Source: an uncultured Pelagibacteraceae bacterium (GTDB lineage Bacteria > Pseudomonadota > Alphaproteobacteria > Pelagibacterales > AG-422-B15). Taken from it: 54,955 nucleotides of DNA. This document shows positions 1 through 54,955 of this stretch, piece after piece. Each line of letters starts with the position of its first letter. The first letter of the stretch is position 1. The stretch lies in contig CACIRX010000001.1 of assembly GCA_902589175.1 (NCBI GenBank), positions 131,983 through 186,937 on the forward strand, written 5' to 3'. Both the position numbers and the translations under genes were made by a program. Under the pieces are notes generated by a model. That model made no database searches. It was not told the DNA's origin and was given only the letters and a program-made list of their open reading frames with translations.

Positions 1-2
1 AA

Positions 3-707
3 AGGCTATTTAGATCAGCGGAAATTGTAGGCATAAAAATTCCTTATAGTCAGTCCCAAATTAATGAGGCCAAAGATGAACTCATTAAAAAAATGAATTT
101 TGAAGATTGTTATGTCAGGCCAATTGCGTGGAGAGGGTCTCAGCAAATGGGAATTTCAACTGCTAAATCTGATATTAATGTTGCGATTGCAGTGTGGAAT
201 GATTGGGCATCATATTTTAAAATCGAAGATCGAAAAGCTGGCCTACGATTAATAACTTCACCATGGAAACGACCATCGCCTGATACGGCACCATGTGAAG
301 CAAAAGCATCTGGTCCTTACGTTATTTGTACAATGTCAAAAGAATTTGCGGAGGAAAAAGGATACCATGATGCCCTAATGTTGGACTATAGGGGCTATGT
401 TGCTGAAGGTACTGGAGCAAATATTTTCTTTATTAAAGGAAAAGAAATTCATACTCCAATTCCTGATTGTTTTCTTAATGGTATAACTAGGCAAACTGTT
501 ATTGAAATGGTTAAAGAGCAAGGCTTTAATGTAACTGAGCGTCATATTAAGCCAGAAGAAATTAGTAATTTTGATGAGGCCTTTCTAACAGGTACCGCGG
601 CAGAGATTACTCCAATTCAGTCTATTGACGATATTAAATTCAATACTGGAGACAATACCCAAAATTTTAAGTTTATGCAGGATTATCACGAAATCGTGAG
701 ATCTTAA
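3..707 (+). CDS. ilvE: Branched-chain amino acid aminotransferase, 5'-truncated
   Basis: This is a PLP-dependent class IV aminotransferase that interconverts branched-chain amino acids and their 2-oxo acids. The reading frame is open from base 3, so the N-terminus lies before the window and the first internal ATG at 93 is not the start. Visible family features are the segment around 'RLFRSAEIVGIKIPYS' before that ATG, the 'SPWKRPSPDTAPCEAKASG' region with the PLP-lysine neighbourhood, the 'AEGTGANIFFIKG' motif, 'GITRQTVIEM' and the C-terminal 'FLTGTAAEITPI'. These are diagnostic for IlvE rather than D-amino-acid transaminase. The stop is one base from the stop of the convergent pgsA, leaving no room for a separate terminator. 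Seen: motifs and open frame. Inferred: full length of about 290-310 residues. Confidence 0.93.
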   Translation, partial: RLFRSAEIVGIKIPYSQSQINEAKDELIKKMNFEDCYVRPIAWRGSQQMGISTAKSDINVAIAVWNDWASYFKIEDRKAGLRLITSPWKRPSPDTAPCEAKASGPYVICTMSKEFAEEKGYHDALMLDYRGYVAEGTGANIFFIKGKEIHTPIPDCFLNGITRQTVIEMVKEQGFNVTERHIKPEEISNFDEAFLTGTAAEITPIQSIDDIKFNTGDNTQNFKFMQDYHEIVRS

Positions 708-708
708 C

Positions 709-1251
709 TTAAAATATACTTTTGTAATATTGATAAGCGCTAATCAGTGTAATTATAGTTGAGAGCCAGAACAGATAAATACCTATGTTTAATAAAGGCT
801 TCAAATCTATGTAGATGCTTCCTATTAAGATCAAAAATAAACTCAAAATTTGAAAAGCAGTTTTATATTTTCCTAATATAGAAACATCTATTTTTTTTAC
901 TTCTGGTAAATTAGATGCATATTCTCTTAGACCAGAGATAAAAATTTCTCTAAATATTATTAAGTAGGCTGGAATTAAATTTGTCTCATTAATATAGTCA
1001 TTATAAATAAATGTAATTATTAACAGTACGACAAATAGCTTATCTGCAATAGGATCTAACATTTTACCAAATTCAGATGTACTATTCGTTTTTCTTGCAA
1101 TTACCCCATCAAAATAATCTGACAATGCAATAACAATAAACAAAATAAGAATTGCCAAATTAAATGAGCTATTACTTTTTATGATTAAATATATTAATAA
1201 TGGTAATAAAAAAATTCTAAGTAGAGTGAGAAAATTTGGTAACTTAGACAT
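709..1251 (-). CDS. pgsA: CDP-diacylglycerol-glycerol-3-phosphate 3-phosphatidyltransferase
   Basis: This inner-membrane enzyme makes phosphatidylglycerol phosphate, the first committed step to phosphatidylglycerol. The 180-residue protein carries a complete CDP-alcohol phosphotransferase signature: D45, D48, G49, A52, R53, G62, D66 and D70, with the D-G-x2-A-R-x8-G-x3-D-x3-D spacing. Hydrophobic segments lie before and after it (about residues 8-25, 31-45, 72-85 and 130-175), as expected for the family. The N-terminus 'MSKLPNFLTLLRI' is typical of PgsA. Its ATG overlaps the uvrC stop by one base, so it is the last gene of the uvrB-to-pgsA unit. A uvrC-pgsA pair is common in proteobacteria. 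Length is normal. Confidence 0.95.
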   Translation of the reverse strand: MSKLPNFLTLLRIFLLPLLIYLIIKSNSSFNLAILILFIVIALSDYFDGVIARKTNSTSEFGKMLDPIADKLFVVLLIITFIYNDYINETNLIPAYLIIFREIFISGLREYASNLPEVKKIDVSILGKYKTAFQILSLFLILIGSIYIDLKPLLNIGIYLFWLSTIITLISAYQYYKSIF

Positions 1252-3083
1252 TATCCATTAAAATATGCATATATTTTTTCTGAAAGCAACTTACTAATTC
1301 CTCTAACTTTCATTATATCCTGAGCTGAGGCATTCTTAATATTTTTAACTGATCCAAAATGATTCAAAAGTAATTTTCTTCTGCTTCGTCCTAAACCTTC
1401 TATCGGTTCTAGTTCTGAGGCATGCATTTCCTTCTTTCTTTTTGCTTTATGTGCCCCGATTGCGTAGCGATGTGACTCATCTCTAATTCTCTGAATAAAG
1501 AAAAAGGAGGGAGTATTTTTGTCGATAAAGTTTTTTTTATTTTTATATATTATTTGATCTAATGACTCTTTTCTTCCTTCACCCTTAAATATTGATATGA
1601 GTTCTATTTCATTTAATCCTTTAGTTTCTAAAATTTCTCTAGCTAAATCATAGTGACCTTTACCTCCATCGATAACTAATAAATCAGGTAATTTTTCATA
1701 TTTCCTCGAATTTTTGATTGCTTCTTTTGAAAACCTTCTTTCAAGTACGTGCTTCATCATTCCGTAATCATCACCAAGTTTTACTTTTGATGAGTCTATA
1801 TTAAATTTTCTGTATGATTTTTTTTCAAACCCTTCTTCAGAGTAAACAATCATTGCACCAACTGCATTTTTGCCCGATAGATGACTGTTGTCATAGGCTT
1901 CAACTCTTTTTATTTTTTTAGTCATATTGAGTACTTTTGAAAGTTGGCTCAGATTCTCTTTGTCAGAGTGAGACTGTGCAATGTGATTTTTAAGTGCTAG
2001 TTCTGAGTTTCTACTCGCATAATTCACTATATCTAATTTTTTTCCTTTTTTAGGGACAAAAAAAGATGTCTTGTAATTATAAATAGATTTAAGAGATGTT
2101 TCGATAAGAGATGAATTTTTTATAGGTAAGTTTAACAATACATTTTTTGGAGGAGAATATCTTGTATAGAAATCAATAATAAAACGCTCTAGGATCTCAT
2201 AAGTTTCTACTTCATCGCTGTGTTTTGGAAAATAAGATCTATTTCCCCAATTTTGACCTGATCTATAAATAAATACTTGAACACATGATTTATTGCCTTT
2301 TCTTGAAATTGAAATCACGTCAGTATTTTTTACATCGTAAAGATTTATGTTTTGCTGACTTTGAATCTGGGTTAGTGCAACTATCTTATCTCTATAGCTA
2401 GCTGCTTTTTCATAATTAAGACTTTTACTTTCTTCATCCATTTTAGAAGATAACTCCTCTTGTAAATTGCTATGTTGACCTGAAAGAAAGTGCTCAGCAT
2501 TCTTAACACTTTGTAAATACTCTTTTTTACTTAATGTATAATCAACACAGGGACCGCTGCACCTTTCAATTTGATAAAGAAGACATGGTTTAGATCTATT
2601 TAGAAAAATAGTATCATCGCACGACCTTAGTAGAAAAACTTTCTGTAATATTTTCAGAGTATAATTTAGTGAATTAATTGTTGCGAACGGACCAAAGTAT
2701 TTTCCCTTATATTTTTGTTTTCCTCTATGTTTTGAAATTTGTGGAAATTCTTGTTCATGATTAATAAAAATATAAGGAAATGATTTATCATCTCGTAAAA
2801 GTATATTGAAAGGAGGTTTAAGTTTTTTTATTAAATTTGCCTCAAGCAATAAGGCTTCTTTTTCTGTCTCAGTAATAATTACTTCAATATTTGATATTCT
2901 ACTAACCATCCTTCTGATTCGATTTGAGAGATTGTTAGTATTCAGATAGCTTTTAAGTCTATTTTGGAGATTTTTTGCTTTGCCAACATACATAATCTCT
3001 TCTTTTTCATTAAGCATTTTATAAATACCGGAAGAAGAGGGGGATTGGTCAATTATTTCTTTAATATTCTCAAGATTATTCAT
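1251..3083 (-). CDS. uvrC: Excinuclease ABC subunit C
   Basis: UvrC makes both incisions in nucleotide excision repair after UvrB loads on damaged DNA. The 610 residues are the usual length. An N-terminal GIY-YIG nuclease domain (about residues 16-95) carries 'GIYKML' and 'YVGKAKNLQNRL'. A UVR domain follows near 205-240 ('NYEKAASYRDKI'). The RNase-H-like 5' nuclease has 'VEAYDNSHLSG' and 'LVIDGGKGHYDLA', and a C-terminal helix-hairpin-helix ends the protein ('IEGLGRSRRKLLLNHFGS'). The start overlaps the folB stop by one base. uvrB, at the head of the same strand unit, is probably co-transcribed, so two excinuclease subunits share one transcript. No LexA-type box was found upstream of the unit. 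Confidence 0.97.
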   Translation of the reverse strand: MNNLENIKEIIDQSPSSSGIYKMLNEKEEIMYVGKAKNLQNRLKSYLNTNNLSNRIRRMVSRISNIEVIITETEKEALLLEANLIKKLKPPFNILLRDDKSFPYIFINHEQEFPQISKHRGKQKYKGKYFGPFATINSLNYTLKILQKVFLLRSCDDTIFLNRSKPCLLYQIERCSGPCVDYTLSKKEYLQSVKNAEHFLSGQHSNLQEELSSKMDEESKSLNYEKAASYRDKIVALTQIQSQQNINLYDVKNTDVISISRKGNKSCVQVFIYRSGQNWGNRSYFPKHSDEVETYEILERFIIDFYTRYSPPKNVLLNLPIKNSSLIETSLKSIYNYKTSFFVPKKGKKLDIVNYASRNSELALKNHIAQSHSDKENLSQLSKVLNMTKKIKRVEAYDNSHLSGKNAVGAMIVYSEEGFEKKSYRKFNIDSSKVKLGDDYGMMKHVLERRFSKEAIKNSRKYEKLPDLLVIDGGKGHYDLAREILETKGLNEIELISIFKGEGRKESLDQIIYKNKKNFIDKNTPSFFFIQRIRDESHRYAIGAHKAKRKKEMHASELEPIEGLGRSRRKLLLNHFGSVKNIKNASAQDIMKVRGISKLLSEKIYAYFNG

Positions 3084-3511
3084 TATTCTGAACGAGAGCG
3101 TTCAACTTCGATGCCTGCGCTTTCAGCTTCTTGAATTGCATCAAGTTTTTCAAGTCTTATCTTCATAGTTTGAATTCTTTTGTTTTTAAAACACTCCTGA
3201 AATATTTTTTCAGCAAGTTTTTCTAGTAAAATTGTATGACCAGATTTAATAATTTTTTTAATTTTTTTAGAAATCTGATTATAACAAACAACGCTGTGCA
3301 ATTTATCATCATTTATTTTTTTTGGATTTTTAACTTTAGCAATTATGTTTATGCGGAGTGGTTGGCTCTTTATTTTCTCGTGTTTGTATACTCCAATGTT
3401 TGCATCGATCATAAAATCATTTAAAAAGATTAAATCGTATCCAGAATTTGGATTGATCAAATCTGTTTCTGACCTTAATTCACTTAATTTAAGAATATTC
3501 CTTGCTGTCAT
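3083..3511 (-). CDS. folB: Dihydroneopterin aldolase-like protein
   Basis: FolB converts 7,8-dihydroneopterin to 6-hydroxymethyl-7,8-dihydropterin and glycolaldehyde in folate synthesis. The 142-residue protein has a roughly 25-residue N-terminal leader followed by the single FolB domain. Expected active-site positions are present: Glu in 'GVYKHEK', Tyr in 'VVCYNQI', Glu in 'ILLEKLAEKI' and Lys in 'IRLEKLDAI', with 'SAGIEVERS' at the end. The usual Lys-Pro of 'SKP' is Lys-Leu here. The gene overlaps the upstream SDR gene by 4 nt and the downstream uvrC by 1 nt. An SDR beside folB fits a shared pterin role. A FolX-like epimerase is the alternative, but I consider FolB more likely. Confidence 0.83.
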   Translation of the reverse strand: MTARNILKLSELRSETDLINPNSGYDLIFLNDFMIDANIGVYKHEKIKSQPLRINIIAKVKNPKKINDDKLHSVVCYNQISKKIKKIIKSGHTILLEKLAEKIFQECFKNKRIQTMKIRLEKLDAIQEAESAGIEVERSRSE

Positions 3512-4230
3512 GATAAATGTTCCCCACCATCTACAGCTATAAATTGACCTGTAATTGATTTTGATTCAAGAAGAAATTTAACTGTTCTGGCAATCTCCTC
3601 CGGCGGTGAACCTATTTTAAGTAAAGTATTTTTGATCGATTTATCAAAATGTTTTTTTGATTGATGAATATTTTTAAGTGTCGGGCCTGGACCAATCGCA
3701 TTAACCCTGATGTTAGGAGCAAATGATTTTGCCATGATTGTAGTTGCAGATAGTAAAGCAGATTTTGAAATAGAGTAGGAAAAAAACGATGTATCTGGAT
3801 TAACTACATTTTGATCCAATATATTTATGATATGCCCTAAACTCTTTTTTGGAAGTTGTTTATTAAATTCTTTAGATATTATTAGAGGGGCGTATAAGTT
3901 TATATTCATATGATCATACCAAAGTTTATCATTTAAATTTTCTACATTATCATTGATGAATAAGGAGGCATTATTAACAATTGCATATATTGGTCCAAAA
4001 AATTTTTTACTTCTTTTAATTATATTTTTAACATCAGATATTTTAGACAAATCAGCTTTCACTATTTCGCAATCGCGCCCGTTGCTATTAATAATATTTT
4101 TCAATTCTCTGGCTGCTTTTGATGACTTATTATAGTGTATTATAAAATTATAATGAGAATCTTTAAGAAATAGTGCAATTGATCTACCAATTCTTTGGGA
4201 ACCGCCTGTAATTAATATTGTTTTTTTCAT
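3508..4230 (-). CDS. SDR oxidoreductase, pteridine reductase (PTR1/FolM)-like
   Basis: This is a 240-residue short-chain dehydrogenase with the NAD(P)-binding motif 'TGGSQRIGRSIAL' at residues 8-20, 'NNAS' near 86 and a C-terminal 'GQFIAVDGGEHLS'. The catalytic Tyr and Lys are Y152 and K156. The position usually held by catalytic Ser is Asp139, 13 residues before the Tyr. That Asp-Tyr-Lys arrangement and spacing is the one known from pteridine reductase PTR1 and the bacterial FolM group, which reduce dihydropterins or dihydrofolate. The gene overlaps folB by 4 nt, which supports a pterin or folate substrate. The alternative is a generic SDR of unknown substrate. Substrate assignment is inference; fold and active site are visible. 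Confidence 0.75.
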   Translation of the reverse strand: MKKTILITGGSQRIGRSIALFLKDSHYNFIIHYNKSSKAARELKNIINSNGRDCEIVKADLSKISDVKNIIKRSKKFFGPIYAIVNNASLFINDNVENLNDKLWYDHMNINLYAPLIISKEFNKQLPKKSLGHIINILDQNVVNPDTSFFSYSISKSALLSATTIMAKSFAPNIRVNAIGPGPTLKNIHQSKKHFDKSIKNTLLKIGSPPEEIARTVKFLLESKSITGQFIAVDGGEHLS

Positions 4231-5162
4231 AATATAAAAGAATACCCAAGATATAAAAAATAACTAATCAAGAAAAAAGTAGAATGTATTCTTCTCATTT
4301 GAATTCTTAAAATTGCCATAAGAGCTATCATCAAAGTTACTAATATTAAAATATATATGTGAAATATATCTATATTTTTCAGAGAATATTCAAGCCCTCT
4401 AAGTTGAACAATTATAACCCCTGGTAGGAATACAAACAGTATGTTCATAATGTTACTACCAATAATATTGCCAATACCTATAGAGCCCTTCTTTTTTAAA
4501 TAAGAAATAATAACAGTTATCAATTCAGGTAAGGATGTACCAATAGCAAGAACAAAAATACCTATTAGTACCTCGTTGACCCCTAACGTTTGAAAAATAT
4601 TCAGTGAGCTGTCTAAAAAAATTTTCCCACCGATAAAAATGCCTATGAAGGCACTTAGTAAAATTAAATAAGTGTATCTTCCAAAAATTTTTTGTTCTTC
4701 ATTTTGATCAGAGGATTTATAATTACGAAGAAAATTGATAAAGAACAAAGTTAAAACTAAATAGCCGATTGTGTGAATGAGAGTGACTGTTTGGCTAATA
4801 TAAAATAAGATTGCGAAGTATAAAGATATTATAAGTAAGAAAATAATATCCTTAGTGCCTAATTTATCTAGATTAATTTTGAAAAAAAATGCTGAAGTTC
4901 CTAAAATTAGTAAAATATTTGCAATATTAGATCCTATAATATTTCCTGTAATGGCATCAGTAGCTGGAACAATCCTTGTTGCAGCAAATAGAGTTATAAC
5001 TAGTTCAGGCGCTGATGTACCAAACGCTACAATTGTTAAACCTATTAATACTGGGGATAAACTGAACTTTTTAGCAATTGCGTCAGCCGACTCAATCATT
5101 TTATCTGCACTGTATAAAAGAATAGATAATCCTATTAACAATATGCAGAAATCTATAAACAT
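4227..5162 (-). CDS. Calcium/sodium antiporter, CaCA family (YrbG-like)
   Basis: This inner-membrane cation exchanger has 311 residues and about ten hydrophobic segments. It shows the two inverted alpha-repeats of the family: 'GTSAPELVIT' with 'GNIIGSNIANIL' in the first half and 'GTSLPELITV' with 'GNIIGSNIMNIL' in the second. These repeats form the ion-binding centre in characterised NCX proteins. Length matches the bacterial K+-independent Na+/Ca2+ exchanger group. It lies between uvrB and the SDR gene, overlapping them by 1 and 4 nt; the position seems to be operon packing rather than functional linkage. The exact ion pair cannot be read from sequence. Confidence 0.92.
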   Translation of the reverse strand: MFIDFCILLIGLSILLYSADKMIESADAIAKKFSLSPVLIGLTIVAFGTSAPELVITLFAATRIVPATDAITGNIIGSNIANILLILGTSAFFFKINLDKLGTKDIIFLLIISLYFAILFYISQTVTLIHTIGYLVLTLFFINFLRNYKSSDQNEEQKIFGRYTYLILLSAFIGIFIGGKIFLDSSLNIFQTLGVNEVLIGIFVLAIGTSLPELITVIISYLKKKGSIGIGNIIGSNIMNILFVFLPGVIIVQLRGLEYSLKNIDIFHIYILILVTLMIALMAILRIQMRRIHSTFFLISYFLYLGYSFIL

Positions 5163-7216
5163 TAATTAAAGTACTTTCTTTTTTTCCTTTTATTTTTTTT
5201 ATAAACTATATTGCTGTTGGATGGTAACTCTAATTCATTATTCTCAAGCCTTTTTATCTCATCTCTTAACTTAGCAGCTTCTTCAAAATTGAGATCATCA
5301 GCAAAATCCATCATATTTTTCTTAAGTTCCTCAAGATGTTTTTTTAGATTATTTCCGACGAGATGTTTTTCTGTACTCTTCAAATCAACGTTTACACGAT
5401 CATTTTCGTAAATACTCTCAAGAATATCACTAATATCCCTCTTAATAGTTTCAGGTGTAATATTATTTTCTTTGTTGTATTTCTTTTGTATATCTCTTCT
5501 TCTATCAGTCTCACTTATTGCTTTCTTTATACTTTCTGTTTCTTTATCAGCATACAGTATTACTCTTCCATCTACATTCCTTGCTGCTCTACCGATTGTC
5601 TGTACCAATGACCTCTCCGATCTTAGGAAGCCTTCTTTATCAGCATCTAATATTGCGACTAAAGCACATTCAGGTATATCCAAACCTTCTCTAAGTAAAT
5701 TGATACCCACTAACACGTCGAACAATCCCTTTCTAAGGTCGCGGATAATTTCAATTCTCTCTAATGTATCAATATCTGAATGCATATATTTCACTTTTAT
5801 TCCGTTTTCATGCATATACTCTGACAAGTCCTCAGCCATGCGTTTAGTAAGTGTTGTCACTAATACTCGGTATTTAAGATCAATAATTTTTTTACACTCT
5901 GCTATTAAATCTTCAACTTGCGTTTTCGCAGGCCTTATTTCAACCTCTGGATCAATCAACCCTGTTGGCCTTATTATTTGTTCAGTAAATACCCCTTGAG
6001 TTTTTTGCATTTCCCATGGTCCTGGAGTAGCAGAAATGAACAAACTTTGAGGGCGCATCATTTCCCATTCCTCAAACTTTAATGGTCTGTTATCTAAACA
6101 AGATGGTAATCTAAAACCATATTCTGACAGTGTTGTTTTTCTGCTTCGGTCACCTTTATACATGCCTTCTAATTGAGGTACTGTGACATGACTTTCATCA
6201 ACAAAAAGGAGTGCATTGTCAGGCAAGTATTCAAAAAGTGTTGGAGGCGGTTCGCCCGGGTTTCTTCCAGAGAGATATCTTGAATAATTCTCAATGCCTG
6301 GACAACTACCCGTTGCCTCAATCATTTCTAAATCAAACCTTGTTCTTTCTTCTATTCGTTGAGCCTCTATTAATTTATTTTCTTTTTTAAATTCAGGAAT
6401 CCTTACTTCTAAGTCTTTTCGTATTTGCTTTATGGCAGTATCAAGTGTTGGCCTTGGAGTAACGTAGTGACTGTTTGCATAAATTTTTATAGTTTCTAAC
6501 TCAGCTGTCTTTTTTCCAGTCAATGGATCAAATTCACTAATCGACTCGAGATCATCACCGAACAACGATAATTTCCACGCGCGGTCTTCGTAATGGGATG
6601 GAAAAACCTCAATCAAGTCTCCACGCACTCTAAATGTGCCTCTATGAAAATCTGTGTCGTTTCGGTTATATTGAAGCGTGATGAGTTTTTGAATAATTTC
6701 ATTTCGTCCAATCTTTTGATTTTTTTCTAATCGAATAGTCATTGATCTATACGTTTCAACAGAACCTATTCCATAAATACATGAAACACTTGCAACAATT
6801 ACAACATCTTTTCTCTCAAGTAAGGATTGAGTTGCTGAGTGTCTCATTCGGTCGATTTGTTCATTTATCGATGCTTCTTTTTCTATGTAAGTATTTGACC
6901 TCGGTACGTATGCTTCAGGTATATAATAGTCATAATAAGATACAAAATATTCAACAGCATTGTCTGGAAAGAATGACTTCATTTCACCATACAATTGTGC
7001 TGCTAAAGTTTTATTTGGAGCAAGTATTAGAGTTGGCCTTTGAAGTTTTTCTATAATTTTAGCCATCGTGAAAGTTTTGCCTGATCCAGTTACTCCAAGC
7101 AAAACTTGTTCCATCTCATCGCTTTTAATACTTTTAACAATCTCTTCAATTGCTTGAGGCTGATCTCCAGCAGGCTTGTATTCAGATGTGACTTTAAGAA
7201 CTTCAGAATTTAGCAT
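5162..7216 (-). CDS. uvrB: Excinuclease ABC subunit B
   Basis: UvrB is the damage-verifying helicase-like subunit of nucleotide excision repair, loaded by UvrA and then bound by UvrC. The 684 residues contain the Walker A motif 'GVTGSGKT' (41-48, K47), the beta-hairpin region '[21 protein letters not shown]', the DEAD-like '[13 protein letters not shown]', '[12 protein letters not shown]', the arginine-finger region 'QTIGRAARN' and a C-terminal UVR domain ('[14 protein letters not shown]') that contacts UvrC. It is the first gene of the minus-strand unit. The divergent gene on the other side starts at 7308, leaving a 91-bp promoter region. Length is normal and no key motif is missing. Confidence 0.98.
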
Positions 7217-7307
7217 TAATTTATTAATTATTTAGAATATAAATTGTGTATTAATCTAATTTAATATAATAGCTGATTGTATAAATAACAAATTCTAGGG
7301 ATAAGCA
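7217..7307. promoter_or_regulatory. Divergent promoter region between uvrB and aspC
   Basis: This very AT-rich spacer separates two divergent transcripts and must contain both promoters. It is rich in TATAAT-like hexamers (for example around 7262-7271), so I cannot choose a -10 element with confidence. The only clear element is AGGG at 7297-7300, a Shine-Dalgarno-like sequence seven bases before the GTG start at 7308. I found no GTTC-N7-GTTC alphaproteobacterial LexA box. Confidence 0.45.
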
Positions 7308-8510
7308 GTGGTAGAACTATCACACAGTATAAAAAGAATTAAGCCATCGGCCACCATGGCAGTGACCCAAAAAGCTCGTGAATTGAAGGCCGCGGGAAAG
7401 GATATCATAGGGTTAGGAGCGGGCGAACCTGATTTTGATACCCCAGAAAATATCAAAAAAGCCGCCATTCAAGCTATAAACGATGGAGATACAAAATACA
7501 CCCCTGTTGATGGAACTCCAGAACTGAAGAATGCAATCAAAGCAAAATTTAAAAGAGAAAATAATTTAGATTACGAGCTTAATGAAATCTCAGTTGGTAC
7601 AGGAGGAAAGCAAATTATTTTTAATGCATTTGCTGTCTCCTTAAATGAGTCAGACGAAGTAATTATTCCAGCTCCCTATTGGGTAACCTACCCTGACGTC
7701 GTTAATTATTTTAATGGAAAACCTATTTTTGTTCAATGTGGTGAAGAGTCAGGATTTAAAATTACTCCTCAACAACTTGAAAATACAATCAATCAATCAA
7801 CCAAATGGTTTATTCTTAATTCACCATCAAACCCCACAGGTTCATGCTATACAAAAAATGAACTTTTAGAACTTGCAAATGTTTTAAAAAAATATCCACA
7901 CGTGAACATAATGACAGACGATTTATATGAGCATCTTATATACGATGATAATGAATTTCATACTTTTGCAAGCATTGTTCCAGAACTTAAAGAGAGAATA
8001 TTAACATTGAACGGAGTTAGTAAGGCATATGCTATGACAGGCTGGAGAATTGGTTATGCGGGAGGAAATACTAACTTAATTAAAGCCATGGGCAAGCTTC
8101 AGTCCCAATCAACAAGTAATCCAACATCTATCAGTCAAGCCGCAGCAGTTGAAGCCTTGAATGGAGATGATTCATTCATTGCCGACAGAGCCAGAGTATT
8201 TAAAGGTAGACGTGATTTTCTAATCAATGAACTTACTAGTATGAATGGAATTACTTGTAGAGTACCTGAAGGTGCATTTTATGTTTTTCCATCATGTAAA
8301 GGAGTAATTGGTAAAATTGATGAATCGAATAACAAAATTACAAACGATGAAGAATTTACGACATCATTATTAGAGCATGCAGGAGTTGCTGTTGTTCAAG
8401 GTTCAGCTTTTGGTTTGGAGGGCTATTTTAGAATTTCTTATGCAACTTCAGACGAAAATTTAAAAAATGCATGCGTTCGAATGAGAGATTTTCTTAATAA
8501 ATTAAGATAA
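7308..8510 (+). CDS. aspC: Aspartate/aromatic aminotransferase, class I, PLP-dependent
   Basis: A 400-residue class I fold aminotransferase that most likely moves the amino group between aspartate and 2-oxoglutarate, as do its alphaproteobacterial and Thermus homologues (aspartate/prephenate type 1b). Visible features are 'LGAGEPDFDTP', 'APYWVTYPD', 'NSPSNPTGS', 'TDDLYEHLIYD', the PLP Schiff-base lysine K239 in 'LNGVSKAYAMTGWRIGY' and the C-terminal 'GYFRISYATS'. The start is GTG with AGGG seven bases upstream. The 3' end overlaps the trxB stop region by 9 bp tail-to-tail. A prephenate aminotransferase activity is possible and cannot be excluded by sequence. Confidence 0.93.
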   Translation: MVELSHSIKRIKPSATMAVTQKARELKAAGKDIIGLGAGEPDFDTPENIKKAAIQAINDGDTKYTPVDGTPELKNAIKAKFKRENNLDYELNEISVGTGGKQIIFNAFAVSLNESDEVIIPAPYWVTYPDVVNYFNGKPIFVQCGEESGFKITPQQLENTINQSTKWFILNSPSNPTGSCYTKNELLELANVLKKYPHVNIMTDDLYEHLIYDDNEFHTFASIVPELKERILTLNGVSKAYAMTGWRIGYAGGNTNLIKAMGKLQSQSTSNPTSISQAAAVEALNGDDSFIADRARVFKGRRDFLINELTSMNGITCRVPEGAFYVFPSCKGVIGKIDESNNKITNDEEFTTSLLEHAGVAVVQGSAFGLEGYFRISYATSDENLKNACVRMRDFLNKLR

Positions 8511-9434
8511 TTCAGCTAGGTATTTTTCTGCCTCAAGTGCTGCCATACAACCCATACCAGCTGCAGTAACTGCCTGACGATAAATTTTATCCTTTACATC
8601 TCCTGCTGCATATACACCTTCAACATTTGTAAGTGTTGAGTCAGGTTTTGTAATTATATATCCATCTTCATCCATTTCGACTTGGTCCCTAAAAATTTGA
8701 GTAGCTGGATCATGCCCTATAGCAACAAAGACACCGTCTAGCTCGATACTGCTGGTTTCATTAGTTTTTGTATTTTTAATGTTTATACTTTTTACATTTA
8801 GAGGATCTTCATCGCCAACTATTTCTTTTAGTTCGCTATCCCACACACATTCAACTTTTTCATTTTTAAATAATCTATCTTGAAGAATTTTTTCTGCTCT
8901 TAGTTCATCACGCCTATGAACAAGGTATACTTTAGATGCAAAGTTTGTTAAATATAAAGCCTCCTCAACTGCTGAATTACCACCACCGATTACTGCAACT
9001 TTCTTTTCCTTAAAAAAGAAGCCATCACAAGTTGCACAGGCTGAAACACCGTAACCTTGAAACTTTTTCTCAGAATCTAATCCAAGCCATCTTGCTTGAG
9101 CTCCTGTTGAGATAATCACTGAGTCGGCAGTATATTCAGTTCCCGACTCGCTAATAGCCTTAAATGGCTTACTTTTGAAGTCTACACTTTTTATAATGTC
9201 ATTTATAATGTTTGTTCCAACATTTTTTGCTTGTTCTTGCATTTGTTCCATTAACCATGGACCTTGTATTACATCCCCGTACCCAGGATAATTTTCAACA
9301 TCAGTTGTTATAGTAAGTTGCCCACCTGGTTGTAAACCTTGGACTAAAGTCGGCTCGAGCATTGCCCTTGCCGCATAAATCGCAGCAGTATATCCTGCGG
9401 GACCTGAACCTATTATTAGAACTTTTGAATGCAT
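8502..9434 (-). CDS. trxB: Thioredoxin-disulfide reductase
   Basis: This FAD- and NADPH-dependent enzyme keeps thioredoxin reduced in the cytoplasm. The 310 residues are the family length. The N-terminal FAD motif is 'IIGSGPAGYTAA', followed by 'QPGGQLTITTDVENYPG'. The redox-active disulfide is C133-A-T-C136 followed by Asp. The NADPH-binding 'VIGGGNSAVEEALYL' and 'HRRDELRAEKI' motifs are present, and the C-terminal 'GVYAAGDVKD' binds FAD. The gene converges on aspC with a 9-bp overlap and is divergent from the gene at 9507, with a 72-bp shared upstream region. Confidence 0.97.
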   Translation of the reverse strand: MHSKVLIIGSGPAGYTAAIYAARAMLEPTLVQGLQPGGQLTITTDVENYPGYGDVIQGPWLMEQMQEQAKNVGTNIINDIIKSVDFKSKPFKAISESGTEYTADSVIISTGAQARWLGLDSEKKFQGYGVSACATCDGFFFKEKKVAVIGGGNSAVEEALYLTNFASKVYLVHRRDELRAEKILQDRLFKNEKVECVWDSELKEIVGDEDPLNVKSINIKNTKTNETSSIELDGVFVAIGHDPATQIFRDQVEMDEDGYIITKPDSTLTNVEGVYAAGDVKDKIYRQAVTAAGMGCMAALEAEKYLAELS

Positions 9435-9506
9435 TTAATTTTTATAATCTATATATTATCTTCTAGTAATTAAAGAACTTTTGTGTTCAACATAGATAGT
9501 TATTAA

Positions 9507-10481
9507 ATGACCAATTTCAAGAATTTGAGAGCGTGGTGCCTAACAGATGGATCAGCAGGAATGATCAGTCAGGTCAAAGGCCTTGCAGATGCTCTTAATT
9601 TAAATTTTGAGCAAAAGACAATAGACTTAAAATTTCCTTGGAATAAGCTTCCAGTGGGAATATTGCCACCATCTAAAATTATATTTAATAATTACAAACA
9701 AATAAGCTTAGAAAGCAATATTCCTCCAGATATTATTATATCATGTGGCAAAAGGTCTATTTATGCATCCTTATATCTCAAAAAATTATTAAAAAATAAA
9801 GTCTTTTCAATTCATATACAAAATCCAAAAATCAACCCAGCTCATTTTGATTTAGTTGTTGCTCCAGCGCATGATGATTTAAAAGGTAAAAACGTGCTTC
9901 AAACTGATTTGGCACTAAATCATATAAACAAAAGTCTACTGAGCAAAGAGGCTGAGCTTTACGCAGCTCAATTCTCAAAAATAGAAAAACCTATTTGTGC
10001 AATTTTCTTAGGTGGTCAAAACCGAAACTATCGCTTCGATATATCTGTTGTTAAGGTGTTAGCTGACCAAGTTGATAAAATTATTAAAAATAATGACATC
10101 CAGTTATATATTTTATTTTCAAGAAGAACTGATCAATTTATTATCGAATACCTGAAAGAACGCTTTTTGGATCAGAATATTATTTGGAACGGCGAAGGTA
10201 ATCCTTATTTAGCCTTGATGAAGTTTTCTAAATATCTTATTTGTACAGCTGACTCTGTTTCAATAATTTCAGAATCTATATCTTCAACTAAACCAGTATA
10301 TATTTTCAACCTTCCGAGCTTAAAAAAAAATAACAGAATAGAAAAATTTATTACGATGCTATTGCAAAAAAATTACGCAAGACTTTTAGGAGAAAAACTC
10401 GAAGACTTTACAAATTTATATCAAAATGAGACCTTCCAAGTAGCCAGAATGATTGAAGAAAGGTATAATAAAAAAGCATGA
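9507..10481 (+). CDS. ELM1/DUF1022-family protein
   Basis: This 324-residue protein has the features of the mitochondrial fission ELM1 family: 'WCLTDGSAGMISQVKGLADAL' near the N-terminus, 'PDIIISCGKRSIYASLYLK', 'FSIHIQNPKINPAHFDLVVAPAHDDL' in the middle and 'FLGGQNRNYRF' followed by 'YLICTADSVSIISES'. The overall pattern resembles a GT-B glycosyltransferase-like fold, and the bacterial members have no established activity. There is no signal peptide or membrane segment. Its stop overlaps the start of the oxygenase-like gene by 4 nt (ATGA), so the two are translationally coupled, with an Lrp/AsnC regulator next. Function is unknown. A glycosyltransferase-type role is inference from fold resemblance. 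Confidence 0.8.
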   Translation: MTNFKNLRAWCLTDGSAGMISQVKGLADALNLNFEQKTIDLKFPWNKLPVGILPPSKIIFNNYKQISLESNIPPDIIISCGKRSIYASLYLKKLLKNKVFSIHIQNPKINPAHFDLVVAPAHDDLKGKNVLQTDLALNHINKSLLSKEAELYAAQFSKIEKPICAIFLGGQNRNYRFDISVVKVLADQVDKIIKNNDIQLYILFSRRTDQFIIEYLKERFLDQNIIWNGEGNPYLALMKFSKYLICTADSVSIISESISSTKPVYIFNLPSLKKNNRIEKFITMLLQKNYARLLGEKLEDFTNLYQNETFQVARMIEERYNKKA

Positions 10482-11104
10482 CATTAATCAATGCTTTGAA
10501 AAATAATTTATCACATTCTAATGTACCTTTTAATCATTGGATAATTAACAATCCTCTTTCAGAAAAAGCAATAGATGAAATTTATTCTATTAATTTTCCC
10601 GAAGGTAAAGTTATTTTTGATGGTACAAGAGCAGGAGATAAAACAGGGGATAACTTGCTTAGTAAGTTAAGAATATTTATCAATAAAGATAATGCAGAGG
10701 AATATTCTGAATTATCTGGACTAATAAAAGAAATGCAATCAAAAGAATGTACTGACTTCATTTCTAAACTAATCAATAGAGATCTAAAAAATTCTTATGT
10801 TAGATTAGAAGTCATTGCCGATCGAGATGGATTTTGGCTTGAACCTCACTGTGACATCAAGGAAAAATTGATGTCATCAATTTTGTTTGTAAATAGATAC
10901 GGAGAAAATGAAAATTTAGGAACTGATTTTTATACTCCGGATTTGAAAGTTGCTAAAACTCTACCTTATAAAAATAATACTGGGTATATTTTTACTTCAG
11001 AAAAAAATTCATGGCATGGACTTGAAAAGAAAAAAATTAAAAAAGAAAGACGCTGCTTACAATTAAATTATGTTACTTTTGAAACAGAGTGGCCAGTAGA
11101 CTGA
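10478..11104 (+). CDS. 2OG-Fe(II) oxygenase-like protein
   Basis: A 208-residue protein without signal peptide. It has the metal-ligand pattern of Fe(II)/2-oxoglutarate oxygenases: H124-x-D126 in 'LEPHCDIKEK', a distal H180 in 'SEKNSWHGLEK' and arginines at 191-192 placed to bind 2-oxoglutarate. Spacing (H-x-D to distal H of 54 residues) suits the small prolyl-hydroxylase-like group. The substrate is not predictable. The gene overlaps the ELM1-family gene by 4 nt and its TGA shares a base with the ATG of the Lrp/AsnC gene (TGATG), so all three are tightly coupled. The motif is seen; the enzymatic class follows from it; any link to ELM1 is inference. Confidence 0.7.
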   Translation: MTLINALKNNLSHSNVPFNHWIINNPLSEKAIDEIYSINFPEGKVIFDGTRAGDKTGDNLLSKLRIFINKDNAEEYSELSGLIKEMQSKECTDFISKLINRDLKNSYVRLEVIADRDGFWLEPHCDIKEKLMSSILFVNRYGENENLGTDFYTPDLKVAKTLPYKNNTGYIFTSEKNSWHGLEKKKIKKERRCLQLNYVTFETEWPVD

Positions 11105-11574
11105 TGGTAAAAAAAGAAATTGATATTGTTGATCTAAAAATACTTCGAATACTTCAAGATGAAGGAAGAATTTCAAATTTAGATCTATCGAAGAAAATTG
11201 AAATGTCTCCACCGCCTACACTAAGAAGAGTAAGAGACTTAGAAGATAATGGGTATATTGATGGTTTTCGTGCAAATCTAGATCCATCAAAGCTTGGATA
11301 TGACTTAGTAGCGTGGATATTTGTGAGTTTAAAAAATCAAAATGAAGAAAGCTTGGGGTCTTTTGAAAAGCTGGTTTGGGGTCTGGAACCTATCAGAGAG
11401 TGCTTTATGCTAAATGGTGAAATAGATTTTATTCTTAAATGTGTAGTGAAAAATATGAATGAATTTAATAATTTTTTAACAACTCATGTGACTTCAAATG
11501 AAAATATTTTGAGTGTCAAAACAGCCTTTGTCATAAAAAATACAAAGAAACTAGGTACTGTTCCTCTAGATTAG
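11104..11574 (+). CDS. Lrp/AsnC-family transcriptional regulator
   Basis: A 156-residue feast/famine regulator. The N-terminal winged helix-turn-helix spans about residues 5-60 ('[19 protein letters not shown]', '[17 protein letters not shown]'), followed by the C-terminal RAM/AsnC ligand and oligomerisation domain (about 68-145, with '[15 protein letters not shown]'). I prefer the ATG at 11104, which overlaps the preceding stop as TGATG and gives the typical '[14 protein letters not shown]' N-terminus; a start 15 bases earlier adds only five atypical residues. The gene is coupled to the oxygenase-like gene and ends with a 4-nt tail-to-tail overlap with carB. The effector amino acid and targets are unknown. 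Confidence 0.92.
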
Positions 11575-14500
11575 TGAAATTTAGTTATAGGGTTAACTTC
11601 CAATTCATTATTTCTTAATTCTTTAATAGAATTAATAGCAGCCCTTGCACCAGATACAGTAAGAAAGTACGGCAAACTTTTCATTAGAGCGGTTCTTCTA
11701 ATGCCAAAGGAATCATTTATTGATTTTCTTCCTTCAGTTGTATTAATTATAATATCAACTTTATCATTAATTAACTCTTCAACAATATGAGGTGATCCTT
11801 GAGAAACTTTATTAATTTTCTTAACCTTAACACCACCCTCCATCAAGTAATCAGCTGTTCCTGCAGTCGCATTCACTTGAAATCCTAATTTTTGAAAAGA
11901 TCTTATAATTGGAAGTATTTTAGGCTTATCAGAGTCTTTTACAGATACAAATAAAGAACCTTTCCTAGGAAGAGGGTTTGAGGAAGCTAACTGACATTTG
12001 ATAAAAGCTGATTCAAATGACTTATCGATAGCCATAACCTCCCCAGTAGATTTCATTTCAGGGCCTAAGATGGTATCAACATTAGGAAAGCGTTTAAAAG
12101 GGAATACAGGTTCTTTAATTGATATACAATTAGTTTTATGAATTTTAAATTTATCTTTATTCAATGGTTTTCCCATTGCTGCACTTAGTGCTATTTTAAC
12201 AATTGGATTACCGGTGGCTTTAGCTACAAACGGCACAGTTCGACTGCTTCTAGGGTTAACTTCAAGTAAAAATATATTATTATTTTGAATTGCAAATTGT
12301 ATATTTAGTAAGCCCTTCACTTTCAGTGCAATGGCTAATTTTTTGGTCTGCTTTTCTATGTCTTTAATGATTTTTTCCGACAATGAGTAAGGAGGCAACG
12401 TGCATGTCGAGTCACCAGAATGGATTCCTGCTTCCTCAATATGTTCCATAATACCTGCAATAATGACTTTTTTTCCATCAGACACAGCATCGACGTCTAC
12501 TTCAATAGAGTCTTTCAAATAATGATCAATTAGAACAGGGCTTTTACCACTTACTATTACAGCTTCTTCAAAGTATTTTTTTAATTCGTCTTCATTGTGA
12601 ACAATTTCCATAGCTCTTCCGCCTAATACATATGATGGCCTTATCACTGCTGGAAAACCAATTTTCTTAATTACTAGGTTAGCTTCTTTTTCAGAATATG
12701 CGATACCATTTGCTGGTTGCAATAGATTTAAGTTTTCAGAAATCTTTTTAAATTTTTCTCTATCCTCAGCGGTGTCAATCGACTCAGTTGAAGTACCCAA
12801 AATTGGTATATTCATTTTATTTAAATAGTCAGACAACTTAAGTGGCGTCTGACCGCCGAATTGAACAATAACCCCTAAAAGGTTTCCTTTACTTTTTTCC
12901 TTTCTAATAATTTCATATACATTTTCATTCGTAAGGGGTTCAAAATAAAGTCTGTCACTGGTATCTGGATCGGTAGAGACTGTCTCTGGATTACAATTGA
13001 TCATGATTGTTTCATATTTTAATTCTTTCAGGGCAAATGAAGCATGACAGCAGCAATAATCAAATTCAACACCTTGTCCGATTCGATTTGGACCGCTTCC
13101 AAGAATAATTACCTTTTTTTTACTTGTTGGACTGGATTCACATGCATAACTATTTAGAGAATTTTTAGCATAAGTTGAGTACATGTATGGGGTCTTAGCT
13201 TCAAACTCAGCAGCACAGGTATCTATTCTTTTAAAGTCAGGAAAAATTTTGTTTTTGACACGCATATTAAAAATTTTCTCTTCCTTAGTATTACAGAGCT
13301 GTGATATTTTTTTGTCTGAAAATCCTAAAGATTTTATTCTAAGCAATTCTTTGGCGTTCTGTGGCAATCCTTTTTTTAGGGTTTTTTCCGTATCAACTAT
13401 TTTTTTTATTTGGCCAATAAACCAAGGATCAACTTTTGAGGATTTATAAATTTGAACTATATCTAATCCAAAACGTAGTGCCTGAGCCACTAATAAAAGT
13501 TTATCTGCAAGAGGTTTCTTGAGTTCAGACAAAATATTTTTCTTTGTGAGCTTTTTTTTATTCATACTTACAATTATTTCGTCTAATCCGTCTAAACCAG
13601 TTTCAAGCGACCTTAATGCTTTTTGCAATGATTCTGGAAATGACCTTCCAATTGCCATGACTTCACCAACAGATTTCATTGAACTTGATAGTAAAGGTTG
13701 CGTTAATTGAAATTTTTCAAAGGTAAATCTTGGAATTTTTGTAACCACATAGTCAATTGTTGGCTCAAACGATGCAGGTGTAACTTTTGTAATTTCGTTA
13801 GTAAGTTCATCTAATGTGTATCCAACTGCCAATTTAGCAGCAACTTTGGCAATTGGAAAGCCTGTCGCCTTTGAAGCTAAAGCAGAAGATCTAGAAACTC
13901 TTGGATTCATTTCAATAATTACAAGCCTTCCATTTTTTGGGTTAACAGCAAATTGAACATTTGAGCCTCCAGTTTCAACGCCAATCTCTCTGAGACATGC
14001 AATGGATGCGTTTCTCATAATTTGATATTCTTTATCAGTTAAAGTAAGTGCGGGAGCTATTGTAATTGAGTCACCTGTATGAACTCCCATAGGGTCAACA
14101 TTTTCAATTGAGCATATGATTATACAATTATCATTTTTGTCTCTCACAACTTCCATTTCGAATTCTTTCCATCCAGCCACAGACTCTTCAATTAAAATTT
14201 CATTTATCGGTGAGTTATAAAGTCCGGAATTTGCGATTTCTTCAAATTGTTTCTCGGTAGTTGCGATGCCACCACCAGTACCTCCAAGTGTAAATGATGG
14301 CCTTATAATGACAGGCAGTCCAATTTTCTTTAGAGCTTTTTTTGCGTCTTTAAAATTTCTTGCAATCTCTGCTCTCGGGCATTCCAAACCAATCTTAGTC
14401 ATCGCTTTATAGAAACTTTCTCTTTCCTCTGCTTTTTTGATTGCTTTAAGATTTGCTCCAATTAATTCAACTTTATACTTTTTTAATGTTCCATTTTTTG

Positions 14501-14807
14501 AAAGTTCAATTGCTATGTTTAATGCTGTCTGACCACCCATTGTTGGTAGAAGTACATCGGGTTTTTCTTTCTTAATAATTTTTGCAACTATCTCAGGCGT
14601 GATTGGTTCAATGTATACTACATCAGCAGTGTCAGGGTCAGTCATTATGGTTGCAGGATTAGAATTAATTAGAATTACTCTATATCCCTCTTCACGTAAT
14701 GCCTTACATGCCTGTGTTCCTGAATAGTCGAACTCGCACGCCTGTCCGATTATTATGGGACCGGCTCCAACAATTAAAATAGATTTTATATCTTTTCTCT
14801 TAGGCAT
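11571..14807 (-). CDS. carB: Carbamoyl-phosphate synthase large subunit
   Basis: CarB uses ammonia delivered by CarA, bicarbonate and two ATP to make carbamoyl phosphate for arginine and pyrimidines. I place the start at the ATG giving '[17 protein letters not shown]', for 1078 residues, close to the usual 1073. The longer frame to 14894 lies within carA and is not family-like. Two ATP-grasp halves are evident: '[17 protein letters not shown]' and '[17 protein letters not shown]', each with its own carboxylate or carbamate phosphorylation loop ('[12 protein letters not shown]' and '[11 protein letters not shown]'). The C-terminal MGS-like allosteric domain is at about residues 935-1070. The start overlaps the carA stop by 8 nt. 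The stop overlaps the lrp-type gene stop by 4 nt. Confidence 0.97.
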
Positions 14808-15948
14808 TTTGTTTAACCATTTTTTTAAATTCTTGAAAAAGATAATGACTATCGTGCGGTCCAGGACTTGCTTCTGGATGGTATTGAACCGCAAATATAT
14901 TTCTTCCTTTTCTTATACCTTCAACACTTCCATCGAATAATGATTTATGAGTTATTTTTATATCTTTTGGAATAGATTTTTCAGTTACTTCAAAACCATG
15001 GTTTTGAGATGTGATCTCTACTTTTTCCGTTTCAAGATTTTTAACTGGATGATTGGCTCCTCTGTGGCCTTGAAACATTTTTTTTGTTTTTGCCCCTAAT
15101 GCTAAAGAAATAAGTTGATGACCAAGACATATTCCAAATAATGGAGTCTTTGATTTGATAAGTTTTTTTATAATTGGAATAGCGTATTTTCCTGTTGCTT
15201 TCGGATCACCCGGACCGTTTGAGAGAAAAATACCATTAGGACTATAAGAAAGTATTTTTTCTGCAGAGGTTTTAGCTGGAACTAAAATAACCTCTAAATT
15301 TAAATCTAATAAGCAATTTAATATATTTTTCTTAATTCCATAATCTATTGCTACAACTTTATATTTTGAACTTTTTTTAGATTTATAAATTTTTATATCC
15401 TTGCGTGACACATTGATAGCTAAATCAAGTCCATTAAGCCCTTTCCATTTTTTTATTTCTTTTAAACAGGATGCAGTTTTTTTATTGTTTATTGGACCTT
15501 CGATAATACCACCTTTCGGCGCTCCTTTAGATCGGATTCTATTTGTAATTAGTCTGGTATCAATATTACAAATACCTGGTACGTTGTTTTTTTTAAGCCA
15601 CGCATCAAGATGAAGGATAGATCTATAGTTTGAAGGATCAGAAATATCACAGTTAATTATAACTCCTTTTGCATACGGTTTACTTGACTCGTTATCATCA
15701 AGATTTGTTCCTACATTACCAATGTGAGGAAAAGTAAAATTGATTATCTGTCCTGCATATGAAGGGTCAGTTATTATTTCTTGATAACCTGTCATTGAGG
15801 TATTAAAACAAACTTCTCCTATTTCCATATTGGGAGAGCCAATTTTTAGTCCATTAAATCGGGAGCCATCTTCTAAAATAAGTTGGCCTTCAATAGGTTT
15901 AGGCCGAGCTGTTGAGAGATCTTTTTTCAACCTATTCGCATTAGCCAT
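14800..15948 (-). CDS. carA: Carbamoyl-phosphate synthase small (glutaminase) subunit
   Basis: CarA hydrolyses glutamine and channels ammonia to CarB. The 382 residues are the normal length. The N-terminal CPSase_sm domain has '[11 protein letters not shown]', '[25 protein letters not shown]' and '[12 protein letters not shown]'. The C-terminal class I glutamine amidotransferase triad is C274 (in '[10 protein letters not shown]'), H357 and E359 (in '[11 protein letters not shown]'). It leads the carA-carB pair with an 8-nt overlap. The upstream 131 bp to yqeY form a divergent promoter region. No arginine- or pyrimidine-dependent attenuator is evident. The first 15 residues before the domain are poorly conserved, but I see no better start. 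Confidence 0.97.
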
Positions 15949-16079
15949 ATGTAGTGATTCTAGATTTATAGAAATTTAGTGCAAATGGGGAATTCATGCA
16001 ATAGTTAGATAAGATAATAAATATTAGATCTATTATTGCCACAATATATCTGATGATGTAGGTTTTATGTTTATTTCAA
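15949..16079. promoter_or_regulatory. Divergent promoter region carA / yqeY
   Basis: A 131-bp AT-rich spacer between two divergent operons (carA-carB leftward, yqeY-dnaG-rpoD rightward). It should hold both promoters. I see no Shine-Dalgarno sequence in front of either gene, no convincing inverted repeat and no open frame of note. Individual promoter hexamers cannot be fixed because A+T is too high. Confidence 0.4.
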
Positions 16080-16538
16080 ATGAAAGAAGATATCTCAACC
16101 GAATTATCTAATGCTCTCAAAAATGGGGATAAAGAGAGAATCCATACATTAAGACTAGTACTAGCTGCTATTAAAGATAAAGAAATTGCAAGTCGATCCT
16201 CAGGGGAAGATTCTACTATTTCAGATGATACAATTATCAGTCTTCTCAAAAAAATGGTGAAGCAAAGAAATGATTCGATTGATATGTTCAAAAAAGCTGG
16301 ACGAGATGAACTTGTACAAAAAGAAAATAGCGAGATCGATATAATTAGTGAGTTTCTTCCTAAGCAACTTGGTGAGGAAGAGACTATGATAGCTTGTGAA
16401 GAAGCGATTGGTGCAACCGAAGCAAAATCACTAAAGGAAATAGGAAAAGTGATAAAGTATTTGAAGGAAAATAGCTCACCAGCTCTTGATATTTCGCTAG
16501 CAAGCAAACTTATAAAGGAAAGACTTCAAAATTTATAA
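16080..16538 (+). CDS. yqeY: GatB/YqeY domain protein
   Basis: A 152-residue cytoplasmic protein of the YqeY family, related to the tail domain of GatB, which helps bind tRNA in the amidotransferase complex. The standalone protein has no settled function. Visible family features are the N-terminal 'LSNALKNGDKERIHTLRLVLAAIKDKEI', the middle 'MVKQRNDSIDMFKKAGRDELVQKENSEI' and 'EFLPKQLGEEE'. Length is normal. It precedes dnaG and rpoD in the order usual for Alphaproteobacteria. The gene has no visible ribosome-binding site and starts at an ATG 46 bp upstream of the dnaG start after its stop. Confidence 0.92.
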   Translation: MKEDISTELSNALKNGDKERIHTLRLVLAAIKDKEIASRSSGEDSTISDDTIISLLKKMVKQRNDSIDMFKKAGRDELVQKENSEIDIISEFLPKQLGEEETMIACEEAIGATEAKSLKEIGKVIKYLKENSSPALDISLASKLIKERLQNL

Positions 16539-16584
16539 TATTTGATAGCTATTCTTTACTGCGCTCAAGTAATATACTTAATTT

Positions 16585-18390
16585 ATGCCTAGATATTCTA
16601 AAGAATTTATTGGAGAAATAAAATCAAGATTACGTGTCTCAGAGGTTGTAGGTAAATTTGTAAAACTCACGCAAAGAGGTAATGAATTTATTGGATTAAG
16701 CCCGTTTAAAAATGAAAAAACTCCTTCATTCACAGTTAATGATGAAAAAGAATTTTATCATTGCTTTAGTAGCGCTGAACACGGAGACATATTTTCTTTT
16801 TTAATGAAATATAAAAATATGTCTTATCCAGAATCTATTGAGTACTTGGCAAAGCAAGCAGGTATGGATCCAGAAAGAGGAATTATTAAGGACCCAAATT
16901 ATGTAGAAAAAGATTTTTCTAGTTTAAGAAGAATCATTAATGAAGCTAATGAGTTCTTTAAAGACCAGCTAAATAATAGTAGTGAAGCTAAAAAGTATAT
17001 TGAAAAAAGATCAATCGATGAAAATATAATTAAAGAATTTGATTTAGGCTATTCTGGTTCAGGACGTAATAATTTATATAACCACTTAAAAAGTAAGAAC
17101 TTGGACATTAATGATGCAATATCAACTGGTCTAATTAAAAAATCAAATAAAAAAGAAGGTGAATATTATGATTTTTTTCGTAATAGATTTATGTTTCCTA
17201 TCAAAGATTACAAATCTAACATAATTGCATTTGGAGGCAGAGCATTAGACGGTTCAAATATAAAGTATATCAATTCAGCGGATAGCGCTGTATTCAAAAA
17301 AAGCTATCAACTTTACAATTTAAATCTTGCAATTGAAGAAAATAGGAGGCCAAAAAATTTAATTATTGTTGAGGGATACATGGATGTGATTTCTTTGTAT
17401 CAAAATAACTTTAAGACATCTGTTGCTCCATTAGGAACAGCTCTTACAAGTTATCAATTAGAAAGAGCATGGAAAGTTTGTGAGAGTCCTATCATTATGT
17501 TTGATGGTGACGAAGCTGGACAAAAAGCTGCTCAGAGAGTTGCTATATTAGCATTAAATAACTTATCGCCTGATCATTCACTTCGTTTTTGTTTGCTTCC
17601 AAAAGATTATGATCCTGACGATTATTTAAAAAGAAATAGCCCAGCTAGCCTTCAAAGTATTCTTGACAGTTCTTTATCATTATCTGAATTTATTTGGACG
17701 TCAGAATTGAATAGAGAGGATATTTCTATTCCTGAAAAGAAGGCTGGTTTTGAAAAAAGAATTAATTCCTTGTCAGAGAAAATAAGTAACAAAACAGTAC
17801 GCGAGTACTATGTGAAATTCTTTAATGATAAATTAGAAGATCTCAAATATGTTAAAAGCAACTCTAAAAATTTCAATTATAAATTAAAAAGAAATAGTAT
17901 TTCTTCAGAAATATTGACAAGCGAAAGAGTAAAAAACCAGAGTCATGACTCAGTTATAAGAGAAAAAATTATCCTAATATGTTTGATAGAAAACCCATTT
18001 CTGATTAATAGGCATGCTGAAGAATTAGGAAAAATACGCTTTAATGACCTTAATTTATCATCGATATTATCTGAAATTCTGGAATTCTCAGTTGCCAATC
18101 GAGATAAAGAGCTTGAAAACTTAGATTTAAAGTCTTATTTACTGCAAAGGGGATTAAATCGAGAAATTAAATATATTTTTCAACCAAAACTGTTAAGTAC
18201 TTATAGTTCAATCATAAAAAATAGTAAGGTTGAGGTGGAAAAAAGTTTTATTGGTTTATTAGATCTGCAAAAAAATCTACTCGATGAAAATGATTTAGAT
18301 ATTGCAATAAGTAACCTAGAAGAAAAAATGGATGAGAAAAGCTTTGAAAATTTTATGAAAATAAAAAAAGAAAGTATAAGTAAGAACTAA
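16585..18390 (+). CDS. dnaG: DNA primase with degenerate zinc finger
   Basis: DnaG synthesises RNA primers at the replication fork. The 601-residue protein has all three parts: N-terminal CHC2-type zinc domain (about 1-100), TOPRIM catalytic core with '[14 protein letters not shown]' and '[14 protein letters not shown]' (about 255-340), and a C-terminal helicase-interacting region (about 420-601). In the zinc domain the four ligands (E. coli C40, H43, C61, C64) align with S39, K42, C60 and S63, so three of four are lost while the surrounding motif ('[11 protein letters not shown]', 'FYHCF', 'EHGDIFSFL') remains. It lies one base before rpoD, so the two are coupled. Confidence 0.95.
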
Positions 18391-18391
18391 G

Positions 18392-20407
18392 ATGAAAAAA
18401 AGAGGAAGAAAAAAGAGGCAAGTTAAAACTGAGGTTGAAACATCGCAATCTCAAATAGGTGAGCAAGACGGCCCAGTACTAGATCTTGAAAAATCCATAA
18501 TAAAGAAACTTATTAAACAGGGTAAAAAAGATGGATATCTTACTAATGAGTTAATTAAAAAATCATTCCCTGAAGATAAATTTACATCTGAACAAATTGA
18601 GCAATACACAACTAAATTATCCCAAGTTGGATTTGATATTATTGACTCTGATGACTCAGATAATGATGATGATAAAGAAGAAGAATCCTCTGGGACTAAA
18701 TCAGGGACAGAAAAAACTGACGATCCAGTAAAGTTATATCTTAGAGAAATGGGAACGGTAGACTTGCTCTCCCGTGAGGGTGAAATTGCAATTGCAAAAA
18801 GAATAGAAGCTGGACAAGAAGCAATGATTTCTGGATTGTGTGAAAGTCCACTTACGCTTCAGGCAATACTTGATTGGAGAGATGATATTATTGCTGAAAA
18901 AATTACTCTCAGGGAAGTAATTGATCTTGAGTCGTTATTTGAAGAATCTCCTAATAAGAAAGAGTTAAGTAAAAAAATTAAAGAAGCAAAGAAAAGAAAA
19001 GAACAAGAAGAAAAAGAAGAAATCAGAAAAAGAAAAGAAGCTGAAAAAAAATCTTCAACTTATGGTGATGATACAGAGCCAATGATTGAAAATAATAATG
19101 ATCAAATAATTGAGGAATATGAAGATGCTGATGATGAATTAAATGTTTCAATTGCCATAATGGAGGAAGAGTTAAAGCCCCAGATACTTGAAACCTTTAA
19201 AAAATTAAACAAAAGTTTTAAGAAGCTCCAAAAACTTCAAAAGGATAAAATTGCTTTTCAAGAAAAAGGTAGAGAGTTTCCTTCTAGATCAGAAAAAAGC
19301 TATCAAACGTCTAGAGCTATTGTTGTTGAACTAATCAAAGGATTACAGATAAATACAAACAAAATTGAGGAATTAATTAACAAGTTATACGTAATCAATA
19401 GGGAAATTGTTTCCTTAGAGGGAAAATTATTGAGGCTTGCCGTACAATATAAAATTTCTAGAGATGAGTTTCTTGATAAATATATTGGAAATGAAAATAA
19501 CCCATATTGGTTAAGAAAGATCACTAGACTTTCTGGATGGGAAAAATTTGTCAAACAAGAAAAAAATAATATTAAAAATATTATGAACGAAGTAAGAGCT
19601 GCTGCAAGTAATATAGGCTTAACTCTAAACGAATTTAAAAGAATAGTTAGTAATGTACAAAAAGGTGAAAGAGAATCAAGTATCGCAAAAAAGGAAATGA
19701 TAGAGGCAAACCTTCGTTTAGTTATTTCTATTGCAAAAAAATATACTAATAGAGGTTTACAATTTCTAGACCTAATACAAGAAGGAAATATTGGCCTGAT
19801 GAAAGCCGTCGACAAATTTGAGTATAGAAGGGGTTATAAGTTTTCAACTTATGCAACTTGGTGGATTAGGCAGGCAATTACTAGATCAATAGCGGACCAA
19901 GCTAGAACTATTCGTATACCGGTACATATGATAGAAACAATCAATAAGATTGTAAGAACGCAAAGGTTGCTTTTAAATGAAATAGGTAGAGAGCCGACAC
20001 CTGAAGAAATTTCTAAAAAGCTAAATATGCCTCTTGAGAAAGTTAGAAAAGTCCTAAAGATTGCAAAAGAGCCAGTAAGTTTAGAAACTCCAGTCGGAGA
20101 TGAAGAAGACAGTCATTTAGGTGATTTTATACAAGATGAGAATGCTGTAATTCCAATTGATGCTGCTATTCACTCAAATTTGAGACAAACTACAACGAAA
20201 ATATTATCATCTTTAACTCCTCGTGAAGAACGTGTTTTGAGAATGAGGTTTGGTATTGGCATGAATTCAGACCATACACTTGAAGAAGTTGGGCAACAAT
20301 TTTCAGTCACTAGGGAGAGAATAAGGCAGATTGAAGCAAAAGCGCTGAGAAAGCTCAAGCACCCAACTCGTGCAAAACTTTTAAAAAGCTTCTTAGATAA
20401 AAACTAG
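18392..20407 (+). CDS. rpoD: RNA polymerase housekeeping sigma factor (sigma-70)
   Basis: The 671-residue primary sigma factor directs RNA polymerase to housekeeping promoters. Regions in order: a basic start, sigma 1.1 (about 25-90), an acidic linker (Asp/Glu-rich, near residues 85-105), region 1.2 ('[21 protein letters not shown]'), a non-conserved charged insert (about 180-330), region 2 with '[18 protein letters not shown]', '[19 protein letters not shown]' and '[19 protein letters not shown]', region 3, and region 4 with '[16 protein letters not shown]' and the HTH '[20 protein letters not shown]'. It begins one base after dnaG. A CAU tRNA follows 42 bp downstream on the same strand. Confidence 0.98.
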
Positions 20408-20449
20408 TTTGTAAGACTACCATTCTCTGTGTATAAAAGTTTTATATTA

Positions 20450-20526
20450 GGGCCCATAGCTCAGTTGGTTAGAGCCCTCCGCTCATAACGGAGTTGTCCT
20501 AGGTTCGAGTCCTAGTGGGCCCACCA
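20450..20526 (+). tRNA. tRNA with CAU anticodon, probably tRNA-Ile2
   Basis: A complete 77-nt cloverleaf with encoded CCA. The acceptor stem is GGGCCCA paired with TGGGCCC, and the D stem is GCTC/GAGC. The anticodon stem is CTCCG/CGGAG with loop CTCATAA, and the T arm is CTAGG-TTCGAGT-CCTAG. The G1-C72 pair excludes initiator tRNA-Met. C4-G69 and C5-G68, known positive elements for the lysidine synthase TilS, favour tRNA-Ile2 (decoding AUA after lysidine modification) over elongator Met. It follows rpoD, as in many alphaproteobacteria. Confidence 0.93.
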
Positions 20527-20559
20527 AAAAAGATAAATTTTAACCCTTATATCTTTTTT
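20526..20559 (+). terminator. Possible terminator hairpin after the tRNA
   Basis: A 10-bp perfect inverted repeat (arms 20526-20535, AAAAAAGATA, and 20550-20559, TATCTTTTTT) with a 14-nt loop ends in a T tract just after the tRNA CCA. Only one pair is G-C, so stability is low; it may instead serve as a processing site or be chance in A+T-rich DNA. Confidence 0.3.
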
Positions 20560-20580
20560 AACTTATTCTATAATTTAATT

Positions 20581-21429
20581 ATGTCTCTAAATATAGTCAC
20601 TTCAGAACAGGCCTGTGGTGCAGAAATAACAGGAATTGATTTAAAAAAAGATTTATGTGAGAGTCAAATTTCTGAAATAAGAAATTATTGGCTTAAGCAT
20701 CATGTACTGAGTTTTCCCAACCAAGCTTTATCTGACGATGATCTAGAACGTTTCACACTTTATTTTGGATCTTTTGGAGATGACCCATTTATTGCCTCAA
20801 TACCAGGTAGAGACAATATTATTGCAGTAAAAAGAACGGCAGATGAAAAGGTACCAATTTTCGCAGATAATTGGCACACTGATTGGAGTTTTCAAAAAAA
20901 TCCACCGGCAGGTACATGTTTGTTTGGAAAAATAATTCCATCAGAAGGCGGTGATACGTTGTTTGCGAACCAACATCTAGCATTAGAACGCATGCCCTCA
21001 GAATTAAGAAAAAAGCTGGAGGGAAAAAAAGCAATTCACTCAGCCCTTGTACCTTATTCACCAGGGGGTGGTTATGGTGATAAGGATAGAGAAATGGGAA
21101 GAAGCATGGATATCAGAGCTTCAGATGATGCTTTTGCTCAACAAATACATCCTATTATTAAGTATCATCCTGAAACAAATAAAGAGATTATTTATGGCAC
21201 AGTTGGTTACATCATTGGTATTGATGGTATGGATAATCAAGAAGCTATGAAATTACTCATGGAATTGAGTGCATGGCAGTGTAGAGATGAATTTGTTTAT
21301 AGGCATAAATGGAAAAAAGATATGCTAATTATGTGGGACAATAGAAGTGTATTACACCGAGCAACAGGCGGTTATGAAGGACAAGAACGTCTTTTACATC
21401 GTACAACTATTGCAGCCTACGGAATGTAA
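20581..21429 (+). CDS. TauD/TfdA-family 2-oxoglutarate dioxygenase
   Basis: A 282-residue Fe(II)/2-oxoglutarate-dependent dioxygenase of the taurine/2,4-D group. Iron ligands are H99 and D101 ('NWHTDWSF') and H259 ('SVLHRATGGY'); R274 ('LLHRTTIAAYG') is placed to bind 2-oxoglutarate. These positions closely match E. coli TauD (H99, D101, H255, R270). The N-terminal 'CGAEITGIDLKKDL' and 'VLSFPNQALSDDDLERF' are family features. I set the start at the ATG at 20581; the frame also runs upstream into the tRNA, which cannot be coding. The substrate is unknown: taurine, alkylsulfonates, aryloxyacids and other acids are used within the family. Next genes: a hydrolase and an Old Yellow Enzyme. Confidence 0.92.
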   Translation: MSLNIVTSEQACGAEITGIDLKKDLCESQISEIRNYWLKHHVLSFPNQALSDDDLERFTLYFGSFGDDPFIASIPGRDNIIAVKRTADEKVPIFADNWHTDWSFQKNPPAGTCLFGKIIPSEGGDTLFANQHLALERMPSELRKKLEGKKAIHSALVPYSPGGGYGDKDREMGRSMDIRASDDAFAQQIHPIIKYHPETNKEIIYGTVGYIIGIDGMDNQEAMKLLMELSAWQCRDEFVYRHKWKKDMLIMWDNRSVLHRATGGYEGQERLLHRTTIAAYGM

Positions 21430-21439
21430 GATATATTTT

Positions 21440-22417
21440 ATGGTAAAATTAAAAAAAGTTTTAAAATACTTTCTATTACTCGTACTAATTTTATTAGCAT
21501 TTATTATCTATAATTCCGTATACTTTGATATACCAAAAGAAAATGTTATTGCTAAACATGCAAAGGGAGCTTCAGAATTTATAGAGCTCAAAGATGGTTC
21601 GTTAATTCATGTTAGGGATGAAGGTAATAAAAATGGAAATACTTTAGTTTTAATTCACGGGTTTAATGGATCACTTTTTAATTTCGAAAGTATGAATAAA
21701 TTCTTATTAGATGATTTTAGAATAATTTCATTGGACTTACCAGCTCATGGATTAACAGGACCAGTCAATAGTGATGATTATTCTATTGATGGATTTATTA
21801 CAGTCATCAACGAAGTATTAGAAATTAAAAATATAAATGAATTTTATCTTGCAGGCCACTCTATGGGTGGAAGAGTTGTATGGGAATTTACAATTGACTA
21901 TCCAGAAAAAGTGGGCGGTTTAGTAATTATAGGCTCAGCTTTTTTAGCAAACGAGGAAGAATACAAAGAATTTCAGTCAGAGAATGCCCCGCCAATTGCA
22001 TTTAAACTCTTAGAAATTCCATTTTTTAGGCAAATGCTGGGTTATATAACACCAAGATTTATTGTAACTCAGGCCGCTTACCAAACGGTTTATAATCAGA
22101 ATATCATAACTGAGGAATTAATTGATCAATTTCATGAAATAATTTTACTTGAAGGCTCTAGAGAGGCAATTGGTAATCTTATAGTTAATAATGAAGAAGA
22201 TTTTATTGCTGATCCTAAATTACTGCAGAATATTAAAATTCCTACTTTAATACTTCATGGTGAACAGGATAATTTAGTTGATGTAAGATTTAATAAACAC
22301 TTTTTAGAAAATATTCCTAGTATAAGTTTAATTTTATACCCTAAAGTTGGTCATATGCCTCCAATGGAAATCCCAGAAATATTAGCTGAAGATATCAAAA
22401 ATTTTATAGTAAATTAA
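21440..22417 (+). CDS. Membrane-anchored alpha/beta hydrolase
   Basis: A 325-residue alpha/beta-hydrolase fold protein with one N-terminal hydrophobic helix (about residues 9-24) that should act as signal anchor, placing the enzyme in the periplasm or at the outer face of the inner membrane. The oxyanion motif is 'LIHGFNGS', the nucleophile S141 sits in 'AGHSMGGRVV', the acid is in 'LHGEQDNLVD' and the catalytic His in 'KVGHMPPMEIP'. Start chosen at 21440, ten bases after the dioxygenase stop; longer frames overlap that gene. Substrate is unknown: esterase, lactonase and C-C hydrolase are all possible. Same-strand packing with the dioxygenase and oxidoreductase suggests one transcript. Confidence 0.85.
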   Translation: MVKLKKVLKYFLLLVLILLAFIIYNSVYFDIPKENVIAKHAKGASEFIELKDGSLIHVRDEGNKNGNTLVLIHGFNGSLFNFESMNKFLLDDFRIISLDLPAHGLTGPVNSDDYSIDGFITVINEVLEIKNINEFYLAGHSMGGRVVWEFTIDYPEKVGGLVIIGSAFLANEEEYKEFQSENAPPIAFKLLEIPFFRQMLGYITPRFIVTQAAYQTVYNQNIITEELIDQFHEIILLEGSREAIGNLIVNNEEDFIADPKLLQNIKIPTLILHGEQDNLVDVRFNKHFLENIPSISLILYPKVGHMPPMEIPEILAEDIKNFIVN

Positions 22418-22431
22418 ATTTGTTAAAAGTT

Positions 22432-23745
22432 ATGATAAATGAAAAATTGACACTTCCTTGTGGCGCTGAAATTAAAAATAGATTTCTTAAATCAGCAATG
22501 ACTGAGGGTTTAGCAAAAAGTGATGCGACAGCAAATAAAAGACATAATAATCTCTATGAAAGATGGGCTAAAGGCGGAATAGGAATTTCTGTTACAGGAA
22601 ATGTTCAAGTTGATCATCGATATATTGAACGAGCTGGTAATGTTGTAATAGAAGGAAAACAGTCTAATGAAAGTTTGGCTGCTTTAGCCGACTGGTCAAA
22701 AGCTGGAACACAAAATAATACTCACCTATGGATGCAATTAAGTCATGCTGGCAGACAGACGCCTTTTAGTATTAACAAAGAGAGCAGAGCGCCCTCTGTT
22801 CAACCTTTGCCAACACTGGGAGGAATACTAAAATTTGGAGTACCAAAAGAGCTAAGCCAATCCGAAATCTTGAATATAATTGATCAATTTGTTAATGCAG
22901 CTGAGGTTGCAAAGCAAACAGGATTCACTGGTGTTCAACTTCATTCAGCACATGGTTATCTTCTCTCAGAATTTTTATCACCAAATGTTAATCAACGAAC
23001 TGATGAGTGGGGAGGCAGTATAGAAAATCGATCAAGATTACTAATTACAACAATTGAAGCGATCCGAGAAAAAGTTGGAAGCAATTTTCCTATTTCAATT
23101 AAACTTAATTCAAGTGATTTTCAAAAAGGGGGATTTTCTCACGAAGAAAGTATTGAGGTTGCTAAAATATTAAATAATACATCATTAGACTTACTTGAAA
23201 TTTCAGGTGGAACTTATGAAAATTTTACTGCCTTAGAAATTGATTCATTGAACCTTAAAAAAGCCAAAACAATCAAACCTCAGCGTAGTACAAAAGTAAG
23301 AGAAGCTTATTTCTTGAAATATGCTGAAGCAATAAAAGAAGTTATATCAATTCCTTTGGCGGTAACTGGGGGATTTCGTTCTACCGAGGGGATGAATCAT
23401 GCCCTTCAAAGTGGTGCTTGTGATGTAATTGGTTTGGGTAGACCACTTTGCTCTGAGCCCGATATTGTAAATGAATTAATAAGTGGTGAAAAAAAATCAG
23501 CAACTCTGTATGAAAATATGTTGGAATTTGGTCCGTGGATACTTGGCTTAAACAGCCCGATATCACTTATGCGATCTAATAATAAAGCTGCTCAAGTTTA
23601 TTGGTGTTATCGACAAATATTGAAAATCGCTGACGGCAATGAGGTTGATACAAAGTTGGGACTTTTTAAAGCATTTCTGGATCACTTTAGAGACGACTCT
23701 GCTAATAGCAAAAAGTATAAAGCCTTTTGGAAAGATTTAGATTGA
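22432..23745 (+). CDS. NADH:flavin oxidoreductase, Old Yellow Enzyme family
   Basis: An FMN-dependent TIM-barrel ene-reductase-type enzyme, 437 residues from the ATG at 22432; a TTG 12 bases upstream is an alternative start. Visible features are the N-terminal 'LTLPCGAEIKNRFLKSAMTEG', 'LWMQLSHAGRQT', the active-site pair in 'VQLHSAHGYLLSEFLSPNVNQR', 'DEWGGSIENRSRLL' and the FMN phosphate loop 'AVTGGFRS' plus 'CDVIGLGRPL'. There is no C-terminal iron-sulfur/NADH module like that of 2,4-dienoyl-CoA reductase, but there is a roughly 90-residue C-terminal extension after the barrel. It probably reduces an alpha,beta-unsaturated carbonyl. Substrate not predictable. Overlaps the TPR gene by a few bases. 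Confidence 0.9.
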   Translation: MINEKLTLPCGAEIKNRFLKSAMTEGLAKSDATANKRHNNLYERWAKGGIGISVTGNVQVDHRYIERAGNVVIEGKQSNESLAALADWSKAGTQNNTHLWMQLSHAGRQTPFSINKESRAPSVQPLPTLGGILKFGVPKELSQSEILNIIDQFVNAAEVAKQTGFTGVQLHSAHGYLLSEFLSPNVNQRTDEWGGSIENRSRLLITTIEAIREKVGSNFPISIKLNSSDFQKGGFSHEESIEVAKILNNTSLDLLEISGGTYENFTALEIDSLNLKKAKTIKPQRSTKVREAYFLKYAEAIKEVISIPLAVTGGFRSTEGMNHALQSGACDVIGLGRPLCSEPDIVNELISGEKKSATLYENMLEFGPWILGLNSPISLMRSNNKAAQVYWCYRQILKIADGNEVDTKLGLFKAFLDHFRDDSANSKKYKAFWKDLD

Positions 23746-24272
23746 AAAGAATAATTTTTATACTGTTACTTTTAAATTCATCTTTTGTATTGGCTGATCA
23801 AAAAGATAGCCGACTGAACAGTTTGTTTGATGAGTTATTTTTAAGTAATGACAATATGCAAGCCAGTTCTATTTTAGCTGACATTTGGAATATATGGTCT
23901 ATTGCAGAAAACGTTGAAGCCCAAAAAATATTTGATGAAGGCAACAAAATGATGGATCGTGGAAGTTTAGAAGAAGCAATAGCTTTATTTACGCAGGTAA
24001 TTGATATTAAGCCTGATTTTGCAGAAGGTTGGAATAAAAGAGCTACTGTTCTCTTTTTAAAAGGTGAGTTAGAGGCTTCAATTTCTGATATCCAAAAAAC
24101 TCTTGAACTAGAACCAAGACACTTTGGAGCACTTGATGGACTTGCGGAAATCTATTTAATTCAAGATGATCTTTTGGGAGCTGCAGCAACGTATAAAAGA
24201 ATTCTAGAAATTATTCCAACAAGTAAAAAATCTCAAGACCGACTCAAATTAATTAACGAACTTATTGTGTAA
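23742..24272 (+). CDS. Exported TPR-repeat protein
   Basis: A protein of about 176 residues with a likely signal peptide ('LKRIIFILLLLNSSFVLA') and three tetratricopeptide-like repeats between about residues 60 and 165 ('GNKMMDRGSLEEAIALF', 'GWNKRATVLFLKGELEASI', 'GLAEIYLIQDDLLGAA'). The start is uncertain: a TTG at 23742 overlaps the preceding stop as TTGA and gives a clean signal peptide; a TTG at 23727 adds five residues. Neither has a Shine-Dalgarno sequence. Periplasmic location is inferred. The role is probably protein-protein contact; I cannot name a partner. The gene ends 2 bp before the SRAP gene. Confidence 0.8.
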   Translation: MKRIIFILLLLNSSFVLADQKDSRLNSLFDELFLSNDNMQASSILADIWNIWSIAENVEAQKIFDEGNKMMDRGSLEEAIALFTQVIDIKPDFAEGWNKRATVLFLKGELEASISDIQKTLELEPRHFGALDGLAEIYLIQDDLLGAAATYKRILEIIPTSKKSQDRLKLINELIV

Positions 24273-24274
24273 CA

Positions 24275-24835
24275 ATGTGTGGGCGTTTTATTCTTTCCGA
24301 CAAAAAAGTTATTAAAGATAAATTTAATGTTGAACTAGCACCCTCGTATAATATAGCTCCTTCACAAGATGTATTGGTTATAAAACCAGATCCCGTTTTT
24401 ATGAAATGGTCATATTCACCAAAATGGAAAGATGATATGAACTTGATTAATTGTCGTCACGAAACATTACTAGATAAGCCTTCTTTTAAGGGATCACTTA
24501 GATGTGTTTTTCTTGCAAATGGGTGGTATGAATGGCAAAGGCAAAATAACGCTAAAACGCCTTTTTTCCATTATATTGAAAATGAATTGCTTTATTTCGC
24601 TGGTATTTATAATTTGAATAGTGGATGTGCAGTTGTAACTTGCCAGTCAAGTGAAACTGTCTCTCATGTGCATCATAGACAACCTTTGCTTTTAGATGAA
24701 TCTCAAACAACTGAATGGATAGAAGGAAAGCATGAAATTAAAAGAAAAAAAGACGATCAAGTTCAAGTTTATGAAGTCTCAAAAAATGTTAATAGTCCTC
24801 GTAACAATAGCCCTGAGTTGTTAGATAAATCTTAA
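24275..24835 (+). CDS. SRAP-domain protein (YedK/HMCES family)
   Basis: A 186-residue SOS-response-associated peptidase-type protein. The family forms a thiazolidine crosslink with abasic sites in single-stranded DNA through Cys2 and so shields them. Key residues are visible: Cys2 after Met1 ('MCGRFILSD'), Asn in 'YNIAPSQ', 'LINCRHET', Glu in 'ANGWYEWQRQ' and His in 'VHHRQPLLL'. It is shorter than E. coli YedK (222), with the middle loops reduced. The start is fixed because the Met must be cleaved to expose Cys2. No SOS box was found. It may form a unit with neighbours on the same strand, but I see no functional link. Confidence 0.92.
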   Translation: MCGRFILSDKKVIKDKFNVELAPSYNIAPSQDVLVIKPDPVFMKWSYSPKWKDDMNLINCRHETLLDKPSFKGSLRCVFLANGWYEWQRQNNAKTPFFHYIENELLYFAGIYNLNSGCAVVTCQSSETVSHVHHRQPLLLDESQTTEWIEGKHEIKRKKDDQVQVYEVSKNVNSPRNNSPELLDKS

Positions 24836-24851
24836 TCTGTATAATTACAGA

Positions 24852-26456
24852 ATGAGTAAATTTTATGCGTTCATAGACAGCACTTTTATTGATTTAGGAA
24901 GGCAATTTAAATTAAGTTATCTACCGCCTTTGATGATATATGTTGCTGCTGGTGTTTCAGGTTTAACCGGAATCGTTGGAACTTTTTTTGTAAAAGATTA
25001 TCTAAATCTTTCGGCTGCTTTTTTAGCAGGCCTTGGTTTTTGGGCAGGAATTCCATGGGCATTAAAAATGCCACTTGGTCATTTAGTTGACCTAATCTGG
25101 GAAAGAAAAAATTATCTTGTTTATGTGGGCGCATCACTCATTGCTTTAAGTCTTGCTATCATGTTCGGCCTTATTATTCATACTGACTTTATGGTAAGGT
25201 ACTTAAGTATTGAAACTTGGTATATTATTAGCGTTCTCTTAGCTCCGATTGGTTATGTGGTTCAGGACGTTGTTGCTGATGCAATGACAGTTGAAGCAGT
25301 CCCAAATATAGATCCAAAAGGAAACCAATACTCACCCGATGTAATAAAAAATATGCATACCACCATGCAAACACTAGGTAGATTTGCTATTATTGGTGGT
25401 ACAGTAATTGTTGCATTAATTAATGTTGTTATTTTCAGTAGCGTTGAGGCTGAAACTGAACAAGAAAAAATAATTTTATACGGGAATATTTATCTCTTCG
25501 CACTGATCATTCCGTTCATATCAGTATTAGGGGTATTGCTTTCAATTTATTTAAAAAAGAAAAAAAATGACCAACTTTCAAAGTTAGGTATAGATCATCA
25601 AATCGAAATTGAAAAAACTAAGGTTGATTGGTGGATACTTGGAGGCTCTCTCGTTTTTGTAATTTTTACACTTAGCGTGGGAGGATTTAATCTTCCGTAT
25701 GCGCAAGAGATCGTATTCTTTGGATCAGTAAGTATTATATTTTTTCTGATGGCTAAACTAATGCGTGAACTTCCAGAGTCGATGCGACTCACAATTTTGG
25801 GAACTGCAATTATAATATTTATTTTCAGAGCCATGCCAGGCCCAGGCCCAGGACTTACCTGGTTTGAGATTGATAATTTAGGATTTGATGAGCAGTTTTT
25901 TTCTGTGCTTTCTCTTCTTGCCTCTTGTTTGACTTTACTTGGCATCATTATTTTAAGGCCTTTTATGGTCAATAACTCAATTGCAAAAATTATAGTGATA
26001 TTATCAATTGCTGGAGCAGTATTATTTTTGCCAAGTGTTGGCATGTATTATGGATTTCATGAATGGACTTCATCATTAACAAACGATGTTGTAGATGCAC
26101 GGTTTATTGCAATATTTAATACAGCTTTAGAATCACCCTTGGGACAAGTTTCAATGATCCCACTTCTTGCGTGGATTGCAAGAAATGCTCCAGCTCATCT
26201 AAAGGCTACATTTTTTGCTGTATTTGCATCGTTCACAAATTTAGCTCTATCCGCAAGTGCGTTGCTTACAAAGTATCTCAATCAAATTTACGAAGTAACG
26301 AGGGAAGTCAAGGATAAGGTCACAAATGAGATACTCTCCATAGCTGATTATTCTGATCTTGGTATTTTATTGATTGTTGTAACTCTGCTCACTCTTTTGG
26401 TACCAACAATTTCTGTTATAATCATTCAAAAAACTAGTTTAAAAACAGATGAATAA
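24852..26456 (+). CDS. BT1/MFS-type transporter
   Basis: A 534-residue integral membrane protein with about 12-14 hydrophobic segments. The pattern 'VSGLTGIVGTFFVKDYLNLSAAFLAGLGFW', 'PWALKMPLGHLVD' and especially 'GYVVQDVVADAMTVEAV' matches the folate-biopterin transporter (BT1) branch of the major facilitator superfamily, in which 'DVVADAL-VE' is the signature of the fourth/fifth helix region. A long soluble loop lies near residues 235-260. Substrate assignment to pterins or folates is weak, because bacterial BT1 members are mostly untested. It is followed after 3 nt by a 55-residue membrane protein and then a GST gene, all on one strand. Confidence 0.75.
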   Translation: MSKFYAFIDSTFIDLGRQFKLSYLPPLMIYVAAGVSGLTGIVGTFFVKDYLNLSAAFLAGLGFWAGIPWALKMPLGHLVDLIWERKNYLVYVGASLIALSLAIMFGLIIHTDFMVRYLSIETWYIISVLLAPIGYVVQDVVADAMTVEAVPNIDPKGNQYSPDVIKNMHTTMQTLGRFAIIGGTVIVALINVVIFSSVEAETEQEKIILYGNIYLFALIIPFISVLGVLLSIYLKKKKNDQLSKLGIDHQIEIEKTKVDWWILGGSLVFVIFTLSVGGFNLPYAQEIVFFGSVSIIFFLMAKLMRELPESMRLTILGTAIIIFIFRAMPGPGPGLTWFEIDNLGFDEQFFSVLSLLASCLTLLGIIILRPFMVNNSIAKIIVILSIAGAVLFLPSVGMYYGFHEWTSSLTNDVVDARFIAIFNTALESPLGQVSMIPLLAWIARNAPAHLKATFFAVFASFTNLALSASALLTKYLNQIYEVTREVKDKVTNEILSIADYSDLGILLIVVTLLTLLVPTISVIIIQKTSLKTDE

Positions 26457-26459
26457 TTA

Positions 26460-26627
26460 ATGAAAAATGTATTACAGATTCTTGGTGTTTTTTTTGCAGG
26501 CGCCCTTATAGGTTTTATTTTATTGAGCTTTGGTCTGTCGGTTGATATTTCAATGATGACAGGTACGGTTGTAATTCTTGTACTGGCTTACCTTGTTACT
26601 AAACAAAACAATAAGGAAAGAAAATAA
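26460..26627 (+). CDS. Small two-helix membrane protein, 55 residues
   Basis: This short frame runs from an ATG at 26460, four bases after the BT1-type transporter stop, to a TAA at 26625-26627 that shares its last A with the GST ATG. The product begins 'MKNVLQILGVFFAGALIG', has a first hydrophobic helix (about 5-25), a short polar turn with Asp29, a second hydrophobic helix (about 33-46) and a basic tail 'KQNNKERK'. The tight placement (3-nt gap upstream, TAATG overlap downstream) supports translation. I do not recognise a family. It could be an accessory subunit of the transporter or a membrane anchor. Function unknown. Confidence 0.65.
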   Translation: MKNVLQILGVFFAGALIGFILLSFGLSVDISMMTGTVVILVLAYLVTKQNNKERK

Positions 26628-27481
26628 TGGTTCAAATTCCAAGCGATCAAATTAAATCTAGAGAAATACTAAATTGGAAGGGTTTGCATTTATTTCATTA
26701 TAGAACTTCATCATGTTCACAAAAACTTAGGATCTATTTAAATTTAAAAAAAATTTCATGGACACCTCACAGCATAAATCTTGCTACAGGAAAAAACTAT
26801 TCAGAATTCTTTCTAGGTATTAATCCTAAAGGCCTGGTTCCTGTTCTCGTGGATGATGGTCGTGTAGAAATTGAGAGCAATGATATTCTTATGTATCTCG
26901 AGGATAAATTTCCTGAAAACCCACTTGTTCCTGACTCCGATACAACAGAAATTGGCACGTTACTGAAAGAAGAAGATGATTTGCATGAGGATATAAGAAA
27001 TATTGCTTATCGATATATGTTTGGTGGACTCGGCAAAAAAGACCCTAATGAATTAGATGCGTTTGAAAAATATAAATCATCTAATAGTGAGCTGGACTAT
27101 CTAAAATTAAAAGAAGTAAAGTTTTATAAGTCATTTCGTGAAAATGGAATAACTGATGAAGCAGTTAAAAACTCACTAAATAATTTTTGTAAATGTTATG
27201 ATAAATACGAATCTCTATTAAATAAGCAAAAATACTTAATGGGCAATAATCTTTCAATGCTTGATCTTGCCTGGTTTATTTATACATATAGGCTTTATGT
27301 CTCAGGATTTCCATTTAAAGACCGTTACCCAAAAATATCTGAATGGTTTCTTGATCTTTATTCTCGAAAAGAATTTTTTAAAGAGGTTAATGATCCATTG
27401 CCTCTAAAGATAATTAGGCTTTACGCTAAGACATCAACATCTTTGTATGGAAAGTCAATTAAAGCTCTGCTTTCAAAATAA
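26627..27481 (+). CDS. Glutathione S-transferase family protein
   Basis: A 284-residue cytoplasmic GST-fold protein. The N-terminal thioredoxin-like domain (about 18-95) shows 'LHLFHYRTSSCSQKLRIYL', with a Ser/Cys near the catalytic position, the cis-proline segment 'NPKGLVPVLVDD' and the glutathione-binding 'IESNDILMYLEDKFP'. The all-alpha C-terminal domain (about 105-250) has 'MLDLAWFIYTYRLY'. It shares one base with the small membrane gene before it and one base with the 440-residue gene after it (TAATG at both junctions). Reaction unknown: conjugation, isomerisation, dehalogenation and lignin-type ether cleavage all occur in this superfamily. Confidence 0.87.
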   Translation: MVQIPSDQIKSREILNWKGLHLFHYRTSSCSQKLRIYLNLKKISWTPHSINLATGKNYSEFFLGINPKGLVPVLVDDGRVEIESNDILMYLEDKFPENPLVPDSDTTEIGTLLKEEDDLHEDIRNIAYRYMFGGLGKKDPNELDAFEKYKSSNSELDYLKLKEVKFYKSFRENGITDEAVKNSLNNFCKCYDKYESLLNKQKYLMGNNLSMLDLAWFIYTYRLYVSGFPFKDRYPKISEWFLDLYSRKEFFKEVNDPLPLKIIRLYAKTSTSLYGKSIKALLSK

Positions 27482-28803
27482 TGACTGCCCTAGACAGATT
27501 ATCCATACTTGAGGGATACTATAAATCTCACTGGCCTGTTGAATGTGGTGGAAATCGACGTCAAAAGGCAACTGAAGGATCGTTGAACGCTCGTAAAAAA
27601 AAAGCTGTTGTACAAAGCATACGAAATGAACGCTGGAATGTTATGACAATTTATCGCGATAATAATGAAATTTTTTTGGGCGGTACGATGCCAAGCTTTA
27701 CAGGTCCAGAACCATTTGGATGGCTTCAAAAAATTGAACCTGAGTCTTTGGAAATATTAGGGGAAACTCCAAAATTACCATGCGGTGATCACGTCTGGTG
27801 TGGCGCTATTGCAGCACATACAAACGGCAATATAATCAAGGTTAATGGAAACTACATGCATAGTATTTCAAAAGAATGTGAAGTGATTAAAGAGTCAAAA
27901 TTACCCATTGATCAGGCGCATAACGGTTTACTAATATTATCAGATGGAACAATCGTCACTAAAGATTTACGTTTAGAAGGTCAAGGTTGTTCAACAATTA
28001 CAAGATTAGATCAAAATCTAGATATTTTACATGAACCCATGCAATTGCCTGAAGGTTCTATGGGAAGAATTGCATCAGACAAAACAGAAGATGGTGAGTT
28101 CATTTTTATTCCAGGTATCGAAAAAATATGGAAAATAAAAGTTCTGCCTAACAATCTAGAAGTTACTTCAGACTGGTCACCTAATTATAGGAAATCAAAT
28201 GATGATCAAGGATTATCATGGGATGGTTGTATATCAGATGGATCACTCTGGCTGATGAATAACGGAGACATCGACTCATTAAGAGCTATTTATTCAACTC
28301 ATCCAAATGGTAGATTTAAAACTGCACCAAAAGAATTAAGTTGGAGACGTCCTGCTCCTTGGTCATGTAAGCAAAGGCTTTATAGATTTGATTTAATGTC
28401 AGAACAATTTGAATATATCGAACCATTTGAACATCATGGAGGGGGTATTATTGCACCACCCGTAAATATTCCCGAATGTAATATCTGTGTATGCTGGGAT
28501 AGTATAAATGGTGGCATAGCAGGTATTGATACATCAAACAATTCGTTAAAATTATCGTGGAAGATTGATAGTCTTAGACCAACAATGCAACCGGTTGTGT
28601 TTCCTGAAAGCAAAGAGTTAGTAATTAATAGTTTTGAAAATAACGACGATCACTTAGTGGTAATAGACCTATCTAGTGGAGAAATACTCTCAAAGGTTTC
28701 ACTCAATTCACCTCTTGCCAATGGCATGTTTTTAACGCCAGGCTTAAAGAATGATATTTTTTATTGCTCAACAAGAACATTTGCACGAGTATCTTGGAAG
28801 TAA
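27481..28803 (+). CDS. Uncharacterised 440-residue protein, probable beta-propeller
   Basis: I do not recognise this family. The 440 residues have no signal peptide or membrane helix, so it is cytoplasmic. The composition is rich in Gly, Asp, Trp and short beta-type segments, with repeated turn motifs such as 'LILSDGTIVTKD', 'GSLWLMNNGDID', 'ECNICVCWDSINGG' and 'KELVINSFENNDDHLVVID', which suggests a WD/SMP-30-like propeller. Several Cys and His residues are clustered ('CGDHVWCGAIAAHTNG', 'EHHGGG', 'WSCKQRLYRFD') and might bind metal. Its ATG overlaps the GST stop by one base, which implies linked function. It might be an enzyme such as a lactonase or a sugar/alcohol oxidoreductase; this is inference only. 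Confidence 0.8.
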   Translation: MTALDRLSILEGYYKSHWPVECGGNRRQKATEGSLNARKKKAVVQSIRNERWNVMTIYRDNNEIFLGGTMPSFTGPEPFGWLQKIEPESLEILGETPKLPCGDHVWCGAIAAHTNGNIIKVNGNYMHSISKECEVIKESKLPIDQAHNGLLILSDGTIVTKDLRLEGQGCSTITRLDQNLDILHEPMQLPEGSMGRIASDKTEDGEFIFIPGIEKIWKIKVLPNNLEVTSDWSPNYRKSNDDQGLSWDGCISDGSLWLMNNGDIDSLRAIYSTHPNGRFKTAPKELSWRRPAPWSCKQRLYRFDLMSEQFEYIEPFEHHGGGIIAPPVNIPECNICVCWDSINGGIAGIDTSNNSLKLSWKIDSLRPTMQPVVFPESKELVINSFENNDDHLVVIDLSSGEILSKVSLNSPLANGMFLTPGLKNDIFYCSTRTFARVSWK

Positions 28804-28869
28804 ATTTGAACTAATATTTATTCTTTCAAAGGTAAGTATTTTAATTAGAATTTGTAAAAAACAAAATAT

Positions 28870-28874
28870 AGGAG
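28870..28874 (+). promoter_or_regulatory. Strong Shine-Dalgarno sequence of the ABM-like gene
   Basis: AGGAG lies seven bases before the ATG at 28882. Most genes in the window have no such motif, so this marks independent and probably efficient translation. The 78-bp gap upstream is also larger than usual here. Confidence 0.75.
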
Positions 28875-28881
28875 ACAAAAT

Positions 28882-29175
28882 ATGGAATTTTGTAATGCCG
28901 TGAGGTTTAAAGTTAAAGAAGGTTGTGAAGAAGAATACTTAAAAATTAACAAAAGTTTTGAAAATTTACCGGGTCAGAAAATGAGTCGTCTTTTTAAAAC
29001 AGGAGACCGTACATATTGTTTTATTGGAATTTGGGAATCTGAGGAAGCTATAGCCGCTCAAAGAGAAAATATGATTGGAAACTTGGATAAAGTTAGACAC
29101 TTACTAGAGGAATTATCTCCTGAATTAGGCGTAACTGATCCTGTTTCAGGAACGGTTGTTCTTGATTATAGCTGA
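28882..29175 (+). CDS. Small ABM-like ferredoxin-fold protein
   Basis: A 97-residue cytoplasmic protein resembling the antibiotic biosynthesis monooxygenase/dimeric alpha-beta barrel group. It has the beta-alpha-beta-beta-alpha-beta layout ('NAVRFKVKEGCEEEYLKINK', 'MSRLFKTGDRTYCFIGIWESEEAIAAQRENM', 'SGTVVLDYS'). Residues around 'IGIWESEEA' are typical for the fold. Members range from quinol monooxygenases to stress-response proteins, so the activity cannot be read. The start is supported by AGGAG at a 7-base distance, the second-best ribosome-binding site in the window. It stands alone, with a 261-bp spacer after it. Confidence 0.75.
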   Translation: MEFCNAVRFKVKEGCEEEYLKINKSFENLPGQKMSRLFKTGDRTYCFIGIWESEEAIAAQRENMIGNLDKVRHLLEELSPELGVTDPVSGTVVLDYS

Positions 29176-29197
29176 TAAATCAGGTTAAGATCTTTCT

Positions 29198-29329
29198 ATG
29201 CATTTAGATTTACCAGAGCTGTTATTTGGCATACCTTTGCACTTAACACTTTTGTGTATTTCTAAATTTTACGCAAATAGATCATATGATGAAGCAGCAA
29301 GATATTTTAGTAAGGCGAGTAAAGTTTAA
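29198..29329 (+). CDS. Possible small protein, 43 residues
   Basis: A short frame within the 261-bp gap before the methyltransferase gene. The product starts 'MHLDLPELLFGIPLHLTL' and ends 'DEAARYFSKASKV'; it has a hydrophobic N-terminal half and a TPR-like tail. There is no Shine-Dalgarno sequence. It could be chance in this spacer; no homologue is recognised. Confidence 0.25.
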   Translation: MHLDLPELLFGIPLHLTLLCISKFYANRSYDEAARYFSKASKV

Positions 29330-29432
29330 AAATTTGCTTCCACCTGTAATTAAGCTAGTCATCAAAAGAAAATGTAATTTAAGTTTAATTGACTTAAACA
29401 AAACAATTAGATCATCTAAAACATATCATTAA
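29286..29432 (+). CDS. Possible small basic protein, 48 residues
   Basis: A second short frame, offset from and overlapping the previous one, ends 4 bp before the methyltransferase ATG. The product starts 'MMKQQDILVRRVKFKNLLPP' and is very basic (about 12 Lys/Arg). No ribosome-binding site. Coding is doubtful. It is listed because it fills a gap in a genome with few gaps. Confidence 0.22.
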   Translation: MMKQQDILVRRVKFKNLLPPVIKLVIKRKCNLSLIDLNKTIRSSKTYH

Positions 29433-29436
29433 TAAT

Positions 29437-30225
29437 ATGAGCTTAACCGATGAAGGACATTACGGCCCCAAACAACTAAACATGCTCAAAACTGTCTGGG
29501 GAGAGGGTTTTCTATCACCTGGTGGGACAGAAGAAATTGATCAGATTTTAAAAGGATTAAATCTAAAAAATAAAAAAGTTCTAGATATTGGATGTGGAAC
29601 GGGCGGTGCAGTTTTTCATATGATTGAAAAATATGGTGCAAAAGAAGTTATTGGAATAGATCCAGAACCGTTAGTAATTGAAACAGCAAATAATTTAGCG
29701 TTAAAGAAAAATTTATCTGATAAAGCAAAATTTATTTGTACAAAGCCTGGAGAATATAAATTTGAAGATAAAAGTTTTGAGGCAGTGTTTAGTAAAGAAG
29801 CATTTTTACATATTATCGATAAAAAAAACTTGCTTAAAGAGATAAACGAGATCTTAGCTGACAATGGTATTCTTGCGGTTGGTGATTGGATGAGAAATGA
29901 TGACAACGAACCATCAGAGCAGATGAAAGAATATATTGCCGCAGAAGGCCTCGATATGTTTATGTGCTCATTAGAAAAGTACGAAAGTCTTTTAAAAGAA
30001 ACAGGATTTGAAGTTCTCTCACTAAATGATCGTAATAAATGGTATCTCGAAAAAGTTAAGACAGAAATATCAGATATAAAAGGGCCACTTTATGATGATG
30101 TTGTAAATCTAATAGGAAAAGAAGAGGCAGAAGGTGCACTGGAAATTTGGGAAAAACTTCTTGGCGTTGTGGAAAAAGGGGAACATCGCCCTGGTAATTT
30201 TCAAGCTGTAAAAATTTCAACCTAA
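29437..30225 (+). CDS. SAM-dependent methyltransferase, PEAMT-like
   Basis: A 262-residue class I methyltransferase. Motif I is 'VLDIGCGTGGAVFHM', with 'VIGIDPEPLVIETA' after it. The upstream 'VWGEGFLSPGGTEEIDQIL' and the later 'EAVFSKEAFLHIIDKKNLLKEI' follow the pattern of phosphoethanolamine N-methyltransferases ('GEGFVSTGG' and 'SRDTILHI-DK'), and to a lesser degree sarcosine/dimethylglycine methyltransferases. A role in making phosphocholine or glycine betaine is a reasonable hypothesis, but other N-methylations are possible. It is followed after 1-2 nt by the TIGR03643-type and rhodanese genes, which are probably in the same transcript. Confidence 0.8.
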   Translation: MSLTDEGHYGPKQLNMLKTVWGEGFLSPGGTEEIDQILKGLNLKNKKVLDIGCGTGGAVFHMIEKYGAKEVIGIDPEPLVIETANNLALKKNLSDKAKFICTKPGEYKFEDKSFEAVFSKEAFLHIIDKKNLLKEINEILADNGILAVGDWMRNDDNEPSEQMKEYIAAEGLDMFMCSLEKYESLLKETGFEVLSLNDRNKWYLEKVKTEISDIKGPLYDDVVNLIGKEEAEGALEIWEKLLGVVEKGEHRPGNFQAVKIST

Positions 30226-30226
30226 A

Positions 30227-30466
30227 ATGGACAATAATCTATCGCAGTCAGACATCGATCGCCTTATAGAAATGGCCTGGGAAGATAGAACAACTTTCGC
30301 TGATATTAGGAAACAATTTGGAATACAAGAGAAAGAAGTTATTAAATTAATGAAAAAGAATATGAAAAGGTCCTCTTTTTTAATGTGGAGAAAGCGAGTA
30401 AGGGGAAGAAAAACTAAAATTAGTCCAATTTCAGATCGATTTAAATCATCTAATCAGAAATCATAG
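30227..30466 (+). CDS. TIGR03643/DUF2805-family small protein
   Basis: A 79-residue basic protein that matches the small conserved family with 'IDRLIEMAWEDRTTFADIRKQFG', 'EVIKLMKKNMKRSSFLMWRKRV' and 'RGRKTK'. The first half reads like a helix-turn-helix. No function is established for the family; DNA or RNA binding is a guess from charge and predicted helices. It starts one base after the methyltransferase stop and ends 2 bp before the rhodanese gene. Length is typical. Confidence 0.85.
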   Translation: MDNNLSQSDIDRLIEMAWEDRTTFADIRKQFGIQEKEVIKLMKKNMKRSSFLMWRKRVRGRKTKISPISDRFKSSNQKS

Positions 30467-30468
30467 TA

Positions 30469-30840
30469 ATGAGTAATATAAAAAATATATCTGCAGAAAA
30501 TTGTTATAGCATAATTAAAGAAAATAAAGATGCATATCTAGTTGATGTACGCACACCTTACGAATGGGAAACATTTGGAAGAGTGGATAAAGACTCTTTT
30601 GATGCTCAATATATTGAATTAACTCTCATTAATGAAGAGGGTGTTGAAAACATTAATTTTCTGAATCAATTCAATTCTAATGGAATTTCAAAAAATTCGG
30701 AAATTTACTTTATTTGTAAGTCAGGGGCAAGGTCCATGCATGCTGCTTTAATATTAGAGTCAAATGGTTATCAAAATCTTTACAATGTTGAGGACGGATT
30801 TGTAATTGGCTGGAAACCAAGTGGCTTGCCATCTAAATAA
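30469..30840 (+). CDS. Rhodanese-like sulfurtransferase
   Basis: A 123-residue single-domain rhodanese. 'YLVDVRTPYEWETFG' is the N-terminal CH2-like motif. The active-site loop is 'FICKSGARSMHAA' with Cys83 as the persulfide-forming residue, and the C-terminal motif is 'VEDGFVIGWKPSGLP'. There is no signal peptide, so it is cytoplasmic. The sulfur acceptor is unknown. It is the last gene of the plus-strand block and faces mlaC tail-to-tail over an 11-bp gap. Confidence 0.93.
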   Translation: MSNIKNISAENCYSIIKENKDAYLVDVRTPYEWETFGRVDKDSFDAQYIELTLINEEGVENINFLNQFNSNGISKNSEIYFICKSGARSMHAALILESNGYQNLYNVEDGFVIGWKPSGLPSK

Positions 30841-30851
30841 TTTAAAAAGAT

Positions 30852-31463
30852 TTAATTAGAAACAGTAATAATCTTATCGATTAATTTATCTATATCATTA
30901 TCGTTATTTGCTAAAAATGACTGAAACTCTTCTCTTTGTGCAATTACAAGACTGATACCTTCAATATTCAGATCAATTATTTTTATATCACCGTCTCTAT
31001 TAATCAGTCTCCACTTTAAATTTATTTTTAAAGTATCAGTTCCTTCTCGTACAATATTACTTTCAACAATTACGTATTTTCCTGCAGCTTCAGACCCAAC
31101 GATTTGAACTTGTTCTCCAGAGTACTGATCAAGCTTATTTGCATAGGAGTTGATAAAATAATCTTTAAATGCAATCAAATATCTTTCTTTTTGTTCATCT
31201 GTTGAATTTTTCCAAGTTTTAGAGAGTACGAATTTTGAAATTAAATTTAGGTCAATTGCGTTCATTACAACATCGGTGAAACGAGACGTTTTATCATTTT
31301 CGCTAATACCCTCGTCACTTAAAATCTCAATTGCTTGGTCAGCAAATTTTGAAACAAACTCCTCTTCTTGAGCAAACTCTGAGCTTTGGGCGTAAGTTGC
31401 GAAAGAAAGCAACAAAATTAAAATCCAGCTATAATTTTTTATTTTAATCATAAATAATTTCAA
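30852..31463 (-). CDS. mlaC: MlaC-type periplasmic phospholipid-binding protein
   Basis: A 203-residue MlaC/Ttg2D-family protein with a signal peptide ('KNYSWILILLLSFATYAQS'). The mature part shows 'QAIEILSDEGISENDKTSRFTDVV', 'FKDYFINSYANKLDQYSGEQVQIVG' and 'GDIKIIDLNIEGISLVIAQREEF', typical of the family that carries phospholipid between MlaA at the outer membrane and the MlaFEDB transporter. It overlaps mlaA by 20 nt; an ATG four codons further in would reduce the overlap. MlaFEDB genes are not in the window. Length is normal. Confidence 0.9.
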   Translation of the reverse strand: MKLFMIKIKNYSWILILLLSFATYAQSSEFAQEEEFVSKFADQAIEILSDEGISENDKTSRFTDVVMNAIDLNLISKFVLSKTWKNSTDEQKERYLIAFKDYFINSYANKLDQYSGEQVQIVGSEAAGKYVIVESNIVREGTDTLKINLKWRLINRDGDIKIIDLNIEGISLVIAQREEFQSFLANNDNDIDKLIDKIITVSN

Positions 31464-32265
31464 TATCCGGTCCTACATAACTTTCATCGATATCAAAGTC
31501 ATCAAAAATATCATTTTCTTGATCTTGCGTATTGCTTTCTAAGTTATTTGAGGCCTGACTTTCTCTTCCTTGCGAATAAAAGCTTCTTACTGCTGCATAG
31601 TAATCAATTGAATTGTTTTGTAGATCATCAAGAATTTCTATGTTTTGAGATCTAAAATCAACTGCGCCAGTGCCCATTCTGTAAGTTCTTAAAGAGTCAG
31701 GAGCGGACCCACCTCCCACTTGATACATTGGATCCAATAGTGATGTTGATAGCATGCCTGCAAAGTCTCTTGGTGTGGAAGGTCCTAAGAAAGGTAAAAC
31801 TAAGTATGGACCAGACTCAACACCCCATACACTCAAAGTCTGTCCAAAGTCTTCATTTTCAGATACAAGACCCATACTTGCTGCTGGGTCAAAGAAACCG
31901 AGTATTCCAACTGTTGAGTTAATAATAAATCGAGATGTTGATACTCCGGCTTTTCTTAACTCGCCTTGCAATACATTATTCACAGCTGTAATTGGCATAC
32001 CTAAATTATTTAATGAGTATGTAACTCTGTTTCGAACAAATTCTGGAACAATGGCTCTGTACGTAACAGCAATTGGCCTTAAGATAAGCTTATCAAAAAT
32101 AATATTAAATTGAAAAACCACACGATTTACTTTTTCAAGTGGGTCATTAACGCTAACTATTTCAGTTTCAGAATTGTTATAGTTTACCGCGGCTTCTTTT
32201 GAAGCACATCCTTGCAACATAAGAACAGAACTTAGAAATAAAACTATTAATATTCTATATTTCAT
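31444..32265 (-). CDS. mlaA: MlaA/VacJ outer-membrane lipoprotein
   Basis: A 273-residue lipoprotein with lipobox 'LMLQGC' (lipidated Cys20). The core matches MlaA: 'NDPLEKVNRVVFQFNIIFDKLILRPIA', 'VRNRVTYSLNNLGMPITAVNNVLQGELRKA', 'STVGILGFFDPA' and 'WGVESGPYLVLPFLGPSTPRD'. MlaA takes phospholipids from the outer leaflet of the outer membrane and passes them to MlaC. A C-terminal low-complexity acidic tail (about 225-273) is extra. The pair mlaA-mlaC overlaps by 20 nt, so the two partners are translated together. Upstream lies a 94-bp divergent promoter region with the EamA gene. Confidence 0.94.
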   Translation of the reverse strand: MKYRILIVLFLSSVLMLQGCASKEAAVNYNNSETEIVSVNDPLEKVNRVVFQFNIIFDKLILRPIAVTYRAIVPEFVRNRVTYSLNNLGMPITAVNNVLQGELRKAGVSTSRFIINSTVGILGFFDPAASMGLVSENEDFGQTLSVWGVESGPYLVLPFLGPSTPRDFAGMLSTSLLDPMYQVGGGSAPDSLRTYRMGTGAVDFRSQNIEILDDLQNNSIDYYAAVRSFYSQGRESQASNNLESNTQDQENDIFDDFDIDESYVGPDIEIIYD

Positions 32266-32359
32266 TGAAATAATGCTATTCTATATGAATTTTCTAATCA
32301 AATTAATATTTTAGTGTAATCGTATTATAAATAGAAAATAATGCAGAAATGAGGCAGTA

Positions 32360-33259
32360 TTGAGAACAATAGACATATTCATTGTACTATCCATTAATCT
32401 AGCGTGGGGACTGGCATTTATTTCTGCAAAAATTGGTGTAAATGAATTTCCACCATTTTTATTTACCACAATGAGATTTTTAATCATTGCAGTTTTACTC
32501 ATACCCTTTTTGAAAATTCACCGCGGCCAAATGACTAATATTTTAATAATTTCTATATTAGGAGGAGGTATTCATTTTGCGTTTTTCTATCTTGCTCTCG
32601 ATAATTCTCAATTTATTTCCTCTGTTGCTGTGGTTCTTCAATTAGGTGTACCATTTGCAACTATATTATCCGTTATATTTTTAGGTGAGGTGATTAAGTG
32701 GAGGCGTATTCTTGGAATAGCACTTGCATTTGGTGGAGTTATTATTTTGATATTTGAGCCTACAATATTTTCTGATCTCGGTGGCGTTTATTATGCATTA
32801 TTAGCAGCTTTATCTATTGCTATCAGCCTTCTTTTTATGAAGAAGTTAAAAGATGTTAAAGTGTTTGATCTACAAGCTTGGATTGCTTTTATAAGCTTTT
32901 TATTCTTGGCAACGATTTCATTTTTATTTGAGGAAAATCAATTAGACCTAGTTTTAAATGCATCCATTATTGGTTGGGGAGCTATATTGTTTACTGCATT
33001 TGCCGCAACAGCTATCGGCCATGCAGGTTTTTATTACTTAATAACAAAATATGAATTATCAAAAATTACACCTTTAACCCTTCTTGCTCCAGTACTTGCG
33101 ATAATAAATGCATTGATTATTTCTTATTTTTCTTTTTATGAGGGATTTAATGAAGTGCTTACATTTAAAATTATCTTTGGTGCAACTATGTCATTCACGG
33201 GAGTTGCTATTGTAATGATGAGAGAACCAGAAGAGGAAAAGGTATCAAGTTCACCATGA
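32360..33259 (+). CDS. EamA-family (DMT) transporter
   Basis: A 299-residue inner-membrane protein with ten predicted helices arranged as two EamA halves. The first repeat starts 'LSINLAWGLAFISAKIGVNEFPPFLFTTMRFL' and the second 'GGVYYALLAALSIAISLLFMKKL'; 'FLGEVIKWRRILGIALAFGGV' is the typical end of each half. The drug/metabolite exporter family often carries amino acids or related metabolites, but the substrate is unknown here. The start codon is TTG with no clear ribosome-binding site. Its last four bases overlap the amidase gene (ATGA). Confidence 0.9.
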   Translation: MRTIDIFIVLSINLAWGLAFISAKIGVNEFPPFLFTTMRFLIIAVLLIPFLKIHRGQMTNILIISILGGGIHFAFFYLALDNSQFISSVAVVLQLGVPFATILSVIFLGEVIKWRRILGIALAFGGVIILIFEPTIFSDLGGVYYALLAALSIAISLLFMKKLKDVKVFDLQAWIAFISFLFLATISFLFEENQLDLVLNASIIGWGAILFTAFAATAIGHAGFYYLITKYELSKITPLTLLAPVLAIINALIISYFSFYEGFNEVLTFKIIFGATMSFTGVAIVMMREPEEEKVSSSP

Positions 33260-33972
33260 AAATTGAATATCTAAAATCCCCAAATTTTGAACAAGTAAAA
33301 AGAAGAAATATTAAATATATAATCATACATTATACAGGAATGAAAACAGCGCAGGAGTCAATTAAAAGACTTAGATCAAAAAAACATAAAGTGAGCTCAC
33401 ATTATTTTGTTAATGAAAGAGGAAAAATTACCCAACTCGTAAATGATAAAGATATTGCTTGGCACGCAGGAATATCTAATTGGAAAAAAGATAGAAATTT
33501 AAACTCAAAGTCTATAGGCATAGAGTTACAAAATAAAGGTAAAGAATTTGGATATCACAAATTCAAGTTATCTCAGATAAAATCACTTATATCATTAATC
33601 GAAAGTCTACAGACAAAGTACAAAATAAAAAAAAGTAATATTTTGGGCCACTCAGATATTGCTCCGCTGCGAAAGGTAGATCCGGGATATTTATTCCCTT
33701 GGCATAAATTGGCTGCAAAAGGCTTAGTAATTTTACCAAAGAAAAATAATTCTAAAACGCCACTTAGAGCTTCAGAGATTAAATCTTTACAACAATTACT
33801 AAGAGATTTTGGCTATAAAATTACTTTATCGAGTTTAATGGATAAAGAAACACTTCAAGTTATTTACGCTTTTGAAAGTCACTATTGCCCCGAAGAGTTA
33901 GAGGATTTTACAGTTAAGCGCAAATTGTTGGGATATCTGAGAGAACTTATATCTCTTCAAAGAGGGACTTGA
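33256..33972 (+). CDS. N-acetylmuramoyl-L-alanine amidase, Amidase_2 type
   Basis: A 238-residue zinc amidase of the AmpD/AmiD group, which cuts the bond between MurNAc and L-Ala. Zinc ligands fit H in 'YIIIHYTGM', H in 'ILGHSDIAP' and D in 'KVDPGYLFPW'; the catalytic Glu is in 'SIGIELQNKG'. A second part (about 170-238, 'RASEIKSLQQLLRDFGYKI') resembles a peptidoglycan-binding domain. There is no signal peptide, so a cytoplasmic muropeptide-recycling role (AmpD-like) is more likely than a periplasmic one, although a non-classical export cannot be ruled out. Ends 30 bp before the RNase P RNA. Confidence 0.88.
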   Translation: MKIEYLKSPNFEQVKRRNIKYIIIHYTGMKTAQESIKRLRSKKHKVSSHYFVNERGKITQLVNDKDIAWHAGISNWKKDRNLNSKSIGIELQNKGKEFGYHKFKLSQIKSLISLIESLQTKYKIKKSNILGHSDIAPLRKVDPGYLFPWHKLAAKGLVILPKKNNSKTPLRASEIKSLQQLLRDFGYKITLSSLMDKETLQVIYAFESHYCPEELEDFTVKRKLLGYLRELISLQRGT

Positions 33973-34002
33973 CCAATATCTTTTAAGAGGATAAACCCTT
34001 TC

Positions 34003-34361
34003 AGCCAGATAATTGGATAACTGCTTGGCTTGATCAAGAGGAAAGTCCGGGCTCCACAAGGCAACAGTGCCGGGTAATACCCGGCGGAGGCAACTCTAGG
34101 GAAAGTGCCGCAGAAAATAGACCGCCCTAATTGAAATTTTAAGGGTAAGGGTGAAAAGGTGAGGTAAGAGCTCACCGCTTTTTTGGTAACAAAAAAGGCA
34201 TGGTAAACCCCACTGGGAGCAAGATCAAATAGGGTTACATTGGCTTGTCTTGGCTGTAACCGGGTTGATCGCACGACTCAATTGGTAACAATTGAGCTAG
34301 ATGAATAGTTATCGGTTTTTTGTAAAAAAATCACAGAACCCGGCTTATAAATTATCTGGCT
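34003..34361 (+). ncRNA. rnpB: RNase P RNA (catalytic subunit), type A
   Basis: RNase P RNA removes 5' leaders of tRNA precursors. The ends pair as P1: AGCCAGATAATT (34003-34014) with AATTATCTGGCT (34350-34361), 12 bp. The universal conserved core is visible: GAGGAAAGTCCGG at 34038-34050 (CR I), 'ACAGAACCCGGCTTA' at 34333-34347 (CR V) and 'AGATGAATAGTTATCGG' shortly before it. Orientation is plus. The length of about 359 nt and the GC-rich P3/P12-type stems in between are typical for alphaproteobacteria. An antisense open frame over this region is not a gene. Exact ends may differ by a few bases. Confidence 0.97.
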
Positions 34362-34464
34362 AAATTTCTCATTTATTTTCAATAGTTTATAAATAAAGGC
34401 TAATGTATAATATTAGTTAAATAATTGATTATAAAAGAAATATCATAAATAGGTATAGACATTA
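34362..34464 (+). promoter_or_regulatory. Upstream region of mraZ, probable promoter
   Basis: This A+T-rich segment between rnpB and the CCCA boxes contains no gene. A TATAAT hexamer at 34406-34411 is the best -10 candidate, but its -35 partner is poor. A TATAGA at 34454-34459 right before the first box is another possibility. Both lie upstream of the boxes, so bound MraZ would block elongation or RNA polymerase escape. Confidence 0.35.
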
Positions 34465-34508
34465 CCCATATAATCCCATACTATCCCAAGTAATCCCAAT
34501 TTAACCCA
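34465..34508 (+). promoter_or_regulatory. Five CCCA boxes with 10-bp spacing: putative MraZ operator
   Basis: CCCA occurs at 34465-34468, 34475-34478, 34485-34488, 34495-34498 and 34505-34508, exactly one every 10 bp. The flanking bases are mostly ATN-CCCA-AT/AG. On the other strand this reads TGGGN with 5-base spacers, the unit known for MraZ, which binds direct repeats upstream of its own gene. Five repeats on one helical face would suit a ring-shaped multimer. They end 49 bp before the mraZ ATG. Binding is inference; spacing is seen. Confidence 0.8.
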
Positions 34509-34556
34509 AATGAGGTAATTTTGTTGATTATTTTAATAACTAACTTTTTTTTAAAA

Positions 34557-35009
34557 ATGGCATTGTTTCTATCTACATACATCAATCGCATTGACAAAAA
34601 AGGTCGTGTTTCTGTTCCGTCTTCTTTTAGAAGTGTCTTAGAACAAAACGGACTGAAGGGCATGATTTGTTATCCTTCACCGACTCTGAAGTCAATTGAA
34701 GGATGTACTGCTAATAGAATGCAAAAGATCAGTGATGCGATAGAAGCATCCGGTCCCTTCAGTGAGGAAAGAAATACCTTTTCAACTTCTATTTTTGCTG
34801 ACAGCCATCAAATTCATTTTGATCAAGAAGGCAGAGTCATCATACCCGATGGACTAATCTCTATTGCAGGTATTATTGACCAAGTTTCTTTCGTAGGTAT
34901 GGGTGAAACATTCCAAATGTGGAATCCTGATACGTATGATTCTTTCAAAAAAGAAAAAAGTGATAATGCAAAAAATAATTTAGCAAATCTCAAATGGAAA
35001 AATGAATAA
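34557..35009 (+). CDS. mraZ: Transcriptional regulator MraZ
   Basis: A 150-residue regulator of the division and cell-wall cluster. It has two MraZ/SpoVT-AbrB-like repeats, each with a D-x-x-G-R signature: 'DKKGRVSVPSSFR' and 'DQEGRVIIPDGLI'. I chose the ATG at 34557 because 'MALFLSTYINRIDKKGR' is the family N-terminus. A GAGG at 34512-34515, five bases before an in-frame TTG at 34521 (and eight before a TTG at 34524), could support a protein 11-12 residues longer. It is first in the dcw cluster, followed 25 bp later by ftsZ, which is not the usual neighbour (rsmH). Confidence 0.9.
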   Translation: MALFLSTYINRIDKKGRVSVPSSFRSVLEQNGLKGMICYPSPTLKSIEGCTANRMQKISDAIEASGPFSEERNTFSTSIFADSHQIHFDQEGRVIIPDGLISIAGIIDQVSFVGMGETFQMWNPDTYDSFKKEKSDNAKNNLANLKWKNE

Positions 35010-35020
35010 CTAATGAAAAT

Positions 35021-35026
35021 AGGAGG
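35021..35026 (+). promoter_or_regulatory. Perfect Shine-Dalgarno sequence of ftsZ
   Basis: AGGAGG lies eight bases before the ftsZ ATG and is the only full consensus ribosome-binding site in the window. It fits the high protein level required for FtsZ and suggests that expression of ftsZ, read from the same mRNA as mraZ, is raised at translation. Confidence 0.85.
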
Positions 35027-35034
35027 ATAATTTC

Positions 35035-36606
35035 ATGGTTTTAAATTTAAGTGTTCCAGAACTAAAAGAGCTTAAGCCAAAGATAACAGTATTTGGAGTC
35101 GGTGGTGCAGGCGGTAATGCAATTAACAATATGATTCAATCCGGATTATCGGGAGTTGAATTTGTTGCAGCCAATACAGATGCACAAGCTCTGTCTAAAT
35201 CATTAAGTGATTCAAAAATGCAATTGGGTGTTCAGGTTACTAAGGGATTGGGAGCTGGTTCTCATCCTGATATCGGTAAATCCTCAGCCGATGAAACTAA
35301 ACACGAAATAATGGAAAGACTTGAAGGTACAAACATGCTTTTCATTACCGCTGGTATGGGTGGCGGTACTGGTACAGGCGCCGCTCCAGTGATAGCGCGT
35401 GTTGCTAGAGAATTGGGTATACTTACTGTAGCAGTTGTTACTAAACCATTTCAATTCGAAGGTGCTGGAAGAATGAGAATTGCTGAGCAAGGGCTAAAAG
35501 AGTTAGAACATTTAGTAGATACAACAATTGTTATTCCAAACCAAAATTTATTTAAAGTTGCTGATGAGAAAACAACATTTGCCGATGCATTTTCTATGGC
35601 TGATGATGTATTGCATGCAGGAGTAAGAAGTATTACCGATTTGATGGTCGTACCGGGATTAATCAACTTAGACTTTGCTGATGTAAAGACAATCATGAAT
35701 AATATGGGACGCGCAATGATGGGCACAGGTGAAGCGTCTGGCGACAATAGAGCAATAGAATGTGCTCACAATGCAGTTACAAATCCACTGCTTGATGACT
35801 ACTCTTTGGATGGAGCCAAAGGATTATTGATCAACATAACTGGTGGAACTGATTTAACATTGCATGAGGTTGATAAAATTACAAATGAGATAAGAGAACA
35901 AGTTCACCCTGATGCAGACGTAATTGTTGGATCAATCTTTGACGAAAATCTTGAGGGTAAAGCTAGAGTTTCTGTTGTTGCAACTGGGTTAGAATCTCAT
36001 GACAAGCCATCAAAGAGAATAATTGATTTACAAGTAAATAATAGTTCAACAGTTTCATCAATTCCAGCAGCTCAAGTGAATGGAACAGGATCTATTCATG
36101 CTTCAGCTAATCAAGAAGATGAAATCCATAAAAATTCTGATCCATATATGTACATGGATAGCTCAGATGAAAAGGATTTAGATTCAATGAATGATGAAAC
36201 AACAATTGTTGAAGAGGAAACTTCTGAACCAGAAATGATTGCTGAGCCTGAAGTTGAACCAGAACCAATCGAAGAACCAGAAATGGAAGTTGCTGAAGAA
36301 GAGGTAATTGCTGAGCCAGAACTGGAATCAGAGCCAGTTTCTGAACCAGAAATGATTGCTGAGCCTGAAGTTGAACCAGAACCAATCGAAGAGGCAGTAA
36401 TGGAGCAGGAAGAGTCTTCTCAAAGTATTATGGATTTAATACACGCAAATAGGGAAAATTCAGATAGCGATTCGCCTGACTTATTTAGTGACCAAAACGT
36501 GCATCAACTGGATGAAACACATAATTCTATTGAAGCTGATGAAGAATTAGAAACCGATCAAGATTTACTTGAAATTCCATCTTTCTTGAGAAGACAGAGT
36601 AAATGA
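35035..36606 (+). CDS. ftsZ: Cell division protein FtsZ, relocated
   Basis: FtsZ is the tubulin-like GTPase that forms the division ring. The 523-residue protein has an N-terminal core (about 15-325) with the GTP-binding '[13 protein letters not shown]', the tubulin signature '[16 protein letters not shown]' and the T7 loop '[11 protein letters not shown]'. A long C-terminal linker rich in Glu, Pro and Ser follows (about 340-500), then the conserved tail peptide '[14 protein letters not shown]' that binds FtsA and other partners. The linker holds a 54-bp exact DNA repeat. The gene lies between mraZ and rsmH rather than after ftsA, and its stop overlaps rsmH by 4 nt. The core looks fully intact. 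Confidence 0.98.
36222..36275 (+). repeat. 54-bp repeat copy 1 in the ftsZ linker
   Basis: This copy is identical over 54 bases to 36339-36392, with an offset of 117 bp (39 codons, in frame). It encodes an acidic stretch beginning '[18 protein letters not shown]'. Exactness suggests a recent in-frame duplication; a degenerate intermediate unit ('[17 protein letters not shown]') lies between the copies. Confidence 0.9.
36339..36392 (+). repeat. 54-bp repeat copy 2 in the ftsZ linker
   Basis: Second copy of the exact 54-bp repeat. The first mismatch with copy 1 is at 36393. Slippage or recombination between the copies would alter linker length by 39 residues without a frameshift. Confidence 0.9.
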
Positions 36607-37523
36607 CAAATAAAGAACTTGGCCACAGGCCAGTTCTTATTGAAGAGGTTATTGAACAATTAGGGCCAAAAGACAATGAAACATACATCGATGCAACATT
36701 TGGATACGGGGGATATACAGAGAGAATCCTTCAAAGCTGTGAATGTAAAGTCATTGCAATCGACAGAGATCCAACAGTCAAAAAACAAGCTGAAAGATTT
36801 AAAAAAAAATTCGGCAGTCGGTTTTCTTTTGTACATTCTAAATTCAGTCAGATTGATAAAATTTTCAAAGAAACAAAAGAAAAAGAAATTAACGGTTTCG
36901 TATTTGATATAGGAGTTTCATCAATGCAACTAGATGATGCAAATAGAGGGTTTTCATTCATGCAAGATGGCCCCCTAGATATGAGAATGAGTCAGGATGG
37001 CCAAACAGCTTCAGACTTAATAAATAAAAAGGACAAAGATGAGCTTGCTGATATCATCTATCATTACGGAGATGAGAGAAATTCAAGAAAAATTGCAAGA
37101 AACATAGAGAAGAACAGAACTCAAAAAAAAATTGAGAGTACGATTGAGCTTGCAGAAATAATCAAAAAATCGTTTCCTTCAAAATATTACAAAAAACACC
37201 CTGCGACGAAAACATTCCAGGCTATTAGAATTTTTATTAATAATGAAATACAAGAGCTTCATGCTGGTCTCAACCAAGCTTTTAATTTACTAAGAGCGAA
37301 TGGGAAGATATGCGTGGTCACATTCCATTCAATTGAGGACAGGTTGGTAAAGAATTTTACAAATAAAGTTTGTTTAAGAAATAAAAAGACCAAATTAATA
37401 AAACCATCTTCCAAGGAAATATTAAGTAACCCAAGATCTCGTTCGGCAAAGCTTAGAGTCATTAAGCGTGAGCGATTAAACTTTAATTATATTCCGATAT
37501 CTGAGTTAGGATTTGAATTATGA
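36603..37523 (+). CDS. rsmH: 16S rRNA (cytosine-1402-N4)-methyltransferase
   Basis: RsmH (MraW) methylates C1402 in the decoding centre of 16S rRNA. The 306-residue protein has '[14 protein letters not shown]' at the N-terminus, a SAM-binding motif '[16 protein letters not shown]', '[30 protein letters not shown]' and C-terminal '[15 protein letters not shown]' and '[14 protein letters not shown]'. All are diagnostic. It overlaps ftsZ and ftsL by 4 nt at each side (ATGA), so translation is coupled. The usual partner, mraZ, is displaced by one gene. Length is normal. Confidence 0.97.
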
Positions 37524-37864
37524 TAAGTGCTTTCTTTAAAATATTGTCCGTTGCTATTTTGTTAACCGGATTACTTGCAATTATGGTTATAAAAAACATT
37601 TCAGCCGAAAAGCAAAAGTATATTAATGAACTTGAATTAACACTTCGAGAAGAACAAAAGATAAATGAGCTTTATAAAATTGAGTGGGACCATTTAGTCT
37701 CGCCAATGAATATTAAAAAAATATCAGAAATGATTATTACTAATGATTACGAAAAGTATTTTGTTGTATTAGATAATGAAGATATTGAAGAAAATAATGA
37801 ATTATTTAATGATGTTATTGAAGTTTATGAAACATCAACAATTAATCAAAATTTGGCAAGGTAA
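37520..37864 (+). CDS. ftsL: Cell division protein FtsL-like
   Basis: A 114-residue bitopic membrane protein with a short cytoplasmic start, one transmembrane helix (about residues 5-26, 'ILSVAILLTGLLAIMVI') and a periplasmic coiled-coil ('EKQKYINELELTLREEQKINEL') followed by 'LVSPMNIKKISEM', which resembles the FtsL/FtsL_2 family. FtsL links FtsB-FtsQ to FtsW-FtsI at the septum. Position between rsmH and ftsI supports the call more than sequence does, as FtsL is poorly conserved. It overlaps rsmH by 4 nt and is 5 bp before ftsI. Confidence 0.85.
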   Translation: MISAFFKILSVAILLTGLLAIMVIKNISAEKQKYINELELTLREEQKINELYKIEWDHLVSPMNIKKISEMIITNDYEKYFVVLDNEDIEENNELFNDVIEVYETSTINQNLAR

Positions 37865-37869
37865 ATTCC

Positions 37870-39645
37870 GTGAAAAAAAAGCGGAATACTGGCCGAAAGA
37901 AAATTGATATATATCAAAAGAGTTTTTCATTTACACACAGATACAATAAAGAAAAGTTTGCTTTTGAAAGATTAAAGTCTTTAAAGAGTAATTTTGCTCT
38001 TAAAATAAATAATCGTTTAATATTGTCAGCGATTGTTTTTAGTAGTTTGTTTTTGGCAGTAACAATCAAGATGATAGAAATTAATTTACTTTACACCGAA
38101 AAGGGAAATTATTTTGTTGAGAATGTTGAGACAAAAAGGGGAAATATTCTAGATAGGAATAATACCTCTCTTACAGCAAATTTATTAACATCCCATATAT
38201 CTGTAAATCCAAAAGCTGTGTACGATAAGAAAAAATTTATTAGTAAAGTCTCAGCAATAAATAATAGGTTTTCCGCAACTGATCTTGATAAATTGGTATC
38301 TGAAAAAAAATTCTTCTGGCTTGATCGAAATGTTGAACCCTTAGAATTACAAAAGTATATAGATTTAGGTGAAACTGGAATTGAATTCAGAGATGCTTAT
38401 AAAAGAAAATATCTTCACAGTGAACTTTTTAGTCATTTAGTTGGAAAAGTTGACATTGATAATACAGGCGTATCTGGACTAGAAAAATCTTTTAATAAGT
38501 TTCTTCAAAATGAAGAAAATAATGATTTGATATTATCTTTAGATACAAGAATACAACACATTGTTCGCGATGAAATACTAGCTGCTATGAAACTATATAA
38601 AGCAACTGGTGGCTCAGGACTCATAATGAATGTCAATAATGGAGAAATTCTTGCCATGACATCACTTCCAGATTTTGATCCCAATACTAAAAATGCGAAT
38701 GACAATGATAAGTTCAACAAAAACACATTAGGTGTATATGAGTTTGGTTCAGTGATGAAAATATTTACTGCAGCAATGGGAATTGAGGAAAAAATTTTTC
38801 AGCCAAATACAAAGTACGAGATTGAAAATCATATTTATATTGGAAAGCACCGTGTAGAGGATGTTCACAGGCCTTGTGAGATAAAAATGTGTTCTGTTGA
38901 AGAAATATTTGTTGAGTCATCAAATATTGGAACGATAAAAATGATTAGAGATATTGGTAAAGAATTACAGCAAGAATATTTGTCTCAACTTGGATTACTT
39001 CGTCAAGTAAATATTGGAATACCAGAAAAAGCAATTCCAATTGTTCCTGACCCATGGAGAACAGTTAATACAGAATCAATTTCTTACGGTTATGGCCTTT
39101 CAGTATCACCATTGCATTTGGCTGTAGCTACATCAGCTGTAGTAAATGGAGGATATTTAATTAAGCCATCTCTAACAAAATTAGGAGATGATATGCGATA
39201 TGAAAATCAAATTTTTTCAGAAGAGACCAGTGAAATTATGCGTTACCTTTTAAGCCAAGTTGTTGCAAAAGGGACTGCCAAAGAAGCCTTTAACAAGGAT
39301 GCTGATAAAGCATACACAGAAGATGGTAAGTTTAAATATTTGGTTGGAGGTAAGACAGGCACATCTCACAAAATAGACAAAAAATCCTACACAAGAGAAA
39401 AGTTAACTACTTTTATATCGGTACTACCCATACACAAGCCTAAGTATGTAGTTCTTATCTCATTAGACGACCCGAAAGGGATTAATAGAGAATATGGAGA
39501 GCCATATAATACTTGGAACTGGAGTGATGCTGGGTGGAATGCGGCAAGAGTTTCAAGACAAATTATTGATAGAGTAAGTCCTATTTTGGACATAAAGGTA
39601 AGATACATACCTAATGAAAACATGCTTATTAATACCTCTCTTTAA
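37870..39645 (+). CDS. ftsI: Septal peptidoglycan transpeptidase FtsI (PBP3)
   Basis: A class B penicillin-binding protein, 591 residues, that crosslinks septal peptidoglycan. An N-terminal transmembrane helix (about 48-70) is followed by the dimerisation/pedestal domain with 'KRGNILDRNNTSLTAN'. The transpeptidase has SxxK with nucleophile S294 ('FGSVMK'), SxN in 'VESSNIGT' and KTG at K495 ('GGKTGTSHK'). The basic N-terminus of about 45 residues is cytoplasmic. The start is GTG at 37870. It is directly followed by murE. Length and motifs are normal. Confidence 0.96.
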   Translation: MKKKRNTGRKKIDIYQKSFSFTHRYNKEKFAFERLKSLKSNFALKINNRLILSAIVFSSLFLAVTIKMIEINLLYTEKGNYFVENVETKRGNILDRNNTSLTANLLTSHISVNPKAVYDKKKFISKVSAINNRFSATDLDKLVSEKKFFWLDRNVEPLELQKYIDLGETGIEFRDAYKRKYLHSELFSHLVGKVDIDNTGVSGLEKSFNKFLQNEENNDLILSLDTRIQHIVRDEILAAMKLYKATGGSGLIMNVNNGEILAMTSLPDFDPNTKNANDNDKFNKNTLGVYEFGSVMKIFTAAMGIEEKIFQPNTKYEIENHIYIGKHRVEDVHRPCEIKMCSVEEIFVESSNIGTIKMIRDIGKELQQEYLSQLGLLRQVNIGIPEKAIPIVPDPWRTVNTESISYGYGLSVSPLHLAVATSAVVNGGYLIKPSLTKLGDDMRYENQIFSEETSEIMRYLLSQVVAKGTAKEAFNKDADKAYTEDGKFKYLVGGKTGTSHKIDKKSYTREKLTTFISVLPIHKPKYVVLISLDDPKGINREYGEPYNTWNWSDAGWNAARVSRQIIDRVSPILDIKVRYIPNENMLINTSL

Positions 39646-39648
39646 TAA

Positions 39649-41082
39649 ATGCCAAATCACTCCCTTCTAGAAGAAATTAAATTAAAGAAGATAAAATTTA
39701 ATGGAGTCTCATCAGACTCGAGATCGATAAAAAAAGGAAATATTTTTTTTGCAATCCCTGGAAATGAAATAGATGGATCCAGGTTCATCAATCAAGCAAT
39801 TAAAAAGGGTGCAGCAGCTATTGTTGTTCCATCATATAGCAAAGAAAGATATCCCAAGAATACGACAGTGATAAAAGCTAAAGATATTAGAAAATCACTA
39901 TCGCTATTAGCATTTGAAATAAACAAAAATAATATTGAAACAAAAATTGCAATAACTGGAACTAATGGAAAAACATCTGTTGCATATTTTTTAAGTTATT
40001 TACTGAGAATTTCAGGAAAGAGTGTAGCTACTATAGGTACTTTAGGAAACTCTGTATTAAAGAGAAATAAATATAACCTTACTTCACCCGAACCGATTGA
40101 TCTTTCAAAGCAATTAAAAAAGCTAGGTCAAAAAAAAATAAAATATTTAGTTATGGAAGCATCAAGTCATGGCTTACATCAAAGCAGATTTTATGGAATG
40201 AATTTTGATGTTTGTGCGTTAACAAATATATCACATGATCACCTTGATTATCATAAAACTATAAATAATTACATAAAAAGTAAAATGATCCTTTTCAAAG
40301 ATTATATACATAAGGATAGTAAATTAATTATTAATTCAAAAACAAAATACATTAAAAAAATAAGATCAATTTTAAAAAAAAATAAATCCGTTAAGCCATT
40401 ATATTTTCAAGAAAATAGAAATTATAAAATTATTAAAATCCTAAAAAAAAATGATATTCAACATGTAAAAGCAATAGTGGGCAGTAAGCGAATTCTTTTA
40501 AAGTTTAAAAATTTTCCAAATTTTCAGATAGAAAATTTTATATTTGCAATTTCAATTTTGAATTTAATTGGATTTGATCCTAGAAAGCTATCAAAAAGCA
40601 GTCTTAATTGCCCTTCAGTATTAGGAAGAATGGAATATGTTGGTAGAACAAAAACAGGTGGAAAAGTTTACGTTGATTTTGCACACACGCCTGATGCTCT
40701 TAAAAATTCAATTGTAGAGTCAAAAAAGTTAGAGACATCAAACGTACATGTTTTATTTGGTTGCGGTGGAAATAGAGATAGAAAAAAAAGACCGCTAATG
40801 GGTAAAATAGCTTCAAAATACGCTGATAAAGCAACAGTCACAGATGATAATCCAAGATATGAAAATCCAGCAAGGATTAGAGAGGAAGTGATTGGAAATT
40901 TAAAAAATATATCTGAAATTGGTAATAGAAAACTAGCCATAAAAAAAGCTATTAGCGAATTAAAAAGAGGCGATTTGCTTCTTATTGCCGGCAAAGGCCA
41001 CGAAAAATTTCAATCCATCATGGGAAAAAAATTTCCTTTTGATGATGTTAAAATTGCTGAAAAATATTTACAAAAAAAATGA
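39649..41082 (+). CDS. murE: UDP-MurNAc-Ala-Glu:meso-DAP ligase
   Basis: MurE adds meso-diaminopimelate to UDP-MurNAc-L-Ala-D-Glu in the cytoplasm. The 477-residue protein shows the Mur ligase P-loop 'AITGTNGKTSVAYF', 'SSHGLHQSRFYGMNFDVCALTNISHDHLDYH', and 'DDNPRYENPARI', whose DNPR signature specifies meso-DAP rather than lysine. The C-terminal 'LIAGKGHEKFQ' is also typical. Length is near the usual 490. It starts 3 bp after ftsI and ends in a 4-nt overlap with murF. The MurE and MurF N-terminal domains share the 'DTRS-KKGNIFFAI' pattern, consistent with their common origin. Confidence 0.97.
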   Translation: MPNHSLLEEIKLKKIKFNGVSSDSRSIKKGNIFFAIPGNEIDGSRFINQAIKKGAAAIVVPSYSKERYPKNTTVIKAKDIRKSLSLLAFEINKNNIETKIAITGTNGKTSVAYFLSYLLRISGKSVATIGTLGNSVLKRNKYNLTSPEPIDLSKQLKKLGQKKIKYLVMEASSHGLHQSRFYGMNFDVCALTNISHDHLDYHKTINNYIKSKMILFKDYIHKDSKLIINSKTKYIKKIRSILKKNKSVKPLYFQENRNYKIIKILKKNDIQHVKAIVGSKRILLKFKNFPNFQIENFIFAISILNLIGFDPRKLSKSSLNCPSVLGRMEYVGRTKTGGKVYVDFAHTPDALKNSIVESKKLETSNVHVLFGCGGNRDRKKRPLMGKIASKYADKATVTDDNPRYENPARIREEVIGNLKNISEIGNRKLAIKKAISELKRGDLLLIAGKGHEKFQSIMGKKFPFDDVKIAEKYLQKK

Positions 41083-42443
41083 AAAAATTCATTACAACTA
41101 CTGAAATAAACGAATTATTTGGGACCAATATTATTTGTAAAAGAATAACTGGCGCATCTATCGACACACGATCATTAAAAAAAGGTAATATTTTTTTTGC
41201 AATTAAAGGCTTAAATACAGATGGTCATAAATATTTAGTAGAAGCAGAAAAAAAAGGTGCATCTATTGCTTTTGTTCATAAAAAAGTAAGAGGCATAAAA
41301 ATACCTCAAATTAATGTTAAAGATACGTCTAAAGCACTTCTTAAGCTCGCAACAAAGTACAGAGCACAGCTAAAAACACAAATTGTGGGTATTACAGGTA
41401 GTATTGGGAAGACTGGGACAAAGGATGCAATAAATTATTTGCTTAGAAATGAGAAAGATATTTTCTGTTCGCGTAAATCATTTAACAATCAATATGGCCT
41501 GCCTCTCGAATTACTAAATATGCCACGGCATACGAAGTATGGATTTTTTGAAATAGGCATGAATCATTCAGGAGAAATAAAAAGATTAGTAAAGGTATTG
41601 CAGCCACAAACAGCTATTATTTTAAATGTTGAAAATGTTCACCTTGGTAATTTTAAATCTTTAAAAGAAATTGCATTAGCAAAATCAGAAATATTCACTT
41701 CAACAAAAAGTATTGAAAACTTAATTATTAATAGAAATTCAAATTTTTATAAATTGCTATATATATTATTCAAAAAATCAAAGATCAGTACTTGCTTAGA
41801 CATTGGAAAAGTTAAATCATCAAAAGTATATCTTAAAAAAGAGACAAATATTTCGAATATTATTAAATACCAAGTAATTCTGCCTGATGCCAGTAAACTT
41901 GATTTTAATCTAAGAAAAAATCAAAAAAATCTTATTTTTAATGCATTAGCCATTATTACTTGCTTTTATATGCTAGGTTTAAATTTAAAACTAATCAATC
42001 AATTCAAAAATGTTCCTTTTACAGAAGGAAGAGGCGAAATACTAAAATCAAAATATAAGGGAAATAAATTAGAATTACATGACCATTCTTATAATGCTAG
42101 TCCTGTTTCTATGAGAGACACAATCGATATTTTTAATAAGTTTAAAAATAAACATTTAGTTTATGTCATAGGTGATATGAATGAGCTTGGAAATAAATCT
42201 AAAAAATTTCATATGGATTTAATTAAATATCTAATACTTATTAAGGCTAAAAAAGTAATTTTTGTTGGGTCAAAACTTTATTCGCTTAGAAAAAGATACA
42301 AAAGACTTCAGTTTGAATATTATGAGAATATAGATAGTGTTATAAGTAATGCAGAAAAAATATTTAATAGGAATAGCAAGGTATTTCTAAAAGGTTCAAA
42401 TTCAATCAATTTACGAAAGTTGTCAAATCATTTAATAAGTTAA
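41079..42443 (+). CDS. murF: UDP-MurNAc-tripeptide:D-Ala-D-Ala ligase
   Basis: MurF completes the cytoplasmic pentapeptide precursor by adding D-Ala-D-Ala. The 454 residues have an N-terminal substrate domain ('TGASIDTRSLKKGNIFFAIKG'), the ATP-binding 'VGITGSIGKTGTKDAI', 'FFEIGMNHSGEIKRL', 'ILNVENVHLGNFKSL' and a C-terminal 'GEILKSKYKGNKLELHDHSYNA' with the usual 'D-SYNANP' position altered to 'DHSYNASP'. It overlaps murE by 4 nt and lies 2 bp before mraY. Very lysine-rich, as are the other Mur proteins here, in line with low GC. Confidence 0.94.
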   Translation: MKKFITTTEINELFGTNIICKRITGASIDTRSLKKGNIFFAIKGLNTDGHKYLVEAEKKGASIAFVHKKVRGIKIPQINVKDTSKALLKLATKYRAQLKTQIVGITGSIGKTGTKDAINYLLRNEKDIFCSRKSFNNQYGLPLELLNMPRHTKYGFFEIGMNHSGEIKRLVKVLQPQTAIILNVENVHLGNFKSLKEIALAKSEIFTSTKSIENLIINRNSNFYKLLYILFKKSKISTCLDIGKVKSSKVYLKKETNISNIIKYQVILPDASKLDFNLRKNQKNLIFNALAIITCFYMLGLNLKLINQFKNVPFTEGRGEILKSKYKGNKLELHDHSYNASPVSMRDTIDIFNKFKNKHLVYVIGDMNELGNKSKKFHMDLIKYLILIKAKKVIFVGSKLYSLRKRYKRLQFEYYENIDSVISNAEKIFNRNSKVFLKGSNSINLRKLSNHLIS

Positions 42444-42445
42444 CT

Positions 42446-43528
42446 ATGATCTTATATTTAATTGAGTATTTAAATCTTGGTGCCCTAAATAATTTTTTAA
42501 ATTATTTAACAGTTAGAACAGGTCTGGCGTTGTTTACTTCATTTTTTTTTATTCTCTTTTTTGGCCCATTTTTAATTAAAAGAATTGGGTCATACCAATC
42601 AATTGGTCAGCCTATTAGAGAAGACGGCCCTGAGTCTCACTTAGTAGCTAAAAAAGGGACTCCAACAATGGGAGGAATTATAATTTTGATTTCTATAGTT
42701 GGATCAATGATTCTATGGGTCAATCCTGAAAGCTATATATCTTGGCCAATTATATTCCTTCTAATATCTTTTGGATTGGTTGGTTTTGCAGATGACTTTA
42801 GCAAAGTTAAGAAAAAATCAAGTAATGGAATTTCAGCGAAAATAAGAATCTTTTTTCAAATAATAATATCGTTGATATTTATTTATTGGATAACAACTTA
42901 TAATGAAATTGATATTCAGTTATTATCCTTACCTTTTCTCAAGGATATATTTCTAAACTTAGGTTTATTTTCAATTCCATTCGTTATATTGGTAATTCTA
43001 GGATCAGCAAATGCGGTTAATCTTACAGACGGTCTTGATGGGCTAGCAATTGTTCCCATTATGATTGTCTCTGCGACTTTTGCTGTGATCTGCTACTTGG
43101 CAGGGAATATGATTTTTTCGAATTATCTTTACATTAATTATTTACCTGGAGCAGGTGAATTAACCGTTCTTTGCGCAGCCATAATTGGATCCGCTCTTGG
43201 CTTTTTATGGTACAACGCGCCTCCTGCAATGGTCTTTATGGGCGATACAGGCTCTTTATCATTAGGTGCTGCATTGGGGGGTATAAGTGTTCTAACCAAG
43301 CAAGAAATTGTATTAGCAATAGTTGGAGGAATATTCGTCGCAGAAGCGGTGTCAGTAATTCTTCAGGTTGGATCATATAAGTTAACCGGCAAACGAATAT
43401 TCAAAATGGCTCCCTTACACCATCATTTTGAGAAGAATGGTATTGCAGAATCAAAAATAGTAATTCGTTTTTGGATAATCGCTTTAATTCTTGCTTTGAT
43501 TGGACTCGCAACACTTAAGATTAGGTAA
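42446..43528 (+). CDS. mraY: Phospho-MurNAc-pentapeptide transferase (MraY)
   Basis: MraY transfers phospho-MurNAc-pentapeptide to undecaprenyl phosphate to form lipid I in the inner membrane. The 360-residue protein has ten hydrophobic segments and family motifs 'GTPTMGGIIIL', 'GFADDFSKV', 'NAVNLTDGLDGLAI', 'GFLWYNAPPAMVFMGDTGSLSLG' and 'PLHHHFEKNG'. The catalytic aspartates (two in the DD of 'ADDFSK' and one in 'LTDGLDG') and the His cluster are all present. 2 bp after murF and 4 bp before murD. Length is normal. Confidence 0.98.
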   Translation: MILYLIEYLNLGALNNFLNYLTVRTGLALFTSFFFILFFGPFLIKRIGSYQSIGQPIREDGPESHLVAKKGTPTMGGIIILISIVGSMILWVNPESYISWPIIFLLISFGLVGFADDFSKVKKKSSNGISAKIRIFFQIIISLIFIYWITTYNEIDIQLLSLPFLKDIFLNLGLFSIPFVILVILGSANAVNLTDGLDGLAIVPIMIVSATFAVICYLAGNMIFSNYLYINYLPGAGELTVLCAAIIGSALGFLWYNAPPAMVFMGDTGSLSLGAALGGISVLTKQEIVLAIVGGIFVAEAVSVILQVGSYKLTGKRIFKMAPLHHHFEKNGIAESKIVIRFWIIALILALIGLATLKIR

Positions 43529-43532
43529 CTAA

Positions 43533-44849
43533 ATGTTGAAGTCAAAATGTTTTTCAAAGAAAAGCTATGTAGTCATTGGCATGGGAAAAACAGGATGTTC
43601 AATTTATAAATCTCTTATAAATAGTGGAGCTGCAGTATATTTTTGGGAAGATAATCCTAAACACTCAAAAAAAATATCAAATAAAGGATATAAAAAGTAT
43701 TCTTCTAAAATAAGTCAAATAGACTATGTTATACCTAGTCCTGGAATTTCTACAAAAGGAAAGTCAGCACATAAACTGATAAAAAAATTAACTTCAAAAA
43801 ATACTAAACTGATAAGTGAATTAGATTTATTTCAAATATACCTGGATAATTTAAATATAAGGAACCAGATTAAAATAATTGCGGTTACAGGCACAAATGG
43901 AAAATCAACAACAGTATCGCTTATTCATCATATTCTTAAAAAAAATAAATTTAATACAGTGCTTGCGGGGAATATAGGTAACCCGATTTTCGAAACAAAG
44001 ATGATTAAAAAAGGTTTTTATGTTTTAGAATTATCATCTTATCAATTAGAGAGCTCCAAGATATTTCAACCTGATATTGCCTGTATACTTAATTTAACTC
44101 CAGATCATTTGGCGAGACATAATACAATGTCCAATTATGGTAATGCTAAATTAAATATTTTTAAAAATATAAATAGCTCACAAAAAGGTTTTTTTAATAA
44201 TGATTCAATTATTAAAAAATTAATAAAAAAGAATAATCATTTGAATAAAATGAAAAATTTAAAGCAGATTAATAAAAATAAAAAAAACTCCATTAAAAAA
44301 TTAAATGAAAATCAATATAATTTACTGAGTAACGACCAAAACTACCACTTCTCATATGAAATTTTGAAAGAAGTGGGCCTAAGCAGCAATAAAATCTTCA
44401 ATGCTTTTAAATCATTTAGAGGGCTTGAGTTTAGACAACAAATAATTTTTTCAGACAAAAGGAAACTTATTATAAATGATTCCAAATCAACAAATTATCA
44501 TTCTCTAATTGCTGCGCTAAAAAAATATAAAGATATCATCTTGATATGCGGTGGTGAGATAAAAAGCAATAATATCAGTATATTAGATGACAGTCTTGGC
44601 AATATTAAAAAAGTAATAATTATTGGAGAGGAATCTAATACTTTTCATAAATACTTTCAGAGTAAAGTTACCACAGTTTATGTTCAAAGCTTAGATAAAG
44701 CAGTGGTTGAAATGAGTAAACTTATGAAGACCAATACAGATTTCAATACTTTTTTATTTAGTCCAGGCGCTGCTTCATTTGACCAATATAATAACTTTGA
44801 AGAACGTGGAAGACATTTTAATAAACTTATAAGCAAACTTAGCAAATAA
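43533..44849 (+). CDS. murD: UDP-MurNAc-L-alanine:D-glutamate ligase
   Basis: MurD adds D-glutamate to UDP-MurNAc-L-Ala. The 438-residue protein has an N-terminal Rossmann-like domain ('YVVIGMGKTGCSIYKSL' and 'VIPSPGISTKG'), the central ATP domain with P-loop 'AVTGTNGKSTTVSLIHH', 'VLELSSYQLE' and 'ILNLTPDHLARH', and a C-terminal domain with 'INDSKSTNYHS' and 'LFSPGAASFDQYNNFEERG'. The last motif is strongly diagnostic. A Lys/Asn-rich stretch near residues 225-255 is expanded relative to the core. The stop shares one base with the ftsW ATG (TAATG). Confidence 0.95.
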   Translation: MLKSKCFSKKSYVVIGMGKTGCSIYKSLINSGAAVYFWEDNPKHSKKISNKGYKKYSSKISQIDYVIPSPGISTKGKSAHKLIKKLTSKNTKLISELDLFQIYLDNLNIRNQIKIIAVTGTNGKSTTVSLIHHILKKNKFNTVLAGNIGNPIFETKMIKKGFYVLELSSYQLESSKIFQPDIACILNLTPDHLARHNTMSNYGNAKLNIFKNINSSQKGFFNNDSIIKKLIKKNNHLNKMKNLKQINKNKKNSIKKLNENQYNLLSNDQNYHFSYEILKEVGLSSNKIFNAFKSFRGLEFRQQIIFSDKRKLIINDSKSTNYHSLIAALKKYKDIILICGGEIKSNNISILDDSLGNIKKVIIIGEESNTFHKYFQSKVTTVYVQSLDKAVVEMSKLMKTNTDFNTFLFSPGAASFDQYNNFEERGRHFNKLISKLSK

Positions 44850-45961
44850 TGAATAAAAGAACTTATGAACAGTCAATAATTACAAACTGGATTACTGAAA
44901 TAAATAAGCCAATTTTTTTTTGTATAACAGTATTAATAACTTTTGGTCTATTAATAAGTTTAACTATAAACCCTGGTACAAGCAGGTATCTCAATAACAA
45001 TCTATTTGCATTTTTTAATATACAGGCTTTGTACCTAGCAATAGGTTTTTTAGTATTTATTTCTATTTCACTGATTGAGACAAAATACATCAAATTATTC
45101 AGTGTGATATTATTTACAGTATTTTTTACTTTACTAGCTCTTACTCTATTATTTGGGGATGAAATCAAAGGTTCAAGAAGATGGATAAGTTTTGGATCTT
45201 TTTCTCTCATGCCAATAGAATTAGTAAAGCCAGTATTTTGCGTTGTACTGGCTCTGATATTAAATAATCAATACCAAGGTACAAAAATATCATCTCACTC
45301 ACTAAGTGCTTTAATCTATATTTCAGTTGCAAGTATACTCGTTTTGCAGCCTGATATTAGTCAATTTTTTTTATTATCAGCTATTTATTTTGGTTCAGTG
45401 CTTATGAGTGGTTTCAGTATTATAATACTCACTGTAATTGTGGTTTTTGGAATTCTAAGTTTTGTGATGATATATTTGCTCAATTTTAATGTTCAAAATA
45501 GAATAAATTCATTTTTATTTCCAAATGAATATGACGTAAGTCAAACTGAAATTTCTCTTCAAGCAATTAAACAAGGGGGTATTATTGGTGTGGGACCGGG
45601 TAATGGTCTTTTAAAAAATAAAATTCCTGAAGCTAATTCAGATTATATTTTTTCTGTGGTTGCAGAAGAGTATGGTCTCATAGGTTGTACACTTATATTA
45701 TTAATCTTCTTTATAATATCATATCAAGGTTTCAAAAAAATTTACGGAAACAATGATCACTTTATTCAAATCTGTTTATTTACCCTTATTTTATATGTAT
45801 GCTTACAGGCCTTAATCCACATAGGGGTAAATATAAGGTTGATACCAACAACTGGAATTACCTTACCGTTTATCAGCTATGGAGGTTCATCGGTCCTTGG
45901 CATGTCAATTGCAGCGGGATTAATTTTATTATTTTCAAAGAATCGACATATTCGTGAATAG
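44849..45961 (+). CDS. ftsW: Septal peptidoglycan polymerase FtsW
   Basis: A SEDS-family lipid II polymerase of the septum, working with FtsI. The 370-residue integral membrane protein has about ten helices. Motifs: 'GSRRWISFGSFSLMPIELVKPVF', 'VLQPDISQFFLLSAIYF' with the catalytic-type Asp, 'QAIKQGGIIGVGPGNGLLKNKIPEANSDYIFSVVAEEYG' and C-terminal 'RLIPTTGITLPFISYGGSS'. RodA is the main alternative, but position in the dcw cluster between murD and murG fixes the call. One-base overlap with murD. Confidence 0.95.
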   Translation: MNKRTYEQSIITNWITEINKPIFFCITVLITFGLLISLTINPGTSRYLNNNLFAFFNIQALYLAIGFLVFISISLIETKYIKLFSVILFTVFFTLLALTLLFGDEIKGSRRWISFGSFSLMPIELVKPVFCVVLALILNNQYQGTKISSHSLSALIYISVASILVLQPDISQFFLLSAIYFGSVLMSGFSIIILTVIVVFGILSFVMIYLLNFNVQNRINSFLFPNEYDVSQTEISLQAIKQGGIIGVGPGNGLLKNKIPEANSDYIFSVVAEEYGLIGCTLILLIFFIISYQGFKKIYGNNDHFIQICLFTLILYVCLQALIHIGVNIRLIPTTGITLPFISYGGSSVLGMSIAAGLILLFSKNRHIRE

Positions 45962-45970
45962 ACTAACTTT

Positions 45971-47029
45971 ATGAAAAAACTTTTTTTAGTAGGTGGAGGT
46001 ACTGGTGGCCACTGTATACCAATAAATGTTGTTTATTCGGAGGCACCTAAAAATTTTAAATGCTTTATTTTAACCGATAACAGAGGCAAGAAATATTTCG
46101 ATAATATAGACTCAAATAATGTAATTATACTTAGAAATCTTATTTCTTCTCAATCAAGACTAGCAAATATTATAAATTCTCCGTTCTTATTTATTCAATC
46201 AATATTATACAATTTTAAAATCAAACCCAATTACACTATAGGTTTTGGTGGATTTTTCACAATACCTGTTCTTTTCGCTAGTTTAATAATGAGAAAAAAA
46301 ATTTTTCTTCATGAGGGCAATGCATTTATTGGAAAAGCGAATAAATTATTATTTAAATATGTAGGTAATATCTTTACAACTTTTAACGAAACGCATGGTG
46401 AAAAACTAATTCAAAATAAAAATTCATTCAGAGTTGGTTTGCCAACTAGGAGTAGTAGAAACTTAAAAAACAAAGAAACTAATAAAAAAAATCAGCTTAA
46501 AATATGTATTCTTGGTGGCAGCCAAGGTGCAAAAAACCTTTCAGATAATATCGCTCATTCGATCATAAAATCTAAGAATGAATGTAAGAAAGAATTTATT
46601 GTTTACCATCAATGTAGAAAAGAAGATGTAAACTTAGTAGAAAAACTTTATAGAGAAAATAGTATTGAGTGCTATGTAAATGTATACTTCAGCAATGTCA
46701 CAGATATTTTAGAGAATACAAATTTGATTATTTCACGAGCTGGCTCATCGACTGTAAATGAAATTATTTGCTTTGGAATTCCCTCAATTTTGATTCCTTA
46801 TCCATATGCTGCCGACAACCATCAATATTATAATGCATCAGTTCTTAAAAGTCTTAATTGTGCTGAAATAATTAAGGACAAAGATATGAATACTCACTTA
46901 TTATCAAGTATGATAAATAAAATAATCAACAACCCGCAAAGAAGAGAGTCGATTAAAGAAACTTTAAAAAAAGAGTATATAAACAATCCTGTTGAAAGAA
47001 TTTTTAAGCATATAGAAGCAAGTAGATGA
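45971..47029 (+). CDS. murG: UDP-GlcNAc:lipid I N-acetylglucosaminyltransferase (MurG)
   Basis: MurG makes lipid II at the cytoplasmic face of the membrane. The 352-residue GT-B enzyme has the N-terminal glycine loop 'LVGGGTGGHCIPINVV', 'GFGGFFTIPVLFASLI', the second loop 'LGGSQGAKNLSDNI' and the donor site 'IISRAGSSTVNEIICFGIPSILIPYPYAADNHQYYNA'. The generally conserved HEQN segment reads HEGN here. The remaining motifs are intact, so it is probably active. It ends with a 4-nt overlap with murC. Confidence 0.94.
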   Translation: MKKLFLVGGGTGGHCIPINVVYSEAPKNFKCFILTDNRGKKYFDNIDSNNVIILRNLISSQSRLANIINSPFLFIQSILYNFKIKPNYTIGFGGFFTIPVLFASLIMRKKIFLHEGNAFIGKANKLLFKYVGNIFTTFNETHGEKLIQNKNSFRVGLPTRSSRNLKNKETNKKNQLKICILGGSQGAKNLSDNIAHSIIKSKNECKKEFIVYHQCRKEDVNLVEKLYRENSIECYVNVYFSNVTDILENTNLIISRAGSSTVNEIICFGIPSILIPYPYAADNHQYYNASVLKSLNCAEIIKDKDMNTHLLSSMINKIINNPQRRESIKETLKKEYINNPVERIFKHIEASR

Positions 47030-48417
47030 AATTAAATAAAAATAAATTAATACATATTGTAGGAGTTGGTGGAATTGGGATGAGTGGAATTGCAGAAATT
47101 TTATCAGAAATGGGATATCAAGTTCAAGGAAGTGACATAAAAATTAACGCAAACATTGTTCGATTAAATAAAAAGAAAATAAAAACTTTCAATTCACATA
47201 AACAGTCAAATTTAAAAAATGTAAGCTTAGTTGTTTATTCATCTGCAATAAGTAAAAACAATATTGAGCTTGAACATTCCAAAAAAATTAAAATTCCTTC
47301 AATTTCAAGAGCTGAAATATTATCTCAAATTGTAAAACTAAAAAAAACTATAGCTATATCTGGGTCTCATGGGAAAACTACTACGACATCTCTAATTTCA
47401 GCAGTTTTAAATGGGGCAAGAATGAAACCCACTGTAATCAATGGCGGAATAATAAATCAGTTTGGAACAAATACAAAATTAGGATCAGGTGATTGGTTAG
47501 TAGTTGAAGCTGATGAATCTGACGGTACTTTTGTGGAACTTCCAGCCTCAATTTCTGTGGTAACTAATATTGATAAAGAACATCTTGATTACTATTCAAA
47601 TTTTCAAAATCTAAAAAACTATTTTAAAAGGTTTATTACACAAGTTCCTTTTTATGGTTTCGCAGTAATATGTATAGATGATAATGAGCTACGTAAGTTA
47701 GCTGCAAATATAAGTACTACAAAAATTATTAGTACTGGTTTTCATAGAGAAAGTGATATCAAATGTATTAAATTAAGACATAAAGCCAATGAAACAATAT
47801 TTGATGTTTTTGTAAAAGAGAAAAACCAAACTATTAAAAATATTAAATTACCACTTCATGGAGCGTATAATGTAAATAATGCATTAGCTGCTATAGCAGT
47901 TGGTCTTCAATTAAATGTAAAACCAGAAATAATTAAGAAGTCTCTAAATTCTTTTAAGGGTGTCCAAAGAAGACTTACTGAATTATGGAGTAATAATAAT
48001 ATAAGAGTTGTTGATGATTATGCCCATCATCCGACCGAAATAAGTAATGTATTAAAAGGATTGGTTGATGCAGACAAAAAAAATAGAATAATAACTATTT
48101 TCCAGCCTCATAGATTCTCAAGGGTTTTAGATTTGAAAAGCAAATTCACGACGTGTTTTAAAAATAGTGAATGTGTATTTGTTTCGGATGTTTATGGGGC
48201 GGGTGAGAAAAAACCAAAAAATTTCGATTTAAATAAATTTATTAGTAACATTGCAAAAAATTCTAAAGTCAAAGCTGAATATTTTGTTAAAAACGATCAA
48301 TTATTTGAATTAACAAAGAAGAATAGATCAAAAATAATCTTTTTATTTTTAGGAGCTGGGACAGTTACAGATTGGGCTCAAAATTTTGCTAAAGAGTTAA
48401 AAAAAATTTATGAATGA
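47026..48417 (+). CDS. murC: UDP-N-acetylmuramate:L-alanine ligase
   Basis: MurC adds the first amino acid of the stem peptide. The 463-residue protein has 'HIVGVGGIGMSGIAEILSEMGYQVQGSD' at the N-terminus, the ATP loop 'AISGSHGKTTTTSLISAV', 'VEADESDGTFVELPASISVVTNIDKEHLDYY' and C-terminal 'VVDDYAHHPTEI' with 'IFQPHRFSRV'. All are diagnostic for MurC. It overlaps murG by 4 nt and murB by 8 nt. Length is usual. Confidence 0.97.
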   Translation: MKLNKNKLIHIVGVGGIGMSGIAEILSEMGYQVQGSDIKINANIVRLNKKKIKTFNSHKQSNLKNVSLVVYSSAISKNNIELEHSKKIKIPSISRAEILSQIVKLKKTIAISGSHGKTTTTSLISAVLNGARMKPTVINGGIINQFGTNTKLGSGDWLVVEADESDGTFVELPASISVVTNIDKEHLDYYSNFQNLKNYFKRFITQVPFYGFAVICIDDNELRKLAANISTTKIISTGFHRESDIKCIKLRHKANETIFDVFVKEKNQTIKNIKLPLHGAYNVNNALAAIAVGLQLNVKPEIIKKSLNSFKGVQRRLTELWSNNNIRVVDDYAHHPTEISNVLKGLVDADKKNRIITIFQPHRFSRVLDLKSKFTTCFKNSECVFVSDVYGAGEKKPKNFDLNKFISNIAKNSKVKAEYFVKNDQLFELTKKNRSKIIFLFLGAGTVTDWAQNFAKELKKIYE

Positions 48418-49333
48418 AAATCAAAGGGAATTTTTAGAAAATTGTAAAAAAAACAATGTTATTGGAAAAATTCAAATAAATCATAATTTATCAAAATATA
48501 CCTGGTTTGGGGTAGCAGGCAACGCTGAGATATTTTATATGCCCCCAAATTTCGAAGAATTAGTAAAAGTTTTAGAAATCAACAGAGATAAATTACCAGT
48601 AACGGTTATTGGAGCTGGATCGAATATCATTATAAGAGATGGTGGAATATTTGGTCTTGTAATAAAATTAGGAAAAGAATTTAGTCAAATTAAATTACAT
48701 AATGATTGTATTGAAGTTGGAGCTGCGACCTACGATAGAGTATTATCGAATTATTGTCAAAAAAATGAAATAGGCGGAATGGAGTTTTATTTTGGAATTC
48801 CGGGAACACTTGGTGGTGCAGTTCGTATGAACGCCGGTTGTTATAATTCTGAAACAAAAGATGTTTTTATTAAAGCAAAGTGTGTTGATTATAGGGGGCA
48901 AGCCTCAGAAATACGTAATTCGAAGGAATTATTTTTTTATAGGGAAAGTAATATACCTCAAGATATGATTATCTGCGATATATTTATGCAAAAAAAAAAT
49001 GCAAGCAAAAATGCAATTTCCCTAAAAATGAAAGAAGTTGATGAACAAAGAAAAAAAGCTCAACCTCAGCAAATTAAAACAGCAGGAAGTACATTTAAAA
49101 ATCCAAAAGATCAGACTGATAAAAAAGCATGGGAAATTATTGAAGAGGCTGGTCTTAAAAATTTTGAGCTTCAAGGAATATGTTTCTCTTCTAAGCATTC
49201 AAACTTCATAGTTAATAATCAAACTAAATCAGCAAACCTTATCGAAGACTTCGGAGAATATGTTAGGTCTGATGTAAAGAAAAAATTGGGAATAAGCTTA
49301 AACTGGGAAATAAAGATATTTGGTGAAAGATGA
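48410..49333 (+). CDS. murB: UDP-N-acetylenolpyruvoylglucosamine reductase
   Basis: MurB is the FAD/NADPH enzyme that reduces UDP-GlcNAc-enolpyruvate to UDP-MurNAc. The 307-residue protein shows 'NLSKYTWFGVAGNAEIFYMP', the FAD-binding 'VIGAGSNIIIRDGGIFGLVI', 'GGMEFYFGIPGTLGGAVRMNAGCY' and 'KTAGSTFKNP', with the catalytic Ser in that last motif and Glu near the C-terminus. It belongs to the shorter type II class. Overlaps murC by 8 nt and ddl by 4 nt. Confidence 0.96.
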   Translation: MNENQREFLENCKKNNVIGKIQINHNLSKYTWFGVAGNAEIFYMPPNFEELVKVLEINRDKLPVTVIGAGSNIIIRDGGIFGLVIKLGKEFSQIKLHNDCIEVGAATYDRVLSNYCQKNEIGGMEFYFGIPGTLGGAVRMNAGCYNSETKDVFIKAKCVDYRGQASEIRNSKELFFYRESNIPQDMIICDIFMQKKNASKNAISLKMKEVDEQRKKAQPQQIKTAGSTFKNPKDQTDKKAWEIIEEAGLKNFELQGICFSSKHSNFIVNNQTKSANLIEDFGEYVRSDVKKKLGISLNWEIKIFGER

Positions 49334-50238
49334 ATAAAGACAAAAAAATTATGCTTTTGTATGGAGGCATTTCTGCAGAAAGAGAAATAAGTATTATCAC
49401 CTCAAAAGAAATAAGCAAATCTCTTAAAAATATGGGCTACAATATTGTAGAAATTGATGCAAATGAGAATCTGTTAGCTGACCTTGAACTGCATAAACCT
49501 GACATAGTATTCAATGGATTACACGGAACATGGGGAGAAGACGGAAGTGTGCAAGAAATACTTGAAAAATATGGAGTGCCTTACACTCATTCTGGAATTG
49601 AGTCATCCAAATTAGCAATGGATAAATACAAATCTGCTGAATTATTTATTGAAAATGGGTTCAATCATCCTTTAACGAAATTGATGAAGATAGAGGAAGT
49701 GAAAGATCAAAATATATTTGATTTTCCCTATGTCTTAAAACCTAGAAATGAAGGATCTAGTGTTGGAGTTAGCATTATTAGAAACCATGAGGAATTAAAT
49801 AAATACTTATCTGAGAATAAATTTCGAAATGAATTATTGCTTCAGCAATTTATAGAGGGTCCTGAGATAAATGTTGCTGTTATAGGAACAAATAAAACTG
49901 GTTCTATTGAAATTGATCCAAAAAATGAATTCTATGATTACGAATCAAAGTACTTTGATGCAGGGAAAACAAAACATATAATTCCACCAAGATTAGAGAG
50001 CGACCTGATTAAAAAAGTTGAAGGTTTAGGTTTAGATGCTCATAAATTATTGGGTTGTAAGGGAATCAGCCGAACCGAATTTATATTAGATAAAGTGACA
50101 AAAAAATTTTATATATTAGAGCTTAATACCCAACCTGGCATGACACCAACTTCATTAGTTCCTGAAATTGCAAATTATAAAGGTATAAATTTTGATAATC
50201 TTATTAATTGGATCCTATTAGATGCAACGCAAAATTAA
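49330..50238 (+). CDS. ddl: D-alanine:D-alanine ligase
   Basis: Ddl makes D-Ala-D-Ala for MurF. The 302-residue ATP-grasp enzyme has 'LLYGGISAEREISIITSKEI', 'VFNGLHGTWGEDGSVQEILEKYGVPYTHSGIESSKLAMDK', 'YVLKPRNEGSSVGVSII', 'IEGPEINVAV' and 'FYILELNTQPGMTPTSLVPEIA'. The Tyr/Lys/Asp pattern near 'DYESKYFDAGKTKHIIP' is typical and argues for D-Ala-D-Ala (not D-lactate) product. It overlaps murB by 4 nt and ftsQ by 17 nt. Confidence 0.96.
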   Translation: MNKDKKIMLLYGGISAEREISIITSKEISKSLKNMGYNIVEIDANENLLADLELHKPDIVFNGLHGTWGEDGSVQEILEKYGVPYTHSGIESSKLAMDKYKSAELFIENGFNHPLTKLMKIEEVKDQNIFDFPYVLKPRNEGSSVGVSIIRNHEELNKYLSENKFRNELLLQQFIEGPEINVAVIGTNKTGSIEIDPKNEFYDYESKYFDAGKTKHIIPPRLESDLIKKVEGLGLDAHKLLGCKGISRTEFILDKVTKKFYILELNTQPGMTPTSLVPEIANYKGINFDNLINWILLDATQN

Positions 50239-50956
50239 AATAATAAATATTGTTTCCTTCTCTTTAATATTCATTTCTTTTATTGCAATATTTGTATTTT
50301 TAAAATTTCCAAGTTTACTAAATAATTCATTTCAAATTAAGAATGTAATAATAGAAGGTTCTGAAAAATCAAATATATCTGAGATTGAAAATAATGTGAC
50401 TGAATTTAAAGGTAATCTTATTGGCTTAAATTTTAATTCCATCAAGGAAATTGTAGAGTCAAGTGAATGGGTAAAGCGGGCGTCTATAAAAAAAGTTTTA
50501 CCATCAACTTTAAAAATAAATGTAACTGAGAACGATCCATATGCAATATACTTTCAAGAAGGAAAATCTTTTCTTATAGATCTTGATGGATCAATCATTA
50601 CTGAAATTAACTTAAACAATTATGAAGATGACCTCTTATTTGTAAGGGGCGAGAACTCGCCAGAATTACTCGAGCAATTAATCAGGGATATAAGTATTGC
50701 GTTTCCAAATTTAACTCAAACTCTGGAAGAAGTTGAATTTATTGAAAAAAGAAGGTGGAATCTAAAATTAAACAATAAATTGCTTGTAAAATTACCAGAT
50801 GAAAACATTCAACAATCATTAAAAAATTTAAAACAGCTTTTTGATGAGCAAGAAATAATGGAAAGTAACATTATTGAAATAGATTTAAGAATTCAAGGAA
50901 GAGCAGCCCTCAAAGTTTTAGATGGAAAAATAAATTATGGTATTGATGAGATTTAA
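50222..50956 (+). CDS. ftsQ: Cell division protein FtsQ
   Basis: A 244-residue bitopic protein that bridges FtsA/FtsZ-side and periplasmic division proteins. One N-terminal transmembrane helix (about 8-27) is followed by a POTRA domain ('FQIKNVIIEGSEKSNISEIENNV') and the FtsQ/DivIB beta domain ('EWVKRASIKKVLPSTLKINVTENDPYAIYFQEGKSFLIDLDGSII'). The ATG at 50222 lies 17 nt inside ddl. The stop shares one base with the ftsA ATG. Position ddl-ftsQ-ftsA is the standard one. Confidence 0.93.
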   Translation: MQRKIKIINIVSFSLIFISFIAIFVFLKFPSLLNNSFQIKNVIIEGSEKSNISEIENNVTEFKGNLIGLNFNSIKEIVESSEWVKRASIKKVLPSTLKINVTENDPYAIYFQEGKSFLIDLDGSIITEINLNNYEDDLLFVRGENSPELLEQLIRDISIAFPNLTQTLEEVEFIEKRRWNLKLNNKLLVKLPDENIQQSLKNLKQLFDEQEIMESNIIEIDLRIQGRAALKVLDGKINYGIDEI

Positions 50957-52143
50957 TGCGTCAGAAAATAATTAGTGCGATTGACATAAGAGCCGACAAA
51001 GTAATTTGCCTTATTGCTCAAGAATTACAAATATTAGACAGAGGAAAAATTCTTCAACTTATTGGAATAGGTACTTCTAAACTGAAAGTCAATTGTTTAA
51101 AGCCCTTTTCATTGAAAAGAGATGAAATCAAAAATCATCTTGATGCTGCTATTTCGAAAGCAGAAGTAGATGCAGGTATAAAGATTAGTAACGTTTATGT
51201 CAGTATATCAGAAAACATGAAATCAGAATATATTGAATTTGAAAATAAAATTAAAGGTAGGATCATAACAGAAAATGATATCAAATCTTTTTTCGAAGAT
51301 ACAAAATTTAAAAGACTATATACTGAAACTGATGAACCACTTCATTCCTTTCCAATAAGTTACAAAGTAGATAATAAAAAAAGCTTATCAGATCCAATTG
51401 GTGTGAAAGCTGAAACTCTTCATACAAAATGGCATGTTATATCAACTTCAAAAGACTATCTAAGTAAAATATTAGATTTATTAAATAATCAAGAAATAAG
51501 CCTTAAACAGATAGTTTCGAGTCACTATGCTAGCAGTCTAGCAGTGTTATCAGATGAAGAAGCAGATAATGGAGCAGTAAGTATCGATATTCAAAAAAAC
51601 AAGACAATTATTTCTTATACCTTTGACAACCAACTTATTGGCTATGATACAGTTAAAGTTGGAACTTATAATTTTTCAAATGATATATCACAAGTTAAAT
51701 CAATTTCACTAGAAGAGGCCGAATTAGTAAGAAAGCAAATTGATACAATGAATAGTCAGAGAATTTATGAAAAAAAATTAGAAAAGTATTTTGAAATATA
51801 TTCATCAAGAGCAGAAGAATTATCAAATTTAATAAAAAATATAATTTATAAATCAAAATTCAGCTCTCTAGTGTCTAATAATATTGTGCTTACTGGATAT
51901 GGAGCAAAATCGTTAACTATGCAAAAATTCATCAAAAATCAAATGAGTGATAGTAATTTTCGTTTAGGATCGACAAAAAAAATTAACGGATCAAAAACTT
52001 ATTTAGATAATCCTTCTCTTGCATCAGCATTTGGTCTTTTAAATTATGCCGCAAACCATAACATGGAGGGAGATAAGGATGAGTCTAAATCAGAAAAAAA
52101 ATCAGTATTTTCAGTAGTTTATAATTTTTTTAGAAACCTTTAA
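50956..52143 (+). CDS. ftsA: Cell division protein FtsA
   Basis: FtsA is the actin-like ATPase that tethers FtsZ to the membrane. The 395-residue protein has 'ISAIDIRADKVICLIAQE' (phosphate-1 region), the 1C/SHS2 region (about 85-165), 'GAVSIDIQKNKTIISYTFDNQLIGYDTVKVG' and 'NNIVLTGYGAKSL', and a C-terminal amphipathic helix 'SVFSVVYNFFRNL' for membrane binding. It is more divergent than other dcw proteins. ftsZ does not follow; lpxC does, after 64 bp. One-base overlap with ftsQ. Confidence 0.93.
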   Translation: MRQKIISAIDIRADKVICLIAQELQILDRGKILQLIGIGTSKLKVNCLKPFSLKRDEIKNHLDAAISKAEVDAGIKISNVYVSISENMKSEYIEFENKIKGRIITENDIKSFFEDTKFKRLYTETDEPLHSFPISYKVDNKKSLSDPIGVKAETLHTKWHVISTSKDYLSKILDLLNNQEISLKQIVSSHYASSLAVLSDEEADNGAVSIDIQKNKTIISYTFDNQLIGYDTVKVGTYNFSNDISQVKSISLEEAELVRKQIDTMNSQRIYEKKLEKYFEIYSSRAEELSNLIKNIIYKSKFSSLVSNNIVLTGYGAKSLTMQKFIKNQMSDSNFRLGSTKKINGSKTYLDNPSLASAFGLLNYAANHNMEGDKDESKSEKKSVFSVVYNFFRNL

Positions 52144-52207
52144 GTAGTAACAAAAAGAAATAATCTTTGTTTTTTCCCGTGGTTTTAAACAATTTATAAA
52201 CATCAGG
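52144..52207 (+). promoter_or_regulatory. ftsA-lpxC intergenic gap
   Basis: At 64 bp this is the longest gap inside the dcw-to-ligA run and lies exactly where ftsZ is normally found. It has a T-rich tract ('TTTGTTTTTTCCCG') and may contain a promoter for lpxC. No remnant of ftsZ is recognisable. Confidence 0.4.
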
Positions 52208-53134
52208 ATGCAAAAAACGATTAATAAATCATTCAATATTGAAGGTGTAACTTTACACAGTGGTGAAAAATCAAATTTGTCTGTTAACCCAGCTACTGCC
52301 AACACTGGCATCGTATTTAGAAGAGTTGATATTAAAAATTCTAATGAAGAATCACTAATTGAAGCAAAGTTTAATAACGTTAGCGTCTCAGACCTATGTA
52401 CAAAGATTACTAATAAATACGGAATATCAGTTTCAACAATTGAACATTTGATGTCAGCTTTACATGGCATGGGAATTGATAACGCTATTGTTGAAGTAGA
52501 TTGTGATGAATTACCAATTCTTGATGGCAGCTCCCTAGAATATGTACGTAACATTGAAGAAGTTGGTCTTAAAAGTTTAAATGTAAAAAAAAATTATCTA
52601 AGCATATCAAGACCAATTGTGTTTAGTATGAATGATTCTTTTGTGAAAGTTTCCCCATCTGATAATTTAGAAATTGATTATACAATTTCTTATGATCACA
52701 ATCTTATAAAGGAACAAAGATTTAATTATGAGTTTAAAGATTCAAACCAGTTTAAAAATCTTATTTCTAATTGCAGAACTTTTGGCTTTAAAGATGAGGT
52801 AGACTCTCTCAGAAAAAAAGGTCTTATAGCAGGAGGTTCTTTAGATAATGCTATTGTCCTTGATAAAACAGGAATGGTGAATAATGACAAATTGCGTCAA
52901 GAAAATGAATTTGTTAAACATAAAATACTTGATTTCATTGGTGACATTTATCTCTTAGGATATTCAGTGAAAGGAGCGTTTGAAATATATAAAGGTGGTC
53001 ACAGAATAACCCATGAAACTATGAATTCAATAATGTCTGATCAGTCAAACTGGCGCCTTATAAACGAAGATAATTTAAATGATAAAAATTATCAAAAAAT
53101 CTATTACACGAAGTCCGTAGCTGCATCATTATAA
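52208..53134 (+). CDS. lpxC: UDP-3-O-acyl-N-acetylglucosamine deacetylase
   Basis: LpxC is the zinc amidase that commits UDP-GlcNAc derivatives to lipid A. The 308-residue protein has the zinc ligand H80 in 'STIEHLMSALHGMGIDNA', 'DELPILDGSS', 'SCRTFGF'-type segment written here as 'NCRTFGFKDEVDSLRKKGL', 'GSLDNAIVLD', and the second zinc site 'HKILDFIGDIYLLG' with His and Asp. The last is diagnostic. Its presence shows that the cell has an LPS outer membrane. It is separated from bamD by 43 bp. Length is normal. Confidence 0.97.
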   Translation: MQKTINKSFNIEGVTLHSGEKSNLSVNPATANTGIVFRRVDIKNSNEESLIEAKFNNVSVSDLCTKITNKYGISVSTIEHLMSALHGMGIDNAIVEVDCDELPILDGSSLEYVRNIEEVGLKSLNVKKNYLSISRPIVFSMNDSFVKVSPSDNLEIDYTISYDHNLIKEQRFNYEFKDSNQFKNLISNCRTFGFKDEVDSLRKKGLIAGGSLDNAIVLDKTGMVNNDKLRQENEFVKHKILDFIGDIYLLGYSVKGAFEIYKGGHRITHETMNSIMSDQSNWRLINEDNLNDKNYQKIYYTKSVAASL

Positions 53135-53177
53135 TTTAGAAATTCATCTTTAATCTTCTTAAATAATCATTAAAATT

Positions 53178-53942
53178 ATGGTTATGAAATTAATAAAAAT
53201 CTTTACTTTTCTAACTTTAGTTACTTTTACTCTTAGCGGTTGTTCAGATACAAAGTTAGTTACGCCTGAAACAGAAGGTGAAAAACTTCAAATACTCTAC
53301 TCAAATGCTATGGAATTAGTTAAAAAAAGAGATTTTGTAGATGCAGCAATACTATTTGAAGATATTGAAAGACAATATCCGTATTCTAAGTGGTCTAATC
53401 AGGCGCAATTAATGACTGCGTTCTGTTATTATAAATCACAATTTCATGATGAAAGCCTGGATGCTCTAGAAAGATTTATTGCACTTTACCCTGGCAGCAA
53501 GAAAATTTCATACGCTTATTATCTACGAGCTTTAAATTACTTTGAGCAGATAAAAGATGTAGAAAGAGACCAGAGTATGACGGTCAAATCTAAAAAGGCC
53601 TTTTATGAGGTTATAAACAAATATCCTGATTCTGAGTTTGTTGAAGATGCTTACTTAAAAATTGATATTATAAATGATAGGCTGGCAGCAAAAGAAATTG
53701 AAATTGCCAGATATTACCAATTTAAACAGCAATGGATATCAGCAATTAACAGGTATAATAAAATTTTAGATGATTATGATACTTCTGTATATACAGAGGA
53801 GGCATTACATAGACTTGTTGAAATTTATTACTCCCTTGGTTTAACTGAAGAAGCAAAAAGATATGCATCAACTTTAGGTTTTAATTTTCCTGATAGTGAT
53901 TGGTACATAAAAAGTTACGAGTTAGTCAAAGATTTAAGTTAA
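53178..53942 (+). CDS. bamD: Outer membrane assembly lipoprotein BamD
   Basis: A 254-residue lipoprotein of the BAM complex, which folds outer-membrane beta-barrels. The signal peptide ends at lipobox 'LSGC' (Cys22). Five TPR-type units follow ('LVKKRDFVDAAILFEDIERQYPYSKWSNQAQLM', 'HDESLDALERFIALYPGSKKISYAYYLRALNYF'), matching the BamD/ComL family; 'DQSMTVKSKKAFYEVINKYPDSEFVEDA' is especially typical. The start may be the ATG at 53178 or the in-frame ATG at 53184. ligA begins 9 bp after it. Confidence 0.95.
   Translation: MVMKLIKIFTFLTLVTFTLSGCSDTKLVTPETEGEKLQILYSNAMELVKKRDFVDAAILFEDIERQYPYSKWSNQAQLMTAFCYYKSQFHDESLDALERFIALYPGSKKISYAYYLRALNYFEQIKDVERDQSMTVKSKKAFYEVINKYPDSEFVEDAYLKIDIINDRLAAKEIEIARYYQFKQQWISAINRYNKILDDYDTSVYTEEALHRLVEIYYSLGLTEEAKRYASTLGFNFPDSDWYIKSYELVKDLS

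Positions 53943-54955
<1,013 letters not shown>

What the first reader, a model, noticed from the sequence alone, without database searches (positions are those of the whole stretch)
16690..16790. DNA primase without its zinc-binding site
The DnaG N-terminal domain keeps the family context ('FKNEKTPSF', 'FYHCF', 'EHGDIFSF') but the ligands align as Ser39, Lys42, Cys60, Ser63 instead of Cys-His-Cys-Cys. Only one ligand is left, so zinc cannot be held in the usual way. In characterised primases the zinc domain reads the template trinucleotide and supports primer synthesis. Selection may have removed zinc demand in a metal-poor habitat, or the domain folds without metal.
Basis: seen in the sequence. 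Interest (0 to 1): 0.6.

Follow-up and report, generated by a model that had tools for sequence, protein, structure and literature searches.

The report
DnaG primase without zinc ligands
In this marine SAR11-type bacterium the only DnaG primase found, the enzyme that starts new DNA strands, has lost three of the four residues that normally hold a zinc ion, and the same replacement recurs in about a fifth of the alphaproteobacterial families sampled, so it is a real, widespread and apparently undescribed zinc-free form rather than an error.

Summary
The window's DnaG (16585-18390, 601 aa) has Ser39, Lys42, Cys60, Ser63 where other primases have Cys-His-Cys-Cys. It is not an error: 46 further same-genus rows and all 20 sampled Pelagibacteraceae (the other family of the order) show S-[K/S/T]-C-[S/T].

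It is not specific to this organism or to a metal-poor ocean. Of 98 alphaproteobacterial family groups read, 21 have zinc-less forms, including Methylobacterium and 4-6 Mb genomes. Genome size shows no association (p = 0.87). The pattern did not appear in about 263 other Pseudomonadota. The state is all-or-none: 112 rows, always Ser39, no intermediate; some (S-T-D-S) keep no ligand at all.

The catalytic-domain tree rejects a single origin (p-AU 1.8e-15). The zinc-less domain is under stronger purifying selection than the catalytic domain (dN/dS about 0.03 against 0.10), and no second DnaG was found. The genome keeps the zinc cysteines of DnaJ, ClpX and UvrA.

Best reading: a functional, probably metal-free version of the template-reading domain, the zinc site replaced by a conserved polar cluster. 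This is a new variant of a known kind. Metal-free folding is inferred; the structure model is poor exactly at the site. I found no paper describing it.

The parts
16585..18390 (+). dnaG, DNA primase, 601 aa; only DnaG found in the genome
   Evidence: TIGR01391 415.6 bits, cut-off 283.6; one PF01807 match in G000 (assembly 78% complete); one match per genome in the single-contig Pelagibacteraceae genomes
16597..16869 (+). N-terminal 'zinc-binding' domain (residues 5-95), zinc-less form
   Evidence: PF01807 residues 5-95, 102 bits; AF2 model nearest to 1d0q, Z 7.3 over 93 residues
16699..16701 (+). Ser39 (agc) at the first Cys ligand column
   Evidence: Ser in 112 of 112 zinc-less rows, Cys in all CHCC rows
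16708..16710 (+). Lys42 (aaa) at the His ligand column
   Evidence: K/N/T/S/Q/G in zinc-less rows, His in CHCC rows
16759..16761 (+). His59, next to the third ligand; aligns with the Lys of the A. aeolicus primase
   Evidence: alignment with 2au3; the equivalent Lys in C. difficile primase sets trinucleotide preference (PMC5204125)
16762..16764 (+). Cys60 (tgc), third ligand column, the only ligand left
   Evidence: Cys or Asp in all zinc-less rows
16768..16770 (+). Ser62, replaces Gly before the fourth ligand
   Evidence: S/A in 42 of 42 zinc-less rows of the subset, G in 43 of 44 CHCC rows
16771..16773 (+). Ser63 (agc) at the fourth Cys ligand column
   Evidence: Ser or Thr in all zinc-less rows
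16777..16779 (+). Glu65, position shifted from Ala (CHCC) to Glu/Lys (zinc-less)
   Evidence: E/K in 39 of 42 zinc-less rows, A in 36 of 44 CHCC rows
16954..17331 (+). RNA polymerase domain, N-terminal part (DNAG_N, residues 124-249)
   Evidence: PF08275 127.2 bits
17359..17628 (+). Toprim catalytic domain with EGYMD (263-267) and DGD (307-309)
   Evidence: PF13155/PF13662; motifs aligned with solved primases

Best explanation
This is the genome's replicative DnaG primase, carrying a zinc-less version of the N-terminal template-reading domain. Shown: three of four CHC2 ligands are replaced; the replacement is fixed in the sampled order and recurs across Alphaproteobacteria; the domain is kept under strong purifying selection; catalytic motifs are intact; no second DnaG was found. 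Inferred: the domain keeps the DnaG zinc-ribbon fold without metal, the tetrahedral zinc knot being replaced by a small polar cluster (Ser39, Lys/Asn/Thr/Gln42, Cys or Asp60, Ser62, Ser/Thr63, with Glu/Lys65 added) that pins the two loops together. The domain then does its usual work: it contacts the initiation trinucleotide, probably still through His59 and its neighbours, and presents the template and first nucleotides to the polymerase domain. The zinc-less state arose more than once, or its N-terminal domain was exchanged between lineages; once zinc is lost all ligand columns are rapidly remodelled.
For: All-or-none states in 219 rows: 107 CHCC and 112 zinc-less, with Ser39 in 112 of 112 and no intermediate. 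Replacement is restricted (42: K/N/T/S/Q/G; 60: C/D; 62: S/A; 63: S/T), which neutral decay would not give. In the genus, dN/dS against the window is about 0.03 for residues 5-100 and 0.10 for the polymerase domain. Some zinc-less relatives keep no Cys/His in the domain: L131, L182. No canonical CPFH motif was found elsewhere in the zinc-less genomes examined. One origin is rejected on the catalytic domain, delta lnL 172.9, p-AU 1.8e-15, at least 6 changes forced by starred branches; f30 holds both states (L137 SQCS, L191 CHCC). The domain model matches 1d0q best.
Against: No zinc measurement exists. The AF2 domain model rests on 13 near-identical sequences (mean pLDDT 75.9) and is unreliable exactly at the site (residues 42-47 and 63-66 under 50); the full-length model is poor (mean 52). 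Cys60, His59 and His66 remain in this protein, so an unusual metal site is not excluded. G000 is only 78% complete, so a second primase could be missed in this genome itself. The domain-only tree does not reject one zinc-less clade (p-AU 0.53), so the number of independent losses is uncertain.
Confidence: 0.75

Rival explanations
1. Zinc-sparing adaptation: selection in a metal-poor ocean removed zinc from DnaG to lower the cell's zinc quota.
For: SAR11-type genomes of both families of the order have the state, and their habitat is metal-poor (general knowledge).
Against: The same state occurs in Methylobacterium (L208, L209) and in many 3-6 Mb alphaproteobacteria. Genome size does not differ between zinc-less and CHCC families (p = 0.87). 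DnaJ (four CxxC), ClpX (two CxxC) and UvrA (CxxC motifs) of the same genome keep their zinc cysteines. Primase is a low-copy protein (general knowledge), so the saving would be tiny.
Confidence: 0.07
2. Protection from oxidation: loss of a thiolate zinc site removes a redox- or peroxide-sensitive point in the primase.
For: Cys to Ser (or Thr) at both outer Cys columns in every zinc-less row is what such selection might favour.
Confidence: 0.1
3. The domain still binds a metal in another way, through Cys60, His59 and His66 or by sharing ligands between two primase molecules.
For: Cys60, His59 and His66 are invariant in the window's genus and kept in most zinc-less rows.
Against: His59 and His66 are equally present in CHCC primases, so they are not replacement ligands. 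L178, L181 and L192 lack Cys60, and L131 and L182 lack Cys60, His59 and His66, yet are otherwise of the same type.
Confidence: 0.1
4. The domain is a decaying remnant, as in animal Twinkle, and the primase works without it.
For: Animal Twinkle is a T7-type primase-helicase whose primase module is inactive (PMC10557236).
Against: The zinc-less domain evolves more slowly than the catalytic domain (dN/dS about 0.03 against 0.10), is full length, and its replacement residues are restricted across the class.
Confidence: 0.03
5. Sequencing or assembly error.
For: None.
Against: Same residues in all same-genus and Pelagibacteraceae loci, many from independent single-cell genomes.
Confidence: 0.001

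Closest known systems
Bacterial DnaG primase with CHC2 zinc-binding domain (E. coli DnaG; B. stearothermophilus 1D0Q; A. aeolicus 2AU3)
   Same: Same domain order, Toprim motifs, TIGR01391 equivalog score, domain fold by sequence and by the model's best match; dnaG-rpoD order with a YqeY-type gene upstream, also seen in Sphingomonas.
   Different: Cys, His and Cys replaced at ligand columns 1, 2 and 4 (Ser, Lys, Ser); Gly62 to Ser and Ala65 to Glu beside it.
C. difficile DnaG (CD1454)
   Same: The residue beside the third ligand sets initiation trinucleotide preference there (PMC5204125); the window has His59 at that place, as most primases do.
   Different: C. difficile has Lys there and a complete CHC2 site.
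Animal mitochondrial Twinkle
   Same: A DnaG-type primase module known to have changed in its primase region (PMC10557236, PMC3610141).
   Different: Twinkle's primase is inactive and fused to the helicase; here the catalytic motifs are intact, the domain is strongly conserved, and no other DnaG was found.
C-minus forms of zinc-ribbon proteins (zinc-free paralogues of ribosomal proteins L31/L36, DksA2)
   Same: Zinc ribbon kept without its ligands (comparison from general knowledge, not tested here).
   Different: Those are usually zinc-regulated second copies; here the zinc-less form is the only copy found and replaces the zinc form throughout families.

Membership tests
DnaG replicative primase | TIGR01391 dnaG equivalog score above cut-off | tested here: met
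   415.6 bits, cut-off 283.6
DnaG replicative primase | Toprim catalytic motifs (EGYMD, DGD) and DNAG_N domain | tested here: met
   PF08275 and PF13155/PF13662 above cut-off; motifs aligned with 2au3, 5vaz and 1eqn
DnaG replicative primase | Only DnaG in the genome, in the dnaG-rpoD arrangement | tested here: met
   One match in G000 (78% complete) and one in each single-contig Pelagibacteraceae genome; rpoD starts at 18392
DnaG replicative primase | C-terminal helicase-binding domain | tested here: inconclusive
   Residues 430-601 present but no Pfam domain above threshold; this domain is poorly conserved in general (PMC6163395)
DnaG replicative primase | Primer synthesis activity | not testable with these tools
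   needs purified protein
CHC2 zinc finger (zinc-binding form of PF01807) | Sequence profile of the domain | tested here: met
   PF01807 102 bits, residues 5-95
CHC2 zinc finger (zinc-binding form of PF01807) | Cys-His-Cys-Cys zinc ligands | tested here: not met
   Ser39, Lys42, Cys60, Ser63
CHC2 zinc finger (zinc-binding form of PF01807) | Zinc-ribbon fold as in 1D0Q | tested here: inconclusive
   Model's best match is 1d0q, Z 7.3, rmsd 3.9 over 93 residues, well above the next non-primase row (Z 3.4); loops of the zinc site have pLDDT under 50
CHC2 zinc finger (zinc-binding form of PF01807) | Bound zinc | not testable with these tools
   needs metal analysis

The most novel reading that the evidence does not exclude
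About a fifth of alphaproteobacterial families replicate their chromosomes with a primase whose template-reading domain works without any metal. The state was reached several times independently from the zinc form, each time ending in the same polar cluster (Ser - polar - Cys/Asp - Ser/Thr), which would show that zinc is a replaceable structural pin in bacterial primases and not needed for trinucleotide reading.
Probability: 0.5. Interest if true: 0.62.

Novelty: new variant of a known kind. Interest (0 to 1): 0.5.

Why it matters
[quoted passage not shown] A natural, apparently functional, zinc-less series next to close CHCC relatives (for example both states inside family group f30) gives a direct comparison to separate structure from recognition. 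It covers SAR11-type bacteria, Methylobacterium and probably Caulobacter, a cell-cycle model. It also matters for antibacterial designs aimed at the primase zinc domain.

Tried and rejected
Sequencing error: rejected. Decay of an unused domain: rejected by dN/dS and by restricted replacements. Hidden second canonical DnaG: not found by profile, protein or CPFH pattern. Genome-wide zinc removal: rejected for DnaJ, ClpX and UvrA; other zinc proteins were not checked. Alternative ligands: His59 and His66 are common to CHCC primases and absent in some zinc-less ones. A single origin by vertical descent: rejected on the catalytic domain but not on the 80-column domain alignment. Nearest-neighbour identities are mixed: some zinc-less domains are closest to other zinc-less ones, others (L137, L142, L108) closest to CHCC relatives. 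So parallel change and domain exchange both remain open. A Lys42-Glu65 salt bridge: weak tendency only (Fisher p = 0.03, not corrected for descent; the window's genus is counted twice in that table under two names). Eight paper searches found no description of zinc-less bacterial DnaG; the library is open-access only. Full-length AF2 model too poor to use. Naming family group f65 as Caulobacteraceae rests only on phage Sansa nesting in it and on genome sizes; a DNA search for a named record of f65 in the plasmid collection did not give one.

Full report
WHAT IS THERE. The ORF at 16585-18390 (+) encodes a 601-aa DnaG. It passes the NCBI dnaG equivalog model at 415.6 bits (cut-off 283.6) and has DNAG_N and Toprim domains with EGYMD and DGD motifs. 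Its N-terminal domain matches the CHC2 profile over residues 5-95 (102 bits). At the four ligand columns it has Ser39 (agc), Lys42 (aaa), Cys60 (tgc) and Ser63 (agc).

NOT AN ERROR, NOT PECULIAR TO THIS GENOME. The window lies in a 1.1-Mb, 78%-complete genome. Its nearest named relatives are genomes labelled Pelagibacteraceae, mostly single-cell isolates by their titles. All 46 other same-genus rows have S-K-C-S or S-K-C-T, and all 20 genomes of the other family of the order have S-[K/S/T]-C-[S/T] (some genomes appear twice under two sources).

DISTRIBUTION. I read DnaG from the class at roughly one genome per family group, plus extra members. Zinc-less forms occur in 21 family groups and CHCC forms in 78, one of which (f30) has both, so 98 groups in all (sampling was weighted towards better-scoring matches, so the fraction is approximate). 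A DNA pattern for the zinc-less motif matched 23 of 398 Pseudomonadota genomes; every match lay in the class (about 135 genomes) and none in the other 263 or so (the pattern misses Gln, Gly and TCN-Ser at column 42, so 23 is a lower bound). The canonical CPFH pattern matched 276 of 385 genomes of the class and none of the zinc-less genomes I had read that were in that draw. Named zinc-less examples are Methylobacterium bullatum (L208, SNCS), the M. extorquens AM1 megaplasmid copy (L209, SQCS) and Caulobacter phage Sansa (L215, STCS). The phage sequence nests inside family group f65 (STDS/SNDS), which is therefore probably Caulobacteraceae (inference). Named CHCC examples are Rhizobium, Sinorhizobium, Sphingomonas, Paracoccus, Tistrella and an E. 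coli plasmid record.

ALL OR NONE. In 219 aligned rows, including the window, there are 107 CHCC and 112 zinc-less, with no row in between. Ser39 is present in 112 of 112 zinc-less rows; column 60 is Cys or Asp; column 63 Ser or Thr; column 42 Lys, Asn, Thr, Ser, Gln or Gly. Apart from the ligands, the columns that differ most between the two states are 62 (Gly to Ser/Ala), 65 (Ala to Glu/Lys) and 36 (to Val/Ile), all beside the site. L178, L181 and L192 have lost all four ligands, and L131 and L182 have no Cys or His in the domain at all. So a DnaG of this type can exist with no conventional zinc ligand.

EVOLUTION. On the catalytic-domain tree (residues 105-420, ligands not included) the zinc-less rows do not form one clade: delta lnL 172.9, p-AU 1.8e-15, at least 6 changes forced by well-supported branches. 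A tree of the N-terminal domain without the ligand neighbourhoods (80 columns) does not reject one clade (p-AU 0.53). Either the change happened several times and the domain converged, or the domain was exchanged between lineages. Identity comparisons point both ways. Since no zinc-less match appeared outside the class in the phylum and the solved primases of other phyla carry CHC2, loss is the likely direction (inference).

IS IT FUNCTIONAL. Against same-genus orthologues the domain has a median dN/dS of about 0.03, the polymerase domain 0.10 (synonymous sites are partly saturated, so the ratios are approximate, but pN is also three times lower in the domain at equal pS). The domain is therefore more constrained than the catalytic part, the opposite of decay. 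His59, whose counterpart in C. difficile primase (Lys70) sets the preferred initiation trinucleotide (PMC5204125; correspondence inferred from the 2au3 alignment), is retained.

WHY NOT METAL SCARCITY. Zinc-less and CHCC families do not differ in genome size (medians 3.0 and 2.5 Mb, p = 0.87). Methylobacterium is not a low-metal ocean specialist (general knowledge). The same genome keeps four CxxC motifs in DnaJ, two in ClpX and the CxxC motifs of UvrA.

STRUCTURE. The AF2 model of residues 1-110 from 13 close sequences has mean pLDDT 75.9 but is below 50 at residues 42-47 and 63-66, the site itself. Its best solved match is the B. stearothermophilus primase zinc domain 1d0q (Foldseek E 2.8e-4; Z 7.3, rmsd 3.9 over 93 residues), then A. 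aeolicus 2au3 (Z 5.7), with unrelated rows at Z 3.4 and lower. This supports the same overall fold and says nothing reliable about the site. The full-length model is too poor to use (mean pLDDT 52).

MECHANISM. Most likely the two loops that zinc normally clamps are held by a polar cluster of Ser39, Lys42, Cys60, Ser62 and Ser63 with Glu65, and the domain still reads the template and hands it to the polymerase domain. Shown: ligand loss, conservation, intact catalysis motifs, no other DnaG found. Inferred: metal-free fold, polar cluster, retained template reading.

KNOWN OR NEW. A review describes the three Cys and one His as highly conserved and the exact role of the zinc motif as unresolved (PMC6163395). 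Eight searches of the open-access library found no account of zinc-less bacterial DnaG; subscription papers are not covered. I file it as a zinc-less variant of DnaG: a member of the DnaG family by sequence, but not of the zinc-binding CHC2 form.

Noticed in passing
L215 (Caulobacter phage Sansa, KT001913.1 60711-62567): The phage carries a full DnaG of the zinc-less type that nests within bacterial family group f65, suggesting capture of a host dnaG.
   Followed up: partly
L209 (Methylorubrum extorquens AM1 megaplasmid NC_012811.1, about 907545-908882): A diverged, plasmid-borne zinc-less DnaG (SQCS), on a long branch in the tree; probably a second primase beside the chromosomal one, which was not examined.
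   Followed up: no
L178, L181, L192, L131, L182: A sub-type in which even the last Cys has become Asp (S-T/N/G-D-S); in L131 and L182 no Cys or His remains in the N-terminal domain.
   Followed up: partly
L137 and L191 (family group f30): Two genera of one family group differ in state (SQCS against CHCC): a good pair for biochemical comparison.
   Followed up: partly
window 16080-20407: Gene order YqeY-type gene, dnaG, rpoD, with the YqeY-type gene and dnaG 46 bases apart and dnaG and rpoD one base apart; a YqeY/dnaG/rpoD order is also seen in Sphingomonas (L210), while Sinorhizobium (L212) has recQ after dnaG.
   Followed up: no
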